DNA of 56,080 nt from a virus, in the IMG/VR virus record IMGVR_UViG_3300010885_060540, positions 1 through 56,080 of that record; one strand, 5' to 3'. How positions within the stretch are numbered: the first letter of the stretch is position 1; the number at the start of each line of letters is the position of its first letter. Positions 1-56,080 of the stretch are shown piece by piece. Under the pieces are notes generated by a model that ran no database searches, was not told where the DNA came from, and saw nothing but the letters and a program-made list of their open reading frames with translations. A program made the position numbers and the translations under genes.

Positions 1-2
1 GG

Positions 3-407
3 ACTACTCGGTCGCCATCAGCGACAACATCCCCAATTGTCATAACCGGCCTTACAAACGGTGTTACGTATACGGTTCGGATACGCGCAGTTAACGAAGC
101 CGGTTCTGGAACGCAATCCGATTCTTCGACGGGTCAGCCGACAGGGTCTTCCGGTTCTATATTTGCATACTCTGGCGGAAGTGGTGGAAATGGCCGTCCG
201 AATGTTGGGCAATATCTTAGATATTACGTTAGCGATGGCGATGGTGGTGCATATGAGAGAGATGCTTTGGTAACTGCTCTTACCGGCAATAACGTATCTG
301 GGACTATTACAACAGTGTTTATAAGTGATTATCTAACCAACCCGCCCATCGAAAGCATTGCTTCTGCAGAAGGTTGGAGCGCGACTTTGACGGGATTCAC
401 CCCATGA
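3..407 (+). CDS. C-terminal part of FN3-repeat tail fibre (continues from 54673..56080)
   Basis: This open frame enters from base 1 without a start and ends at TGA 405-407. Codons begin at base 3. The frame left open at 56080 needs exactly two more bases, so the two pieces join in frame across the window ends into a protein of about 604 residues. The first ~45 residues finish a fibronectin type III repeat (VITGLTNGVTYTVRIRAVN). A glycine/serine-rich linker and a short C-terminal domain ending GFTP follow. Its role is inferred as a receptor-contacting fibre or minor tail protein. Seen: the frame match and the FN3 motif. Inferred: circular closure. Confidence 0.85.
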   Translation, partial: TTRSPSATTSPIVITGLTNGVTYTVRIRAVNEAGSGTQSDSSTGQPTGSSGSIFAYSGGSGGNGRPNVGQYLRYYVSDGDGGAYERDALVTALTGNNVSGTITTVFISDYLTNPPIESIASAEGWSATLTGFTP

Positions 408-438
408 GAATTCACATAGATAATAATGGTGGTGAATA

Positions 439-2418
439 GTGCCTTTTTATGAAATTGCAGCAATTAATAAGTTCGTTGTCAATAGCGAAGCTCCCCCCGG
501 AACTCGTACGTTTGCTCAGATAACCTCCATTTTACTTCCAAACGGAAAAGTATTAATAAATTTTTTAGGTGCGACAAATTGCTATATTTTAGAACCAAAT
601 GAATATGGGTCGTACCGAGGCGGAAAAATTCGTAGAATAGCAGATATACCACAAACAAACACCTGGGGATCAACGTTCATCTTGAATTCCGGTAAAGTGT
701 TGTTTACTTGCGGGGAGTTTGCTGTATCAGCGGCAACGAAAGCCTGTCAACTTTTTGATCCAGTGACCGAATCATGGACAATATTGGGTGATAATGGTCT
801 GTTGGGACACATGCCGGTTTACATGACTACGGGTGGAGACTTTTATGGTCTAGATGGATATCACGCAAAAAACTCTAATATGACCCCGTCCGAGCGCAAC
901 AATTATTATGTCCATACAAGTCCCGGAAATCCAGTCGTCCCGTCAAATCCAAATCTTAGTAATACGGGCGAATTTTATCAATCAGAAATTGTCTACGCAC
1001 TAAGCCCAAGCGGGTATTATTTAGGTATGCCATCTCTTTCGGGTGATGAACAACTAATGGTAATAATAAGACCTGGTGTACCGTCTGCAAATAATTTAGT
1101 CTGGAACTCCGCAAGCATTGCAAATAAACTTTTAAATGTAAATAACAACTGGTGGCGCATGGGTGTTTCCCCGTTAAAATCACAGGCGTATACTGACGCT
1201 TGGAGAGGAAATATTGCTGCACCAGGTTTACGGTTTGAACCAGGTTGTCTAACTTACATGGCTAAAATTAATAAATTTGTTCTTATTTCTGGAAACGGAG
1301 CTTTATATACTATAGATTATAGTTCGCAAGTTAACAGCATTACAGGCGGTATTATAAATACCATCAGTAAAGCGGTAGAGCTACCAAACGTTTCTGTAAA
1401 TAACAAAAACACTCCCAGCGGTACCATCTCGTCTGAAAGTGGCGGAAAAACGGCAATTCAAATTGTTGGGGGCGGTGAACTAATAGTCGATATTTCAAAT
1501 TTCCCCATTCAGAATGACCCTTATTTTATATATCAGGATGGATACTGCTATTTATTCATAAGAATTTTGAATAATTCTCGATGGGTAAAACTTAAGGCCA
1601 CGGCAAAAACAGTCATTAGCTCAACAAAATTAAAATTTACCGGAGTCGACTACGGGGATGATATATATAACCCATTTGTTGGCGACATAAACTCTGTCAT
1701 TTCGACCGGCGATGCGGTTTCAATATACAGACCCTCTCCCGATTGTCGAGATGAAAACGCAAGTTTCCTTCCAAACGGAGATTTGATTTGCGCCATCGGT
1801 CTTACCTCGAACAAGGAAAACTACTGGAATGTTTCGGGTCCTTCAATTATTTTAAAATGGGACGGTCAAAACCAAGTTGAAATACTAGATGAGGGTAAAT
1901 TCTTTACATCCGCAAATTTAGGCCCGATGTTTCCTCTTCCGGATGGAAGTATATTTATTAATAGAGGAACTGATAGCGCAGGCACCAACGGCGTAGGAGT
2001 TTACGTTCCGACGACAAGCGAAGCGGTCCCTTTAAGTAATTCTGTTCCAACAATAACAAGTGCGCCAGCATCAGTTTTTAGCGGTTCTAGTTTTACCCTT
2101 ACAGGAAATACCCTAAATGGGATTCACGAAGGCGGGTACCAGTCGGAGGATATGTCTTGCCGAACAAATTTCCCAATAGTTCGTTTGACTGACTCATCAT
2201 CCGGGTATGTATATTACTGCGCAACTAGCGATTTCACATATCGAGGGATTGAGCCTGGAGTTTCCTCTTCTTGTAAAGTATTTATACCCCCCACAGTTCC
2301 CCTCGGTACATATAACATGCAGGTTGTTGCAAATGGAGTACCGTCCGCAAACAGGCAAATAAGTATTAGTGGTGGGACAATTGGGGGCGAAGCTATGATG
2401 ATGAATAGGATGTTTTAG
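439..2418 (+). CDS. Kelch / galactose-oxidase-like beta-propeller tail protein
   Basis: 659 residues from GTG 439. The N-terminal ~500 residues show repeated kelch-like strands (for example LFDPVTESW, ILLPNGKVLI, FLPNGDLICAIG), as expected of a beta-propeller. The last ~130 residues resemble the Ig-like C-terminal domain of galactose oxidases (PTITSAPASVFSGSSFTLTG). Such proteins are usually secreted carbohydrate-active enzymes. In a phage tail module the likely role is binding or modifying host surface sugars. The gene follows the FN3 fibre closely and is followed after one base by a small gene. I could not confirm the catalytic Cys-Tyr residues of galactose oxidase, so enzyme activity is unproven. 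Confidence 0.72.
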   Translation: MPFYEIAAINKFVVNSEAPPGTRTFAQITSILLPNGKVLINFLGATNCYILEPNEYGSYRGGKIRRIADIPQTNTWGSTFILNSGKVLFTCGEFAVSAATKACQLFDPVTESWTILGDNGLLGHMPVYMTTGGDFYGLDGYHAKNSNMTPSERNNYYVHTSPGNPVVPSNPNLSNTGEFYQSEIVYALSPSGYYLGMPSLSGDEQLMVIIRPGVPSANNLVWNSASIANKLLNVNNNWWRMGVSPLKSQAYTDAWRGNIAAPGLRFEPGCLTYMAKINKFVLISGNGALYTIDYSSQVNSITGGIINTISKAVELPNVSVNNKNTPSGTISSESGGKTAIQIVGGGELIVDISNFPIQNDPYFIYQDGYCYLFIRILNNSRWVKLKATAKTVISSTKLKFTGVDYGDDIYNPFVGDINSVISTGDAVSIYRPSPDCRDENASFLPNGDLICAIGLTSNKENYWNVSGPSIILKWDGQNQVEILDEGKFFTSANLGPMFPLPDGSIFINRGTDSAGTNGVGVYVPTTSEAVPLSNSVPTITSAPASVFSGSSFTLTGNTLNGIHEGGYQSEDMSCRTNFPIVRLTDSSSGYVYYCATSDFTYRGIEPGVSSSCKVFIPPTVPLGTYNMQVVANGVPSANRQISISGGTIGGEAMMMNRMF

Positions 2419-2419
2419 C

Positions 2420-2632
2420 GTGGAATCAGCACTGCCAAGTACAGTTACTGTTACTCGAGAGCAATGGGATGACGTTTGTCAAAAAATAAACGAGCTTTAT
2501 GACATGCATTTATTTATTCGTCGCGTTGTTCCTTTTATAAAAAAATGGGATTCGGACTCACAGAATAAAGCACTAGAGTTATATTTACATTTTACGGTTC
2601 TTTACCCAACTTTTTTACTGTCAAACGACTAA
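2420..2632 (+). CDS. Small tail-module protein, unknown function
   Basis: 70 residues from GTG 2420, one base after the previous stop, which suggests translational coupling. The predicted protein is mostly helical (REQWDDVCQKINELYDMHLF) with a hydrophobic C-terminal third. I do not recognise a family. Its place just before the gp10-like protein and the tape measure suggests a tail assembly role, which is inference only. Confidence 0.6.
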   Translation: MESALPSTVTVTREQWDDVCQKINELYDMHLFIRRVVPFIKKWDSDSQNKALELYLHFTVLYPTFLLSND

Positions 2633-2651
2633 GACTTTCGGAGGTAAGATA

Positions 2652-3029
2652 ATGATTAATGTTAACGCCTCCGGGTCTTTTAACAAAACTGAAAAATTTC
2701 TAAAAAAGATAAACTCTAATGAAATATTTTCTTCGCTAAATAGACTCGGTCAAAAAGGAGTCGATGCGTTATCCAGCGCAAGTCCCGTTGAAACCGGCCT
2801 ACTTTCAACTTCTTGGGATTATTATATAATTAATAAGGTCGGTAAAAAAGGTATTGTTTGGACTAACACAAACGTAGAAAATAACATACCCGTGGCTATT
2901 TTGGTTCAATATGGTCATGCAACAAAGGATGGTGGGTTAGTGGAAGGCTTAGATTACATTAATCCAGCAATACAACCTATATTTGACGAAATAGCAACAA
3001 CGGTGTGGAGGGAGGTAAACCGTGCCTAG
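2652..3029 (+). CDS. HK97 gp10-like head-tail joining / tail completion protein
   Basis: 125 residues with SD GGAGG at 2640-2644 ahead of ATG 2652. The pattern SSASPVETGLLSTSW, then WTNTNVENNIPVAILVQYGH, then DYINPAIQPIFDEIA is typical of the HK97 gp10-like family, which helps finish the head-tail junction or tail tube. The length fits the family. It usually sits among the connector genes before the major tail protein. Here it lies directly upstream of the tape measure and overlaps its start by 8 bases. Confidence 0.82.
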   Translation: MINVNASGSFNKTEKFLKKINSNEIFSSLNRLGQKGVDALSSASPVETGLLSTSWDYYIINKVGKKGIVWTNTNVENNIPVAILVQYGHATKDGGLVEGLDYINPAIQPIFDEIATTVWREVNRA

Positions 3030-6000
3030 TATTGACAACCGCGTAGTGTCAATGACGTTTGATAATTCTGAATTTGAACGAAAAATAAAGACGACTATTG
3101 ACAGTCTAGATAAACTCAAGATGAGTTTAAATTTTGGGGACACTTCAAAGAGCATACAGGATATATCTACTAGCTTAAAAAACTTCAATCTGGATAGCTT
3201 GTCGACGGCCGCCGACAATGTAAGCTCAAAATTCTCTGCCATGGGAGCAGCCGCGTTCTCTGCTATATCCAACATCACGAACCGTGCTGTAAACGCAGGA
3301 ATTGAGCTTACAAAATCCCTTACGATCGCGCCAACATTAACCGGTTATAAAGAGTATGAAACAAACATCAGCTCTATTCAAACCATCCTTGCTAACACGT
3401 CGAGCAAAGGCTCTACGCTTGAAGATGTCAATAACGCTTTAGATGAGTTAAACACATATTCCGATCAAACCATTTATAACTTTAGCCAAATGGCTAAAAA
3501 CATTGGTACTTTCTCGGCGGCTGGCGTTGACTTAGATACCTCGGTGAAATCAATCAAGGGTATTGCAAACATCGCTGCGATCTCGGGATCAAACTCCGAG
3601 CAAGCGTCAACGGCCATGTATCAGCTTTCGCAGGCACTGGCCTCTGGTTCGCTTAAATTAATGGACTGGAACTCGGTTGTTAATGCGGGCATGGGTGGTG
3701 AAGTATTCCAAACGGCGTTGTTCGAGACCGGTAAAGCTTTAAACAAGCTAGAGGGCGTTGGTCTTGATACAACGTTCGAAGAATGGAAAAATGCAGGAAA
3801 CACCTTCCGAGGTTCATTAGAAACTGGATGGCTTACTGCTGATGTTCTAACTAACACCTTACAAGCATTCACTGGTGACTTAACCGAGGCGCAGTTGACC
3901 GCTATGGGTTACACCAAAGAGCAAGCAAAAGAGATGCTTCGTCTTGGAGCTCTTGGTAAAGAGTCGGCGACCTCAGTAAAAACACTAACTCAGCTTTTGG
4001 GGACAGTCAAAGAGTCGGTCGGTTCTGGGTGGTCTGCATCGTTCCGAACTATATTTGGTGACTTTGAGCAAGCCAAAGAATTGTTCTCACTGTTAAACCG
4101 AGCAATCGGGTCGGTAGTATCTACTACGGCAGATGCAAGAAATAAAATTCTTGGTGATTGGGCCGCTCTTGGCGGAAGAACCGACATTATCAATGGCATC
4201 ATATACTTATTCGCGGCCTTGGGTCATATCAAAAACTCGGTTAAAGACGCCTTTCGAGAAGTGTTCCCACGAAAAACTGGCGAAGACTTAGCGCGCTTAA
4301 GTAAAAGCTTTTTGCTCTTCATGCAGTACTTAGAGCCGAGCCCGAAAACTCTTGACACAGTCAAACGAGTATTTAAAGGCGTTTTTGCTGCTTTAGAAAT
4401 TGGGTTTACAATAGTTAAAGCCGTAGCCAGAGTGTTTCAAAGGTTGTTTCAATCATTTAACTCAGTTGCCGGATCAGGAATAACTGGCGTAGTACTTAAA
4501 GTTGCTGACGCATTTGTTGTTTTAAATGAGAAATTAGTTTCGGGTCAGGGCATAGAGAGGTTTGTTCAGACCGTATTTGGTTTGATATCAAAAGCAACCG
4601 GCTACGTTGGTCTATTTGTTGAACTTTTTAAAACGGGTTTTGGCAAAGCGGCAAATGGACTTGCTCAAGCAGCTGGCAAAATGGGAGCGATTTTTTTCAG
4701 TGTTGGCGAAGGACTTTCTAAACTTTTTGACGTAATTAAAACTGGTGCATCTAAATTAGGTTCTGGTGTGGTTTGGCTGTTTAAACAAATAGGGTCTTTG
4801 ATTGGTTCTGTCGTTGAGCGGTTTGATCCGAAAATCTTTGCCACTATAGGCAGAGGAATCTTGACTTTCTTTAAAGCCATTGGGTCAATAGCGAGTACGG
4901 TTGGCAGCGCATTTGTTTTTGTGTTAGGTGGAATTGCTAACGGAATATTAAGCCTTGGTACAGCGATCGTTAAGTTTGCGGGTAGTGGTATTAATAAACT
5001 TACCGGTTTCTTTTCGGAAGCTTCAGTCAGTCTTGAGAAATTTGACAACAACTTCAAGAAAATAAGCGTCGGAGGGGGTAGGGGGCGGTTTGTACAATTT
5101 AAAACTGCCTTAGATGAAACTGGGAAAAGTGTTACTGAGTTCCGAAACAAACTTTCGAGTGGTTCCGATGGCGTAGCGTCCGAAGTAGAAGCAGTTGGAA
5201 CAAGCTTTAACGGAGTCGGTTTAATTTTATCAGCCTATAAAGGTATCTTTGAAAAAGTTTTTAATGTTGTAAAAACTATTGCCGATAAAATTGGAGAATT
5301 GCTATCCAAACTATCGCTTAATGATATTTTGAAGATAGCCGGTACGGTAAGCATCGTTAAACTACTAAACGGTATTGAAACTGCTTTTGAAGATTTTGGT
5401 GGTGTTTTTAGGCAAGTTTCGGGTTTCATTTTTAAAGCCGGTGAAGTTTTTACAGGCATCAAAGAAGTGTTGTCCGCATTTGCACTTGAAGTAAAATCGA
5501 AGGCCTTAACGCAAATAGCAATCGCCGTTGCGATACTCGCCGTGTCTCTTATAGCTTTGGCAATGGTTGACCATAAGGCACTTGGTATTGCCCTTGGTGT
5601 TGCCGCTGGAGGATTCAGTTTGCTTGTTGGGTCTTTAGCTGTATTAGCAAAACTCACGGGCGGTGACGATGCTAAAAAAGGCCCGGCCAACTTGCTTGCC
5701 CTTACCGCTGCACTTTCTTTGATCTCACTGGCTGTTTTGCTAATGACTGCTTCTTTAAAATTGCTTGCAAACGAAGACCCAGAAAGGTTGACATATGCAG
5801 CAGCAGCCCTTCTTCCTATTACTACATCATTCGTTGCCATTCTAGAAACATTTAAAAAGTTTGAAAATATGGACTCTAAGCCCGTAATCAAAGGCGCTTT
5901 GGGTATTCTTGCTATTGGTGGCGCAGTCAAATCTATTTCAAAGTCGGTTGAGAGACTGGCGAAATTGGACCCCATAGCTCTTGGTTCCGGGCTTGCTGGC

Positions 6001-8370
6001 GTTACTGCAATCCTTAGCGGTCTTGTCATTGCGATGAAAAACATGCCTCAGGACACGGATAAAGTCAAAGGCATGGTTGGTATTTCCATTGCGCTTTACA
6101 TCATAAGTAAAGCCATCGGTCTTCTTGGCGACATGAAGCCCGAGGAACTAGCGGCTGGCTTGGGCGCAATGGCTGCACTAATGACAATGATGACGGGGGT
6201 TCTTGTCTCTCTAGACAAGGTAGACACTGCTGGTGTCGGCGTTGCGTTATTGGGATTTGCCGTCGCTATTGGGGCGGTGACTGCTGCGCTCGTAATCATC
6301 TCGATGCTTAGTCTAGAAAGCCTGGCTAAAGGAATTGGCGCCCTTGCGGTTGTTTTATATTCTCTGGCTTTGGCACTTGTCGTCATGAATGGAAGTGTTA
6401 CTGGCGCATTAGCGCTTGGTGTTGCGGCTTTAGGTCTTACCCTCTTAGCAATCGCAATGGACAAATTCTCCGGAGTAGGCTGGGGAGAAATCGCAAAGGG
6501 CTTGTTAGGCATAGCGGCCGTCATTGCAATAATTGCTGTCGCAGGCGCGCTTGTCGCTCCGATTCTAGTTCCGATGTTAGGTCTTGCCGCGGTACTCTTA
6601 TTGGTTGGCGCTGGGTTTGCTTTGATTGGCATAGGCGCAAAAGGTATAGCAGAAGCATTTAGTATTGTCTCTAAAGCAGGCGACAAGGGTATAGCCGTGT
6701 TTAAAGAGCTGCTTAAAGCCATTGGTGGCGCCATTCCAACTTTTATTGCTGGGTTTGCGCTGGGTATCGTTGAGCTCGTTGAGACAGTATTAAAACTTGC
6801 CCCAACTCTTGTTAAAGGATTAATAAGCGTAATTATTCAGTCTCTAAAAGGCTTGCGAGAGGTCCTACCAGAGCTTATCTTAACTGTTGCCGATCTTATC
6901 GACGCGTTGGTTACTCTTATTTTAGATAAAAAAGAGGATATGATCGGCGCCGGCTTTGCTCTGCTCATTAGTTTCCTTAGCGGCTTGAAGGACAACATTC
7001 GCGAGATTACTACTCTGGTTGTGGACTTAATAGAGGAGTTTTTGACAGTCCTCGCCGAAGAAGCTGGCAGATTAACTAGTATGGGTTTGTTGGTTCTTAC
7101 TAAATTCTTAGAGGGAATCTCGGACAACCTAGGTAAAGTTGCCGAGTCTGTCTGGGGGCTTATTGAGGAGTTTGGAAAACAAATTATCGCCTACACTGAC
7201 GATATTTTCAATTTGGGCCTCCAATTCCTTGGCGTTATATTTGACGGTATGATTAAATCTGTAAATTTCATCGGCACAAAGATTGGAGAGTTCATTCTAG
7301 TAGTCGCCGGTCAAATTGTTAAAGTGCTAACGACTGCTGGTGCCGCTTTAACTGCAGTGTTAGACGCGGGTGTCGAATTTATTGGTGTTATATTTGACGG
7401 TATAATTGATGCTACAGAAGAGATTAAAACCGGTATAAAAGCGGTAATTGTTGCTCTCGCCGAAGCGTTTATTGGCGTGTTGGAAACGACCGGTTGGGCC
7501 GTTGATAAGACTGTCGAAGCAGGCGTGACGTTTGTTGGGGTTATTCTTACCGCGATGGTTGACGGGATTATTGGGATCGCCGGAAAGATTAAAGATTTTG
7601 TTGTTGCGCTCTTAAACGGCATGGCCGGCGTCATTCGCGAAGGCGGACCAGAAATTAGATCTGCTGCTAAGAATCTTGCGGATGCAATTCTTGACGAGAT
7701 TAAAAATGCTATCAAGGACGGCTTCTGGTGGCTTATGTCGGGCGTCTCGATGACTGTTGAACCAAAAATAGAGTATGGTAACGTTGTTGCTGGCGTGACA
7801 AACGGATTAAATACCAACAAAAACAAGAGCGCACTGCAAAATGCCGGCGGTAAAATGGCCGCAAACGTTGAGACTGGATTTAAAAATCGGGCTAAAATTA
7901 ATTCGCCGTCTAAAGTGTTTATGGAACTTGCCGAGTTCATTTCGGAAGGAATTGTTAAAGGCCTCGACGAAGACACGACCGCTGAGTCAAGTGCTTCAAA
8001 TCTAGCGGATCGAATTACGAATGCGGCCTCAAAGAGTTTTGGAGCTATTCCTGCCTTTGATACTATAGGCGATATCAACCCTGTTATCAGTCCGGTTCTT
8101 GACCTAACCAACGTGCAGCAAGGCGCAAGGAACATTAATGGGATGTTTTCGGAAAGTCAAATTGGCGCATCCGTTTCACTTAACCAGGCTCGGGCGTTGT
8201 CAATTGCTACGTTGGGTAATAATTCTACCTCAACAGAAAATTCAGCCCCAGTCGTAAAAGAAGTTAAGTTCGAGCAGATCATCAACTCGCCGACAACACT
8301 GTCAAACGCTGAAATATACCGGCAAACCAGATCGCAGATTCAAATGGCCAAGGAGGAATTGTTTAAATAA
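3022..8370 (+). CDS. Tail tape measure protein
   Basis: 1782 residues from GTG 3022, the longest gene in the genome. The N-terminal ~350 residues carry the typical tape-measure core (IQTILANTSSKGSTLEDVNNAL, ASTAMYQLSQALASGSL). Long alanine/glycine-rich hydrophobic stretches lie at roughly residues 830-1260, followed by amphipathic helices and a C-terminal segment. Tape measures set tail length and contribute to DNA ejection. At the usual ~0.15 nm per residue the tail would be roughly 270 nm (family rule, not measured). The stop overlaps the start of the next gene, and the Dit and Tal-like genes follow directly. Confidence 0.95.
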   Translation: MPSIDNRVVSMTFDNSEFERKIKTTIDSLDKLKMSLNFGDTSKSIQDISTSLKNFNLDSLSTAADNVSSKFSAMGAAAFSAISNITNRAVNAGIELTKSLTIAPTLTGYKEYETNISSIQTILANTSSKGSTLEDVNNALDELNTYSDQTIYNFSQMAKNIGTFSAAGVDLDTSVKSIKGIANIAAISGSNSEQASTAMYQLSQALASGSLKLMDWNSVVNAGMGGEVFQTALFETGKALNKLEGVGLDTTFEEWKNAGNTFRGSLETGWLTADVLTNTLQAFTGDLTEAQLTAMGYTKEQAKEMLRLGALGKESATSVKTLTQLLGTVKESVGSGWSASFRTIFGDFEQAKELFSLLNRAIGSVVSTTADARNKILGDWAALGGRTDIINGIIYLFAALGHIKNSVKDAFREVFPRKTGEDLARLSKSFLLFMQYLEPSPKTLDTVKRVFKGVFAALEIGFTIVKAVARVFQRLFQSFNSVAGSGITGVVLKVADAFVVLNEKLVSGQGIERFVQTVFGLISKATGYVGLFVELFKTGFGKAANGLAQAAGKMGAIFFSVGEGLSKLFDVIKTGASKLGSGVVWLFKQIGSLIGSVVERFDPKIFATIGRGILTFFKAIGSIASTVGSAFVFVLGGIANGILSLGTAIVKFAGSGINKLTGFFSEASVSLEKFDNNFKKISVGGGRGRFVQFKTALDETGKSVTEFRNKLSSGSDGVASEVEAVGTSFNGVGLILSAYKGIFEKVFNVVKTIADKIGELLSKLSLNDILKIAGTVSIVKLLNGIETAFEDFGGVFRQVSGFIFKAGEVFTGIKEVLSAFALEVKSKALTQIAIAVAILAVSLIALAMVDHKALGIALGVAAGGFSLLVGSLAVLAKLTGGDDAKKGPANLLALTAALSLISLAVLLMTASLKLLANEDPERLTYAAAALLPITTSFVAILETFKKFENMDSKPVIKGALGILAIGGAVKSISKSVERLAKLDPIALGSGLAGVTAILSGLVIAMKNMPQDTDKVKGMVGISIALYIISKAIGLLGDMKPEELAAGLGAMAALMTMMTGVLVSLDKVDTAGVGVALLGFAVAIGAVTAALVIISMLSLESLAKGIGALAVVLYSLALALVVMNGSVTGALALGVAALGLTLLAIAMDKFSGVGWGEIAKGLLGIAAVIAIIAVAGALVAPILVPMLGLAAVLLLVGAGFALIGIGAKGIAEAFSIVSKAGDKGIAVFKELLKAIGGAIPTFIAGFALGIVELVETVLKLAPTLVKGLISVIIQSLKGLREVLPELILTVADLIDALVTLILDKKEDMIGAGFALLISFLSGLKDNIREITTLVVDLIEEFLTVLAEEAGRLTSMGLLVLTKFLEGISDNLGKVAESVWGLIEEFGKQIIAYTDDIFNLGLQFLGVIFDGMIKSVNFIGTKIGEFILVVAGQIVKVLTTAGAALTAVLDAGVEFIGVIFDGIIDATEEIKTGIKAVIVALAEAFIGVLETTGWAVDKTVEAGVTFVGVILTAMVDGIIGIAGKIKDFVVALLNGMAGVIREGGPEIRSAAKNLADAILDEIKNAIKDGFWWLMSGVSMTVEPKIEYGNVVAGVTNGLNTNKNKSALQNAGGKMAANVETGFKNRAKINSPSKVFMELAEFISEGIVKGLDEDTTAESSASNLADRITNAASKSFGAIPAFDTIGDINPVISPVLDLTNVQQGARNINGMFSESQIGASVSLNQARALSIATLGNNSTSTENSAPVVKEVKFEQIINSPTTLSNAEIYRQTRSQIQMAKEELFK

Positions 8371-9218
8371 TGGATATAGATTCGATTGTTCTTTTTCGCT
8401 CATTAGATGGCATTTATTCTGACTTTGCAGAGTTTACCTTACGTGATACCACAGGCCTCAGCCCCTATATTATTCGTAATATAACGGGGGTTGACGCCGA
8501 CGAAATCGTACCTAGATTTTCTGGGGTAGGTGGTTCGTCCGGTAATAAATTTTTTAATATGCGGTTAAAGCCAAGGCAAATCGCTATCAGCTTGATACTG
8601 AATCCAAATTATTCTATCGGTAATACGCCTTCGACTCTTAGAGATAGAATATACAGTCTTATAAGCTCATACAAAACTTCAAAAATAGCCCTTGGGTTTT
8701 ATAAAGAAGATGTTGAAGTGGCTCAAATATACGGCTTTATTAGTAAAATTGAGTCCGATTTAAATACGCTTATGCCCGAAGTAAAGATTACATTTTACTG
8801 CGAAGACCCTTATTTTAGAAGATCTCAGCGTATTTCCGTAAACACAGATAGTATGAGTAAAACATCACCAGTAATAAGCGACTACGCCTCAAGCGCTCCA
8901 CACGGTTTTAGAATGGCAATCACCGCGACCGCACCATTCAACACGTATCGAATAAGAAAGACTGTAGATTTTGATTGGTCTTTCACTGTTAATTTTGCGT
9001 TCAATACTAACGATACTTTGTATTTTTCCTCAGAGGAAAACGATAGATACGTATATGTAAATAGACCTTCAATCTCGCAGACATACAATTTAATTTCTAA
9101 CATTGAGATTGGGTCTGAATGGCCAATTATATTCCCGGGAGACAATACCTTTAACGTTAATACTGCATTGTACAACTACGAGTACATTCAATACTATCCG
9201 ACTTATTGGGGTATATGA
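8370..9218 (+). CDS. Distal tail protein (Dit-like, Sipho_tail family)
   Basis: 282 residues starting at ATG 8370, whose A is the last base of the tape-measure stop. The N-terminal half has the Sipho_tail pattern with DRIYSLISSYKTSKIALGF and a PEVKITFYCEDPYF segment at the end of the first domain. The second half is beta-rich, like the galectin-type domain of Dit proteins. Dit forms the hub at the tail tip that joins the tube to the baseplate or fibre. The position right after the tape measure supports the call. Confidence 0.85.
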   Translation: MDIDSIVLFRSLDGIYSDFAEFTLRDTTGLSPYIIRNITGVDADEIVPRFSGVGGSSGNKFFNMRLKPRQIAISLILNPNYSIGNTPSTLRDRIYSLISSYKTSKIALGFYKEDVEVAQIYGFISKIESDLNTLMPEVKITFYCEDPYFRRSQRISVNTDSMSKTSPVISDYASSAPHGFRMAITATAPFNTYRIRKTVDFDWSFTVNFAFNTNDTLYFSSEENDRYVYVNRPSISQTYNLISNIEIGSEWPIIFPGDNTFNVNTALYNYEYIQYYPTYWGI

Positions 9219-10312
9219 TGGATATTTTGATTCTTAGCGATCAAACGTATGCGGCAACAAGTTTGGTTCAAAACGTAAAAAGTATTGAATGGATAGAGCG
9301 CTATCAAGAACCTGGCGAGTTTACAATAATAACAGACGCAACTGACGCAATGCGAAGCCAATTATATTTGGGCGCTTTAATCACGCATTCGGAAACTCGC
9401 GATATTATGATGGTAGAAAACCATCAGATAGACGAAAGCGTTAACGAAGATTCAGTATTGACGGTTACGGGTAGAAGTTTGTTTGCTTTTCTTGAGAACA
9501 GAATGGCAACCGGAAACAACTTCCCTCAGAAAAATCCAGTTACCGATGAATCATTTTTGTACGACTTCCCAAAAGACACGACAGTTAACAATACAATAAC
9601 GTTATTAAGAGATCACATTGGAAGCGGAACTACGCCCGCAATAACCGCAGCAGATACGCTACCAAATGTTGTCGTTACTGCCACTTTTACTGGCTCGGAT
9701 TCTACTAGAGAAATGGTAGTAAAGCGAGGCCAGCTATATCGGGAAGTAGCTCGTCTTCTCGAAGAAATGGATGCTGGTTTAAAAATAATAAGACCGGCGC
9801 CCGGCACATCGGATAGGTGCACTTGGCGGTTACACAAGGGAACAGATGTCAGTTCTTCGGTTATATTTTCGGCTAATTATGGCGATCTTGATAGCACAAA
9901 ATATTTTTGGTCGATTAAGAAAAAGAAAAACGCCGCTTTAGTGACCGGTGCCTATACGCAAACGGTTATGCGATCGCTCGGTGGAACCGGCTTTAATATG
10001 CGAGTATTATATGTTGACGCCGGCGATTACGATTTTAAACCGAACCAGGACTCCTCCAGCGAAATAGCCACCGCGACAAATGTGCTTACTCGAAGAGGCA
10101 ACGAGGCGCTTTCGGAGTATCGAGAAACCACCTTACTGGAAACAAAAATAGTCGCAAATACCAGATACACATATCGAAAAGACTACGATATTGGAGATAT
10201 TGTCTGGATCAGAGGAAACTATGGAATTTCCCAAAAAATGCGTGTGGTTGAGTTTGCGGAATTTGAAGATGAGTTTGGTAGAACTGGAATCCCCACGTTA
10301 AGGGCCGTTTAA
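9215..10312 (+). CDS. ReqiPepy6 Gp37-like tail (Tal-like) protein
   Basis: The start is placed at ATG 9215, which overlaps the previous stop as ATGA. An upstream in-frame TTG at 9206 is less likely. About 365 residues begin MMDILILSDQTYAATSLVQN, with the block SIEWIERYQEPGEFTI and GRSLFAFLENR that mark the siphovirus Gp37-like family. This family fills the Tal (tail-associated) position behind Dit. The C-terminal part (YRKDYDIGDIVWIRGNYG) matches the family end. No lysin domain is visible. It probably forms part of the tail tip. Confidence 0.85.
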   Translation: MMDILILSDQTYAATSLVQNVKSIEWIERYQEPGEFTIITDATDAMRSQLYLGALITHSETRDIMMVENHQIDESVNEDSVLTVTGRSLFAFLENRMATGNNFPQKNPVTDESFLYDFPKDTTVNNTITLLRDHIGSGTTPAITAADTLPNVVVTATFTGSDSTREMVVKRGQLYREVARLLEEMDAGLKIIRPAPGTSDRCTWRLHKGTDVSSSVIFSANYGDLDSTKYFWSIKKKKNAALVTGAYTQTVMRSLGGTGFNMRVLYVDAGDYDFKPNQDSSSEIATATNVLTRRGNEALSEYRETTLLETKIVANTRYTYRKDYDIGDIVWIRGNYGISQKMRVVEFAEFEDEFGRTGIPTLRAV

Positions 10313-10323
10313 AAAGGTTAAGT

Positions 10324-10665
10324 ATGTTTGGACTAGAAAATAGCACTACTGAGTTTGTGCTGACGTTGATATGCGCATTTTTAGCGTCGGGTGGTTTTTG
10401 GGCTTATTTGACAAAGCGCCAAGATAGAAATAGCGACACGACAAAACTACTTATGGGGTTAGCTCACGATCTTATCTTAACTCGTGGGACGACTTATATG
10501 AGTCGAGGATATATAACAAATGAAGAGTTCAATGATCTCGACGTCTATCTAATTCGCCCATATTTGGGTTTGGGCGGAAATGGAATGGCCGAAAGAATAT
10601 TGAACGAGATAAAGAAACTACCGATTCACGATCCGGATTTTGCACAAGGAGCAAAAAATGACTAA
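10324..10665 (+). CDS. Small membrane-anchored phage protein next to holin
   Basis: 113 residues. Residues ~10-29 form one hydrophobic segment (FVLTLICAFLASGGFWAYL), followed by a basic stretch and a soluble helical domain (LLMGLAHDLILTRGTTYMSRG, LGGNGMAERILNEIKKLP). This architecture is common beside holin genes in phages of Gram-positive bacteria. Its exact job is unknown. A role in lysis timing or membrane association is inferred from position. The gene overlaps the holin start by 8 bases. Confidence 0.75.
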   Translation: MFGLENSTTEFVLTLICAFLASGGFWAYLTKRQDRNSDTTKLLMGLAHDLILTRGTTYMSRGYITNEEFNDLDVYLIRPYLGLGGNGMAERILNEIKKLPIHDPDFAQGAKND

Positions 10666-10999
10666 TGGTTCTCCCATTCTAAAAGATAATGTCTACAACT
10701 TCCTCAAGAACTTGGTGCAGATCGTTCTGCCTGCGGCAGCGACTTTATATTTGTCGATGGCTGGCATTTGGGGTCTTCCTGCTGCAGAACAGGTGGCTGG
10801 AAGCATGGCCGCTATCGCAACATTTATCGGCGTATTGTTACGGATATCCACAAAAGCATACAATGCTTCCGACCTTTCATTCGATGGGAATATGGTTGTT
10901 AGCGAGAGCGAGGATGGAGTGACTTTATATTCGCTCGAGCTTAATGGCGATCCGGAAGCGTTGCTCACTAAAAAGTCGGTTAGCTTTAAAGTTAACTGA
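10658..10999 (+). CDS. Holin (r1t-like)
   Basis: 113 residues from ATG 10658, chosen because AAGGAG lies at 10646-10651. Two hydrophobic segments lie at about residues 18-38 and 44-64 (QIVLPAAATLYLSMAGIW; GSMAAIATFIGVLL) with a polar C-terminal tail, fitting the phage r1t holin family. Holins open the membrane at the end of infection so that endolysin reaches the wall. The likely endolysin gene is far away at 41716-42528, an unusual separation. Confidence 0.8.
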   Translation: MTNGSPILKDNVYNFLKNLVQIVLPAAATLYLSMAGIWGLPAAEQVAGSMAAIATFIGVLLRISTKAYNASDLSFDGNMVVSESEDGVTLYSLELNGDPEALLTKKSVSFKVN

Positions 11000-11002
11000 C
11001 GT

Positions 11003-11026
11003 CGCAATATAAACATGGGCTATAAT
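11003..11026 (+). promoter_or_regulatory. Phage promoter P1 (CGCA-N14-TATAAT)
   Basis: CGCA at 11003 and TATAAT at 11021-11026, with ACATGGGC just before the -10. Spacing is identical to the other copies. It drives the single gene at 11048. Confidence 0.75.
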
Positions 11027-11047
11027 GACACATACCGAAAGGAATCC

Positions 11048-11299
11048 ATGTTTAAACGACAACAGAACACAAAGCTACTGCGGGAGCAAGTGTTCGAAGC
11101 CATGAGGGGCATGACCCCGACCGACCCCCGCTACGGCGAACTGGCGGAGCTTCTGGTGCTACTTGACAAGAACAAAGTATCACCGGACACAAAGCTGCTC
11201 GTCGCAGCGGGGTTGGCCCAGGTCTTGCTCATCTTGACGTTCGAGCACGCGCATCCAGTGATGAGCAAAGCGTTCAATTTCGTGTTGAAGCCAAGATAA
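11048..11299 (+). CDS. Small soluble protein in its own transcription unit
   Basis: 83 residues from ATG 11048, with AAAGGAA just upstream. The earlier ATG at 11015 lies inside the promoter and is rejected. The protein is helical and basic at the start (MFKRQQNTKLLREQVFEAMR) with a hydrophobic segment near the end (AAGLAQVLLILTFEHAH). Codons are clearly GC-richer than in neighbouring genes. It has its own promoter at 11003-11026 and a strong terminator at 11311-11359, the same layout as the array at 30-32 kb. No family recognised. Confidence 0.75.
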   Translation: MFKRQQNTKLLREQVFEAMRGMTPTDPRYGELAELLVLLDKNKVSPDTKLLVAAGLAQVLLILTFEHAHPVMSKAFNFVLKPR

Positions 11300-11310
11300 T
11301 TTCGTGTGCA

Positions 11311-11359
11311 AAACGTAAACCCCCAGGCATCCCCAAGATGTTCTGGGGGTTTTACGTTT
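11311..11359. terminator. Strong intrinsic terminator, probably bidirectional
   Basis: A long hairpin: AAACGTAAACCCCCAG at 11311-11326 pairs with CTGGGGGTTTTACGTTT at 11343-11359, with a small inner CATC/GATG hairpin. It closes the lysis/small-gene unit before the replication operon. Confidence 0.85.
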
Positions 11360-11383
11360 CGCATTTTTAACAAGGGCTATATA
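11360..11383 (+). promoter_or_regulatory. Phage promoter copy (CGCA-N14-TATATA)
   Basis: CGCA at 11360 and TATATA at 11378-11383 keep the exact 14-base spacing of the phage promoter, with AACAAGGGC before the -10. It is the first of two tandem promoters ahead of the structured leader. Confidence 0.55.
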
Positions 11384-11428
11384 TTTTTTTCTAAAAAATT
11401 CCCCGGGTGAGAATTTTGAAAAAGAGTT

Positions 11429-11452
11429 CGCAAAAATTACACGGCCTATAGT
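11429..11452 (+). promoter_or_regulatory. Phage promoter P2, ACACGGCC variant
   Basis: CGCA at 11429, TTACACGGCC, then TATAGT at 11447-11452. The ACACGGCC form is shared only with the promoter at 22283, which also precedes a structured RNA. Confidence 0.75.
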
Positions 11453-11458
11453 GAGAAA

Positions 11459-11575
11459 AAGACAAGACACGAAGCGTAGGTGAAAGACCTACCTGTCTGG
11501 CGCGGAAGCTAAGCCGCTAATTACGAGTTTTCGTTGGACCGTAAGCCCGAGTTTTCTCACGTCTTATTTTTTTTT
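11459..11575 (+). ncRNA. Structured leader RNA / attenuator candidate
   Basis: About 117 nt between a promoter and a nine-T run (11567-11575). Hairpins seen: AGACA 11460-11464 with TGTCT 11494-11498, enclosing GTAGGT-GAAAG-ACCTAC (11476-11492); GCGG 11502 with CCGC 11514; ACGA 11523 with TCGT 11531. AAGAC at the predicted 5' end pairs with GTCTT (11561-11565) just before the T run. In addition, TTTTCTCAC (11552-11560) is complementary to GTGAGAAAA (11451-11459), which overlaps the promoter. It lies 25 nt upstream of the first gene of the replication operon, so it may be an attenuating leader or a separate small RNA. Confidence 0.65.
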
Positions 11576-11599
11576 CGCAAACAAACAACCAGGAGAATA

Positions 11600-12334
11600 A
11601 TGAATGCCCTCGTTGATAACATCAACAAAGTTGAACGGTTAATTAGAAATAACTCTTCGTCCATTCTTACCGCACTTGGTGTATCCGGTACCATAAGCAC
11701 AGCATATTTAACCGGAAAAGCCGCTTATAAAGCGCGAGATGTTATTAAGGAAGAAGAGGTTAAATTAGACCGCAAACTAGATCAAAAAGAAGCAGTCAAA
11801 ATTGTCTGGAGATTGTATATTCCGGCTAGTATTTCCGGGGCAGTAACAATAACCTGCATTCTTGGTGCAAACACAATAAGTGCTAAAAGAACAGCTGCAA
11901 TCACTGCAGCATATTCTCTTGGCGAGAAAGCATTTACCGAGTACAAAGACAAGGTAGTAGAAACTCTCGGCCAAAAAGAAGAGCAAAAAATAAGAGACGA
12001 AGTTGCCGCAAGTAAAGTCAACTCTCAACCCCCGCCGCAAAGCTTAATTGTTTCTGGTGGGGATGTTTTGTGCTGTGAGATGTGGACGGGGCGATATTTT
12101 CAAAGTAATATGGAAGCCCTCCGACAAGCGCAAAACACAATCAATGAAAAACTCATTGGGCAAAACGAAGCTACTTTAAGTGACTTCTATTATATTTTAG
12201 GAATGCCGCAAACGTCTTCGTCTGGGTATTCTGGTTGGACATCAACAAAGATGTTGAAACTTTCGTTTTCAACTCAGTTAGCAGATGGTAAGCCCTGTCT
12301 TACCTTTGAGTATAATTACGTTCACACTTTCTAA
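11600..12334 (+). CDS. DUF6353-type phage membrane protein (paralog 1)
   Basis: 244 residues from ATG 11600, with AGGAG at 11591-11595. An upstream in-frame TTG lies inside the leader RNA and is rejected. Two hydrophobic segments are visible, near residues 18-38 (ILTALGVSGTISTAYLTGKA) and 73-93 (LYIPASISGAVTITCILGAN). The signature KRTAAITAAYSLGEKAFTEY is followed by a KEEQKIRDE stretch. The same layout occurs in the gene at 14381, so the two are paralogs. The family is known only from phages and has no assigned function. A membrane role early in infection is inferred. Confidence 0.75.
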   Translation: MNALVDNINKVERLIRNNSSSILTALGVSGTISTAYLTGKAAYKARDVIKEEEVKLDRKLDQKEAVKIVWRLYIPASISGAVTITCILGANTISAKRTAAITAAYSLGEKAFTEYKDKVVETLGQKEEQKIRDEVAASKVNSQPPPQSLIVSGGDVLCCEMWTGRYFQSNMEALRQAQNTINEKLIGQNEATLSDFYYILGMPQTSSSGYSGWTSTKMLKLSFSTQLADGKPCLTFEYNYVHTF

Positions 12335-12348
12335 CAAAGGAAAAAACC

Positions 12349-12534
12349 ATGGAAGAAATTACAGAAGTTGCCGAGATTGTTGCGCCTATCGTTACGACGG
12401 CCACAACGACCAAGCCGAATGTTATGATTTACGTTGCGTCAGCGGCCGTTGGATATTTGGTTGGGAGCGGCGTTGTGTATTTGATTAAGCGCAAAAAGGA
12501 CCAGAAGGACAATAACCAGAAAATTGAGGGCTGA
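12349..12534 (+). CDS. Single-pass membrane protein, unknown function
   Basis: 61 residues with AAAGG upstream of ATG 12349. An acidic and threonine-rich N-terminus precedes one transmembrane segment (VMIYVASAAVGYLVGSGVVYL, residues ~25-45). A highly charged lysine-rich tail follows. The stop overlaps the start of the next gene. No family recognised. Confidence 0.7.
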   Translation: MEEITEVAEIVAPIVTTATTTKPNVMIYVASAAVGYLVGSGVVYLIKRKKDQKDNNQKIEG

Positions 12535-12929
12535 TGAATCACTACGAATTCGATAAGGTTTTTGAGCATCAAGTAGACTTGTGTAAAAATACACTAATAG
12601 TCAAAGGTGCTGAGTATTCGCCGGAAGAACGTTTTTCTAACTTCAGAAAAGCGGCAGCCTTTCAAAACACAACCACAAAAAAGGCTCTCGGCGGCATGCT
12701 AGCCAAGCACATCGTGTCAATTTACGACATGATTGACGATGAATCGGCCGACTACCCGATTGATATTTGGGAAGAAAAAATAGGAGATGCACTTAACTAC
12801 CTATTTTTATTAAAGGGTATCGTCATCGAAGAGTATATACAAGTGCAGCCAGCGCCGCCGGCTAATGAGTATGCGTGGCCTGAGTGTGCACCCATAAAAG
12901 AAAACTACAAAAAGGAAAAGTATGCTTAA
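12534..12929 (+). CDS. MazG-like / DUF1599-type nucleotide-associated protein
   Basis: 131 residues, all-alpha. It has the blocks KGAEYSPEERFSNFRKAAAF, LGGMLAKHIVSIYDM and WEEKIGDALNYLFLL. EEKIGDALNYL resembles the ExxD metal-binding half of MazG-like NTP pyrophosphohydrolases and the DUF1599 family linked to nucleotide modification. The role would be nucleotide-pool control at the start of the replication region. The full MazG E-x2-E-x12-E-x2-D pattern is not clearly complete, so activity is uncertain. Confidence 0.65.
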   Translation: MNHYEFDKVFEHQVDLCKNTLIVKGAEYSPEERFSNFRKAAAFQNTTTKKALGGMLAKHIVSIYDMIDDESADYPIDIWEEKIGDALNYLFLLKGIVIEEYIQVQPAPPANEYAWPECAPIKENYKKEKYA

Positions 12930-13416
12930 GCGAACAATTCAGTACGAAGATTTTAACGGTAACAACATCATTGAAGATTTCTACTTTAACCTCTCCAAGT
13001 CGGAGTTAATCGAGCTTGAGGTGGAATATGATGGCGGTCTTGGTCAGGCTTTGCAGCGCATCGTTGCCAACAACGACCTCAAAAACCTCATCGCTGAGAT
13101 GAAGAAGATTGTTCTTTTGTCTTACGGTAAGAAGTCCGAAGACGGGAAGCGATTCATCAAGACCGAAGAGTTGCGAGCCGAGTTTGCACAAACCCCGGCG
13201 TATGATACTTTGTTCATGGAGCTTGCTACAAACGACAACGCAGCGTCAGCATTCATCCAGGGTATCATCCCTAAGGATATGGGCGACGCAGTGCTCAAAG
13301 CTCAGAACGAACAGCTTAAAGCCGTTGCCATTCAAGGTGCTACTCAGAATGTCGATCAAGCTGTTGCGCAAGCAGCCGCAACCTTTGCACCGCCGTCTAC
13401 GTCTATTGACGTCTGA
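12922..13416 (+). CDS. Tail-assembly-chaperone-like phage protein
   Basis: 164 residues from ATG 12922, overlapping the previous gene by 8 bases. The core KIVLLSYGKKSEDGKRFIKT, then FAQTPAYDTLFMELATN and SAFIQGIIPKDM matches a protein family common in phages of Gram-positive bacteria and often annotated as a tail assembly chaperone. The C-terminal ~35 residues are low-complexity A/Q/P. Its position, far from the tail genes and inside the replication operon, is odd for that role, so the functional name is tentative. Confidence 0.6.
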   Translation: MLKRTIQYEDFNGNNIIEDFYFNLSKSELIELEVEYDGGLGQALQRIVANNDLKNLIAEMKKIVLLSYGKKSEDGKRFIKTEELRAEFAQTPAYDTLFMELATNDNAASAFIQGIIPKDMGDAVLKAQNEQLKAVAIQGATQNVDQAVAQAAATFAPPSTSIDV

Positions 13417-13418
13417 CT

Positions 13419-13442
13419 CGCAGTAAAAACACGCTGTATAAT
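13419..13442 (+). promoter_or_regulatory. Phage promoter P3 (CGCA-N14-TATAAT)
   Basis: CGCA at 13419 and TATAAT at 13437-13442, right after the stop of the previous gene. It provides an internal start for transcription of the 13466 gene onwards. Confidence 0.75.
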
Positions 13443-13465
13443 AGACCCCATCGAAAGGAATTTTT

Positions 13466-13729
13466 ATGAGTGTTTTAAATTTAGCCAAATCAACAACGTC
13501 GTTTGTCGTCGGTCTTGGTGCCGACCAAATCGTAAAGAAAGTTATCGATAATAACGTTGTCGCGACCAATACGCTTGGTAAAGTTTTACTTTACGCCGGT
13601 CGTTTCGGTATTAGTACAGCTGTTGTTGCGATCGTTACTCGTGAAGTTGAAAAGCAATTTGACGAGGTGGTCGATATCTTTAAAAAAAACACACCCAAAC
13701 CCGAACCCGAACCTACAGATACTAAATAA
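13466..13729 (+). CDS. Small membrane protein, unknown function
   Basis: 87 residues with AAAGGAA upstream of ATG 13466. A weakly hydrophobic N-terminal stretch (SFVVGLGADQIVKKVI) is followed by a clearer membrane segment (LLYAGRFGISTAVVAIV, residues ~41-58). A charged tail ends in a proline/glutamate repeat (PKPEPEP). It sits just behind its own phage promoter and ahead of the DUF6353-linked genes. No known family. Confidence 0.7.
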   Translation: MSVLNLAKSTTSFVVGLGADQIVKKVIDNNVVATNTLGKVLLYAGRFGISTAVVAIVTREVEKQFDEVVDIFKKNTPKPEPEPTDTK

Positions 13730-13737
13730 AGGGAGTC

Positions 13738-14373
13738 ATGGAATCATTCCCCAGTAATAGCCACAAGTCCAAAGAACAAAAGAAATCAACCGAGCCAAAA
13801 AATATATCCAAAGTTACTACCGGCGAAGTAACATTGAAAAAGCGATCACTAACCGATCGTTTTAAAAATGTATTTTTTGGTGCTGACTTCAAAGGCGTAG
13901 CTCGATATGTGGCAGCAGATGTTATGTTGCCCGCGCTAAAGAATCTTGCGGTTGACACCATAGAGCAAGGCGCAAAAAGAGCTATTTACGGTGATTCCGG
14001 ACCATCGAGACGAAGGTTCATGGACCCCAATCGTCCTCGGATATCTTACAACACGCCGGTTGACCGCACCTACAACCCAAGAAGCACAATGCTTCCGCAT
14101 CAACCGCCGTTTAGTAACGCCCCAAGACAGCGGCTTCAAAATTTCCACGACATCATCTTGTCGAGTAAAAATGATGCCGACATTGTTCTTACTGGCCTAA
14201 AAGATATTCTCGATGCGTACGATAGCGTTTCTGTTGCTGATTTGTACGAGCTTATTGGACAGCCAGCAGCGCATACGGATCATATGTGGGGTTGGATCGA
14301 TCTTCCCTACATAAACGTACGTCAGATTCGAGAAGGTTATATTATTGATTTACCTCCGGCACAACCTCTTTAG
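13738..14373 (+). CDS. Conserved phage protein linked to DUF6353 genes
   Basis: 211 residues. The N-terminal ~40 residues are lysine/serine-rich and probably disordered. The middle has a helical segment (FKGVARYVAADVMLPALKNL) and a proline/arginine-rich linker. The C-terminal domain (DILDAYDSVSVADLYELIGQ, WGWIDLPYINVRQIREGY) is a pattern I have seen in many phages of Gram-positive bacteria beside DUF6353 proteins. Its function is unknown. The SD of the next gene follows directly after this gene's stop. Confidence 0.7.
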   Translation: MESFPSNSHKSKEQKKSTEPKNISKVTTGEVTLKKRSLTDRFKNVFFGADFKGVARYVAADVMLPALKNLAVDTIEQGAKRAIYGDSGPSRRRFMDPNRPRISYNTPVDRTYNPRSTMLPHQPPFSNAPRQRLQNFHDIILSSKNDADIVLTGLKDILDAYDSVSVADLYELIGQPAAHTDHMWGWIDLPYINVRQIREGYIIDLPPAQPL

Positions 14374-14380
14374 GAGAAAA

Positions 14381-15235
14381 ATGAAACTCATTTCAAATTC
14401 AGTTACTCAAAATTTTGGGCGTCAGATTCTGATTGCACAAAAGCATGCGCCTACAGCGATGTTTGCTGCCGGCATTGCCGGTTTTGTTGGGACGGTGGTT
14501 CTGGCTTCTCGAGCCACACTTAAGCTTTCTCCGGTATTGGAGGACATTGAGGACGAGATCCAAGCAGTTAAAACTGATCTCAAAGACAGTGACGGATACC
14601 ACAAAGATCTGGCTTACGTGTATGCAAAAGGCACTATGCGTGTCACTAAACTTTATGCACCATCGGTTATTGTTGGTACAACGTCGATCGGTTTGTTGAC
14701 TGGCTCACATGTAACCCTGACCAAGCGCAATGGGGCAATTACTGCTGCCTATGCAACTCTTTCAACGGCGTATGATAATTATCGAAACCGAGTTCGCAGT
14801 GAGCTTGGGGAGGAAAAGGAACATGACCTTTATCGTGGTATTGTTGTTGAAAAGACTGTTGTTGACGGAAAACAGAAGAAGGTTGCTGTTGTGGATCCAA
14901 ATACTTGGTCGCCATATGCTCGTTTCTTTGATGAGGGCTCAATTCAGTTTAAGAAAAATGCAGAGCTGAACTTACTCTATATTCGTGCTCAGCAGACTTA
15001 CTTAAACGATATTCTTCGAGCTCGAGGTCACGTATTCCTGAACGAAGCGTACGACGCATTGGGTCTTGACCGCTCGAAGGAGGGTGCCGTGGTCGGTTGG
15101 ATTCTAAGCGAATCTGGAGACAATTTCATCGACTTCGGCCTTTACTCTCACAATAGCGCTCCGTTTATCAACGGTTACGAACCGCGTGTTCTACTTGACT
15201 TTAACGTCGATGGCGTTATATTCGACAAGATTTAG
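14381..15235 (+). CDS. DUF6353-type phage membrane protein (paralog 2)
   Basis: 284 residues from ATG 14381, with TAGGAG immediately upstream. Two hydrophobic segments lie near residues 22-41 (TAMFAAGIAGFVGTVVLASR) and 96-112. The signature KRNGAITAAYATLSTAYDNYRN is followed by SELGEEKEHDLY, matching paralog 1 at 11600. The C-terminal ~120 residues form a soluble domain (FDEGSIQFKKNAELNLLYIR, LNEAYDALGLDRS). Two copies in one operon suggest either partners in one membrane complex or divergence after duplication. Confidence 0.75.
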   Translation: MKLISNSVTQNFGRQILIAQKHAPTAMFAAGIAGFVGTVVLASRATLKLSPVLEDIEDEIQAVKTDLKDSDGYHKDLAYVYAKGTMRVTKLYAPSVIVGTTSIGLLTGSHVTLTKRNGAITAAYATLSTAYDNYRNRVRSELGEEKEHDLYRGIVVEKTVVDGKQKKVAVVDPNTWSPYARFFDEGSIQFKKNAELNLLYIRAQQTYLNDILRARGHVFLNEAYDALGLDRSKEGAVVGWILSESGDNFIDFGLYSHNSAPFINGYEPRVLLDFNVDGVIFDKI

Positions 15236-15243
15236 GAGGATGA

Positions 15244-15882
15244 GTGAAAACGCTAAACAAAAATTCTGCTCCTATCTTAGTTGGTCTTCTGTCTTTTGCG
15301 GGTAGAATTGGTTACGAATATGCAAAAACGTTATTCAACGGTTCGGTCGTTGCGGTCATTCCGGCAGAACCAAAAGGTAATGAAATGAACAGTGAAACAG
15401 AAGACATGGTAATCAATGACGAATCGCTTGATTTGTCTGCGGAAGATTACGAGCACCTCGTGCTAGTTGAGGATGTAAAAGAACATCTAGTTAACATATT
15501 TTCTACGCCATCACAATGGAACGAAGAGCACGAGCTAGCGCATCGAACTTCTGAGAACCCGTATGTGATAACAGTAGACGAATACGTTAACAACGATTTT
15601 GATTACAAGCAGTCTACTGTCACCTACTACGAAGAAGACGATATTTTATCTGATATAAACGACGTTCCAGTCTACAATTGGCCGTCTCTGCTTGGCGATT
15701 TAAAGTGGGGGCATGGGTCAAACAACAAAGACGTCGTTTATATTCGCAACGAAAAATATAAAGAAGAGTGGGAAGTACTGCTTCATCATGGCTCGTACGA
15801 GGTTGAGGTGCAAGGACTCCATGAAGAAGATGGCGAACTTAAACACGCTCAACATCGCGTTCTGAAGTTTAGAGAATACTGA
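15244..15882 (+). CDS. Conserved phage protein with N-terminal membrane segment
   Basis: 212 residues from GTG 15244, with TAGGAGGA just upstream. Residues ~9-28 are hydrophobic and could anchor the protein (APILVGLLSFAGRIGYEYAK). A long acidic soluble region with DEYVNNDFDYKQSTVTYYEEDD and LKWGHGSNNKDVVYIRNEK follows. The same arrangement recurs downstream of DUF6353 genes in other phages. No enzymatic motif is visible. Its stop overlaps the start of the next gene. Confidence 0.7.
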   Translation: MKTLNKNSAPILVGLLSFAGRIGYEYAKTLFNGSVVAVIPAEPKGNEMNSETEDMVINDESLDLSAEDYEHLVLVEDVKEHLVNIFSTPSQWNEEHELAHRTSENPYVITVDEYVNNDFDYKQSTVTYYEEDDILSDINDVPVYNWPSLLGDLKWGHGSNNKDVVYIRNEKYKEEWEVLLHHGSYEVEVQGLHEEDGELKHAQHRVLKFREY

Positions 15883-16415
15883 TGAACGACGAGCCGATTG
15901 AAGAGGTATATTTCAACTGGCTCTACAATAAAGTTGCTTTTGTTCGGCACCCAACTCCGTCCCTGACGTTCTATTGTCTATTAAGAGAGCTACATCGCAC
16001 TGAATTTGTGTGGTTTGTTTCTGGCGATGACAATAGAGCTCAGGACGGGTTGGATGTTCGATACGAATTTTTATCGGGTTCTTTTCTTGCGAAAGAGTCA
16101 TATTGGTTAGATATAGGATGTTCGGTTTTTGAAGTGTTTTACGCACTTGCACAAAGAGCGGAATTTCATACCAGTTTGACAAAAAAACAATGGTTTTGGA
16201 TTTTTCTAGAAAACTTAAACCTTGTCGAATTGTCTGACGCAAAAAAAGAAATCAAATATAACGTATCTCATGTTATGGAATCGTTTATCTGGCGAACTTA
16301 TGAACCAAACGGCCAAGGGGGCTTGTTTCCACTTAAATACCCGACAGAAGATCAACGAAAAGTAGAGATTTGGTACCAGTTCTTCGCGTACCTAAATGAA
16401 AATAATATATCGTAA
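15882..16415 (+). CDS. Conserved phage protein, replication operon
   Basis: 177 residues. It contains the segments LALAQ-like helix (YALAQRAEF), KKQWFWIFLENLNL and the C-terminal block GQGGLFPLKYPTEDQRKVEI followed by WYQFFAY. This pattern is widespread in phages of actinobacteria and Firmicutes and has no assigned function. It lies directly upstream of the replication fusion protein, with an SD (AAGGAGG) overlapping its stop region, so the two are probably co-translated. Confidence 0.7.
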   Translation: MNDEPIEEVYFNWLYNKVAFVRHPTPSLTFYCLLRELHRTEFVWFVSGDDNRAQDGLDVRYEFLSGSFLAKESYWLDIGCSVFEVFYALAQRAEFHTSLTKKQWFWIFLENLNLVELSDAKKEIKYNVSHVMESFIWRTYEPNGQGGLFPLKYPTEDQRKVEIWYQFFAYLNENNIS

Positions 16416-16424
16416 GGAGGGCGC

Positions 16425-19400
16425 TTGGATTTTTATCAAATTAGTTGGACGGAACCAAAAACTGGACCTCCTAAATTATTTCCTGATTGGGTGGTGGGAC
16501 GCTCAAAAGACCTGATGGTTCGAGGCAGATCTTTTTACGCCATTTGGGACGAAAAGAAAAGTTTATGGTCGACCGACGAATACGACGTACAGCGTTTGGT
16601 CGACGAAGAATTACAAGAGTATGCACGCAAAGTACAACAAGAACGTGGCGGCGAACTCCCAATAGCAATGAACTTACGTTCTTTTAACACAAAGATTTGG
16701 AGTACGTTTCGGGCGTACATGCAAAATATCAGCGATAATAGTCACCCGCTTGATGAGAATTTAACCTTTGCAAATACCGTTACGAAAAAAAGTGACTACG
16801 CAAGTAGAAAGTTACCGTACCCACTTGAGGAAGGAACTACTAGCGCTTGGGACGAACTCATGGCAGTTTTGTACACCGAGGAAGAGCTGGCAAAAATTGA
16901 GTGGGCCATTGGCGCTGTTGTATCCGGGGACTCAAAAAAGATTCAAAAGTTCTTGGTCTTTTATGGCCCTGCCGGAACGGGTAAGTCAACAGTCCTAAAC
17001 ATAATTCAAAATCTCTTTTCGGGCTACGTTTCGACATTTGACGCCAAAGCTCTTGGTAGTAATAACAACAGTTTTGCTACCGAGGTTTTTCGTAACAACC
17101 CACTTGTTGCGATTCAGCATGACGGCGACTTGTCAAAAATCGACGACAACACAAAACTGAACTCAATTATATCTCACGAAGAGATGACCATAAACGAAAA
17201 GTTTAAACCAAGTTATACAACTAAAATCAATGCTTTTTTATTTATGGGGACCAATCAGCCAGTCAAGATATCTGATGCCAAAAGTGGAATTATTAGAAGA
17301 CTGATAGACGTGCACCCAAGTGGCGTTAAAGTTGAGCCAGAACGCTACAATATACTGATGAAGCAGATTGACTTTGAGCTCGGCGCAATTGCCTATAAAT
17401 GTCTTAAAAAATATCAAGCGATGGGTAAGAACCACTACAACACCTATCGCCCGCTTGAGATGATGCTTCAAACTGACGTGTTTTATAACTATATTGAAGC
17501 AAACTTTGACCTGTTCAAGAAGCAAAATGGCGTTTCCTTAAAGCAGGCGTACGAACTATACAAAGAGTATTGCTCAGAGACCGGAATCGATCGTCTTCTT
17601 CCGCAGTATAAGTTCCGGGAAGAGCTTCGAAACTACTTCGTAAAGTTTCACGACCGAATTGAGAAGGACGGCGTATCAATACGTAGTTACTATTCAGAGT
17701 TCAAAGACTTAAACCCGCCGACGTCACTTAAACCACACGAAACATATTTGATTGATCTTGGTGAGAATACGTCCGCATTTAATAATGCGTATGGCTCACA
17801 GCCCGCTCAATACGGCAAAGCAAGTGGTGCTCCTGGGCGAAAGTGGAATCAGATATCGACAACTCTTTCGGATATCGATACGTCAAAACTGCATTTTGTA
17901 AAGATACCAACGAATCACATTGTCATTGATTTTGATTTAGTTGATGAAAATGGGAACAAAGATCTCAATCTAAACTTGCAAGCAGCTTCGCTTTGGCCGC
18001 CGACATATTCGGAAGTTAGTCAGTCCGGACATGGTTTACATTTGCATTATATTTATACTGGAGATGTACAACAGCTGTCGAATGTCTATGATGTTGGTAT
18101 TGAGATCAAAACATTACTCGGTGATAGCTCACTTCGACGAAGACTTACAAAATGCAACAATCTTGGCATTTCTACATTATCCAGCGGCCTACCAAAGAAG
18201 GAAAAAAACGTGATAGATAATCAAAGCATAAAGAGCGAAAAGAATCTGCGAGCGTTAATTGAGCGAAACCTTCGAAAAGAAATCCATCCGGGCACAAAAC
18301 CGTCGATAGACTTTATTCAAAAAATACTCGAAGATGCCTACGAAGGCGGGTTAAGTTATGACGTTCGTGATATGCGAGGACGGATACTGTCTTTTGCGGC
18401 GGCAAGTACTAACCAGTCGTCCGCTTGCATAAAGATTGTGCAGCAAATGAAATTCGCAAGCGAAAGCTCCATGGTCGAACCAAGCGATATTGATGAAAAT
18501 CAACCTTTGGTTTTTTATGACGTTGAGGTATATCCTAATTTGTTTGTTGTTTGTTGGAAATACGAAAACGACCCGGTAATCGTGAAAATGATAAACCCGT
18601 CCCCAGAGCAGATCGAACCGTTATTTAAACTTCGACTTGTCGGGTTTAACAACCGTAGATACGACAATCATATTTTGTACGGTCGATTTCTAGGTGAGTC
18701 ACTTGACGAGCTGTATGCTCGCTCTCAAAAAATAATCTCAACGCCGAACGATGGGTTATTTGGGGAAGCCTACAATTTGTCTTATGCCGATATTTACGAC
18801 TTTAGCTCAAAGAAGCAAGGTCTCAAAAAGTTTGAGATCGAGCTGGATATTCATCACATGGAACTCGACATTCCTTGGGACGAACCAGTTTCGGAAGATC
18901 TTTGGCCTTTAATCGTAGAGTATTGTAGTAACGATGTTGCGGCCACAGAAGTGGTCTTCAAAGATCGCCATCAAGATTTTGTTGCGAGACAGATTCTTGC
19001 TGATTTGTCCGGTCTATCCGTAAACCATACTACGCAGCAGCATACTGCCAAAATTATATTTGGCGAAGAAAAGAACCCGCAACGAAGCTTCGTGTACACA
19101 AATCTTTGGGAGCAATTTGAGGGGTATTTGTTTGACGGTAAGGTCTCATCGTACCGTGGGGAAATCGTTGGCGAAGGAGGTTACGTTTATGCGGAACCAG
19201 GCATGTATGATAACGTTGCGGTACTAGACGTTGCCAGTATGCACCCTACGTCAATTGAGGTATTAAACTTGTTTGGGCCGTATACCGAAAGATATTCTGA
19301 GCTAAAAGAGGCTCGTCTTGCGATTAAACGCAAAGAATATGACAAGGCTGCGGGTCTTCTTAACGGAAAGCTTGCTAAGTACCTAAATGGTAACGACGCT

Positions 19401-20153
19401 GCAGCTAAAGAACTGTCGTACGCTCTTAAGATTGTCATCAACATTGTCTATGGGCTTACCAGTGCCAAATTTAGTAACGCCTTCCGAGACTCAAGAAACA
19501 TAGACAATATCGTCGCAAAACGTGGCGCGTTATTTATGATCGACTTGAAGAATGCCGTTCAAGATAAAGGTTATACTGTCGTTCACATCAAAACGGATTC
19601 GATTAAGATCCCAGACGCAACCCCAGAAATAATCGACTTTGTCACGGAATTTGGTAAGTCGTATGGGTATGAGTTTGAGCATGAGTGCACGTATGATAAA
19701 TTCTGTCTGGTCAACGATGCGGTTTATATTGCTCGTGAGAAAGCAGAATGGACTGCAGTTGGCGCTCAGTTCCAACACCCGTATGTATTTAAATCTTTGT
19801 TCAGTGGCGAAGAAATTATATTTGCCGATTTCTGCGAGACAAAAAGTGTTACGCAAGGCGCAATGTACCTCGACTTTGGTGATGATGTTGACAATCATGA
19901 CATTAACGCTATGCGACATGTTGGTAGAACTGGTAGCTTTGTTCCGGTTTTATCTAATGGCGCATATTTGTGGCGCATCAAAGATGGTAAGAAATATGCA
20001 GTTGCCGGAACAAAAGGTTATCGATGGGTCGAGCGAAATGTTGCTGGCAGCAGAGACGTACTCGATATCGACATGCGCTATTTCGATGCGCTAAAAGAAG
20101 AAGCATATTCCGCTGTTGACTACTATGGATCGTTTGATCGTTTCGTATCGTAA
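16425..20153 (+). CDS. Helicase-PrimPol-family B DNA polymerase fusion
   Basis: 1242 residues from TTG 16425, behind AAGGAGG. Domains in order: an SF3/D5-like AAA helicase with Walker A GPAGTGKST (181-189), Walker B-like LVAIQHDGD (227-235), sensor FLFMGTNQP (271-279) and RR (291-292). Next is a primase-polymerase domain with IDFD (501-504), SGHGLHLHY (534-542) and GIEIKT (558-563). Last is a family B polymerase with exonuclease motifs YDVEVYP (D699, E701), FNNRRYD (D747) and YCSND (D837). Its polymerase motifs are A LDVASMHP (D935), B KIVINIVYG (1002-1010) and C HIKTDS (D1058). Motif C has K where most family B enzymes have D. It probably carries unwinding, priming and synthesis in one chain. 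Confidence 0.85.
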   Translation: MDFYQISWTEPKTGPPKLFPDWVVGRSKDLMVRGRSFYAIWDEKKSLWSTDEYDVQRLVDEELQEYARKVQQERGGELPIAMNLRSFNTKIWSTFRAYMQNISDNSHPLDENLTFANTVTKKSDYASRKLPYPLEEGTTSAWDELMAVLYTEEELAKIEWAIGAVVSGDSKKIQKFLVFYGPAGTGKSTVLNIIQNLFSGYVSTFDAKALGSNNNSFATEVFRNNPLVAIQHDGDLSKIDDNTKLNSIISHEEMTINEKFKPSYTTKINAFLFMGTNQPVKISDAKSGIIRRLIDVHPSGVKVEPERYNILMKQIDFELGAIAYKCLKKYQAMGKNHYNTYRPLEMMLQTDVFYNYIEANFDLFKKQNGVSLKQAYELYKEYCSETGIDRLLPQYKFREELRNYFVKFHDRIEKDGVSIRSYYSEFKDLNPPTSLKPHETYLIDLGENTSAFNNAYGSQPAQYGKASGAPGRKWNQISTTLSDIDTSKLHFVKIPTNHIVIDFDLVDENGNKDLNLNLQAASLWPPTYSEVSQSGHGLHLHYIYTGDVQQLSNVYDVGIEIKTLLGDSSLRRRLTKCNNLGISTLSSGLPKKEKNVIDNQSIKSEKNLRALIERNLRKEIHPGTKPSIDFIQKILEDAYEGGLSYDVRDMRGRILSFAAASTNQSSACIKIVQQMKFASESSMVEPSDIDENQPLVFYDVEVYPNLFVVCWKYENDPVIVKMINPSPEQIEPLFKLRLVGFNNRRYDNHILYGRFLGESLDELYARSQKIISTPNDGLFGEAYNLSYADIYDFSSKKQGLKKFEIELDIHHMELDIPWDEPVSEDLWPLIVEYCSNDVAATEVVFKDRHQDFVARQILADLSGLSVNHTTQQHTAKIIFGEEKNPQRSFVYTNLWEQFEGYLFDGKVSSYRGEIVGEGGYVYAEPGMYDNVAVLDVASMHPTSIEVLNLFGPYTERYSELKEARLAIKRKEYDKAAGLLNGKLAKYLNGNDAAAKELSYALKIVINIVYGLTSAKFSNAFRDSRNIDNIVAKRGALFMIDLKNAVQDKGYTVVHIKTDSIKIPDATPEIIDFVTEFGKSYGYEFEHECTYDKFCLVNDAVYIAREKAEWTAVGAQFQHPYVFKSLFSGEEIIFADFCETKSVTQGAMYLDFGDDVDNHDINAMRHVGRTGSFVPVLSNGAYLWRIKDGKKYAVAGTKGYRWVERNVAGSRDVLDIDMRYFDALKEEAYSAVDYYGSFDRFVS

Positions 20154-20168
20154 GGAAGGATCTTATAC

Positions 20169-20459
20169 GTGAAATACCCAGTGGTTTATGTGGTTTGGAA
20201 AGACCATGCCGAAGCAAACACTGAAGCTTGGGCGCAGATATCAAACCTACCATCAAACAAGCTTGTCGATGCGGTAACGATTGGGTTTCTGGTTCACGAA
20301 GACGAAGAAGCCATTCAAATCTCATCGACGTACGTTAGTGAATACGGGATTTGTGGCCGACCCGATATTATTGCGAAAGCGCTAATTGTCTATCGGGTCG
20401 AGCTACAAGTAGCAGAATATAAACCAACAAAGAAAAGGATAAGGAAAAATAATGACTAA
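20169..20459 (+). CDS. Small phage protein, unknown function
   Basis: 96 residues from GTG 20169, 15 bases after the polymerase stop, with AAGGAAGGA upstream. A mixed alpha/beta protein starts VVYVVWKDHAEANTEAW and ends in a lysine/arginine-rich tail. Its stop overlaps the start of the SSB-like gene. Placement between polymerase and SSB suggests a replication accessory role. No family recognised. Confidence 0.65.
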   Translation: MKYPVVYVVWKDHAEANTEAWAQISNLPSNKLVDAVTIGFLVHEDEEAIQISSTYVSEYGICGRPDIIAKALIVYRVELQVAEYKPTKKRIRKNND

Positions 20460-20916
20460 CCAACGCCAATCCGTAACTATTGAAAATGCAACTATCCCTT
20501 TTAGGAACTTTTCGGGGAAAGAGGGTCCCTATAATGTCGCTGGCGACCGAGAGTTTACGGTTTTTCTAGATGAAGACAGCGCAGCAATTCTAGAGAGGGA
20601 TGGCTGGAACGTAAAGTATTTAAAGCCGCGAGAAGGCGACGAAGAGCACGAGCCGAGGCCATATTTGCCGGTTAAAGTGAACTTCAAGGTTCGTCCGCCG
20701 ACAGTGGTGATGATCACAACCAATGCTCGTACTCGGTTGGACGAGGACTCCATCGGCGCTCTTGACTGGGCGGATTTTAAGCATGTGGACCTTATTGTCA
20801 CACCATACAACTGGACGTATGGTGCAAAGACAGGCACCAAAGCTTATCTCAAGTCTATGTATGTGACCATCGAAGAAGACGACCTCGCCCTTAAGTACGC
20901 GGAAGAAGGCGAATGA
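20452..20916 (+). CDS. Predicted single-stranded DNA-binding protein
   Basis: 154 residues. Beta-rich with the blocks TIPFRNFSGKEGPYNVAGDR, YLPVKVNFKVRPPTVVMITT and TYGAKTGTKAYLKSMYVTIE, then an acidic tail (EEDD, EEGE). This resembles an SSB-like OB-fold family of actinophages, and an acidic C-terminus is typical of SSBs. It would coat single strands during replication by the fusion enzyme immediately upstream. The family call is by pattern only. Confidence 0.7.
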   Translation: MTNQRQSVTIENATIPFRNFSGKEGPYNVAGDREFTVFLDEDSAAILERDGWNVKYLKPREGDEEHEPRPYLPVKVNFKVRPPTVVMITTNARTRLDEDSIGALDWADFKHVDLIVTPYNWTYGAKTGTKAYLKSMYVTIEEDDLALKYAEEGE

Positions 20917-20917
20917 C

Positions 20918-20998
20918 ATGACTCTTTTATATTTTGTGTCGGGATGGCTTCTGGCCGTTTTGACTTTAGAAATTGGAAGGTCGGGCGGTAACCGATGA
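20918..20998 (+). CDS. 26-residue membrane micro-protein
   Basis: ATG 20918 starts two bases after the SSB stop, and its TGA overlaps the next ATG as ATGA. The peptide (MTLLYFVSGWLLAVLTLEIG plus six residues) is almost entirely one transmembrane helix. Tight packing on both sides argues for a real gene. The function is unknown. Confidence 0.55.
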   Translation: MTLLYFVSGWLLAVLTLEIGRSGGNR

Positions 20999-21375
20999 GT
21001 TTGATAAGTCATGCTCGAGAAGAACTGACTCGAATCAAAGAAGACCCCGATATGATCGAGGGATATTTGGATATTATTCAGTCGTTCGCAGATCTTAGGC
21101 TTAGTGGCTCTCAAGCAGAGCACATGATTCCTATTTTGTTTAAACTGTTGAACTTTCAGCCTTTATCTCCTCTAACTAACGATCCGGCTGAATGGACGCT
21201 AGTTACGGATGATCTCTGGCAGAGTAAACGAAATCCAGAAGCGTTCTCAAAGAATGGTGGCGGAAGCTACTATATTCTATCAGAACGCGATATTGACCCA
21301 ACAGCATTTCACGTTTCAAAGCCGACCTACCTCACTCTGGTCGACTTGCGGACCAATCAAGTTGTGGATTTGTGA
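20995..21375 (+). CDS. Conserved actinophage protein, unknown function
   Basis: 126 residues starting in an ATGA overlap. The N-terminal half is helical (DMIEGYLDIIQSFADLRLSG). The C-terminal half has the block SPLTNDPAEWTLV, WQSKRNPEAFSKNGGGSYYI, seen widely in phages without known function. It belongs to a run of tightly packed small genes behind the replication genes, all probably on one transcript. Confidence 0.7.
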   Translation: MSLISHAREELTRIKEDPDMIEGYLDIIQSFADLRLSGSQAEHMIPILFKLLNFQPLSPLTNDPAEWTLVTDDLWQSKRNPEAFSKNGGGSYYILSERDIDPTAFHVSKPTYLTLVDLRTNQVVDL

Positions 21376-21376
21376 C

Positions 21377-21682
21377 ATGGCAAAAGACTATCAGCTTGAG
21401 GCCCGCCAGCGGGTTGTTAACTTTTTTAACGACTTCCGCTTAGAGACTGTCCCTGAGATAACACTCGACAGCGTCTACATAGTGTGGTTTTGCAAAACAC
21501 TAAAAAACTGGAAGGCGCTTGTTTCGACAATAATTCCCGATGAAATTTACTATGAAGTAACTTATAACGGGGAGACCAAAGAAACATATTTAGACGTTTA
21601 CTCAAAACAGTATAACTTTACCATTTCTGAAGACTCTGAGTCAGAAATGAATCAGGGTAGTTTAGATTTAATGTGGGAATAA
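21377..21682 (+). CDS. DUF6275-like protein
   Basis: 101 residues from ATG 21377, one base after the previous stop. A longer in-frame start overlaps the upstream gene and is rejected. The pattern ARQRVVNFFNDF, VYIVWFCKTLKNWKALVST and YYEVTYNGETKETYLDVY matches the DUF6275 family of phages. The function is unknown. It keeps the usual neighbours of that family. Confidence 0.75.
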   Translation: MAKDYQLEARQRVVNFFNDFRLETVPEITLDSVYIVWFCKTLKNWKALVSTIIPDEIYYEVTYNGETKETYLDVYSKQYNFTISEDSESEMNQGSLDLMWE

Positions 21683-21683
21683 T

Positions 21684-21953
21684 ATGGATATATATCCATT
21701 GAATAAAAGTGAGAATCGCGTATTAAGCGAACATGACATTTTAGATCGATTCAACTACAAAAAGATAACTAGCGAAGGTACATTTTCTTATGCGCAATTG
21801 AAGTTAATCTACCGATTATCTTACTCGTTCAACGAAATTGCTCGCGAAGTTGATCACCTGTGTCCAAACACAGAGGCCAAAATGCTTGCTTTTAACAAAC
21901 TTGAGGAAGCAATTAGCCTCGCTATTTCATCAATAAAAGAATCAAACACGTAA
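21684..21953 (+). CDS. Small helical protein, possibly Acb2-like anti-CBASS
   Basis: 89 residues. After a short N-terminal tail comes a helix-rich domain (YAQLKLIYRLSYSFNEIARE) and then PNTEAKMLAFNKLEEAISLA. The layout of a basic start, two long helices and P-x-x-x-E...LEEA resembles the Acb2-related phage family, whose members soak up cyclic nucleotides to block CBASS immunity. This is a weak sequence pattern, and the protein may be unrelated. It lies in the accessory gene run behind the replication genes. Confidence 0.5.
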   Translation: MDIYPLNKSENRVLSEHDILDRFNYKKITSEGTFSYAQLKLIYRLSYSFNEIAREVDHLCPNTEAKMLAFNKLEEAISLAISSIKESNT

Positions 21954-21962
21954 AGGAAAATT

Positions 21963-22280
21963 ATGGAAACCGACGACAATATCTTTACTAATTTTGTGCG
22001 CAAGCCTTTCTGCGTTCAAGCGGTTCAGATTACTGCTGAAAACATTGCTGCGTTAGCGCCCCACCTCGGTGAGCTTAAGGAAAAAGACGGCGAGCTTTCG
22101 ATTTTAATCGATCGTCGAATCGTCCCGAACATCAAAAAGGCATACATCAACTGGTGGGTAACAAAGCTTGACGACAACCTTCGGTGTTATTCTCCCAAAG
22201 TGTTTGAAAAGGAGTTCACCACTTATGATGAGGCTTGGGCTGGTTACTTCAACGCGCTAGGCGACCAGTTCGCTGACTAA
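21963..22280 (+). CDS. Conserved small phage protein
   Basis: 105 residues with AAAGGAA upstream. FVRKPFCVQAVQITAENIAA at the start and a WVTKLDDNLRCYSPKVFEK block near the end define a small alpha/beta fold common in phages of many hosts, with no confirmed function. It ends the operon. The next element is a promoter three bases later. Confidence 0.7.
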   Translation: METDDNIFTNFVRKPFCVQAVQITAENIAALAPHLGELKEKDGELSILIDRRIVPNIKKAYINWWVTKLDDNLRCYSPKVFEKEFTTYDEAWAGYFNALGDQFAD

Positions 22281-22282
22281 CT

Positions 22283-22306
22283 CGCAGAAATTACACGGCC
22301 TATAAT
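22283..22306 (+). promoter_or_regulatory. Phage promoter P4, ACACGGCC variant
   Basis: CGCA at 22283, TTACACGGCC, TATAAT at 22301-22306. The -10 lies 4 bases before the hairpin RNA, so the transcript should start at its first stem. Confidence 0.8.
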
Positions 22307-22310
22307 GAAG

Positions 22311-22374
22311 GAGACGGACTGTACGTAAGTCGATACAAATTAATTTGTATTGCAGTACAGTCCGTCTCTTTTTT
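22311..22374 (+). ncRNA. Small hairpin RNA with its own promoter
   Basis: GAGACGGACTGTAC (22311-22324) pairs perfectly with GTACAGTCCGTCTC (22355-22368), followed by six T. Inside lies a second palindrome, ATACAAATTAATTTGTAT (22333-22350). The -10 box at 22301-22306 predicts a start at about 22312. The product would be a ~60-nt RNA that is nearly all double-stranded and ends in its own terminator. A plain terminator for the upstream operon is the alternative, but the dedicated promoter argues for a small RNA. Confidence 0.7.
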
Positions 22375-22397
22375 ATTTCCACGACCAAAGGAGTGTT

Positions 22398-22619
22398 ATG
22401 ATTTGCGTTTTCCCTGAGTGTAAATCGAATACAGACACCGACAACTGGTGCCTCAAGCATTGGGGCCTTTTCCCGCACCCTTGCGAGCGTGAGGGCTGCG
22501 AGAGGAATTGCATCTATGACGACGAGCCGTTTTGTTTCACGCACTCTCCAGACAGCGGATCTTCCATCAAAGGATATTCCGCCTACAAGAAGTTCCGTGC
22601 TTCGCAGGAGTTGAAATGA
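22398..22619 (+). CDS. Cysteine-rich zinc-binding small protein
   Basis: 73 residues from ATG 22398, with AAAGGAG upstream. Ordered metal ligands are C3, C8, C18, H21, C29, C34, C38, C46 and H49, enough for two zinc sites (CVFPECK, CLKHW, CEREGCERNC, CFTH). Zinc ribbons of this kind in phages often bind nucleic acid or host proteins. The target is unknown. Its stop overlaps the start of the lipoprotein gene (ATGA). Confidence 0.7.
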   Translation: MICVFPECKSNTDTDNWCLKHWGLFPHPCEREGCERNCIYDDEPFCFTHSPDSGSSIKGYSAYKKFRASQELK

Positions 22620-22849
22620 GAACAGCTCTTTTTTCTCTGATGTGCCTTCTCGGTTTCACTGCCTGTGCACCAACCGACTTCAAGCCCTCTGTTGATATTA
22701 ACGAGGGCGATCCGTATCCATCAGACGGCCCTATAGTTATTCGAGTGCACCTTCGACTCGGTGGTGCCCCAGGTGACCGCTGTGATGCAATGATGGGCTC
22801 TTACCAAGAGGCAAACCGAGTTTGCGTAGTCATATATCCTGGTGAGTAA
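22616..22849 (+). CDS. Predicted phage lipoprotein
   Basis: 77 residues from ATG 22616 in an ATGA overlap. An N-terminal signal (MRTALFSLMCLLGFTAC) has a lipobox-like FTAC with Cys17 as the lipidation site. The mature ~60 residues carry two more cysteines (GDRC, NRVC) that could form a disulfide. Secreted phage lipoproteins are often superinfection-exclusion factors, which is the likeliest role here but is inference. The F at -3 of the lipobox is less common than L. Confidence 0.65.
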   Translation: MRTALFSLMCLLGFTACAPTDFKPSVDINEGDPYPSDGPIVIRVHLRLGGAPGDRCDAMMGSYQEANRVCVVIYPGE

Positions 22850-22888
22850 CAGGGTATAAAAGTTCCAACCACAGTAATAAGGAGAATA

Positions 22889-23386
22889 ATGAACAGACAG
22901 GTGTTTGTAATCCCACACGATCAATTCGAAGAAGTTGATCACCCCGAAGAAGTCACAGAGCAATCGCTTCTTTCAGTTGTTCGATGCCTCGTCGCGGAAC
23001 GTCCTGAAAAGAAGCGGATTAGCTACCCGGCCTTCTACGCAATTCCGCTGGACATCGATCAGAAACCGATCGGCGAAACGCATAGCATCTATCCCGGCGA
23101 CGTGGATGACCGCTATAAAACATTCATGGAAGTGCTCGACAACGCCTGCTACATCAGTGGCATGTTCAAAAGAATGTACGGGTTCGGCGAGGATAACGAC
23201 CCTGTGATCGACAGCTTCGTCTACGTCGTTTCCACGCAGTACGGTTTTGATATTCACGACATGCGAGCTCTGAGTTTGGCGCTAACATGTATGAATGCGA
23301 TTCCGGACAACGTCCACATCTCGGCGTTTGTTGTATCGACGGACATCGATTTCTACATCATCCCGTCATTTACGTCGTTGATGTAG
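22889..23386 (+). CDS. Hypothetical accessory protein
   Basis: 165 residues with AAGGAG ahead of ATG 22889. Acidic and soluble, with blocks RISYPAFYAIPLDIDQKPIG and GFDIHDMRALSLALTCM. Codons are GC-richer than in the operon upstream. It directly precedes the first large structured RNA. No family recognised. Confidence 0.65.
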   Translation: MNRQVFVIPHDQFEEVDHPEEVTEQSLLSVVRCLVAERPEKKRISYPAFYAIPLDIDQKPIGETHSIYPGDVDDRYKTFMEVLDNACYISGMFKRMYGFGEDNDPVIDSFVYVVSTQYGFDIHDMRALSLALTCMNAIPDNVHISAFVVSTDIDFYIIPSFTSLM

Positions 23387-23395
23387 TAATGGTTC

Positions 23396-23480
23396 GGAAG
23401 CTAGCATGGTTGCCAGATGTGACAAACCACTTGAGTTGTCAAAGAACAACATCTGATGGGTTCAATTCCCTAAGCTTCCA
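23396..23480 (+). other. Degenerate tRNA-like element
   Basis: GGAAGCT at 23396-23402 pairs with AGCTTCC (23473-23479), followed by A. A T-loop-like GGGTTCAATTCCC and a D-arm-like GCA/TGC are present. The anticodon arm has a bulged A, the loop CACTTGA lacks U33, the T stem has only three pairs, and no CCA is encoded. It therefore looks like a tRNA mimic or decayed tRNA rather than a working tRNA. Confidence 0.55.
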
Positions 23481-23815
23481 CTGAAATCTAGTTGGTCAAG
23501 TGTCGGTAAAGGTCATATTCCGCTTACGAACTACGTAGCGCAAGACGTAGGAGTGATGGCACTATATAGGGTATGACTACCAATAGTTTTAGTTGGGCGT
23601 GCGGCGTGTCAAGCCGTGGGTTAAATGAGGTAAGTAGGTGCCAGGAACCTGCATGAACGAGGCCAAGCCCTTAACAAAGAGTCTCCGCTTCGCGTGATGT
23701 TCGTTAAGGAATAGATGAGATTGAGAGCATGGGAGCCATGAGGCTGCTACCGTTTATGTAGAGAGTATGGCGTCGAAAAAGCCGAACCCAACACATTTTC
23801 AAAACTAATCAAAGG
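23396..23815 (+). ncRNA. Large structured RNA with tRNA-like 5' element
   Basis: 420 bases without a convincing ORF but rich in pairing. The first 85 nt form a tRNA-like fold (separate entry). Further stems are CTACG 23531-23535 with CGTAG 23546-23550, a CGGC/GCCG hairpin near 23605, CAGG/CCTG near 23642 and CCTTAAC 23669-23675 with GTTAAGG 23703-23709. CATGG/CCATG follows near 23730. The following gene's SD begins at 23813. Possibly a GOLLD-type or other ornate phage RNA. The family is not identified. Confidence 0.55.
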
Positions 23816-23821
23816 AGAAGC

Positions 23822-24034
23822 ATGAAGCAAATTGTCCAAGACACGCTGGTGTACATCGTTGAGTTTGAGCAGCTTCCAAAACTCCCGATCGTTGCCAGTA
23901 ATGAAAGCGAAGTTCCGTATGCCATGGCTCTTCAAAACGCCATTGAAGCTGGCATCATAACCAAAGGTGGAAAGTACGGAATTCACATAAACCCAAACTC
24001 GATGAGTTACATGGTTTATGCAATCGTCGACTAA
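23822..24034 (+). CDS. Small hypothetical protein
   Basis: 70 residues from ATG 23822, with AAAGGAG upstream. Alpha/beta protein (VYIVEFEQLPKLPIVASNES; YGIHINPNSMSYMVYAIVD). It lies between two structured-RNA regions and is followed by two more small genes. No family recognised. Confidence 0.65.
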   Translation: MKQIVQDTLVYIVEFEQLPKLPIVASNESEVPYAMALQNAIEAGIITKGGKYGIHINPNSMSYMVYAIVD

Positions 24035-24055
24035 AAGGCGAATCAAAAGAGAGAA

Positions 24056-24229
24056 ATGAACACATATGAAACTACACCGAAGTTGTTTTACTACGTGAAG
24101 TTTCTCGGTGGTAGTGAACCGACGTTCAAAGCAGAGACGTCGGACAAGATTCTTGCGGTAGAAATCGCAAAAGAAAAGTTCCAGAAAGAATACGGATACT
24201 GGCCAAATCAGCCAGTACTTGTTTACTAA
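24056..24229 (+). CDS. Small hypothetical protein (57 aa)
   Basis: ATG 24056 to TAA 24229, with a purine-rich AAAAGAGAGAA upstream. The 57-residue protein (starts MNTYETTPKLFYYVKFLGG, ends WPNQPVLVY) has normal phage codon use and lies in tandem with the genes on both sides. It is probably a small alpha/beta fold. No family recognised. Confidence 0.6.
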   Translation: MNTYETTPKLFYYVKFLGGSEPTFKAETSDKILAVEIAKEKFQKEYGYWPNQPVLVY

Positions 24230-24232
24230 TTG

Positions 24233-24255
24233 TAGGTGAGCACCCCGCTTACCTA
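24233..24255 (+). other. Intergenic hairpin before the 24271 gene
   Basis: TAGGTGAGC (24233-24241) pairs with GCTTACCTA (24247-24255) around a loop of ACCCC. There is no T run, so it is not a terminator. It may protect the mRNA or affect translation of the next gene. Confidence 0.5.
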
Positions 24256-24270
24256 GAACGGAGCATCGAC

Positions 24271-24510
24271 ATGTGGCGATACACTTGCCCGAAAACCCCG
24301 AATGTTATTTCAGAATCTCATTCTTTGGCAACATTGAATGCTCTTCTGGAAGTCCACAAATCGGGGTGCATCGATCCGGAATCTCCTTGGTACTATGTCT
24401 ATCTCCCGTGCTCTGAGGAGCATGAGATCTTGGACGACGGAGTTCCTTGTGACTTTCCGGATTGTTCCATCCCTTACGTCAGAAATGACGGTTTGACGGG
24501 CGTCGACTGA
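24271..24510 (+). CDS. Small cysteine-containing hypothetical protein
   Basis: 79 residues from ATG 24271, with CGGAG upstream. It has five cysteines (C6, C33, C47, C59, C65), including a C-terminal CDFPDC. They could bind a metal. It ends immediately before the large ornate RNA. No family recognised. Confidence 0.6.
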   Translation: MWRYTCPKTPNVISESHSLATLNALLEVHKSGCIDPESPWYYVYLPCSEEHEILDDGVPCDFPDCSIPYVRNDGLTGVD

Positions 24511-25097
24511 GCGACGTTAAACAGGCCTTTAGGCTCAGAGCGGTATCCCAGGAAGCTGTTCCGTATGACAGCGGGTTTTTAAGACGTAAAATCTCAACAT
24601 AGGCAGGACTCTTTGTATCCTAGATGCAAAATCAGCATGCGAGAAAGTAACCGAGAAACTGACTTAACTACGTAAATTTAGAGTGCGCACTCTTTAGACT
24701 CGTAGCTGGGATACATAGGCACTCCATATCTGTTGCAACAAATATGGTAAGACATCCTAGAGTGTTACCAGTAATGGCCCTAGGATCAACGCTTTATGAT
24801 TACTGGTAGGTGTCCAATACGCCTAAACCAAGCCGATCGCGACGGTGATTGGAACCGCGATACTCAGGCGGTATAGCTTACGGCGTTTCCCGTAGGACAC
24901 CACACGGTTGGTGAAATTTAGAGCGGCGTCGACGGTACGCGGCAGCAGAAAACCGGAAGGGAGCCCCAGTCCCCTTATACCAAAGCCTTTATGGCAACTG
25001 GCGGATCTGTTGAAAAACAGACAGAGTATTGAGCGCGCTGACAGATGATTTACCTCCTTTAATCGTCTGTCAGCGCTGCTCTACTTTGTGTATTTTT
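24511..25097 (+). ncRNA. Large ornate RNA, GOLLD-like candidate
   Basis: 587 bases with no convincing ORF and many stable stems. Examples are GCTGT/ACAGC near 24563, TGTATCC/GGATACA closing a domain, ACCAGTAAT 24767-24775 with ATTACTGGT 24799-24807, and GGTGTCC 24809-24815 with GGACACC 24895-24901. The last encloses CGCCT/AGGCG and TCGCG/CGCGA. A GNRA hairpin TCTGTT-GAAA-AACAGA (25006-25021) follows. The terminal 11-bp stem GCGCTGACAGA (25035-25045) with TCTGTCAGCGC (25066-25076) carries ACCTCCTTT in its loop. Size, ornate fold and position next to tRNAs in a phage fit the GOLLD class. The family match is not proven. Confidence 0.7.
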
Positions 25098-25098
25098 C

Positions 25099-25171
25099 GC
25101 CTCTTTAGCTCAGTCGGTAGAGCAGTGGACTTTTAATCCATTGGTCGTGGGTTCGAACCCCACAGGAGGCA
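25099..25171 (+). tRNA. tRNA-Lys (anticodon UUU)
   Basis: 73 nt with a full cloverleaf: acceptor GCCTCTT/AGGAGGC (one G-T pair), D arm GCTC/GAGC, anticodon stem GTGGA/TCCAT with loop CTTTTAA, and T arm GTGGG-TTCGAAC-CCCAC. Discriminator A; no encoded CCA. Confidence 0.96.
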
Positions 25172-25196
25172 CTCACCAAACAGAAAGGACGAACGC

Positions 25197-25373
25197 ATGG
25201 TTCGTTACAGCGAAACCGACAAAGCTTGGGTTTCAGGAGTAAACCCAGACGAAACCGGAATGCCGACCACAAACCTTGTGGGAGACGACAAGGTTTGCAC
25301 ATGCGAAGCTTGTTTTCAAGCCTACATCGACGGGCTCGGATCAAACCACGACCAAGTTCATGGAGGCGTGTGA
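25197..25373 (+). CDS. Small CxCxxC protein (58 aa)
   Basis: ATG 25197 with AAAGGA upstream, ending TGA 25373. The 58-residue protein begins MVRYSETDKAWVSGVNPDE and contains CTCEACF, with a histidine pair nearer the end (NHDQVH). This could be a small zinc site. It sits between tRNA-Lys and a small membrane protein. No family recognised. Confidence 0.6.
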   Translation: MVRYSETDKAWVSGVNPDETGMPTTNLVGDDKVCTCEACFQAYIDGLGSNHDQVHGGV

Positions 25374-25374
25374 C

Positions 25375-25503
25375 ATGAGCAACCGGTATCCATTTGGCTC
25401 CGCCCCAAGCCAAAGTGAAGCAATCAGTTGGGTTATGATTGTTTCAGGCGTCGCCCTTGTTTATGCTGCTGTCCGGGTAGCAAAAAAGGAACGCCCGCTC
25501 TAA
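25375..25503 (+). CDS. 42-residue single-pass membrane protein
   Basis: ATG 25375 follows the previous stop by one base, with GGAGG at 25362-25366. One transmembrane helix (WVMIVSGVALVYAAVRVA) is followed by a short basic tail (KKERPL). It resembles the other tiny membrane proteins of this genome. Function unknown. Confidence 0.6.
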   Translation: MSNRYPFGSAPSQSEAISWVMIVSGVALVYAAVRVAKKERPL

Positions 25504-25507
25504 ACCC

Positions 25508-25536
25508 GAAAACCTGAGTACGTTTTAAAACTGCTC
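25508..25536 (+). repeat. 29-bp direct repeat, left copy
   Basis: Identical to 26184-26212. It contains the palindrome GTTTTAAAAC. The two copies flank the GC-rich gene 25593-26180. Confidence 0.9.
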
Positions 25537-25592
25537 TCTTTCTTCTTTTTACACCTAATTACTAATTAACCCCAAACAGGAGGAAACAATAC

Positions 25593-26180
25593 ATGAAGCC
25601 CAACGAGTGGCTCGAACTGGTCACGGCCCACGCGTCTGACCCCTACAAGGTCAGTGATGAGAACCTGGCCCTTTTGCGAAGCAACTACGTGGTCTGGAAG
25701 GCCGCAATCGAAATGCTTCGGATGGAAAACAAGAACCGCCTCATCATGGAGACCCAACGTATCCTCAACGGTGAGATTCTCCCGACCGAAGACTTCGAAA
25801 TGCTCAAGCAAGGTGCCCATAAGCCGGACACCATGACGAGCGAACAATGGGAAGAGCTGCGGATCTTCCGTCTCCAGTACGTCGATTGGAACAGCAAACT
25901 CATCAGTTCCACCACTACCATGAACTTCTACAAGAAGTTCGACCAGGAGTTCAAGGAGTCCACCGGAGACATCCCGGTCGAAGTGCAGGAGGTGTACTGG
26001 AAGCAGCGAGCAACCAACCTCGAATCCGCGATCACGAAGCATCGGTCCGCATACGTGTTGGCGAACAAGCAGCCGAACGGTATCGACTTCCTTCTCTGGC
26101 AGGAGGCCGATCTCGGAGAGTTCCACGCTTCACGTCACGCTCAACTGGTCGAGAGCGGACGCCTCTCGTTCAAGGGCTGA
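25593..26180 (+). CDS. GC-rich hypothetical protein flanked by direct repeats
   Basis: 195 residues with AGGAGG ahead of ATG 25593. The protein is helix-rich and charged (NLALLRSNYVVWKAAIEMLR; YWKQRATNLESAITKHRSAY). No enzyme motif or known family is visible. Codons are strongly GC-ending, unlike most of the genome. It is bracketed by a perfect 29-bp direct repeat and by tRNA genes. This suggests a moved-in gene cassette or a gene adapted for high expression. Confidence 0.7.
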   Translation: MKPNEWLELVTAHASDPYKVSDENLALLRSNYVVWKAAIEMLRMENKNRLIMETQRILNGEILPTEDFEMLKQGAHKPDTMTSEQWEELRIFRLQYVDWNSKLISSTTTMNFYKKFDQEFKESTGDIPVEVQEVYWKQRATNLESAITKHRSAYVLANKQPNGIDFLLWQEADLGEFHASRHAQLVESGRLSFKG

Positions 26181-26183
26181 ACA

Positions 26184-26212
26184 GAAAACCTGAGTACGTT
26201 TTAAAACTGCTC
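26184..26212 (+). repeat. 29-bp direct repeat, right copy
   Basis: Identical to 25508-25536. It ends four bases before tRNA-Ile, so tRNA-Ile lies just outside the repeat-flanked cassette. Confidence 0.9.
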
Positions 26213-26216
26213 GGAT

Positions 26217-26290
26217 ATCCCCATAGCTCAGCTGGTTAGAGCAGCATCCTTATAAGATGCAGGTCACGGGTTCAAGCCCCGTTGGGGATA
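26217..26290 (+). tRNA. tRNA-Ile (anticodon UAU)
   Basis: 74 nt: acceptor ATCCCCA/TGGGGAT, D arm GCTC/GAGC, anticodon stem GCATC/GATGC with loop CTTATAA, and T arm ACGGG-TTCAAGC-CCCGT. It reads AUA directly, without the usual lysidine-modified CAU anticodon. No encoded CCA. Confidence 0.95.
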
Positions 26291-26375
26291 CTATAATATG
26301 GGAACAGTCCAAGAACCGTCAACACGCTTCGCGCGGAGGTGAGGATTGGTAGATGCATATACCTAACCCATATTT

Positions 26376-26448
26376 GCCGGATTAGCTCAGTTGGCAGAGC
26401 ACCGCACTTGTAATGCGGTTGTCGCAGGTTCAATTCCTGCATCCGGCT
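26376..26448 (+). tRNA. tRNA-Thr (anticodon UGU)
   Basis: 73 nt: acceptor GCCGGAT/ATCCGGC, D arm GCTC/GAGC, anticodon stem CCGCA/TGCGG with loop CTTGTAA, and T arm GCAGG-TTCAATT-CCTGC. Discriminator T; no encoded CCA. Confidence 0.95.
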
Positions 26449-26470
26449 CTCAAGTAGTAAAAGGAGAAAC

Positions 26471-26764
26471 ATGACAGAAATTAATTACGAAGAATACAAC
26501 ACCCGACGCGATGAGTTCTTCCATAGACTCGAGTCGCTTTTAGCGGAATACCCAGACGTGATGACAAAACCAACGGTTGGGGATCATGAATACGATTGCG
26601 AATGCGGGTACAACCCAGACGCACCCAAAATGATCAGTGGCATGGTGGTGATTGTTACCACTCGTGATGCTAACGATTGGGAGCAATTGTTTTGGGAAAA
26701 ACCAAGTGGGCAATCATATTTCCACACAATCGGAATGGTTCGAGAAGTTCTCGATTCAATGTGA
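26471..26764 (+). CDS. Small hypothetical protein with CxC motif
   Basis: 97 residues with AAAGGAG upstream of ATG 26471. Acidic; the middle has YDCECGYNPDAPKMISGMVV, then a beta segment (VVIVTTRDANDWEQLFW) and a C-terminal helix. It lies between tRNA-Thr and another small gene. No family recognised. Confidence 0.65.
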   Translation: MTEINYEEYNTRRDEFFHRLESLLAEYPDVMTKPTVGDHEYDCECGYNPDAPKMISGMVVIVTTRDANDWEQLFWEKPSGQSYFHTIGMVREVLDSM

Positions 26765-26779
26765 CTAACAAGGAGAGCA

Positions 26780-26917
26780 ATGAGCGTTCAAAAAGAGCGT
26801 GAAGCTGTTTTAAAAATTGGTTTGTTTCCCAACCAATGGAAAGAAAAAGTCAACAAAATGCCAGACAACCAAGTCTTGGCTATTTACCTTCGACTGAAAA
26901 GTCAGGGTAAACTTTAG
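26780..26917 (+). CDS. 45-residue hypothetical protein
   Basis: ATG 26780 follows AAGGAGAGC, ending TAG 26917. Basic helical peptide starting MSVQKEREAVLKIGLFPNQW and ending LKSQGKL. The good SD and phage-like codons support it. The function is unknown. Confidence 0.6.
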   Translation: MSVQKEREAVLKIGLFPNQWKEKVNKMPDNQVLAIYLRLKSQGKL

Positions 26918-26924
26918 CCCAAAA

Positions 26925-27065
26925 GCCCTCCATCAAACTTCTGCCAGAGGTTATATGATGGTTGTAATAAACTTCTGGAGCGTACTAGGTCAAATCCTGA
27001 ACCCCCCCTTTCAAGGATTCCTGGAAATGTACGTGAGCTAGGGGATAAACCTAAGCCCTAGCACC
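26925..27065 (+). ncRNA. Structured RNA segment ahead of tRNA-Leu
   Basis: 141 bases with stems CCATCA 26930-26935 with TGATGG 26956-26961, AATCCT 26993-26998 with AGGATT 27014-27019, and GCTAGGG 27037-27043 with CCCTAGC 27056-27062. No ORF was found. It could be a tRNA leader or a fragment of an ornate RNA. No family identified. Confidence 0.4.
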
Positions 27066-27071
27066 ACATAA

Positions 27072-27154
27072 GCCTGGCTGGCGAAATGGCAGACGCAGGG
27101 GACTTAAAATCCCTCGATCATATGATCATCCGGGTTCGAGTCCCGGGCTAGGCA
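27072..27154 (+). tRNA. tRNA-Leu (anticodon UAA)
   Basis: 83-nt class II tRNA: acceptor GCCTGGC/GCTAGGC (one G-T pair), anticodon loop CTTAAAA, long variable arm containing GATCATATGATC, and T arm CCGGG-TTCGAGT-CCCGG. It reads UUA. Confidence 0.94.
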
Positions 27155-27180
27155 CTGGCATTAATAACAAGGAGAAATAA

Positions 27181-27420
27181 ATGACACCGACACCAGAAAA
27201 GAAAGAAAAGCTCACTCAAAAGTCAATTGCTAAGAACAAACAAAAACAAAAACGCATTGATCAGGCTTGGGGTTTAAAAGATAAGGGCGTAAGCACATTT
27301 GAAATCAGTAGGATTATGGGTATTTCAGAATCTACTGTTCGAACGTTGCTTGCCCCCGGTGAGAAAGATAAGTTGGATCCCTGCTCCGAGTTCGGCATCC
27401 CGGAAAACGGTTTGAGTTAA
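27181..27420 (+). CDS. Stand-alone helix-turn-helix protein, duplicated from the polymerase-like gene
   Basis: 79 residues with AAGGAG upstream. Residues ~14-66 (KSIAKNKQKQKRIDQAWGLK and on through ISRIMGISESTVRTLL) match residues ~70-121 of the 914-residue protein at 36010. At DNA level 27220-27377 and 36217-36374 differ at 11 of 158 positions by my count. The segment is a resolvase-like helix-turn-helix. The ends are unrelated to the parent. It may compete for the same DNA sites or act as a small regulator. A non-functional recombination relic is possible, but the start, SD and terminator look intact. Confidence 0.75.
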   Translation: MTPTPEKKEKLTQKSIAKNKQKQKRIDQAWGLKDKGVSTFEISRIMGISESTVRTLLAPGEKDKLDPCSEFGIPENGLS

Positions 27421-27427
27421 CCGACAT

Positions 27428-27466
27428 AAAAGCCTCTAGCACCTCAAACAAGTGCTATGCTTTTTT
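27428..27466 (+). terminator. Intrinsic terminator, array-type stem
   Basis: AAAAGC and TAGCAC (27437-27442) pair with GTGCTA (27452-27457) and GCTTTT, followed by T6. The AGCAC...GTGCT stem is shared with the terminators of the 30-32 kb array. Confidence 0.75.
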
Positions 27467-27485
27467 CTATTTTAAAGGAGAAACA

Positions 27486-27707
27486 ATGACCAAAGAATAC
27501 ACAACCGTTGAGTCCGCGCCTTGCATGGCGTGCAAGACAATTAGAAAATACACAGTCGAAACCAAACAGGCCGATGCCTGGCGCAAAGGCAAACCAACCG
27601 CATTCGCGTTTCCGCATTTAACCGTGATGGAGATCGAATCTTTGATAAGCGGCGTGTGTAGCGATAAGTGTTGGGAAAGTTTGTTTAACGACGATCAAAA
27701 AGACTAA
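27486..27707 (+). CDS. Small zinc-ribbon-like actinophage protein
   Basis: 73 residues with AAAGGAG upstream. CMAC near the N-terminus and CSDKC near the C-terminus could form one zinc site. Between them are a W-x-K-G and FPHLT segment. Similar small CxxC...CxxxC proteins occur in many actinophages without known function. Confidence 0.65.
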   Translation: MTKEYTTVESAPCMACKTIRKYTVETKQADAWRKGKPTAFAFPHLTVMEIESLISGVCSDKCWESLFNDDQKD

Positions 27708-27715
27708 GGAGAATA

Positions 27716-27955
27716 ATGAACCAGATCAATCCAGACAAGCTTGACTATGAGGTGTATAGCGCAACAAACAAAATACGCGCAATGACCAATCAAGCACGTA
27801 GAAATTTGAACCTGACAGAAAAGTCATATCCACTTGTCCTTCTTGGCGTTCCTGAGACCGGAGAGCTGTCGCGATTGGTTGAGACACCTGTCCCTGTCGT
27901 CAAACTCGATCCCGGATACCTTGAAGTAAGGGAGGCCCGACGTGAGCGTTCGTGA
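27716..27955 (+). CDS. Small hypothetical protein
   Basis: 79 residues with AAGGAG upstream. A helical start (YEVYSATNKIRAMTNQARRN) is followed by a beta segment (YPLVLLGVPETGE) and a charged tail. It overlaps the following GTG gene by 14 bases. No family recognised. Confidence 0.6.
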   Translation: MNQINPDKLDYEVYSATNKIRAMTNQARRNLNLTEKSYPLVLLGVPETGELSRLVETPVPVVKLDPGYLEVREARRERS

Positions 27956-28187
27956 GCGCGCCCGAGCGTTCTTCATCGACGGCCGCGAGCACGGTACGAC
28001 ACGCACGCTTGACGGCGAGCCACCACGCGAGTGGCTGGTGCCCCGCATGAGGTCGATGTCTCACCGATCGCTGACCGAGGGCGCAGACGATGGACCAAAC
28101 GTTCTCATCCCCGTCGACCGATATGTCCTCACCCACCGGACGCGGGGACACGTCTGGATTTTCGAGTGGGACGGAGCAGTGACGTGA
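27942..28187 (+). CDS. GC-rich small hypothetical protein
   Basis: 81 residues from GTG 27942, with GGGAGG at 27930-27935. Arginine-rich N-terminus, then PNVLIPVDRYVLTHRTRGHV and WIFEWDG at the end. Composition is markedly GC-richer than the flanks, hinting at transfer. The stop overlaps the next GTG as GTGA. No family recognised. Confidence 0.6.
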   Translation: MSVRERARAFFIDGREHGTTRTLDGEPPREWLVPRMRSMSHRSLTEGADDGPNVLIPVDRYVLTHRTRGHVWIFEWDGAVT

Positions 28188-28366
28188 GCGGTGATCGTAT
28201 GACATGCATGTTGTGCAGAAGATCCAAAGCATGGCCCGATGGCTACCCAAGCACGCTTTATGCTGAGTGCTGGAAATGCTGTTGGGATCGACACAACCGC
28301 GAAGAACATCCACCAAAAAAGCGTTGGCAACTTCGTTTCCCAATCTTCCGAGAGGTAAAAAAGTGA
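28184..28366 (+). CDS. Small zinc-finger-like protein
   Basis: 60 residues from GTG 28184 in a GTGA overlap. ATG 28199 is an alternative start. CMLC and CWKCC motifs spaced by ~20 residues suggest a zinc ribbon, followed by a basic tail (HPPKKRWQLRFPIFREVKK). Its end overlaps the WhiB start. The target is unknown. Confidence 0.6.
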   Translation: MSGDRMTCMLCRRSKAWPDGYPSTLYAECWKCCWDRHNREEHPPKKRWQLRFPIFREVKK

Positions 28367-28644
28367 CGATACTCGACGTTGTCCAAGTGAACGTATCTGA
28401 ATCGTGGCGAGCCGAAGCTGCTTGTTACGGATGGGATCGCGATATATTTTTCCCACAAAGAGGAGAAGCCAAAAAAGTAAAGTTAGCAAAGTCAATATGC
28501 AAAGACTGTTTGGTTAAGCAGGAATGCCTTGAGTTTGCTGTGAGTAACGAGATAGTCGACGGCATTTGGGGCGGCTTATCCGGAAGAGAAGTGCGAAGAC
28601 ATAAACGAAAGCTAAAACTGACCACCTCGATCGAAGGGAACTAA
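28363..28644 (+). CDS. whiB-like: WhiB-like iron-sulfur transcription regulator
   Basis: 93 residues from GTG 28363, overlapping the previous stop. The four Wbl cysteines are C21, C46, C49 and C55 (CxxCxxxxxC), followed by GIWGG at 67-71 and a basic C-terminus (RRHKRK). Wbl proteins bind a 4Fe-4S cluster and act on host sigma factor; they are restricted to actinobacteria and their phages. Phage copies can redirect host transcription or block superinfection. This is the strongest host clue in the window. Confidence 0.92.
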   Translation: MTILDVVQVNVSESWRAEAACYGWDRDIFFPQRGEAKKVKLAKSICKDCLVKQECLEFAVSNEIVDGIWGGLSGREVRRHKRKLKLTTSIEGN

Positions 28645-28645
28645 A

Positions 28646-29215
28646 ATGATAAAACCGATTTTACTGTTAGATATGGATGGCCCAATCGCCGACTTTGACT
28701 TAGCTTTTTGGGAGTATTGTCAAGAGCAAGGGTTCGAGTTAAATATTACCGGACTTGATGATCCAAATCGAAAGCGATTCATGACCGAGAATTTCATTCA
28801 TGATGATGAGCGCGCAGAGGCTCGTCGTCAGATTGATAAAACTCGATGGTTTCTTGATTTGCCGGTGACGAAAGGCGCAGCCGAAGGCGTGCCTGAATTG
28901 ATGAAAATATTTGACGTTTGGGTTTGCACTAAGCCGCTCGAAGTCAATCCGTACTGTCGAGACGACAAAGGCGCTTGGCTAAGAAGGCATTTCCCATATC
29001 TTGAGCATAAGATGATCCTCGCCCCAAAGAAGTCGTTAGTTTTGGGTGATATTCTTCTTGACGATGCCCCAGATCCAAATTGCATGCCTTACGCAGCATG
29101 GAAGCCTGTGGTGTTCCCAAGTGTGTTTAATCAGCACCCCGATTCGCATTGGTCAAGTTTACCCGCTTGGGGATGGGGCGATGACCCGGAAACGCTTTAT
29201 GACGATGCAACTTGA
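28646..29215 (+). CDS. 5'(3')-deoxyribonucleotidase (HAD superfamily)
   Basis: 189 residues. The HAD motif I DMDGPIADFD lies at residues 9-18, with the NT5C-type VWVCTKPLEVNPYCRDDKGA and a late motif GDILLDDAPD. It would dephosphorylate deoxynucleoside monophosphates and so tune nucleotide pools during replication. The length fits the family. It starts one base after the WhiB stop. Confidence 0.85.
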   Translation: MIKPILLLDMDGPIADFDLAFWEYCQEQGFELNITGLDDPNRKRFMTENFIHDDERAEARRQIDKTRWFLDLPVTKGAAEGVPELMKIFDVWVCTKPLEVNPYCRDDKGAWLRRHFPYLEHKMILAPKKSLVLGDILLDDAPDPNCMPYAAWKPVVFPSVFNQHPDSHWSSLPAWGWGDDPETLYDDAT

Positions 29216-29453
29216 GATAGACCCAGTAGTAGATCCCAACGACAATGAGCAAGAATTCACACACATTATCGACCGTGGCGATGACTTGCGGCCGGCTCGC
29301 ATTATCGTGTTAGAAGCGATGCTAGCACAAACGCCAATAACAGCGCTATGCGGGTATACCTGGGTTCCTAGCAAAAACCCAGAAGAATTTCCTTTGTGTC
29401 CAAAATGCTTTGAGATCTTTGAGTTTGCAAAAGACTTTAGAGGTGTGGCATGA
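29181..29453 (+). CDS. DUF3039-like zinc-ribbon protein
   Basis: 90 residues from ATG 29181, inside the end of the upstream gene. ATG 29199 is an alternative start. The C-terminal half ITALCGYTWVPSKNPEEF followed by CPKCFEIF matches DUF3039, a small actinobacterial zinc-ribbon family. An acidic N-terminus precedes it. Function unknown. The stop overlaps the next ATG. Confidence 0.7.
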   Translation: MTRKRFMTMQLEIDPVVDPNDNEQEFTHIIDRGDDLRPARIIVLEAMLAQTPITALCGYTWVPSKNPEEFPLCPKCFEIFEFAKDFRGVA

Positions 29454-29524
29454 TGGATTACATTTGGATGGGCTTGTATCTTTTGTGGGATTTCGTTGAG
29501 AAGTTGTTTAAACGAAAAAAATAA
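29450..29524 (+). CDS. 24-residue membrane micro-protein
   Basis: ATG 29450 in an ATGA overlap with the previous stop, ending TAA 29524. The peptide (MMDYIWMGLYLLWDFVEKLF then KRKK) is a single amphipathic/transmembrane helix with a basic end. Tight packing supports translation, but it is very short. Confidence 0.45.
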   Translation: MMDYIWMGLYLLWDFVEKLFKRKK

Positions 29525-29526
29525 AA

Positions 29527-29748
29527 GTGAAACAGCAAGTCGAAATCACTTGGACTTTTAAAGGCAAGTTCAAAAAAGAAGTCTGTTACATACGAAGCTA
29601 CGATGATGTAGTATTAGACGTTAACGGTGAGCCGGTCGTCGACGACTTTTCTGATTTTTTAAAACTAGAGGGTTTTGTCGTTTTTGAAGATGAGCATGGG
29701 TGTTTTCTCATGCAGGCCTCACAGATCGTTGACATCAAACAACTTTAA
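29527..29748 (+). CDS. Small hypothetical protein
   Basis: 73 residues from GTG 29527, two bases after the previous stop. Beta-rich (VEITWTFKGKFKKEVCYIRS; FVVFEDEHGCFLMQASQIVD), suggesting a small barrel. The SD is weak, so translation is probably coupled to the upstream micro-gene. No family recognised. Confidence 0.6.
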   Translation: MKQQVEITWTFKGKFKKEVCYIRSYDDVVLDVNGEPVVDDFSDFLKLEGFVVFEDEHGCFLMQASQIVDIKQL

Positions 29749-29760
29749 CGAAAGGGTAAT

Positions 29761-29982
29761 ATGAAAGGCATTTACATCACCAAAGAGAATCAAACAAAAC
29801 TAGCCGTTCAATACGGAATTGACATCGACGACGCCGATGATCTTGTTCCAGTAGACTATATTCTGGTTGCGGATTTTGGTGCCGAGTACATGAATGGTGT
29901 ACTTACGCAATCTGGATTCGACAGTCTTTTTGTTAAAGGTCAGGCGCTAGAAAACGACTACTTTGTCGTTAACTTGAAGTAA
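29761..29982 (+). CDS. Small hypothetical protein
   Basis: 73 residues with GAAAGGG upstream of ATG 29761. Acidic alpha/beta protein (YGIDIDDADDLVPVDYILVA). It is the last gene before the promoter-terminator array. No family recognised. Confidence 0.6.
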   Translation: MKGIYITKENQTKLAVQYGIDIDDADDLVPVDYILVADFGAEYMNGVLTQSGFDSLFVKGQALENDYFVVNLK

Positions 29983-29990
29983 GATCGTAG

Positions 29991-30042
29991 ACACCTGGGT
30001 AGGTGTATAAACTGCCCGCTTTTCACACTGGGTATTCTTTTT
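29991..30042 (+). terminator. Hairpin region with terminator, upstream of the array
   Basis: ACACCT (29991-29996) pairs with AGGTGT (30001-30006). Then TGCCC pairs with GGGTA before a TTTTT run that overlaps the next promoter's CGCA. Confidence 0.5.
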
Positions 30043-30066
30043 CGCATAAATAACATGGGATATAAT
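30043..30066 (+). promoter_or_regulatory. Array promoter 1 (P5)
   Basis: CGCA at 30043, ACATGGGA, TATAAT at 30061-30066. Drives the 30095 gene. Confidence 0.8.
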
Positions 30067-30094
30067 AAGCAACCCCAACCGAAAAGGACATCTA

Positions 30095-30361
30095 ATGAAC
30101 AAGAAGTACATCCTCGGATTGTTGGCTACCGGACTGGTGGCTGAAAGGATCACCGCCGTGTGCGCCCATAAGCACTACTCGAAGAAAATCGACGACCTCA
30201 AGATCAAGATCAAAGACCTCAAGATCGAGAACGAGGCCGCGATGATTGTCATCGATGAACTGTGTAACGTGCTCAACGACGACGACACCATCATCCACCC
30301 CGACGCAAGCGACAGATTCAAAGACAGAGTCAAGTTCAGGTGCATGACCATTAACTGGTGA
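30095..30361 (+). CDS. Array gene 1: membrane-anchored coiled-coil protein
   Basis: 88 residues with AAAAGGA upstream of ATG 30095. An N-terminal hydrophobic helix (YILGLLATGLVAERITAV) is followed by a lysine/aspartate heptad-like helix (KIDDLKIKIKDLKIENEAAM), probably a coiled coil. Codons are strongly GC-ending. It has its own promoter (30043) and terminator (30369). Function unknown. Confidence 0.75.
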   Translation: MNKKYILGLLATGLVAERITAVCAHKHYSKKIDDLKIKIKDLKIENEAAMIVIDELCNVLNDDDTIIHPDASDRFKDRVKFRCMTINW

Positions 30362-30368
30362 TGCCACA

Positions 30369-30406
30369 AAGCCCGAAGCGCCCTAAACAAGTGCTAAGGG
30401 TTTTTG
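30369..30406 (+). terminator. Array terminator 1
   Basis: GCCC (30371) and AGCGC pair with GTGCT and GGG (30398), then TTTTT. The T run leads directly into the next promoter. Confidence 0.85.
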
Positions 30407-30409
30407 TCT

Positions 30410-30433
30410 CGCAAGAATTACATGGGGTATAAT
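30410..30433 (+). promoter_or_regulatory. Array promoter 2 (P6)
   Basis: CGCA 30410, TTACATGGGG, TATAAT 30428-30433. TTGTCT sits 18 bp upstream of the -10. Confidence 0.85.
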
Positions 30434-30456
30434 GACCCGCTACAAAGGAGACCCTA

Positions 30457-30603
30457 ATGGGCATGTTCAGAGAAGTAGGCGAATTCGTGGAAGAGACCAT
30501 GGACGCAAAAGAGCGTACGAAGATGTACGTCGTCAGCGTCACGGTCTACGCCCTCGCGCTCGCCGGGCTCGTCGTGATCGTGAAAAAGATCATCCGCAAG
30601 TAG
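30457..30603 (+). CDS. Array gene 2: 48-residue membrane protein
   Basis: ATG 30457 with AAAGGAG upstream, TAG at 30603. An acidic amphipathic N-terminus (MGMFREVGEFVEETMDAKER) is followed by one transmembrane helix (MYVVSVTVYALALAGLVVIV) and a basic tail (KKIIRK), so an N-out/C-in topology is likely. GC-rich codons. Own promoter and terminator. Confidence 0.75.
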   Translation: MGMFREVGEFVEETMDAKERTKMYVVSVTVYALALAGLVVIVKKIIRK

Positions 30604-30608
30604 ACCCC

Positions 30609-30646
30609 AAAGCCCGAAGCACCGTAACAAGTGCTAAGGGTTTTTG
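30609..30646 (+). terminator. Array terminator 2
   Basis: GCCC and AGCAC pair with GTGCT and GGG, then TTTTT at 30641-30645. Near-identical to its neighbours. Confidence 0.87.
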
Positions 30647-30649
30647 CTT

Positions 30650-30673
30650 CGCAGGAATTACATGGGGTATAAT
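30650..30673 (+). promoter_or_regulatory. Array promoter 3 (P7)
   Basis: CGCA 30650, TTACATGGGG, TATAAT 30668-30673. TTGCTT 18 bp upstream overlaps the terminator T run. Confidence 0.85.
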
Positions 30674-30696
30674 AGACCCCACAGAAAGGATGTCCC

Positions 30697-30861
30697 ATGG
30701 ACATTGTACTGAATCTCATCAAAGCATCGGTCCTCAACCCGACCACAGCGACAGGCCAAACCTTCCTCGTCATCATTTTGGTGACCTGGATCGCAAGCTC
30801 CGTCCACGTGAACAACAAGAAGACCGCCCGCCGAAAGAGCCAGAGCAATACCAACAAGTAA
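30697..30861 (+). CDS. Array gene 3: 54-residue membrane protein
   Basis: ATG 30697 with AAAGGA upstream. One transmembrane helix (TFLVIILVTWIASSVHV, residues ~22-39) follows a weakly hydrophobic start. The C-terminus is strongly basic (NNKKTARRKSQSN). GC-rich codons. Own promoter and terminator. Function unknown. Confidence 0.75.
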   Translation: MDIVLNLIKASVLNPTTATGQTFLVIILVTWIASSVHVNNKKTARRKSQSNTNK

Positions 30862-30876
30862 CCCCCCACAGAGTCA

Positions 30877-30915
30877 AAACAACGCCCCGCGATAATATCA
30901 AAGGGTATTGTTTTT
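30877..30915 (+). terminator. Array terminator 3 (divergent)
   Basis: ACAA and CCC (30885) pair with GGG (30903) and TTGT, then TTTTT. It has the same architecture as its neighbours but a different stem sequence. Confidence 0.7.
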
Positions 30916-30939
30916 CGCAGGAAATACATGGGGTATAAT
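30916..30939 (+). promoter_or_regulatory. Array promoter 4 (P8)
   Basis: CGCA 30916, ATACATGGGG, TATAAT 30934-30939. Confidence 0.85.
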
Positions 30940-30964
30940 AGACCCCACAGAAAGGATACGCCCC

Positions 30965-31027
30965 ATGTATATCGTCGCAGTAATTTTGCTGTGTGCGATC
31001 GTACAGATAGTCGTAGACAGTAAGTAA
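30965..31027 (+). CDS. Array gene 4: 20-residue membrane micro-protein
   Basis: ATG 30965 with AAAGGA upstream, TAA at 31027. The peptide is MYIVAVILLCAIVQIVVDSK, a single membrane helix and nothing else. It has a complete expression unit: promoter, SD, ORF and terminator. That makes real translation likely despite its size. It may modulate a host membrane protein (inference). Confidence 0.65.
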   Translation: MYIVAVILLCAIVQIVVDSK

Positions 31028-31029
31028 TA

Positions 31030-31068
31030 AAAGCCCGAAGCGCCTTAAACAAGTGCTAAGGGTTTTTG
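31030..31068 (+). terminator. Array terminator 4
   Basis: GCCC and AGCGC pair with GTGCT and GGG, then TTTTT at 31063-31067. Confidence 0.85.
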
Positions 31069-31071
31069 CTT

Positions 31072-31095
31072 CGCATAAATCACATGGGGTATGAT
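31072..31095 (+). promoter_or_regulatory. Array promoter 5 (P9)
   Basis: CGCA 31072, TCACATGGGG, TATGAT 31090-31095 (one change in the -10). Confidence 0.8.
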
Positions 31096-31124
31096 GAAGT
31101 AAACCCAACAGATAAGGACCCACC

Positions 31125-31388
31125 ATGGATCGTTATATCGACGACTTTACCGCCCGTTACCATGTAACACAACTCAAGAAGGATGAGCTAGCCGCTCTTC
31201 AACGCAAGTTGGATCCCGCTAACTTCGACGGAGCAGATACCCATCTGTCCATCGAAGACAAATACAAGATTCGAACCATGCTGCAGAAGACCCTGGCCGA
31301 CCTCGCGCTTCTCGAGAGTGAGCTCATGGAGCCCACGGGCGACAAGAAGCCGAAGAAGATCATTTGGAGGTTCTACTATAAGAAGTAG
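31125..31388 (+). CDS. Array gene 5: soluble helical protein
   Basis: 87 residues from ATG 31125, with TAAGGA upstream. This is the only array member without a membrane helix. It is charged and helical (HVTQLKKDELAALQRKLDPA; IRTMLQKTLADLALLESELM) with an aromatic/basic end (WRFYYKK). GC-rich codons. Own promoter and terminator. No family recognised. Confidence 0.75.
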   Translation: MDRYIDDFTARYHVTQLKKDELAALQRKLDPANFDGADTHLSIEDKYKIRTMLQKTLADLALLESELMEPTGDKKPKKIIWRFYYKK

Positions 31389-31396
31389 AACTTCAA

Positions 31397-31434
31397 AAAG
31401 CCCGAAGCATCGTAACAAGTGCTAAGGGTTTTTG
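31397..31434 (+). terminator. Array terminator 5
   Basis: GCCC and AGCAT pair with GTGCT and GGG, then TTTTT at 31429-31433. Confidence 0.85.
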
Positions 31435-31437
31435 TTT

Positions 31438-31461
31438 CGCAAGAATAACATGGGGTATAAT
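31438..31461 (+). promoter_or_regulatory. Array promoter 6 (P10)
   Basis: CGCA 31438, TAACATGGGG, TATAAT 31456-31461. Confidence 0.85.
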
Positions 31462-31496
31462 GAAGTAGTAATCTCAATCAAACAAAGGAGAGACAA

Positions 31497-31691
31497 ATGC
31501 AAGACGACGTCAAAGAGACCGTCGAGAACATCTACGAGATCTCGCCCAAAGGCGTCATCGCCACTGGCCTCATGGTCATCGGCGGTGTCGTCGTCGGCAA
31601 GACCCTCGTGCGTGGTATTCTCGCGCGGAAAGCAAAGACCTCGCCCCTGCCCCCGCCCGCTCCAGTGATCATCGAGACCACTGCCCGCTGA
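31497..31691 (+). CDS. Array gene 6: 64-residue membrane protein
   Basis: ATG 31497 with AAAGGAG upstream. An acidic N-terminus (MQDDVKETVENIYEISPK) is followed by a glycine-rich membrane helix (GVIATGLMVIGGVVVGKTLV), a basic stretch (RKAK) and a proline-rich tail (SPLPPPAPVI). GC-rich codons. Own promoter and terminator. Confidence 0.75.
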   Translation: MQDDVKETVENIYEISPKGVIATGLMVIGGVVVGKTLVRGILARKAKTSPLPPPAPVIIETTAR

Positions 31692-31700
31692 CTGCAAAGT

Positions 31701-31738
31701 CAAGCCCGAAGCACCGTAACAAGTGCTAAGGGTTTTTG
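31701..31738 (+). terminator. Array terminator 6
   Basis: GCCC and AGCAC pair with GTGCT and GGG, then TTTTT at 31733-31737. Confidence 0.87.
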
Positions 31739-31741
31739 CTT

Positions 31742-31765
31742 CGCAAGAAATACATGGGTTATAAT
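31742..31765 (+). promoter_or_regulatory. Array promoter 7 (P11)
   Basis: CGCA 31742, ATACATGGGT, TATAAT 31760-31765. Confidence 0.85.
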
Positions 31766-31796
31766 GAAGCCCCATCTAACCCAATAAGGAGCCCCC

Positions 31797-31955
31797 ATGC
31801 TCAGCAAGAAGACCGCAGACCTGACCGTAGGCGAGACACTGGTGTTCGGAGTCGTGACGACAATCGTCATGACCGCGATCACCGTTGGCCCGCTCATGGT
31901 CGCCGGCTACCTGGTCGACAAGAAGCAGAAGAAGTGTAACCTCAAGAAGGCGTGA
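31797..31955 (+). CDS. Array gene 7: 52-residue membrane protein
   Basis: ATG 31797 with AAGGAG upstream. A short soluble start (MLSKKTADLTVGET) leads to a long hydrophobic stretch (LVFGVVTTIVMTAITVGPLM and on to VAGYLV), then a lysine-rich tail (DKKQKKCNLKKA). GC-rich codons. Own promoter and terminator. Confidence 0.75.
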   Translation: MLSKKTADLTVGETLVFGVVTTIVMTAITVGPLMVAGYLVDKKQKKCNLKKA

Positions 31956-31965
31956 ACAGCTTCAC

Positions 31966-32004
31966 AAAGCCCGAAGCACCGTAACAAGTGCTAAGGGTTT
32001 TTTC
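31966..32004 (+). terminator. Array terminator 7
   Basis: GCCC and AGCAC pair with GTGCT and GGG, then six T. Last member of the array. Confidence 0.87.
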
Positions 32005-32006
32005 CT

Positions 32007-32030
32007 CGCACCCAAACTAGTACTATATTT
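32007..32030 (+). promoter_or_regulatory. Degenerate array promoter
   Basis: CGCA at 32007 and CTATATTT near the expected -10. The ACATGGGG block is lost. It may weakly drive the 32042 operon. Confidence 0.4.
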
Positions 32031-32041
32031 TTTGGAGATAC

Positions 32042-32380
32042 ATGAGGTCCACAAAAATAAACCCACCCCGCCTACACCCAATTGAACAAACGTTAGTTGT
32101 CTTGATGAGCAGACCAAATAAATGGGTTGTCGTTGATGTGTGGGAGCACAAGCCGCTCGCTGCCCCGTCAAATCGCCACGCATACGTTTCTCTAACCGCG
32201 TTAGTTGCTGCTCTACGTCGACGAGGCGCCGAGACCAGAGTAAAGCGATTTGATAGCGTGATCGTCGCTAAAGCTCGATGGACTCATCCGGTTCCGGTAG
32301 ACGTTCCGGAGTTTAAAGGCCTTCGACCAAAAGATTCCACATTTGACGAATGGCTCGAGGAGGACGGCCGCCTTGAATAG
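32042..32380 (+). CDS. Hypothetical protein
   Basis: 112 residues with TTGGAG ahead of ATG 32042. Basic alpha/beta protein with NKWVVVDVWEHKPLAAPSNR and a helix with ALRRRGAETRVKRF, ending acidic (DEWLEEDGRLE). First gene of the operon leading to the helicase. No family recognised. Confidence 0.6.
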   Translation: MRSTKINPPRLHPIEQTLVVLMSRPNKWVVVDVWEHKPLAAPSNRHAYVSLTALVAALRRRGAETRVKRFDSVIVAKARWTHPVPVDVPEFKGLRPKDSTFDEWLEEDGRLE

Positions 32381-32396
32381 TGGAAAAGGAGATCTT

Positions 32397-32594
32397 GTGG
32401 CAGAAAGTCTTTGTCCCTGGGATGTCTATCACAAAGAGCAATGCGAAAACGATGGCTCGCCAGAGTGTTATCAGCAATGTCTAAATGAGCGCACTCTTCG
32501 TAACGAACTAGAGAAAAATGAATTAAGACAAAAAATCGTCCTATCAACCTATAACTACGAGAAGGATATTTATGGACTCGATAGTCGTCTGTAG
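32397..32594 (+). CDS. Small cysteine-containing protein
   Basis: 65 residues from GTG 32397, with AAAAGGAG upstream. Cysteines C6, C16, C24 and C28 (LCPWDVYHKEQC, ECYQQC) could bind a metal. A charged helix follows. It overlaps the next gene by 23 bases. No family recognised. Confidence 0.6.
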   Translation: MAESLCPWDVYHKEQCENDGSPECYQQCLNERTLRNELEKNELRQKIVLSTYNYEKDIYGLDSRL

Positions 32595-32859
32595 AGAAGA
32601 ACCAGACTTCTTCACAAACCAAATAAACTTTTATGCTTACGGTGACTTTTTTGACGAAGCTCAGTTACCAGAAACCTTTTATAAAATAGAAAAAGCTGCT
32701 TATGAATACGGAGCAGACCCGACACAAATCGAGTGGGAGTGTATCGAATACTTCTACACAATTACTCTTAAGTATTACCGTTTGATGAGTCGGTGGAATG
32801 TGTCAAGGGACTCTGGGTACGTTGGTCGACGAGATGAGCGAATTGGGCTGTTTCGATAA
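32572..32859 (+). CDS. Hypothetical protein upstream of helicase
   Basis: 95 residues from ATG 32572. Aromatic and acidic (INFYAYGDFFDEAQLPETFY; IEWECIEYFYTITLKYYRL). Its stop overlaps the helicase start. It is likely co-translated with the helicase, perhaps as a partner. No family recognised. Confidence 0.6.
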   Translation: MDSIVVCREEPDFFTNQINFYAYGDFFDEAQLPETFYKIEKAAYEYGADPTQIEWECIEYFYTITLKYYRLMSRWNVSRDSGYVGRRDERIGLFR

Positions 32860-34049
32860 TGATCGAACTTCTCCCGCACCAAAAAAGAGCATTAGACCAA
32901 ATCCGTAATCGAACCATTTTGTACGGCGGTGTTGGTACCGGCAAGTCGATTACCATTTTGTCTTACTATTTAAAAGAGGAGGCACCCAAAGACATCTACG
33001 TCATTACAACAGCGAAGAAGCGGGACTCTCTTGAGTGGGAGAAGGACGCCGCTCAGCTCGGGATATCAAGGTTAAGAGAATGCACGCCAAACCACATTGG
33101 GGTCCTGACTGTTGACTCTTGGAACAATATTGGGAAATACATTAACATCGAAGACGCTTTCTTTATTTTTGACGAGCAAAGACTTGTTGGTACTGGAGCC
33201 TGGGTTAAGTCGTTTCAAAAGATCGCTCGAAACAATAACTGGGTTTTGCTTACGGCAACGCCTGGGGACACTTGGATGGATTATGTTCCCATTTTTGTGG
33301 CGAACGGCTTTTATAAAAACGCAAGTCAATTTAAACGAGAGCATGTCTTGTATGCGCCCTACTCTAAGTTCCCCAAGATAGTAAGATACCTCGGGATTAA
33401 AACGTTGGAGAAATACAGGAACATCGTCTTGGTCGAGATGCCATACCACAAGCATACGGAACGAACATTGGAAGAAGTTCCAGTTTGTTATGATCCGGTG
33501 TTGTTTAAGAAAGTTACTGTGGATCGTTGGCATATATTTGAAGACCGACCGATACGAGACGTATCAGAAATGTTTTCGTTAATGCGAAAAGTTGTCAATG
33601 GTGACCCAAGTCGAATTCAGGTTTTGCGTGAGCTGTTACATAAGCATCCGAAAATGATCGTCTATTACAACTTTAATTACGAACTCGAAGCTCTTCGTAC
33701 GTTGTCGGATGAGTTTGTGGTTGCTGAATGGAATGGCCATAGAAAACAACCAATTCCTGATACCGATTCGTGGGTGTATCTGGTTCAGTATGTTAGTGGA
33801 GCGGAGGGTTGGAATTGCATACAAACTGATGCAATGGCGTTCTACTCTCTAACTTACTCATACAAAAACTTCGAGCAGGCACAGGGTAGAATTGATCGTT
33901 TGAATAGTCCATTCACTCAATTACACTATTACATTCTACTCTCCAGCTCGCCAATCGACTATGCGGTACGCCAATCACTATCTAAAAAACAGCTGTTTAA
34001 TGAGAAAAAATGGGCTGCGGAATCACTTGGAATTGATGTTGAGTTTTGA
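32859..34049 (+). CDS. SF2 DNA helicase (SNF2/DEAD-like)
   Basis: 396 residues. Motif I GGVGTGKS at 23-30, DEAD-box-like IFDEQR (about 103-108), motif III LLTATPGD (130-137) and a C-terminal motif VI QAQGRIDRLNS. Both RecA-like domains are present, and it is compact compared with typical SNF2 proteins. It probably remodels DNA during replication or recombination. The AT-rich origin-like region lies immediately downstream. Confidence 0.88.
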   Translation: MIELLPHQKRALDQIRNRTILYGGVGTGKSITILSYYLKEEAPKDIYVITTAKKRDSLEWEKDAAQLGISRLRECTPNHIGVLTVDSWNNIGKYINIEDAFFIFDEQRLVGTGAWVKSFQKIARNNNWVLLTATPGDTWMDYVPIFVANGFYKNASQFKREHVLYAPYSKFPKIVRYLGIKTLEKYRNIVLVEMPYHKHTERTLEEVPVCYDPVLFKKVTVDRWHIFEDRPIRDVSEMFSLMRKVVNGDPSRIQVLRELLHKHPKMIVYYNFNYELEALRTLSDEFVVAEWNGHRKQPIPDTDSWVYLVQYVSGAEGWNCIQTDAMAFYSLTYSYKNFEQAQGRIDRLNSPFTQLHYYILLSSSPIDYAVRQSLSKKQLFNEKKWAAESLGIDVEF

Positions 34050-34056
34050 TAAACAC

Positions 34057-34252
34057 CCGTCAAATTTGCCAAGATTTTTTAGCGGCTTTATTTTTTGCTG
34101 ATTTTTGGAAATGGTTTTTCGTTAGAAATTGGCAGTTTTCTGAGGTTAAAAGCCGATCGAGACGGCTCTGTTTTGCTGGGAAAAACTTAACTTTTTAACT
34201 GGTATTTTCAAGTGTTTTTAAAAAGGTTAAAAAATCTTGGCAAATTTGACGG
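34057..34252. repeat. 25-bp perfect inverted repeat
   Basis: The arm at 34057-34081 (starts CCGTCAAATTTGCC) is the exact reverse complement of 34228-34252, around 146 bases of AT-rich DNA that include an AGCCG/CGGCT hairpin. No gene lies here. Candidate origin or regulatory element. Confidence 0.85.
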
Positions 34253-34350
34253 CTTTGTTTTCGAATCAAATCAAAAACTACAAATAAAAAAATAGCCATC
34301 TACCAGGTGTTTTGTGGTATTTTGCTTGCTCCGAGGCTGTTTGCTCTAAA

Positions 34351-34518
34351 GTGAGTATTAATGCCAAAATTTTTTCTCAACTCGTATAGAAATTTTGAAA
34401 GATAATACTCACTTACGCGCGAGATAGAGATAATACTCACTCGTGAAATTTAAAAGTGAGTATTATCTTTCATTTTTTTCCATACGAGTTTGAAAAAAAT
34501 TTTGGCATTAATACTCAC
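34351..34518. repeat. ~62-bp imperfect inverted repeat with GTGAGTATTA iterons
   Basis: Arms 34351-34412 and 34456-34518 are near reverse complements. GTGAGTATTA or its complement occurs at 34351, 34403, 34431, 34456 and 34509, and again at 35108. The 34050-34569 stretch has no gene other than these repeats. Candidate replication origin or large regulatory hairpin. Confidence 0.8.
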
Positions 34519-34569
34519 TTTAGGGCGACAACCTTGGTTTTTGTTTTACTTCCACCAAAGGGGGCGGAA

Positions 34570-35118
34570 ATGGATGAAGAATGGGTGACCATCTTTGAGT
34601 TCCCCATGTATCAAGTCAGTAGCTTAGGGAACGTTATTAATCGCAACACTGGAAGGCGCGTATCGACAAGCCTAACCAGACAAAAAATAGTAAAGGTGGC
34701 GTTAATCAACGAAAGAGGTAGATACACAAGATCGGTGGCGCTTCTTGTAGCAAACATATTTGTGTATGGTCACACAGATATACTAAACACGCCAATTCAT
34801 CTTGATGGTGATTTACAAAACTGTGATGCAACAAATTTAGCATGGCGACCGCGTTGGTTTGCTTATAACTACCATCGACAATTTCTAAAAAACAAAGACT
34901 CGACGATAGACTACATTTCTGAACTTGGTCCAGTTTATGAAACCAACACAAATATGCATTATAAAAACATTGCGGAAGCGGCTATGCTGAACGGTTTACT
35001 TATAAAAGAAATATTCCAAAGCTCAAATAATACTGGTAGTAAACGAGTTTGGCCTACCGGTCAGACTTTTGAATTTGAGGATCAAAGGTCGACCGTAAAA
35101 ACACTAAGTGAGTATTAA
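34570..35118 (+). CDS. HNH homing endonuclease with NUMOD4 domain
   Basis: 182 residues from ATG 34570, with AAAGGGGG upstream. An in-frame start within the inverted repeat is rejected. The N-terminal NUMOD4 (WVTIFEFPMYQVSSLGNVIN) precedes an HNH core (PIHLDGDLQNCDATNLAW). NUMOD4-HNH proteins cut specific DNA sites and spread as free-standing mobile genes. GTGAGTATTA occurs both in the repeat upstream and at this gene's stop (35108-35117), as if bordering an inserted unit. Confidence 0.8.
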   Translation: MDEEWVTIFEFPMYQVSSLGNVINRNTGRRVSTSLTRQKIVKVALINERGRYTRSVALLVANIFVYGHTDILNTPIHLDGDLQNCDATNLAWRPRWFAYNYHRQFLKNKDSTIDYISELGPVYETNTNMHYKNIAEAAMLNGLLIKEIFQSSNNTGSKRVWPTGQTFEFEDQRSTVKTLSEY

Positions 35119-35120
35119 GT

Positions 35121-35144
35121 TGCAAGAATAACACTGGGTATAAT
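35121..35144 (+). promoter_or_regulatory. Phage promoter P12
   Basis: TGCA at 35121 (CGCA variant), AACACTGGG, TATAAT 35139-35144. It reads into the nuclease and polymerase-like operon. Confidence 0.75.
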
Positions 35145-35194
35145 AGGAGAGATAGAGTAACTCTAACTCATGCTATGTTTTTTTGGAGAAATGC

Positions 35195-35491
35195 ATGAAA
35201 GAAAATGATTACCAAGCTAAGTTGATCAAAAAACTTAGATTATTGTTTCCGGATTGCGTCATCCAGAAAAACGATTCGTCTTACATTCAAGGATATCCGG
35301 ATATTACTATTTTTTACTATGATCGTTGGGCCGCCTTAGAAGTAAAGCGAGACGCTAATGCTTCTGAGCGCCCGAATCAACAGTATTGGGTTGACACGTT
35401 AAACCAGATGTCTTACGCATCTGTGATCTATCCGGAAAACGAAACAAGGGTGCTAAATGAACTTCAACACGCACTCCGCACTTCGAGGTAA
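35195..35491 (+). CDS. VRR-NUC family nuclease
   Basis: 98 residues from ATG 35195, with TTGGAG upstream. A catalytic PD-(D/E)xK core: PDITIFYYDRWAALEVKR with D36, E49 and K51. This is the compact stand-alone VRR-NUC form common in phages, related to Holliday-junction and flap nucleases. It probably resolves recombination or replication intermediates. It overlaps the Cas4-like gene by 35 bases. Confidence 0.85.
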   Translation: MKENDYQAKLIKKLRLLFPDCVIQKNDSSYIQGYPDITIFYYDRWAALEVKRDANASERPNQQYWVDTLNQMSYASVIYPENETRVLNELQHALRTSR

Positions 35492-36020
35492 ACATGCCCT
35501 TTTGAGCCCAAGCAGTTATCACTGGATTAATTATAACGAACAAAAGCTAACGGCTCGTTACTATTCGGCGGCACAAGCAGCACGCGGCGTTGCTTTACAC
35601 GAATATGCGCAAACTGCGATAAAGCTAGGAATAAAACAACCAAGAAGCAGTAAGACACTGTATGCCTACATCAATGATGCAATAAATTATAAGATGAAGC
35701 CAGAACAATCGCTCTATTACTCAGACAACTGCTTTGGTACCGCAGATGCAATAAGCTTCCGTAATGGTAAGCTTAGAATTCACGATTTAAAAACAGGAAT
35801 ATCAAAAACATCCGAACATCAACTTGAGATCTATGCGGCGTTGTTTTGTCTTGAATATGGCGTGTCTCCGTTTGAGATAGACATAGAACTTCGCATCTAT
35901 CAAAACAATGACGTATCTGTATTTGTTGCAGATCCCGAAGAAATTTTAACAATCATGAATACGATTATTGATTTCGATCGTCACGTTGAATACTTAAAGG
36001 AGAACGACCTTGATTATTGA
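35457..36020 (+). CDS. Cas4/RecB-like PD-(D/E)xK exonuclease
   Basis: 187 residues. Motif residues H48, D97 (FGTADAIS), D110 and K112 (IHDLKTG), and QLEIYAALF fit the RecB/Cas4-type nuclease family of phages (DUF2800-like). No Cas4 iron-sulfur cysteine cluster is evident. It likely processes DNA ends. Its stop overlaps the start of the polymerase-like gene. Confidence 0.82.
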   Translation: MNFNTHSALRGKHALLSPSSYHWINYNEQKLTARYYSAAQAARGVALHEYAQTAIKLGIKQPRSSKTLYAYINDAINYKMKPEQSLYYSDNCFGTADAISFRNGKLRIHDLKTGISKTSEHQLEIYAALFCLEYGVSPFEIDIELRIYQNNDVSVFVADPEEILTIMNTIIDFDRHVEYLKENDLDY

Positions 36021-38754
36021 CGAGGATGAATACAAAGACTATTTGGCTCACTACGGGATTTTGCGTAAGTCTGGACGTTATGCTTGGGGTTCTGGCGGAG
36101 AAGAAATACACTATACAGAGTTTCTCAGCACTGTTGATTCTTTAAAGAAACAAGGGCTTTCGGAGACTGCTATTGCGGCAGGCCTTGGTATGAACACGTC
36201 GGAGCTTCGAGCTCGAAAGTCAATTGCTAAGAACGAACAAAAACAAGCACGTATCGATCAGGCTTGGGGTTTAAAAGATAAGGGCGTAAGCACATCCGAA
36301 ATCGGTAGGATTATGGGTATTCCAGAATCTACTGTTCGAACGTTGCTTGTCCCCGGTGAGAAAGACAAGTTGGACCGACTTCAGTCAGTTACCAACATGT
36401 TGAAAAAAGAGGTCGATCAAAAAAAGTATCTCGACGTAGGTGATAACACCTGGTTGCATCAAGGCGTATCAGAAACAACCTGGCGCAATGCGGTTGCCTT
36501 GGCTAGAGAAGAAGGTTACACAAAGCATTACGTTCGAGTGCTTCAGCTTGGTACCGGAAAAGAAACTACAGTTAAAGTGTTAGCCGGCCCTGGAGTAAAA
36601 ACGTCAGAAGTCAGAAAAAATCAAGACCTCATTCGACAAGTTCAGAATTTCTCTGATGACGGCGGTAGATCTTTCTTTGGGTTGCTGCCTCCGCTCAAAA
36701 TAGATCCCAAACGAGTGGACGTAGTTTATAAAGAACAAGGCGGAGATAAACTTGACGGCGTAATATATGTGCGCCAAGGTGTTAAGGACGTTTCTCTGGG
36801 CGATGCTCGCTACGCACAAGTTCGAATCGCGGTTGGTGATGGGCATTATATGAAGGGTATGGCTATGTATAAAGAGGATCTACCCAAGGGCGTTGATCTT
36901 CAATTCAATACAAACAAAAGCGATACCGGAAATAAACTTGATGCACTCAAACCAGTAAAGCGTACGGGAGAAGGCGACGTTGATGATGCTAACCCGTTCG
37001 GTTCTATAGTTCGACAAATCGTGGCTAGAGAATCAGATGGTCAGCAGTATTTAACTGGATATGGTAAGAACATGACTGATGGCACAGAAAAAGTGATCTC
37101 TGCCATGAACATTGTGCATGAAGAAGGAAACTGGTCGAACTGGTCAGACACCCTGTCTAAACAAGTACTATCTAAGCAAAGCACAAAATTAGCAAAAACA
37201 CAGTTGGACATGACGTATGAGAGTAAGGAAGCAGAGTTCAAAGAAATCGCTAAGCTTACTAACCCGGCCGTTCGAAAGCTACTTTTAGAAAAGCTAGCTG
37301 ATGATGTTGATTCTTCAGCAGTACATTTGAAGGCCGCTGCGTTAAAGGGTCAAGGGACTCACGTCATTCTTCCGATTGGTTCTATGCCCCCGAGTCAAGT
37401 TTATGCGCCGAATTACCTTGATGGAACAAAAGTTGTGTTAATTCGATTTCCGCATGGTGGCACTTTTGAGATTCCAGAATTGACGGTGAACAACAAGCAA
37501 CCCGAAGCAAAGCGATTGCTGAAGGACGCACGAGATGCGATTGGTATTCATCACTCCGTTGCCGAAAGGTTGTCTGGCGCAGACTTCGATGGCGACACGG
37601 TACTCGTAATACCAAATGACGGCCCTGTTTCTAAGAGAATAGATACAACACGAGCACTGGAAGACTTACAGGGGTTCGACCCAAGAAGTTCTTATCGTCG
37701 TTATGAGGGCATGAAAGTTATGACCGCACGCGAAAAAGGACTCGAGATGGGTCTCGTGTCAAACTTAATTACTGACATGACTTTACGAGGCGCGTCTAGA
37801 AGCGAACTAGCTAGAGCAATTAAACACTCGATGGTAGTCATTGATGCTGAGAAACACGAACTAAACTATAAGCAATCGGCGATAGACAATGGTATCCCCG
37901 CATTAAAAGCTAAGTATCAAGGTGGACCAAACGCCGGCGCATCCACTCTAATCTCGTTATCAAACCAACAGCTTAGAGTCCCCGACCTCAAACCAAGGCG
38001 GGCGCAAGATGGTGGACCAATAGACAAAGCTACGGGTAAAAGGGTATTTGATCCGGCATCTGCTGAAACTTTTGTTGATAGCAAAGGAAAACAAAACGTA
38101 AGAATGAGGAAGTCGGTTAGACTCGCGGAGACCGACGATGCGTTTACTTTAATTAAAAATACCCCCACCCAAATTGAAAAGGTATACGCTGAGCATTCTA
38201 ACAAACTAAAGAACCTTGCTAATGAAATCAGATTAGAGCAAATCAATACCCCCAATGTGGTGAGGTCGCCATCTGCAGCCAAAGTTTATAACAAAGAAGT
38301 AGATTCCCTGACAGCTAAGCTTCGCATAGCGGAAAGAAACGCCCCCCTTGAAAGACAGGCCCAGATCTTTGCTAATGCTATTGTTCGTATGCGTCAAGCA
38401 GCCAATCCTGATATGGACAAAGAAACATTAAAGAAGGTTAAAACCCAGGCCCTAAATCAAGCCCGTACCCGAACAGGTGCAGGCAAGGATAAAATAGTCA
38501 TCACTCCGGACGAGTGGAATGCCATTCAACAGGGTGCCGTGTCCAACACAAAACTCAATGAGATTCTAAGACAATCTGACATTGACGTAGTGCGACAGTT
38601 TGCTACACCAGTAAACAAAAAGATTATGACTTCTAATAAAGTTGTAAGAGCCAAGCAAATGTTGGCCAGTGGCTACACAAGAGCCGAAGTTGCAGCAAAG
38701 TTTGGTATCTCTTTAACAACACTAGACACTGCAGTAAACGAGTCCGAGGCTTAG
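36010..38754 (+). CDS. RNA-polymerase-like protein (DFDGD) with helix-turn-helix domains
   Basis: 914 residues from TTG 36010, with AAGGAG at 35998-36003. The N-terminus has YLAHYG (11-16). Helix-turn-helix segments lie near 40-66 and 86-112, and another at the C-terminus (RAEVAAKFGISLTTLDTAV). The core has PHGGTFEIPEL and HHSVAERLSGADFDGDTVLV, with DFDGD at 525-529. This is the metal-binding signature of two-barrel RNA polymerases (bacterial beta prime; phage YonO is a single-chain example). RSELARAIKHSMVVIDAEKH follows. Probable single-chain phage RNA polymerase; activity unproven. Confidence 0.72.
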   Translation: MIIDEDEYKDYLAHYGILRKSGRYAWGSGGEEIHYTEFLSTVDSLKKQGLSETAIAAGLGMNTSELRARKSIAKNEQKQARIDQAWGLKDKGVSTSEIGRIMGIPESTVRTLLVPGEKDKLDRLQSVTNMLKKEVDQKKYLDVGDNTWLHQGVSETTWRNAVALAREEGYTKHYVRVLQLGTGKETTVKVLAGPGVKTSEVRKNQDLIRQVQNFSDDGGRSFFGLLPPLKIDPKRVDVVYKEQGGDKLDGVIYVRQGVKDVSLGDARYAQVRIAVGDGHYMKGMAMYKEDLPKGVDLQFNTNKSDTGNKLDALKPVKRTGEGDVDDANPFGSIVRQIVARESDGQQYLTGYGKNMTDGTEKVISAMNIVHEEGNWSNWSDTLSKQVLSKQSTKLAKTQLDMTYESKEAEFKEIAKLTNPAVRKLLLEKLADDVDSSAVHLKAAALKGQGTHVILPIGSMPPSQVYAPNYLDGTKVVLIRFPHGGTFEIPELTVNNKQPEAKRLLKDARDAIGIHHSVAERLSGADFDGDTVLVIPNDGPVSKRIDTTRALEDLQGFDPRSSYRRYEGMKVMTAREKGLEMGLVSNLITDMTLRGASRSELARAIKHSMVVIDAEKHELNYKQSAIDNGIPALKAKYQGGPNAGASTLISLSNQQLRVPDLKPRRAQDGGPIDKATGKRVFDPASAETFVDSKGKQNVRMRKSVRLAETDDAFTLIKNTPTQIEKVYAEHSNKLKNLANEIRLEQINTPNVVRSPSAAKVYNKEVDSLTAKLRIAERNAPLERQAQIFANAIVRMRQAANPDMDKETLKKVKTQALNQARTRTGAGKDKIVITPDEWNAIQQGAVSNTKLNEILRQSDIDVVRQFATPVNKKIMTSNKVVRAKQMLASGYTRAEVAAKFGISLTTLDTAVNESEA

Positions 38755-38767
38755 GAAGGAGGAAAGC

Positions 38768-39097
38768 ATGAGCGACATAACTAATTCAAACAACACTAAG
38801 TTAAACGATACTAATGCGAAACAATACGAGTCTATGCTTACTACTGTTGACAATCCATTTGATCCGTTTACTCAATTCAAGCCTTGGTTTTCTTTTGATA
38901 TAGCCTCCGGGTACCACACACTGGCCTTGCTAGCTAGAATCATCAATACATCCAATGAAATGTCGGAGGCCGACCAACTAGCTGCCAACGAACTAGCCAT
39001 CGATGAAATACTTATGGAAAACGTTAGTGGTATGCATAGACGAGTCATGCGAGAAGTACAGCAAGAAGTACAGCAAGAAGTAGATAGTAACGTCTAG
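38768..39097 (+). CDS. Conserved partner of the polymerase-like gene
   Basis: 109 residues with AGGAGG upstream of ATG 38768. A disordered N-terminus, then NPFDPFTQFKPWFSFDIASG and a helical EADQLAANELAIDEILMEN, with a glutamine/glutamate repeat (REVQQEVQQEV) at the end. This small protein follows the DFDGD gene in other phages too, as I recall. A subunit or assembly role is inferred. Confidence 0.65.
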   Translation: MSDITNSNNTKLNDTNAKQYESMLTTVDNPFDPFTQFKPWFSFDIASGYHTLALLARIINTSNEMSEADQLAANELAIDEILMENVSGMHRRVMREVQQEVQQEVDSNV

Positions 39098-39101
39098 TTG
39101 C

Positions 39102-39194
39102 GGTAAAGCTCTACCCGGGGGAGGGGGGTCTTTAAAAATACCCCCCCTTGTTTATCGCCGGTGTCCTCTATATTTCCCCGGGGGAGCATTTACC
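39102..39194. other. Candidate cos / packaging site
   Basis: Non-coding GC-rich block. Outer inverted repeat GGTAAAGCTC (39102) with GAGC-A-TTTACC (to 39194); CCCGGGGGAG occurs twice (39114, 39177); GGGGGGT/ACCCCCC hairpin. G-rich blocks like this precede terminase/HNH modules and serve as cohesive-end sites in several HK97-like phages. Confidence 0.55.
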
Positions 39195-39233
39195 ATGACC
39201 AATTTACGATTCGACTATCAATTGAGGACTTAG

Positions 39234-39530
39234 ATGAGTGACGAGATTAACTTTAATGTGTCAACCCCGTTCACAAACGTGGTAAGTCGCGGCGGTAAAT
39301 TTGATGACGCTTCTTTTTATGCCGGATTCGAAATGGGAAATCTTGACTTCAAGTTATTTCAAATGAATGCGATCCAAGCGGACTCCCTTTGTGTCGTAAT
39401 TCTTAGCGATAACCTACATCAAGCCGACATCATCGCAATGAAACATGGTTTAGTTTTGACGGAAAAGACATTTAACGACACAGGCAACCTGTGTAGTTGT
39501 CGGTTCGCAAAAGCTAATCATGTGCTCTAA
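39234..39530 (+). CDS. Small hypothetical protein in packaging module
   Basis: 98 residues from ATG 39234, with GAGGA upstream. Contains LCVVILSDNLHQADIIAMKH, a short alpha/beta motif, and two C-terminal cysteines (LCSC). It lies between the cos-like block and the DNA-binding small gene. No family recognised. Confidence 0.6.
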   Translation: MSDEINFNVSTPFTNVVSRGGKFDDASFYAGFEMGNLDFKLFQMNAIQADSLCVVILSDNLHQADIIAMKHGLVLTEKTFNDTGNLCSCRFAKANHVL

Positions 39531-39551
39531 CCCCTATAGGGAGTACGTGCA

Positions 39552-39827
39552 ATGAATGAGTTTGAAAAGCTCCAACATAAAAAACTTATTGAGCAACGAC
39601 AAAAAAAATGTGTGACCTGTTCTGGTGTACTTGGTTTACCAAAAACAAAAATTAAACAGTTTTACGAAGCGCTATTAGATCACAGTATAAGTGCTCCAGT
39701 CATTAGTGAGGTTTTAAATGATTGGGGAATAGCTTCAAGCACCGGCACAATCTTAAACCACAGACACGGGCGCGACAGCTATGCGGCACATATGGCCGCA
39801 ATAAAAAAGGCGGCAGGAATTGAGTAA
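39552..39827 (+). CDS. Small DNA-binding-like protein, possible regulator or small terminase
   Basis: 91 residues. A CxxC pair (CVTCSGVLGL) is followed by helices with a helix-turn-helix feel (APVISEVLNDWGIASSTGTI, LNHRHGRDSYAAH). Such a protein next to a cos-like site could be a small terminase or packaging regulator. A second candidate is 40954. Its stop overlaps the next start. Confidence 0.5.
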   Translation: MNEFEKLQHKKLIEQRQKKCVTCSGVLGLPKTKIKQFYEALLDHSISAPVISEVLNDWGIASSTGTILNHRHGRDSYAAHMAAIKKAAGIE

Positions 39828-40941
39828 AACAAATCCAGATGACTTTACAAAAGCGCAGAACAAATCCGACCTACATCTTGAACGCCTTAAGGCCGATAAG
39901 CTCGAACGAACTCTAAAAAACACTTCGCTTAGTTTAGCGGAAAGCGCTAAACGCGTCGAAGAGCTTGAGCGTTCATTAAAAATTTTTGAAAAGATTGACA
40001 AGTTCAATCCAAATCCGGATTGGCTGGTTGAACAACCCGCATCAAGTTCAAAGAAACATCACGGAACTTGGACCGTTATGCTCAGTGATCTTCACCTTGA
40101 TGAAGTCGTCAATGTGCATGAAGTTATGGGCATGAACAAGCTCGATCGCCAAATTTCAGAAATGCGCTTAAAGAAAATTTTTAACGGAATAGTTAAAATT
40201 GCAGACGATTGGCATAGTGGCATTTCTGTGGACGGTCTTGTTCTACAGCTTGGTGGTGACCTTTTTGCCGGAGTCATTCATGATGAACTTCGCAGAACGA
40301 ACTCGGCCCCAATTCTTGACACGCTTGATTATTGGATCGATCCCTTTGTACAAGGCATCGAAATGTTAGCGAAGCATTTTGGTAAAATTTACATTCCGGT
40401 CGTGGTTGGTAATCATGGGCGATACGATCGTAAACCAATTGCCAAACTCAGAGCTCGCGAAAACTATGACTGGTACTTCAGTAAAGTGGTGGCGCGAGTA
40501 GTGGCTGAGCGTAAAATAAAAGGCGTCGACTTTCATATTTCGGACAGCGCAGATGTCACATACATGACTTATGGTTATCGCAAAATGCTTACGCATGGCG
40601 ATCAAGCTAGTGGTGGTTCTGGTTGGGGCGGCATTATGTCACCCATTATGCGCATGGATGATAAGAAACAAAAGCGACAATCTGCGGTCGGTCTCTCGTA
40701 CGACTACATGGACATTGGGCACTGGCATCAACTTATTTGGCTCCCACGAGGAATGATTAATGGGTGCATGTCCGGTTACGATGAGTACGCCTTCCTCAAT
40801 AACTTTGGGTTCGAAGAGCCACAGCAGGGCATGTATCTTATGACCCCAGAACACGGAAGAACGTTTACCGCACCTATATTTTGCCAAGATAGTGTTGCCG
40901 AAGGCTGGGGCGACAAGATTGTACAGTCGCTTAGAAATTAG
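39820..40941 (+). CDS. Metallophosphoesterase
   Basis: 373 residues from TTG 39820. A coiled-coil N-terminus (~20-60) precedes the calcineurin-like domain: SDLHLDE 89-95, GGDLF 144-148, GNHGR 196-200, then LTHGD and IGHWH. All five motif blocks are present. Phages carry these next to the terminase, and the substrate could be DNA ends or nucleotides. The exact role is unknown. Confidence 0.85.
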   Translation: MSKTNPDDFTKAQNKSDLHLERLKADKLERTLKNTSLSLAESAKRVEELERSLKIFEKIDKFNPNPDWLVEQPASSSKKHHGTWTVMLSDLHLDEVVNVHEVMGMNKLDRQISEMRLKKIFNGIVKIADDWHSGISVDGLVLQLGGDLFAGVIHDELRRTNSAPILDTLDYWIDPFVQGIEMLAKHFGKIYIPVVVGNHGRYDRKPIAKLRARENYDWYFSKVVARVVAERKIKGVDFHISDSADVTYMTYGYRKMLTHGDQASGGSGWGGIMSPIMRMDDKKQKRQSAVGLSYDYMDIGHWHQLIWLPRGMINGCMSGYDEYAFLNNFGFEEPQQGMYLMTPEHGRTFTAPIFCQDSVAEGWGDKIVQSLRN

Positions 40942-40953
40942 AAAGGAGAGTAT

Positions 40954-41304
40954 ATGGTTGCTCGCAATGCTTCATCGGGAAAGCAAAAATTAGAACGCAA
41001 AATAAAACCGGCAACCACTCCGGAAGGTCAAGAAACGTTAATGATCTCTAGAGCTATGCAGCTTGCCGAAAAACAGATAGAAGAGGGCACTGCATCCGCG
41101 CAAGTCATAACGCATTTTTTGAAACTAGGCACTACAAGAGAGCGCCTAGAACAGCAGCGTCTTCAGCACGAAAACGAGCTTCTTAAAAAGAAAACAGAAG
41201 CGATGGAGTCGGCTAAGGAAGTCGAAGCATTGTATCGAGAGGCACTTAACGCGATGCGAAGCTACAACGGCGAAGAAACAGATTTAGATGACCAAGAAGA
41301 TTAG
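40954..41304 (+). CDS. Terminase small subunit candidate
   Basis: 116 residues with AAAGGAG upstream. A basic N-terminus, then MISRAMQLAEKQIEEGTASA, HFLKLGTTRERLEQQRLQHE and a long helix. This family sits immediately before the HNH gene in many phages and is often labelled small terminase by position. The helical, basic nature fits DNA binding. It overlaps the HNH gene by 17 bases. Confidence 0.6.
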   Translation: MVARNASSGKQKLERKIKPATTPEGQETLMISRAMQLAEKQIEEGTASAQVITHFLKLGTTRERLEQQRLQHENELLKKKTEAMESAKEVEALYREALNAMRSYNGEETDLDDQED

Positions 41305-41704
41305 AACTTATTCTGAGCTAAAGCAATTTGATAGCTTTGAGGATAGGTACGCTTATTTACGTCTTGGTGGTGAAGTTGGAGCTTCAACGTTTGGGTTTGA
41401 TCGTTACATCAACCAGGCTTTTTATACTTCTACCGAGTGGAAAAGAGCCCGGCGCATTGCCATCGCTCGCGATTCTGGCTGTGACTTAGGCGTTTTAGGT
41501 ATGTATATTCATGCAAATTTGCTGGTGCATCACATGAACCCAGTTGAGCTTGATGATTTACTAGATCATGAAGAGTGGGTTCTCGACCCAGAATATCTAA
41601 TCACGACTTCTCAAAACACGCATAATGCCATTCACTATGGAGATGTAAGTCTTCTGCCACAAAAAATAGTGGATCGATCGCCTGGAGACACAAAACTTTG
41701 GTAG
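41288..41704 (+). CDS. HNH endonuclease of the packaging module
   Basis: 138 residues. HHMNP at 81-85 and THNAIHYGD give the HNH core. The family signature GASTFGFDRYINQAFYTSTE, EWVLDPEYLI and PGDTKLW at the end is complete. In HK97-like phages an HNH protein beside terminase is needed for cos cleavage, and that role fits here with the cos-like block 2 kb upstream. Confidence 0.87.
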   Translation: MTKKIRTYSELKQFDSFEDRYAYLRLGGEVGASTFGFDRYINQAFYTSTEWKRARRIAIARDSGCDLGVLGMYIHANLLVHHMNPVELDDLLDHEEWVLDPEYLITTSQNTHNAIHYGDVSLLPQKIVDRSPGDTKLW

Positions 41705-41715
41705 AAAGGAATCAA

Positions 41716-42528
41716 ATGTCTAAAGTTTTATATCCTTTTGGTTATGGTACACGGCTAGTAGATTTAGAAACAATTAAAGAATATTTACGTTTTCGCATGC
41801 ATCCGGAAGCTTTCAGACGAACTATTAATTTTATTACACACCAAGGTGGGAAGTTTGGACCTGGCGGAGCAAGGAGAGCGCGAGGGGAACAACCTAACAA
41901 ACCGGGTTTTGCCCTTGAGGGTCAGTCCTTTCATCAAGACCAAAATTTTCCGTCGGGACTATACTACACGGCAGTGGACTGGGTTGTTGTAAATCCTGGA
42001 CACAAACATCGCGCTCCAAACTGGGATGAAGTTCCAAAACAAGGATCTTTAGCGGCAATTCAGTATGGTTATCATATGAATGTTGGTGGACCTGGTGAAA
42101 AAGGCGCCGAGTCATGGCATGGTCAACCAATTGAGTTAGATGGATGGAACACTTGGGTCGCTGCCGGCCGTCCAGACCTTGATTACTCTTATCAATTAGC
42201 CGAAGTCACACCTCGCCAGCAACCTCCACAACCTCCTGTCCCATCAACGCAACCATCAACTTCGGGAGTCATCGTGCAAATTAAGTCTCGTTATCTAAAA
42301 GAAGGCGCTGTCGGGAATGACGTAAAGTTCTTTCAGCGACAGCTAAACGAAATAGCCGGCCAAAGTCTTCTTATTGATGGGTATTACGGATCAAAAACAA
42401 AAGATTCAGTAAGAAACTGGCAGGCGTTTTTTAAGAAAACAAGCGACGGGATTGTTCTCCCGCTTCATGGTGAGCTTGACAATCTTACACAAAAGTCGAT
42501 CATTGAAGTTTCTCTTCTGACGGCATAA
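41716..42528 (+). CDS. Endolysin: M15-like peptidase plus peptidoglycan-binding domain
   Basis: 270 residues from ATG 41716, with GAAAGGAA upstream. The N-terminal domain has an M15-like metal site (SFHQDQ, TAVDW, ESWHGQ). A proline-rich linker (TPRQQPPQPPVPSTQPSTSG) leads to a PG_binding_1 domain (GAVGNDVKFFQRQLNEIAG; DGYYGSKTKDSVRNWQ). It would cut cell-wall peptides at lysis. It lies in the packaging module, far from the holin at 10658. Confidence 0.78.
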   Translation: MSKVLYPFGYGTRLVDLETIKEYLRFRMHPEAFRRTINFITHQGGKFGPGGARRARGEQPNKPGFALEGQSFHQDQNFPSGLYYTAVDWVVVNPGHKHRAPNWDEVPKQGSLAAIQYGYHMNVGGPGEKGAESWHGQPIELDGWNTWVAAGRPDLDYSYQLAEVTPRQQPPQPPVPSTQPSTSGVIVQIKSRYLKEGAVGNDVKFFQRQLNEIAGQSLLIDGYYGSKTKDSVRNWQAFFKKTSDGIVLPLHGELDNLTQKSIIEVSLLTA

Positions 42529-42566
42529 AAAGAACAAAAATCTTCAAATAGAACGGAGTTATAAAA

Positions 42567-42836
42567 ATGACTAATATTGATAACTTTTCCAGCTATAGTG
42601 CCGTCCCAAACTCACCCGCAAGATACGCGGCGACTATAACCCCAAATGATACAAACCCATTACCAGTGTCCGGTCGAGGTATTTATGTAGGCGGCGCTGG
42701 GAATATTGCTCTGAAAACAACCGGTGGAAACACTGTCACGTTTTTAAACGTAGTAGCTGGGACAATTTTGCCAGTTTGCGTGTCGCAAGTTTTTTCCACC
42801 GGCACGACGGCTACCGGCCTAATTGCGATGGCTTAA
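42567..42836 (+). CDS. Spike-base-like virion protein
   Basis: 89 residues. NDTNPLPVSGRGIYVGGAGN, NTVTFLNVVAGTILPVCVSQ and FSTGTTATGLIA fit the small beta-rich spike-base family (RCAP_Rcc01079-like) found in phages and gene transfer agents. It probably anchors a spike or fibre on the capsid or tail. The large fibre-like protein follows. Confidence 0.65.
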   Translation: MTNIDNFSSYSAVPNSPARYAATITPNDTNPLPVSGRGIYVGGAGNIALKTTGGNTVTFLNVVAGTILPVCVSQVFSTGTTATGLIAMA

Positions 42837-42962
42837 ATGGAACTTGCCATTTCAATTAGTCTTTTAATTCCTCGAGTGATCTCTGAGGTAATTGAGGTTT
42901 TATACTCACTTGACTTTTCAAAAGAGAAAAACTCACAATATGTACCAATCATTTTCTTTTAA
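42837..42962 (+). CDS. 41-residue peptide, doubtful
   Basis: ATG 42837 lies directly after the previous stop, ending TAA 42962. The peptide starts MELAISISLLIPRVISEVIE and is hydrophobic. No clear SD, so translation would rely on coupling. The alternative is a plain spacer before the SD of the next gene. Confidence 0.3.
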   Translation: MELAISISLLIPRVISEVIEVLYSLDFSKEKNSQYVPIIFF

Positions 42963-42971
42963 AGGAGAATC

Positions 42972-44558
42972 ATGGCAGACAACTTAACAATAAAAGATGG
43001 AACCGGCGCTAGTAAAACAGTAAGAGCGTTAGATCAGGCTGGTATTTTTGTTCCGGTCCATGCTGGTTACGACGCCACAGCCGATGCTGTAAAAGTGGCA
43101 GTTGAAGATGGCACTGGTAATCCAATAACATCAACCATTGATGGCGCAAAACGTCGTCTTGATGTGCATATTGACCAAACAACAGGTAACACATCGCTCG
43201 CAACCATCGCGACAAACACTACTAATATTGCAACAGCAGCAAACCAAACAACAGGTAACACATCGCTCGCAACCATCGCGACAAACACTAGTCAGACGAA
43301 GACGTCGGTTGACTCAATGAGCGCAAAGTTACCGGCTGCACTTGGTCCTGCGGCACCCTCTGCCTCTGTTGCCGTCACCGCCCCAAATGACGTCACTGTT
43401 ACTGGCCCGGCAACTCAGTCGGCAATTAACACCGATTTGCTAACCGGCACTGTGTCTGGCTGGTATGACGCAGCAAACTTTCACGCTGTAGCCATTCAGA
43501 TTATTGCTAGCGCTGGTATTAGTGCCGGTGCAGTAATATTTGAACAAACGAATGATACTACTCTGGCGGCATCGGGCAGCACTCTTCCGGCGCAAGAGCC
43601 TTCGGTCGTCGCAAGTAGTAGCCTTCTTGCTGCAGTAACTATTGCAGCAAGCACCACGCGACTTTTTATTGCGCCCATTACCGCTAGGTATGTTCGTTGT
43701 AGAATTTCGACCGCGTTTGTTGGCGGTACTGTTCAGGCAGTTAGTGTCTTTAGCCAGTCTGCACTTGCTCTCACGCAAGTTCAAGCACTAAACCCGACTG
43801 CAGCTAACCTTGCTGTAACTGCCTCCATTGCCTCTGCGCAAACTCTTGCGACCGTTTCGTCAATCACGTCCGCAAACCTTGGTATCCCAAGTCTTATTAA
43901 CGATGTCGTTTCGGCAGCCATCACGACCTCAACCACTACTGCGGCATTTACGCCAACGTTTGGGCTGTCGTACGAGATTAACATTCCGGTCACAGCGGTG
44001 TCTGGGACTCCAACCTTAGACGTTGACATTGAAGAGTCAGACGACACTGGTACTAACTGGTATAAAGTTTATTCGTTCCCTCGGATTAGTGCAAACGGCA
44101 TGTACCGTAGCCCGCGTCTGGCATTTAATGGCAACCGAATTCGCTACGTTCAAACTGTCGCCGGCGGTACCCCTAGCATTACTCGTGCCATAAACCGCTT
44201 GCAGATTAGCGACGGCACCGATCATGTTCGTCAGTTAATTGATCGGTCAATCGTGCTTACAACACTAAACAGCACAACACCAAGCTTAGTTAGCACCGCG
44301 CTTGGTGTTGCTAACTGCCGCAACGTACAGCTCATGATTAACGTTGGTGCAATTACAACAACAGCTCCGGCATTACAACTTCAGGGTTCTGATGATAACG
44401 GTGCATCTTGGTATAACATTGGTTCTCCATTAACCGCCGTTGCGAGCAGCACAGTACAAGCCACAGTAACAAACGTACACACTGGTCTTTTAAGGGCCAT
44501 CGTTTCTACTGCTGGCGTTGGTGTTACTGCCGGGTACGTACTGTTGAAAGGCTTCTAA
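42972..44558 (+). CDS. Large virion surface protein (fibre/decoration)
   Basis: 528 residues with AAAGGAG upstream. The N-terminus resembles phage fibre starts (MADNLTIKDGTGASKTVRAL). A 48-bp sequence encoding QTTGNTSLATIATNT occurs twice (43174-43221, 43243-43290). The remainder is alanine/threonine-rich beta structure with repeated discoidin-like blocks (YVRCRISTAFVGGTVQAVSV; DVDIEESDDTGTNWYKVYSF). Likely a capsid or tail surface protein. The exact location is unknown. Confidence 0.65.
   Translation: MADNLTIKDGTGASKTVRALDQAGIFVPVHAGYDATADAVKVAVEDGTGNPITSTIDGAKRRLDVHIDQTTGNTSLATIATNTTNIATAANQTTGNTSLATIATNTSQTKTSVDSMSAKLPAALGPAAPSASVAVTAPNDVTVTGPATQSAINTDLLTGTVSGWYDAANFHAVAIQIIASAGISAGAVIFEQTNDTTLAASGSTLPAQEPSVVASSSLLAAVTIAASTTRLFIAPITARYVRCRISTAFVGGTVQAVSVFSQSALALTQVQALNPTAANLAVTASIASAQTLATVSSITSANLGIPSLINDVVSAAITTSTTTAAFTPTFGLSYEINIPVTAVSGTPTLDVDIEESDDTGTNWYKVYSFPRISANGMYRSPRLAFNGNRIRYVQTVAGGTPSITRAINRLQISDGTDHVRQLIDRSIVLTTLNSTTPSLVSTALGVANCRNVQLMINVGAITTTAPALQLQGSDDNGASWYNIGSPLTAVASSTVQATVTNVHTGLLRAIVSTAGVGVTAGYVLLKGF
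43174..43290 (+). repeat. Tandem 48-bp repeat within fibre gene
   Basis: Two identical 48-bp copies (43174-43221 and 43243-43290) with 69-bp period, in frame. Confidence 0.9.
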
Positions 44559-44722
44559 TGACAATCGAAGAGATTATCCAGCTTACCAACAACAGACTTC
44601 AAAACCTTCAAACCAACAGAGACTCAGCATTTGCTCGAGGCGATATCGATTTGGTTGTAAATTTTGATAATGCCATTTCAGTAACGCAAGACACCTTAGC
44701 GCTACTTAAAACTTTAATCTAA
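44558..44722 (+). CDS. 54-residue helical protein
   Basis: ATG 44558 overlaps the preceding TAA (TAATG). The peptide (MTIEEIIQLTNNRLQNLQTN..., ending LALLKTLI) is predicted as two helices, a hairpin-like coiled coil. It is common to find such a small protein behind this fibre gene. Function unknown. Confidence 0.6.
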   Translation: MTIEEIIQLTNNRLQNLQTNRDSAFARGDIDLVVNFDNAISVTQDTLALLKTLI

Positions 44723-44747
44723 CAAAAAAGTTGGAGGGTATGCCCTT

Positions 44748-45095
44748 ATGGAAACAAGCATTTTAACTAGTACAAAAAAGATTTTGGGCGTTGCCTCGGA
44801 TTATACAGCATTTGATTTGGACATAATCACTCATATCAATTCTGCTTTTGCAACAATTACTCAGCTTGGCGTTGGTTCTTCTTCTGGATTTGCAATTGAA
44901 GACGATGACTCAAAATGGGAGGATTTTATTGCAAATAATACAAAACTTGTGAGCATGTGTAAAACTTATGTTTATTTAAAAGTTCGTTATTTGTTTGATC
45001 CTCCCGTCACTTCCTTTCATCTAAACGCCATGAAAGAACAAATTGCCGAGCATGAGTGGCGTTTAAATCAATTTCGAGAAGAGTCAATAGCATGA
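44748..45095 (+). CDS. Head-tail connector (gp6-like)
   Basis: 115 residues. TSTKKILGVASDYTAFDLDI, SAFATITQLGVGSS and the end LNAMKEQIAEHEWRLNQFRE fit gp6-like head-tail adaptor proteins of HK97-type phages, which ring the portal. It precedes terminase rather than following the capsid gene, an unusual order. It overlaps the next start. Confidence 0.72.
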   Translation: METSILTSTKKILGVASDYTAFDLDIITHINSAFATITQLGVGSSSGFAIEDDDSKWEDFIANNTKLVSMCKTYVYLKVRYLFDPPVTSFHLNAMKEQIAEHEWRLNQFREESIA

Positions 45096-45820
45096 GCACA
45101 AAAGATTCTTTTGAACCACCGCAAGAAGTTCGCGATGAAGCCAAACGAGCATTAAAGTGGATTTCAGAAGGATTCGCAGGTTCTGGTTTTACTGGAGTAG
45201 GCCGAGCACGAGCGCGAGATCTTGCGTCAGGTCGTTCGATATCTGTAGATACAATGCGACGGATGTCGTCTTACTTTGCAAGGCATGAGGTAGATAAGCA
45301 AGGCAAGGGCTGGGGGGCCGACGAAAAAGGTTATCCTTCTGCCGGTCGTGTTGCATGGGCAGCATGGGGTGGAGATCCAGGGAGAAAGTGGGTGAGTAAA
45401 ATGCTTTCCAATATTTCTGAAGTAAAGCATGATATAACAAAAGAACAAATAGACGAATATTTAGCCCATTACGGCGTTAAAGGTCAGCAATGGGGTGTTC
45501 GACGCACGCAAAAACAACTTGCCTTGGGACGATCGGTTAAAGACAACAAGGGTAGAACTAAATTTAAAGAAAAAGGAAATCGTCTAACTGACGAGGAACT
45601 TAACGCTCGAATTAAAAGGTTAGAAACCGAAAAACGGTACAATGAACTGAATAAACGTCAAGTAAGTTCCGGTGCAAAACACATAAACGACGTTCTTACA
45701 AAAATCGGCAAAAGTTCAGTAGAGACCGTTGGTACTAAAGCTACCGTATTTGCTGCGAAAAAGCTAATCGAGAAGAAATTTAACGAAAAAGTAGTTGCCG
45801 ATATGTTTCCGAAAAAATAA
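45092..45820 (+). CDS. Head-module protein with LAHYG motif
   Basis: 242 residues from ATG 45092 in an ATGA overlap. The first ~110 residues form a known small phage domain (EVRDEAKRALKWISEGFAGS, GRARARDLASGRSISVDTMR, KGYPSAGRVAWAAWGGD). IDEYLAHYGVKGQQWGVRRT follows, then a long charged helix and a short hydrophobic segment. The LAHYGxxGxxWG motif is frequent in head-module proteins. A structural or packaged role is inferred. Confidence 0.65.
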   Translation: MSTKDSFEPPQEVRDEAKRALKWISEGFAGSGFTGVGRARARDLASGRSISVDTMRRMSSYFARHEVDKQGKGWGADEKGYPSAGRVAWAAWGGDPGRKWVSKMLSNISEVKHDITKEQIDEYLAHYGVKGQQWGVRRTQKQLALGRSVKDNKGRTKFKEKGNRLTDEELNARIKRLETEKRYNELNKRQVSSGAKHINDVLTKIGKSSVETVGTKATVFAAKKLIEKKFNEKVVADMFPKK

Positions 45821-45841
45821 TTAGGAGGGAGGGTTGCCACC

Positions 45842-47587
45842 TTGGAAATGTCAAACACCGCGGTACCAAAATATTACTTTGAGTTTCGACAAAAAGTTTT
45901 ATCTGGAGAAATTCCGGTAAACCGCGAAGTTTCTTTGGAAATGAATCGCATTGACGATCTCATCGCCAACCCAAACATATATTATGACGGCACAATTGTC
46001 GAGGGGTTCGTTCGATACTGCGAAAAAGAACTTACCTTGACGGATGGTAGCAACCTTCTCCTTTTGGATTCATTTAAACTTTGGGCAGAACAGCTTTTAG
46101 GCTGGTATTACTACGTTGAGAGAAGCGTATATACACCCGGACCAGACGGTCGTCGAGGTTCGTACGTGAAAAAGTACGTAAAGACTAGACTAACAAAAAA
46201 GCAATACCTGATTGTTGCGCGAGGTGCCGCAAAGTCTATGTATGCAATGTGTGTACAAAGTTACTTTTTGAATGTAGTCACAGCGACAACGCACCAAATA
46301 ACGACCGCCCCAACAATGAAACAGGCAGATGAAGTAATGTCTCCGTTTAGGACTGCGATAACTAGGTCTCGAGGGCCTTTATTTAAGTTTCTAACAGAAG
46401 GATCACTTCAGAATACCACGGGATCAAGAGCAGATCGAACCAAATTAGCGGCAACAAAAAAGGGCATCGAAAACTTTTTAACTGGTTCGCTATTAGAAGT
46501 TCGACCAATGGCAATTACAAAACTTCAAGGCCTTCGACCAAGAGTCTCCACAATTGACGAATGGCTTTCTGGGGATATTCGAGAGGATGTCGTTGGTGCA
46601 ATAGAACAAGGCGCCTCAAAACTTGATGACTACGTGATTGTTGCCATTAGTTCAGAAGGAACCGTTCGAAATGGTTCCGGAGACACAATCAAAATGGAGC
46701 TTGCCACTATCTTAAAAGGCGATTATCAAGCGCCACATATTTCAATTTGGCACTACAAGTTGGATGATGTGGAAGAGGTAGCGAACCCAGAGATGTGGAT
46801 TAAAGCTCAGCCAAATATTGGCCAAACCGTCAGTTATGAGACGTATCAACTTGATGTTGAGAGAGCTGAAAAAGCTCCGGCCTCTAGAAATGATATTTTG
46901 GCTAAGCGATTTGGTATTCCGATGGAAGGGTATACATATTTCTTTACTTACGAAGAAACAATACCCCACCGAATGCGTGAATTCTGGAGACTTCCATGTT
47001 CTCTTGGTGCAGACCTTTCGCAAGGGGACGATTTCTGTGCGTTCACATTTTTATTTCCTCTTTCTGATGGAAGCTTCGGTATAAAAACTCGAAGTTATAT
47101 TTCTTCTTTAACGCTAATGCAACTCCAAGCAGCAATGCGAGCAAAATACGAAACTTTTATTGCAGAAGATAGTCTCCATGTACTTGACGGCACCGTGTTA
47201 GACATGATGCAAGTATACGATGACCTCGACATGTTTATTCAAAGATGCGAGTATGACGTAAGGTGCTTTGGCTTCGATCCGTACAACGCAAAAGAGTTCG
47301 TTACTCGATGGGAAGCAGAAAATGGCCCATATGGGATCGAAAAAGTAATTCAAGGCGCAAAAACAGAATCAGTACCCCTCGGTGAATTAAAAATTTTAAG
47401 CGAACAAAGAATGCTTATATTTGATCAAGAGTTAATGGGTTTTGCTATGGGTAATGCCGTAACTCTCGAGGACACAAATGGTAATCGCAAATTATTTAAA
47501 AAAAGAAAAGAAGAAAAGATCGACAATGTATCCGCATTAATGGATGCTTACGTCGCATACAAAGCAAACAAAGAAGCATTTGATTGA
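45842..47587 (+). CDS. terL: Terminase large subunit
   Basis: 581 residues (TTG 45842; ATG 45848 possible). Packaging ATPase: Walker A ARGAAKS 126-132, Walker B STIDEW 236-241. Nuclease domain: GADLSQGDD 389-397, later FGFDPYN and the C-terminal VSALMDAYVAY. It matches the Terminase_1 family, pumps DNA into the prohead and cuts it. The order, downstream of HNH and upstream of portal, is typical of cos-type HK97-like phages. Confidence 0.93.
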   Translation: MEMSNTAVPKYYFEFRQKVLSGEIPVNREVSLEMNRIDDLIANPNIYYDGTIVEGFVRYCEKELTLTDGSNLLLLDSFKLWAEQLLGWYYYVERSVYTPGPDGRRGSYVKKYVKTRLTKKQYLIVARGAAKSMYAMCVQSYFLNVVTATTHQITTAPTMKQADEVMSPFRTAITRSRGPLFKFLTEGSLQNTTGSRADRTKLAATKKGIENFLTGSLLEVRPMAITKLQGLRPRVSTIDEWLSGDIREDVVGAIEQGASKLDDYVIVAISSEGTVRNGSGDTIKMELATILKGDYQAPHISIWHYKLDDVEEVANPEMWIKAQPNIGQTVSYETYQLDVERAEKAPASRNDILAKRFGIPMEGYTYFFTYEETIPHRMREFWRLPCSLGADLSQGDDFCAFTFLFPLSDGSFGIKTRSYISSLTLMQLQAAMRAKYETFIAEDSLHVLDGTVLDMMQVYDDLDMFIQRCEYDVRCFGFDPYNAKEFVTRWEAENGPYGIEKVIQGAKTESVPLGELKILSEQRMLIFDQELMGFAMGNAVTLEDTNGNRKLFKKRKEEKIDNVSALMDAYVAYKANKEAFD

Positions 47588-47611
47588 TGCCAATTTTGAA
47601 AGGATACGAAA

Positions 47612-48001
47612 ATGGCTGGAAACAAAGTTACAAAACAGATTATTGTTACGGGTCAGAAAAGCCTCATCCCGAGCTTAATTGCCGAGGACTGTGCATTTTT
47701 CACGCCATCTGGCCAGCAGATAACGCCAGGCGTTATTGCCGTGACAACCGCAACTGCAGCAGCAACGGCCGCTAAAACCACGACCACCTCTGCGCCCCCT
47801 GCAAACTCGTTGATTGCAGTCAGTTTTACCTTGGGTAATACGGCGGCATCGCCATCTATTAACTTTAATGGTGCTGGTGCAGTAAACATCCTTCTCGGAG
47901 GGGCTGCCCCTGCCTCGGCAGAGATCACGCTTTCTGCCAATGGTGTGGCAATGTTTTTCTATGACGGAACAAACTTGCATCAAATCGGCGTATATTCCTG
48001 A
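47612..48001 (+). CDS. Small virion protein (head fibre/decoration candidate)
   Basis: 129 residues with AAAGGA upstream of ATG 47612. Low-complexity A/T-rich stretch in the middle (TTATAAATAAKTTTTSAPP), then beta-rich SINFNGAGAVNILLGGAAP and GVAMFFYDGTNLHQIGVYS, a repeat-like end seen in phage fibre and head-decoration proteins. It lies between terminase and portal, so a capsid-surface role is favoured. Confidence 0.6.
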   Translation: MAGNKVTKQIIVTGQKSLIPSLIAEDCAFFTPSGQQITPGVIAVTTATAAATAAKTTTTSAPPANSLIAVSFTLGNTAASPSINFNGAGAVNILLGGAAPASAEITLSANGVAMFFYDGTNLHQIGVYS

Positions 48002-48028
48002 CTTTAAACTTTAGAACAGGAGAACGTT

Positions 48029-48457
48029 ATGGACCTTAACGCAGTTGGGGTTTACCTTGAGACACAGGGACTAAACGATAACGAAATTGATGAATTTTTT
48101 AAACACCATAATATCGAAGGTATAAGCTGGGCTGACTATAAACTGGATGATCCGGTTGATAGAGTTCTTGCACATTTTGGTGTTCCCGGCATGAAGTGGG
48201 GGCGACGAAAAGCCTCTGGGCCCCCGTCGAGAGCCGAACGAAAAAAGCAGCTATATGATGTTACAGCAAGAAACAACCGAGTTCAACGGCGTGTTGCCAC
48301 CGGCGCCGCATTCATCGCTACAAATATTATAGCAAGTGGCGTTGCAAAAAAAGCACGCTTAAATAAAAAGTTTATCGTTACCGCTGTTGTGCTTGGTACT
48401 GCTTCGGTTAACAGTGCATTGAAAGTTCATGGGGCTAAAAAGCTTGCCGACATCTAA
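48029..48457 (+). CDS. Second head-module protein with LAHFG motif
   Basis: 142 residues with AGGAG upstream. It has two versions of the motif: a degraded FFKHHNIEGISWADY near residue 24 and a full VLAHFGVPGMKWGRR near 50. A basic stretch and a hydrophobic C-terminal half (ATGAAFIATNIIASG; FIVTAVVLGTASVNSAL) follow. It is probably virion-associated and membrane-active. Function unknown. Confidence 0.65.
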   Translation: MDLNAVGVYLETQGLNDNEIDEFFKHHNIEGISWADYKLDDPVDRVLAHFGVPGMKWGRRKASGPPSRAERKKQLYDVTARNNRVQRRVATGAAFIATNIIASGVAKKARLNKKFIVTAVVLGTASVNSALKVHGAKKLADI

Positions 48458-48490
48458 AGTCAAAGCTAACAAATAGAAAGGAGGTATATT

Positions 48491-49705
48491 TTGCCGATTA
48501 AAACACGTTTATTAAACGCACTAAACGCATTTATAAAATACGAACAAGATGGGGATGATCAGTTTCCCAACCTAGGCCCAAGCTCGTATGTTCGACCGGA
48601 TAAACCGCGTTTGATGTTGTACAACGATAGATCGCTAATTTCCTCTATATATACTAGGCTAAGTATTGATGTCGCGGGCGTTGATGTTCGTCATGTTGTA
48701 GTTGATGGTTTTAAGCGATATTTAAACGAGGCAGAATCTTCGCTAAATGATTGTTTAACATTTGAACCAAACATCGACCAAGGCCCAAGACAGTTTATTC
48801 AAGACGCGGCGTTAACCTTATTCGACAAAGGCGTCATGGCAATCGTCCCGATCGAAACAAGCGAAGATCCAAGTTTATCGAAAAGTTATGATGTTTTTCA
48901 GCTGCGAATTGGTCACATTGTGGACTGGTATCCGCAGCATGTTAAAGTAAGTATCTATAACGAGATCAAAGGCGTTCGTCAAGAAATAATTCTAGCAAAA
49001 AGAGCAGTTGCTGTAGTCGAGAACCCGTTCTACTCAGTAATGAATGAGACTAACTCTACTCTTCAGCGACTTGTCCGAAAGCTTGCACTTCTTGATTCGG
49101 TAGACGAAGCAACTGGATCGGGCAAACTTGATTTGATCATTCAGCTCCCTTACGTCATCAAGTCTGAGGCCCGTCAGCAGCAAGCCGAAAAGAGACGACA
49201 AGAAATTGAGTTTCAGTTGCGTGGAAGTCAATACGGTATTGCCTACACAGACGGAACCGAGAAGATTACCCAACTTAACCGACCTGCAGAAAACAATCTG
49301 CTTAAACAAATTGAGTATTTAACAAATCAGTTGTTTAGTCAATTAGGGTTAACGCCGGAAGTTATGAATGGAACCGCCGACGAAAAAGTAATGGTCGCCT
49401 ACTTTAATCGCACTATTGAGCCAATTTTAGATGCAATTACACAAGCAGTGCAACGATCATTTATTGGCATTGAACGGGTTAAAAAGGGAGAAAGAATCAA
49501 ATACTTCCGAGATCCGTTTAAGCTTGTTCCTGTTTCTGATCTTGCGGAAATCGCAGACAAATTCTCTCGAAACGAAATCTTAACAAGTAATGAAATTCGA
49601 GGGTTCCTTGGGTTTATGCCACACAATGATCCAAAAGCAGATAAACTTCTTAATAGCAACATGCCCCAGCCAACTTCAAATGAATTGGCGCAACCAACTC
49701 AGTAA
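48491..49705 (+). CDS. Portal protein
   Basis: 404 residues from TTG 48491, with AAAGGAGG upstream. HK97-type portal features: N-terminal YNDRSLISSIYTRLSIDVAG, mid-domain stem, KSEARQQQAEKRRQEIEFQL and NQLFSQLGLTPEVMNG. The C-terminal EIADKFSRNEILTSNEIRGF matches the clip/crown end. Twelve copies form the ring through which DNA enters. It precedes the protease-capsid gene as usual. Confidence 0.9.
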   Translation: MPIKTRLLNALNAFIKYEQDGDDQFPNLGPSSYVRPDKPRLMLYNDRSLISSIYTRLSIDVAGVDVRHVVVDGFKRYLNEAESSLNDCLTFEPNIDQGPRQFIQDAALTLFDKGVMAIVPIETSEDPSLSKSYDVFQLRIGHIVDWYPQHVKVSIYNEIKGVRQEIILAKRAVAVVENPFYSVMNETNSTLQRLVRKLALLDSVDEATGSGKLDLIIQLPYVIKSEARQQQAEKRRQEIEFQLRGSQYGIAYTDGTEKITQLNRPAENNLLKQIEYLTNQLFSQLGLTPEVMNGTADEKVMVAYFNRTIEPILDAITQAVQRSFIGIERVKKGERIKYFRDPFKLVPVSDLAEIADKFSRNEILTSNEIRGFLGFMPHNDPKADKLLNSNMPQPTSNELAQPTQ

Positions 49706-49745
49706 TTCTTTTGACTAAAACTAGATTTAAGAAAGGAAGGTCAAA

Positions 49746-51719
49746 ATGGAAGCAGATTTTGGTGGATATGCAACAAAAGCGGGATTGAAGTGCAGCGATG
49801 GCAGAACAATTATGCCGGATGCATTCAAACATCAAGACCGAGTTACAGTTCCTCTGGTGTGGCAGCATGGTCACAACACTCCGAGCAACGTCTTAGGCCA
49901 TGCGGTTTTAGAAAACCGTGAAGATGGTGTATATGCTTACGCATATTTTAACGATACTCAGCCCGCTGATCATGCCAAAAAATTAGTTCACCATCGCGAC
50001 ATTAAAGCTCTCTCGATATGGGCTAACCAGTTAATTGAACGTGGCGGTCGAGTTCTTCACGGGATGATTCGTGAAGTCAGTTTAGTGTTTTCGGGCGCAA
50101 ATCCCGGCGCACTCATCGACACTATTAACATTCGGCATAGCGATGGTAGTAATGACATCGTCGAAGACGAAGCAATTATTTACACAGGGCTTGATATTGA
50201 GCTCTTTCATTCAGAAGATACAATGAACAAAGGCGATTCTAAAATGACCGACACAAATAGCGAACTTACGGTTCAGGATGTCTATGATTCGATGACGCAG
50301 GAGCAGAAAGACGTCGTCGCTTACATGGTGCAGACGGCTCTTGAAGACGCATCCACAATGGCGCAGAGCGCAATTAATACTGAAGAAATTAAAGCAACAC
50401 TTAACGAAATTAAGGAAGGAATCACAATGTCCCACAACGTCTTCGATCAGAGCGAAAGCACAAACAAGCACGTGGTCAGTCACGCGGACGTTAAGAGCGT
50501 TCTTGACGACGCCAAGAAGCGCGGTTCGTTCAAAGAGGCAATTTACGATTACGGCTTGGTGCACGGCATCACTGACGTGGATGTCCTTTTCCCGGACGCT
50601 AAGAACGTTCTTAGCCAGCCTGAATGGAACAAGCGTCGCACTGAGTGGGTGACAAACTTCCTGAACGGCACCAACAAGACGCCGTTTAGCCGGATTCGCA
50701 CGCTGTCGGCAGATCTCACCTTTGATCAGGCTCGCGCCAAGGGCTACATTAAGTCCAGCTTCAAGAAGGAAGAGTTCTTCTCGATCGGTAAGCGCGTTAC
50801 CACCCCTACCACAATCTATAAGAAGCAGAAGCTTGAGCGCGACGATATGATCGAGATCACAGATTTCGACGTCGTTGCTTGGCTGAAGGCTGAGATGCGC
50901 ATCATGCTTGACGAGGAGATCGCCCGTGCGGCGCTTGTTGGTGACGGTCGCGATGTGGCTGACAGCGACAAGATCAGCGAGACGAACATTCGCCCGATCG
51001 CCAAAGATAGCGAAATGTTCACGACCACGGTCAATGTCAACATTGATGATGCCGGTTCGTCGATGTCGGAAGTCGTCGACGCGATTATTTCGGCTCGTCG
51101 CTTCTACAAGGGCACCGGTCTTCCCAACGCCTACATGAGCGAAACCTACATCTCGCGGTTCTTGCTGCTTAAGGACACAACCGGCCGTCGTATCTACGCT
51201 GACATCAACCAGCTGGCCGCTGAGCTTCGCGTCTCGGCAATCATTGGTTGCGAGATCCTTGAGGACGACGCGTCGATCGTTGCGATCATCGTCAACCCGG
51301 TGGACTACACCATGGGCGCAACTCGCGGCGGCGAAGTTAGCATGTTCGAGGACTTCGACATTGACTACAACCAGCAGAAGTACCTCATTGAGACTCGCAT
51401 GTGCGGCGCACTGACAAAGCTCAAGTCGGCTCTCGTCGTCAAGAAGGTTTCCGCTTCGGTTACTCTGGTCAGCCCGACTAAGCCGACGTTCAATGCTTCG
51501 ACTGGTGTTGTTACCATCCCGACGGTCACTGGCGTCACGTACAAAGCCGCAACGTACAACTCGGTTGATGGCGTGGTTACCGCGGGTGCAACTTTGTCGG
51601 CTGGCGCACAGACAGCGATTGCCGCTGGCGCTACAACTTACGTGGTTGCAGTCCCGTCGAGCGCCTCGTATGAGTTCAACACCTCGGCTGAGGACTTCTG
51701 GGCATTCACTCGTAACTGA
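49746..51719 (+). CDS. Prohead protease-major capsid protein fusion
   Basis: 657 residues from ATG 49746. The N-terminal ~135 residues are an HK97-type prohead protease (WQHGH near 39-43, ALSIW with S90). A helical scaffold-like linker follows. From ~228 on it is an HK97-fold capsid protein, with a C-terminal Ig-like domain (PTFNASTGVVTIPTVTGVTY). An internal ATG at 50427 has a strong SD (AAGGAAGGA), and codon use turns GC-rich right there. The capsid protein may therefore also be made alone. The shared domain also ends the major tail protein. Confidence 0.9.
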   Translation: MEADFGGYATKAGLKCSDGRTIMPDAFKHQDRVTVPLVWQHGHNTPSNVLGHAVLENREDGVYAYAYFNDTQPADHAKKLVHHRDIKALSIWANQLIERGGRVLHGMIREVSLVFSGANPGALIDTINIRHSDGSNDIVEDEAIIYTGLDIELFHSEDTMNKGDSKMTDTNSELTVQDVYDSMTQEQKDVVAYMVQTALEDASTMAQSAINTEEIKATLNEIKEGITMSHNVFDQSESTNKHVVSHADVKSVLDDAKKRGSFKEAIYDYGLVHGITDVDVLFPDAKNVLSQPEWNKRRTEWVTNFLNGTNKTPFSRIRTLSADLTFDQARAKGYIKSSFKKEEFFSIGKRVTTPTTIYKKQKLERDDMIEITDFDVVAWLKAEMRIMLDEEIARAALVGDGRDVADSDKISETNIRPIAKDSEMFTTTVNVNIDDAGSSMSEVVDAIISARRFYKGTGLPNAYMSETYISRFLLLKDTTGRRIYADINQLAAELRVSAIIGCEILEDDASIVAIIVNPVDYTMGATRGGEVSMFEDFDIDYNQQKYLIETRMCGALTKLKSALVVKKVSASVTLVSPTKPTFNASTGVVTIPTVTGVTYKAATYNSVDGVVTAGATLSAGAQTAIAAGATTYVVAVPSSASYEFNTSAEDFWAFTRN

Positions 51720-51737
51720 TAAGCACAAGGAGTTTTT

Positions 51738-52085
51738 ATGGCAAGATTTTATGGTGCAGTTGGTTATGGCGAAACCATAGAAAGTCCAGCAAACTCCGGA
51801 ATATGGGTTGACGTCATCACAGAGTATTTATATTTTGGTGACGTTACCCGTGCTTCGCGTAAAAGTGGCGACAACGAACATCTTAATTCGGACATAACAG
51901 TAAGTAATACAATAAGCATTCTTGTCGATCAGCACGCTGCAAAACACTTTTCTAAAATAAAGTATGTCGTATGGAATGACGTTAAATGGACTGTAGACAA
52001 TGTTGAAGTTCAGCCACCTCGTCTTATACTTCGGTTAGGAAGCGTTTATAATGGCCCAACGTACATCCCTCCAAGCCTTGCTTAA
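51738..52085 (+). CDS. Head closure / connector protein
   Basis: 115 residues with AAGGAG upstream. MARFYGAVGYGETIESPANS, VITEYLYFGDVTRASRK and KIKYVVWNDVKWTVDNVEVQ followed by PRLILRLG match a small connector family between capsid and tail proteins in phages of Gram-positive bacteria. It probably closes the portal. It overlaps the next gene. Confidence 0.78.
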   Translation: MARFYGAVGYGETIESPANSGIWVDVITEYLYFGDVTRASRKSGDNEHLNSDITVSNTISILVDQHAAKHFSKIKYVVWNDVKWTVDNVEVQPPRLILRLGSVYNGPTYIPPSLA

Positions 52086-52356
52086 AACTATTCTGGGGTC
52101 AAATAATGTATATTTCCAACCGCCCCCAAGTATACAAATGCAATATCCCGCAATAGTCTATCGTCGAGATGATGACGATCTGACGCATGCTGGAAATAAA
52201 CCGTATAATCGTCGAATTCGGTATCAGGTAACTGTGATTGATTCAAATCCGGACAGTTTGATTCCAGAAAAAATAGCATTGCTTCCGCTTTGCTCTTATG
52301 ATCGATTTTATACGGCAGATAAATTAAACCATGACGTGTTCAATCTTTTCTTCTAA
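52051..52356 (+). CDS. Tail terminator / completion protein
   Basis: 101 residues from ATG 52051. YPAIVYRRDDDDLTHAGNKP and YNRRIRYQVTVIDSNPDSLI, then LPLCSYDRFYTADKLNHDVF is the pattern of small tail terminator/completion proteins found just before the major tail protein. It caps the tail tube and joins it to the head. Confidence 0.72.
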   Translation: MAQRTSLQALLKTILGSNNVYFQPPPSIQMQYPAIVYRRDDDDLTHAGNKPYNRRIRYQVTVIDSNPDSLIPEKIALLPLCSYDRFYTADKLNHDVFNLFF

Positions 52357-52367
52357 GGAGAAATAAA

Positions 52368-53294
52368 ATGCCAGTACTTACATGGGACAATGTTGGCGAA
52401 CGTTTGTATGAAACAGGCGTCGATCAGGGCGTCCTCTACATCCCCAATAGCAGCGGCGACTACGGCATCACTGCCGGTGTTCCTTGGAACGGTCTTGTGT
52501 CCGTCACCGAGTCGCCTAGCGGTGCAGAAGCAAATGCGCAGTATGCTGACAACATCAAGTACCTGAACCTGTATTCGGTTGAGGAATTTAGCGCATCGCT
52601 GGAAGCCTATACCTACCCCGACGAGTTCAACCAGTTCGACGGAATCGTCACACAGAACTCTGGGGTTCAGATCGGCCAGCAGCCGCGCAAAACCTTCGGT
52701 CTTTCGTACCGAACCAAGCTTGGTAACGACGTCAATGACGATTTAGCGTTTAAGTACCACCTTGTCTACGGCCTTAAGGCTAGCCCGACTGAAAAGGCGT
52801 ATACCACCGTCAGCGATTCGCCGGAGCCGATTACATTTAGCTGGGAGCTCATGTCGACTCCGGTTAATGTCACCGGCCAGAAGCCAACATCTATCATTAC
52901 TATTGATTCTCGCAGGGTTAGCGCCGCAAACCTGCTGTCCTTAACCAATGCGCTTTATGGCACCGCCGGTTCTAATGCGCGCCTTCCGCTTCCTGATGAA
53001 GTTGTGTCGATGTTTAGTGGCAGCGTCACCACCATTACTTCCCAGGCGCTTGCTGCCGCAGCTCCGACGTTTGTCGCGGCTACCGGCGTGGTTACTATCA
53101 CTGCGCTTACTGGTGTTCGTTGGGTGCTTACAAACGCAGCAGTCAGTGGCGTTACTGTTTCTGCAGGCGCTACATCGGGTACTCAGATTCCGGCAGCCAC
53201 CCAAAGCGTGGTTATTCAGGCACTTCCGACGCTTGCCGGAACACACAATATTGCGCCGTTGGCTCAGACGTCTTGGACGTTCAACCGTACCTGA
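52368..53294 (+). CDS. Major tail protein with C-terminal Ig-like domain
   Basis: 308 residues with AAGGAG upstream. The tube domain has VPWNGLVSVTESPSGAEANA, SVEEFSASLEAYTYPDEFNQ, KTFGLSYRTKLGNDVNDD and RRVSAANLLSLTNALYG. The last ~85 residues form a beta domain homologous to the capsid C-terminal domain (PTFVAATGVVTITALTGVRW ... TSWTFNRT). Codons are GC-rich, fitting high expression. A shorter paralog lies at 53882. Confidence 0.88.
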   Translation: MPVLTWDNVGERLYETGVDQGVLYIPNSSGDYGITAGVPWNGLVSVTESPSGAEANAQYADNIKYLNLYSVEEFSASLEAYTYPDEFNQFDGIVTQNSGVQIGQQPRKTFGLSYRTKLGNDVNDDLAFKYHLVYGLKASPTEKAYTTVSDSPEPITFSWELMSTPVNVTGQKPTSIITIDSRRVSAANLLSLTNALYGTAGSNARLPLPDEVVSMFSGSVTTITSQALAAAAPTFVAATGVVTITALTGVRWVLTNAAVSGVTVSAGATSGTQIPAATQSVVIQALPTLAGTHNIAPLAQTSWTFNRT

Positions 53295-53323
53295 TTCTAA
53301 ATTAGACAGAAAGAGACCAGAGA

Positions 53324-53872
53324 ATGCTAAAACTTGTTATCGAAGGTCAAGAACTGTGGGACGAATCCACAGAATCTTTTAAAAGAGATGATAATGAAAC
53401 TGTAATCTTAAACTTAGAGCATTCTCTGGTCTCTCTGTCAAAATGGGAGTCAAAATTTGAGAAATCTTTTTTGGGGAAGCAAGATAAAAGCGTCGCTGAA
53501 ATAGTTGCATATATTGAAGCAATGATTGTCGACGAAAACTATCCCACTGGAGTCTTAGAAAAACTTACGCAAGCACACATCTCCGAAATAAACAACTACA
53601 TCGATTCAAAACAATCGGCTACTTTCTTTTCGGAAATAAAAAGGCAAGGCGGGCGTAGTGAGGTAATTACATCAGAGCTTATTTACTATTGGATGATTGC
53701 CTTTAACATACCATTTGAATGTCAGACGTGGCATCTTAATCGACTTTTTGCATTAATTAGGATTTGCAACATGAAGAATGCAAAACCAGACAAAATGTCA
53801 AAGCACGCCGCTGCGCAAAGAAATCGCGAGATTAACGAATCCCGCAAAAAACAACTCGGAACTTCTGGATAG
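53324..53872 (+). CDS. Tail assembly chaperone
   Basis: 182 residues. LEHSLVSLSKWESKFEKSFL and HISEINNYIDSKQSATFFSE are typical of tail assembly chaperones of phages of Gram-positive bacteria. The C-terminal TSELIYYWMIAFNIPFECQT and the basic AAAQRN-like end are usually the frameshifted half in other phages. Here it is one uninterrupted frame. It lies between the two major tail protein paralogs. Confidence 0.75.
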   Translation: MLKLVIEGQELWDESTESFKRDDNETVILNLEHSLVSLSKWESKFEKSFLGKQDKSVAEIVAYIEAMIVDENYPTGVLEKLTQAHISEINNYIDSKQSATFFSEIKRQGGRSEVITSELIYYWMIAFNIPFECQTWHLNRLFALIRICNMKNAKPDKMSKHAAAQRNREINESRKKQLGTSG

Positions 53873-53881
53873 GGGGTAGAA

Positions 53882-54658
53882 ATGCCAATTCTTTCATGGA
53901 ATAATGCGGGCACGCGAAGATTTGAAACCGGTCTTGATCGTGGCGTTTTGTATTTAGATACTTCTTTAGGTGTCGCTTGGAATGGGCTTTTGTCTGTAAG
54001 TGAAGAGAAAGTAGGCCAAGAAATAATAGGACTATATTACGATGGTCTTAAACATTATGATTATGTTACACCAAAGGAGTACGCGGCAACGCTCACTGCC
54101 TATACGTATCCTGATCAATTTTTAGAATACGAAGGTATTTTAACCATCGATAATAACATTCAAATCGACAATCAACGACATAAACGATTTGGATTAAGTT
54201 ATAGGACTCAAATAGGTAACGATCTGAATGAAGATCTCGGTTACAAAATTCATATATTATATGATTTGACCGCCGTTCCCTCAGATATTACTTACGGCTC
54301 GAGAACTGACTCGCCTGAAATAATAGAATTTGAATGGCAAATCTCGTCCCGTCCAAAAAACGTAACGGGATATAGACCAACTTCGCACCTAACTATAGAC
54401 TCAACAAAAACGCCGCCTGATGTGGTAGCCGCCATAGAAAATATACTTTATGGTACCTCAACTTCAAATTCACAGCTACCAACAATATCTGCTTTACAAA
54501 ATTTAACGTCAATGCTTAGTATTGTCGACAATGGTGATGGAACTTGGACGGCAATTGGGCCTGATTCGACAGTTTACATGATAGACGCAATTACGTTTGA
54601 AATTAATAGTCCGTCTGTTAGCGTGATCGATGCTACGACGTTTCAGATTTCTAGCTAG
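53882..54658 (+). CDS. Second major-tail-protein paralog
   Basis: 258 residues. The first ~200 align with the major tail protein at 52368 (MPILSWNNAGTRRFETGLDR, KEYAATLTAYTYPDQFLEYE, RFGLSYRTQIGNDLNEDLGY). It lacks the Ig-like domain and instead ends in a short acidic beta segment. Codons are AT-rich, unlike its paralog, suggesting lower expression. It may form a minor ring or a tail-end cap. Confidence 0.82.
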   Translation: MPILSWNNAGTRRFETGLDRGVLYLDTSLGVAWNGLLSVSEEKVGQEIIGLYYDGLKHYDYVTPKEYAATLTAYTYPDQFLEYEGILTIDNNIQIDNQRHKRFGLSYRTQIGNDLNEDLGYKIHILYDLTAVPSDITYGSRTDSPEIIEFEWQISSRPKNVTGYRPTSHLTIDSTKTPPDVVAAIENILYGTSTSNSQLPTISALQNLTSMLSIVDNGDGTWTAIGPDSTVYMIDAITFEINSPSVSVIDATTFQISS

Positions 54659-54672
54659 TAGTAAGGAAAACT

Positions 54673-56080
54673 ATGACAACGATTCAATCACTTACAAAAG
54701 CAGCAGCACAACTTGCGTACTCATCTGCCAGCTTCTCTAATGGGATTTTAACTTTAAATCGAATAAGTGGACAAAATCCAACAACGTTGAATTTTAGTAC
54801 TGGTTCTGGCATTGGCGCAACTTGGATTACTGGAACTTCAGACCCTGGTTCCGGCACAGTACGATCTGACGGTAGTCCAAGTATTATAGGCGACTTATTC
54901 CTTAACATAATCTCGGGTAAAGTTCTTCAAAAAACAGCCGCGACGACGTGGACTACATTAATTAACTCTATTGTTGGAGATGACGGCGCTACGGGGGCTC
55001 AAGGGCCTCAGGGTCCTGCTGGTAGTGGCTCCGGAACTCTTACGATCAAAAGTAACAACGTGACCGTCGGGTCTCGTAGTACGCTTAATTTTATTGCCGG
55101 TAATAACACCTCATTGACAGTAAGCGACGACAGTGTCAATTCTGAAATTGACATCACAATAGCTTCGACGGGGTCTTCTTCCGGAAGCTTCGTCCCACTA
55201 TCTTCTTTTCCAATAACGTTTGGAGTGCAGCTTTCCCCCTCGTCAAGCGCACCAACAGTATCGGGATCAACAGCAATATATTCTTTTAGAACCCCCTATA
55301 CATTTTCTTTATCATCAATTCAGCTTTTTGCTTCGGTGACGGATGCCACTACCCCGGCGGCAATTGATATACGTCGTTTGGATGCTGGGACTTGGACGTC
55401 TATATTCTCTACAAAGCCAATAATCGCAGTGAATGAGCTTTCATCTTTGAATGGTAGTTCTACGGCCGGCGTTTTAAACGCTACGACAATAGCGGAAAAT
55501 ACTGAACTTCGCTTTTATGTAGAAAGCGCGGGTAGTGCTTGGCGTGGTCTTTCTCTTTGGGTACTTGGTAACCGAACAATAACGGCGCCTTCTGGGTTTC
55601 CTTACTCAGTCAGTGGACTTGCTGGTCTTGTTGGCAATAGTGCTGGCAATGCTACCGTTCGACTCGGTTGGATAGTACCAAGTGATAATGGAAGTCCACT
55701 TACGGGGTACGATGTCGAATATAAGCTCGCTAGTGTTACACCGTGGACTTCAATTTCTTCGCCAGCAATAACCGATGTGTCTAATTCCGATACTGCTTTG
55801 TTTGGGTACCAAACTGGATATTATGTATCAATGAAGCAAATTTATATTTCTTCTCTCACTATTAATTCTAATTATAACTTTAGAGTTCGTTCTAAAAATA
55901 CAAACGGTACTAGCGATTGGGTTATGATTTCGGCAATTCCAATAGCGGCCGCGTCACCTCCTGGCGCCCCAACAATAACCGGAATTACATCCGGCGCTTC
56001 TCAGTTGAGTGTTGCTTTTACTGCGGGTACAAATGGCGGTGGGACAATATCCAATTACCAGTTTTCAACCGATAACGGAA
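54673..56080 (+). CDS. N-terminal part of FN3-repeat tail fibre (continues at 1..407)
   Basis: ATG 54673 with AAGGAAAA upstream; open to the window end. 469 residues here plus 135 at 1-407. The N-terminus is beta-rich. A short collagen-like stretch (GDDGATGAQGPQGPAG) follows near residues 101-117, then a fibre body and FN3-type domains (TVRLGWIVPSDNGSPLTGYD; PPGAPTITGITSGASQLSVA). Collagen-like and FN3 units are common in trimeric host-binding fibres. Confidence 0.85.
   Translation, partial: MTTIQSLTKAAAQLAYSSASFSNGILTLNRISGQNPTTLNFSTGSGIGATWITGTSDPGSGTVRSDGSPSIIGDLFLNIISGKVLQKTAATTWTTLINSIVGDDGATGAQGPQGPAGSGSGTLTIKSNNVTVGSRSTLNFIAGNNTSLTVSDDSVNSEIDITIASTGSSSGSFVPLSSFPITFGVQLSPSSSAPTVSGSTAIYSFRTPYTFSLSSIQLFASVTDATTPAAIDIRRLDAGTWTSIFSTKPIIAVNELSSLNGSSTAGVLNATTIAENTELRFYVESAGSAWRGLSLWVLGNRTITAPSGFPYSVSGLAGLVGNSAGNATVRLGWIVPSDNGSPLTGYDVEYKLASVTPWTSISSPAITDVSNSDTALFGYQTGYYVSMKQIYISSLTINSNYNFRVRSKNTNGTSDWVMISAIPIAAASPPGAPTITGITSGASQLSVAFTAGTNGGGTISNYQFSTDNG

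Follow-up and report, generated by a model that had tools for sequence, protein, structure and literature searches.

A predicted variant Pistol ribozyme heads an apparently undescribed pseudoknotted phage RNA that would end at tRNA-Lys

The role that small self-cleaving ribozymes play in bacteria and phages is a long-standing question. In the glmS ribozyme and in engineered aptazymes, a self-cleaving ribozyme is combined with a further RNA domain, and one study, to judge by its title, reportedly describes a Pistol aptazyme. For the Pistol family, the available portion of PMC4604425 sets out a strict rule, according to which the junction between P3 and P2 is exactly 2 nt long and the cut falls between its two bases. 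Theta ribozymes, as far as the available portion of PMC10879173 goes, cut within 5 nt of tRNA 3′ ends in gut phages and have been proposed to mature these ends. The available portion of PMC12286853 describes GOLLD and ROOL as structured phage RNAs that often lie near tRNA islands, with many GOLLD members exceeding 800 nt. The literature drawn on here comprises portions of PMC4604425, PMC10879173, PMC12286853, PMC6154101 and PMC10986025. Searches of the open-access literature, one of them on anti-SD RNAs, returned no Pistol-headed composite of the kind reported below among the matches listed, which falls short of proving the arrangement unpublished.

The window analyzed here, that is the whole 56,080-nt stretch of DNA, corresponds to an IMG/VR phage record of 56 kb with genes for tail, terminase, portal, DNA polymerase and helicase proteins. 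A Pistol ribozyme and four tRNAs are the only features above Rfam cut-offs across its full length. A preliminary description, made from the letters alone, had placed a GOLLD-type RNA at 24511-25097 on account of its size and its tRNA neighborhood. The neighborhood is real, tRNA-Lys beginning at 25099, the next base after the predicted RNA. The class assignment is not borne out: cmscan of 23300-26500 returns no GOLLD match up to E=5, and in the same interval and up to the same limit there is no match to the covariance model of ROOL, a profile that was in Rfam by March 2024 according to the available portion of PMC12286853. The region was also correctly chosen, but its start was off, as Pistol P1 begins at 24501, ten bases earlier, and the ribozyme itself, which Rfam places at 24501-24553, had been overlooked. 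A cage RNA of the GOLLD or ROOL type would share the phage origin, the structured character and the tRNA neighbors of this RNA, but the absence of model matches, a predicted product of 383 nt against the more than 800 nt of many GOLLD members, and a 5′ ribozyme that the available portion of PMC12286853 does not mention for these RNAs render this identity barely credible. Theta ribozymes are likewise small self-cleaving ribozymes beside phage tRNAs, yet they belong to another ribozyme class and, in the portion of PMC10879173 drawn on, cut at the tRNA 3′ end, whereas the window's ribozyme would cut 383 nt upstream of a tRNA. A cut of the theta type, at most 5 nt from a tRNA 3′ end, was considered and rejected, the predicted cut lying between 24715 and 24716 and all four called tRNAs beginning at 25099 or downstream.

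What the locus appears to hold is a known ribozyme in variant form, heading a so far undescribed pseudoknotted RNA that would end at tRNA-Lys (Table 1). The reading favored here, with a probability of roughly 60%, is that of a noncoding RNA processed by a ribozyme from within a multi-gene phage transcript.

Table 1 Features of the Pistol-headed locus, in positions of the window
Feature	Position	Strand	Remark
79-aa ORF	24271..24510	+	UGA stop 24508-24510 inside Pistol P1 loop; mechanical ORF call
Pistol ribozyme core	24501..24542	+	Rfam RF02679 24501-24553, 41.3 bits vs cut-off 34.5
Pistol P1	24501-24505/24512-24516	+	
P1-loop/core pseudoknot	about 24507-24512/24533-24538	+	
Pistol P2 5′ strand GCCU	24525-24528	+	by reading of sequence
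Pistol P3 with branched insert	24543..24714	+	basal helix 24543-24551/24706-24714, 9 bp
Predicted cleavage site A24715/U24716, then P2 3′ strand AGGC 24717-24720	24715..24720	+	2-nt junction family rule
Predicted 383-nt 3′ product, 5′-OH	24716..25098	+	fold z and covariation with L003
H-type pseudoknot	24754..24808	+	stem 1 24754-24760/24780-24786; stem 2 24766-24775/24799-24808
GAAA tetraloop hairpin	25007..25020	+	alternative: A-run pairs with U-run before tRNA
Terminal hairpin, 28 pairs	25021..25089	+	loop UACCUCCUUU 25051-25060, anti-SD-like
tRNA-Lys(TTT)	25099..25172	+	5′ end would define 3′ end of RNA

P1 and the strands of the P1-loop pseudoknot can be located in the window, and the three-stem layout of a Pistol is present. 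In the Rfam alignment, P2 and P3 are left with only a few bases, but the sequence permits a better solution. Specifically, GTATCCCAG pairs with CTGGGATAC to form the base of P3, followed by AU and then by AGGC, which pairs with GCCU as P2. None of 200 dinucleotide shuffles scores as well on P3 plus P2, in a search that had the 2-nt junction built in. Because the P3 strands sit 154 nt apart, P3 holds a large branched insert, which by itself folds with a z of -2.7 (1/200 shuffles as stable). By the 2-nt junction rule, cleavage should fall between A24715 and U24716, at an AU rather than the commoner GU dinucleotide. As the core is intact, the ribozyme is predicted to be probably active. It shares P1, the pseudoknot, the A-rich linker, the GAGCG core, P2, P3 and the 2-nt junction with RF02679, and differs in its 154-nt branched P3 insert, in the AU junction and in heading a longer structured RNA. 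The P3 assignment is well supported by a relative, L003, whose DNA polymerase gene is 99% identical to that of the window at the DNA level. L003 carries two tandem Pistols upstream of the same 3′ domain, each with its own large P3: the first has the P3 of the window, while the second matches the window throughout its 44-nt core but has a different arm (GTGTGGG/CCCACAC, 134 nt in span), after which AU and AGGC come in the same register.

These elements are compatible with a model in which the Pistol, with its 172-nt P3 domain, overlaps the stop codon of the small ORF (24271-24510) and, after departure of the ribosome, folds and cleaves the transcript at 24715/24716. A folded ribozyme would then form the 3′ end of the upstream mRNA, and the downstream product would start with a 5′-OH and comprise the pseudoknotted domain and the long terminal hairpin, its 3′ end being freed by host RNase P at tRNA-Lys. 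Bounded by a Pistol cut at its 5′ end and an RNase P cut at its 3′ end, the product would be a defined and probably stable RNA of about 383 nt, which would need neither a promoter nor a terminator of its own. Promoter-like sites are as frequent as in shuffles (5 vs 5.1) and terminator-like sites exceed the shuffled level (10 vs 5.1), but no site of either kind is convincing for the Pistol-headed RNA.

Folding energies confirm the earlier claim of a structured RNA. The stretch 24501-25097 folds at -205.7 kcal/mol against a shuffle mean of -170.1 kcal/mol (z -5.0), better than 100 out of 100 dinucleotide shuffles, and the 383-nt 3′ part on its own reaches a z of -5.4, with 0/100 shuffles as stable. 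The terminal stem, previously given as 11 bp, is present but comprises 28 pairs; a single bulged base on the 3′ arm is the only break in its inner 20 pairs, and none of 200 shuffles is equally stable (z -9.8). The GNRA hairpin that had been proposed is recovered in part: GAAA is displayed at 25007-25020 in the isolated 3′ end and in L003, but not in folds of longer pieces, where the A-run of this hairpin pairs with the U-run preceding the tRNA. From the last pair of the terminal hairpin at 25089, nine bases lead to tRNA-Lys, seven of which are paired when the 3′ part is folded as a whole.

Close relatives of the RNA are few. Two patterns for the exact RNA match only L014 and L015 in viral_contigs, and one pattern run against genome_contigs finds no match. 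With blastn, named phages match the Pistol core and all other matches are at chance level (E 3 to 9); for a 24.9-kb stretch of the window, no near match was found. Across the RNA, L015 is identical to the window and L003 is about 92-95% identical. Between window and L003, 5 of the 66 pairs of the 3′ domain are changed on both sides with pairing kept, and all of them lie in the pseudoknot, one in stem 1 and four in stem 2. Stem 2 keeps eight of its ten pairs in L003 and loses two; random substitution of an equal number of bases in this stem yields four or more double changes with P 0.003, and slid controls give 0-2. In the shuffle control, 15/500 are as high as observed, the lowest fraction attainable with two sequences and five such pairs. 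The other helices of the domain vary on one side at most, the terminal hairpin showing one U-A to U-G change and an unchanged loop. Since only two distinct sequences carry the domain, energy is the basis for most of its fold. Judged by the refuting condition named in the preliminary description, the RNA stands, with an Rfam match, to Pistol rather than GOLLD, and five double changes. The same comparison bears on the view that the locus is structured debris of recombination between ribozyme cassettes that has fallen into disuse. Window and L003 do differ by a whole Pistol unit plus a small ORF, and short shared sequences mark the breakpoints, but double changes that preserve pairing, and a Pistol core that is identical over 44 nt between the window and the second L003 copy, make such a relic highly unlikely.

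The wider distribution of phage Pistols places this ribozyme in context. Searching with a Pistol pattern that includes the CTGAGC/GCTCAG pseudoknot gave 35 matching viral stretches, and the first set consists of 30 distinct Pistols, including those of the window, L003 and two named phages. In a larger set of 50 distinct phage Pistols, the best combination of P3, junction and P2 within 330 nt was scored against 200 dinucleotide shuffles each, and in 36/50 cases no more than 5/200 shuffles score as well. P3 spans 10 to 186 nt and reaches 73 nt or more in 25 Pistols, of which those of L022, L043 and L061 are weak (14, 23 and 41 of 200 shuffles, respectively); the window, with 172 nt, shares second place with the first Pistol of L003. 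Junction dinucleotides are GU in 33 Pistols, AU in 16 and CU in 1, and as scoring required U in the second place and favored G in the first, GU is overcounted if anything. The P1 filter dropped seven pattern matches, four of which, in L063 and L069, look false; those of L033, L047 and the fourth of L036 (49.6 bits) are probably true Pistols. The Pistols of L052, L058 and L073 were missed by the scoring pattern and found by Rfam, and matches with less than 60 nt downstream were passed over by the pattern. In L036:199-2838, four Pistols above the Rfam cut-off lie on one strand with an ORF between the first two, which would be in keeping with the cleavage of a multi-gene mRNA into segments.

The overlap with a stop codon recurs as well. 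An ORF of at least 45 codons ends at the P1-loop UGA (TGA in DNA) in 12 of the 30 distinct Pistols, window included. In Microbacterium phage Count, this ORF is an annotated glutaredoxin gene, and in L016, it differs from the annotated gene. A ribosome terminating at the P1-loop UGA would cover P1, and cutting may therefore wait for termination.

By comparison, a tRNA within 1 kb downstream is found for 7/50 Pistols, three of them from the lineage of the window and L003, against a base rate of 5% and with 1 kb downstream available for this count in 43/50. The Pistol-tRNA neighborhood is thus not general, and an association is suggestive at most. Pistols lie near tRNAs in L038, L039 and Gordonia phage GMA2 (L074), whose Pistol (56.8 bits) follows tRNA-Trp by 3 bases inside an annotated tRNA cluster. 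The distance from its predicted cut to tRNA-Gln is 133 nt, a layout as in the window; its P3 has only 3 bp, and 108/200 shuffles score equally. GMA2 additionally contains a tmRNA match (94.6 bits) at 1778-2189, in the region 1778-2555, that overlaps a stretch annotated as a small hypothetical protein. These neighborhoods, a terminal hairpin that stops nine bases short of the tRNA and the theta ribozymes, with their cuts at most 5 nt from tRNA 3′ ends in the available portion of PMC10879173, could suggest that the window's RNA is only a leader, in which Pistol and long hairpin mature tRNA-Lys and the middle domain is packing. This is unlikely in view of a Pistol cut that falls 383 nt from the tRNA instead of at it, the compensatory changes in the middle domain and the absence of a tRNA from the first kb downstream of 43/50 Pistols, for some of which the available sequence is shorter.

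Excision of a noncoding RNA, the preferred reading, accords with what surrounds Pistols elsewhere. The phage Pistol is not a lone motif, as half of the 50 have a long P3 and another RNA, here called motif A, follows 16 of the first 30. Because Pistols carry such long P3 arms or motif A, the excision of noncoding RNAs from multi-gene phage transcripts presents itself as a concrete and testable role. In the loci scanned, Rfam has no match to motif A or to a second motif, B.

Motif A lies directly 3′ of the Pistol in these 16 cases, namely 15 and, by model, L024. Its elements are the hairpin CUGUG..CACAG, a second hairpin that covaries, the A-rich strand AAAAAACCG, a large domain apparently closed by a further helix, and a terminal helix. 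GGAC follows the best closing helix in 12/25 scored loci, in a search that favored GG. A pattern devoid of Pistol bases matched 23 stretches. Among 22 distinct rows, 21 have upstream sequence and all 21 show a Pistol core (18 by program, 3 by eye); for the 12 new contigs, this holds for 11 of the 11 with upstream sequence (8 by program, 3 by eye). Nine of these 11 Pistols are above the Rfam cut-off, and those of L051 and L061 match the core pattern only. Three pattern matches in bacterial genomes have no Pistol and correspond by rough estimate to about the number expected by chance. In an alignment that was fitted to the model and in which 77% of hairpin-2 cells pair, 62 cells are changed on both sides, 60 of them in hairpin 2, against 23 in shuffles, with 0/500 as high. 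Rfam searches of six motif A loci up to E=1 return only the Pistol and one weak fluoride match. An example of the motif is L044:4416-4487, to which 27 further matches can be added. The loop of hairpin 2 is a palindromic UGAUCA in 13/26 and could permit kissing dimers. The window was also considered as a divergent motif A, but the best score of model R1 is 3.3 bits on the other strand and 2.9 bits on the + strand, with no match at E<=1, so that Pistol alone ties the window's 3′ domain to the wider class.

Motif B, in turn, is a compact three-way-junction RNA that occurs inside several Pistol P3 arms or alone. Its elements follow in the order P1, C, P2 (with UA at its start and UA at its end), C[AUC]GUCUG, P3, GUCAG[AG]C and P1. 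There are 22 copies, eight of them in a Pistol P3 by program and a ninth, in L047, by eye, which the program scored as free although it lies inside P3. Pairs 3 to 5 of P2, which the search left unfixed, are kept in 22, 21 and 19 of the 22 copies, respectively, with several pair types, pair 6 is kept in 8/22 only, and P1 was partly selected for pairing. L003 carries copies at 19241-19295 and 19775-19829, one of them just upstream of a ribosome-binding site; the other loci are L004, L026, L027, L028, L030, L031, L035, L037, L043, L044, L047, L050, L052, L053, L054, L056, L058 and L060. In the window, neither motif B pattern matches, and Rfam yields no match to the motif at E<=1 in six loci scanned. 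Motif B, with its covarying P2, appears riboswitch-like. As P3 content, it is found in at least 8/50 Pistols, and the window holds an unrelated 154-nt domain in the same place. It is conceivable, if quite unlikely, that phage Pistols are natural switch ribozymes, in which sensor domains plugged into the P3 arm would control cleavage, and a functional RNA would be set free by the cut. With the glmS ribozyme and aptazymes, the window's RNA has in common that a self-cleaving ribozyme is joined to another RNA domain.

The terminal hairpin of the window raises a separate question. The exposed anti-SD-like loop that the preliminary description had pointed out is indeed there, ACCTCCTTT occupying 25052-25060 within the 10-nt loop 25051-25060, and nine bases of the loop match the 3′ end of 16S rRNA. 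As that description proposed, the loop might capture SD sites of mRNAs or mimic 16S ends. The exact 9-mer is expected 0.0017 times per 598 nt of the same composition and 6e-6 times in the loop, for a target that was chosen post hoc. It is further found once on the opposite strand of the window and in genomes without the Pistol-headed RNA. The relatives found all have the same loop, although one identical copy (L015) and one about 92-95% identical are hardly a test of conservation. Among the 50 Pistol loci, 44 of them with the full 700 nt, only the window and L003 have ACCTCCTTT at 700 nt or less from a Pistol core; the anti-SD loop is thus not a feature of the class.

The full complement of the 10-nt loop, AAAGGAGGTA, occurs once on the + strand of the window, at 48477-48486, as the SD sequence of the portal gene. 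Both relatives carrying the RNA (L079, L080) keep this portal SD. In L081, L082 and L083, relatives without the window's RNA, the 10-mer is missing from the 4.2 kb surrounding the portal gene; L081 has a Pistol with motif A, and the records of L082 and L083 yielded no Pistol. The RNA could accordingly be a trans-acting regulator, whose UACCUCCUUU loop would pair with ribosome-binding sites, best that of the portal gene, and block or delay translation. We regard this as quite improbable. Any ACCUCCUUU pairs with good SD sequences by design, the comparison amounts to one lineage, and no other lineage among the 50 Pistol loci has ACCTCCTTT within 700 nt. Because strong SD sequences must resemble the complement of such a loop, the match to the portal gene is a lead and not evidence.

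Several further observations concern the same phages. A phage ligase that circularizes ribozyme products was considered, but RtcB is encoded in 1/24 records and RNA_ligase in 0/24, so that such circularization is not general. The only RtcB among the 24 records is that of phage Count (MH153801.1, 38635-39804), which also carries a Pistol. Upstream of the Pistol-headed RNA, the window contains a tRNA-like element at 23396-23479 that scores 28.5 bits with the tRNA-Sec model, below the cut-off of 47 bits; its acceptor stem is plausible by eye, and ARAGORN makes no call. More noncoding sequence, apparently structured by eye, follows at 23490-23800, about 200 nt of which are absent from L003. A 29-nt repeat, GAAAACCTGAGTACGTTTTAAAACTGCTC, is present in two identical intergenic copies at 25508-25536 and 26184-26212, and by eye, similar copies occur in L003. 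Finally, positions 20995-21375 of the window encode a Tad3-like protein (Pfam PF25185), an inhibitor of Thoeris defence.
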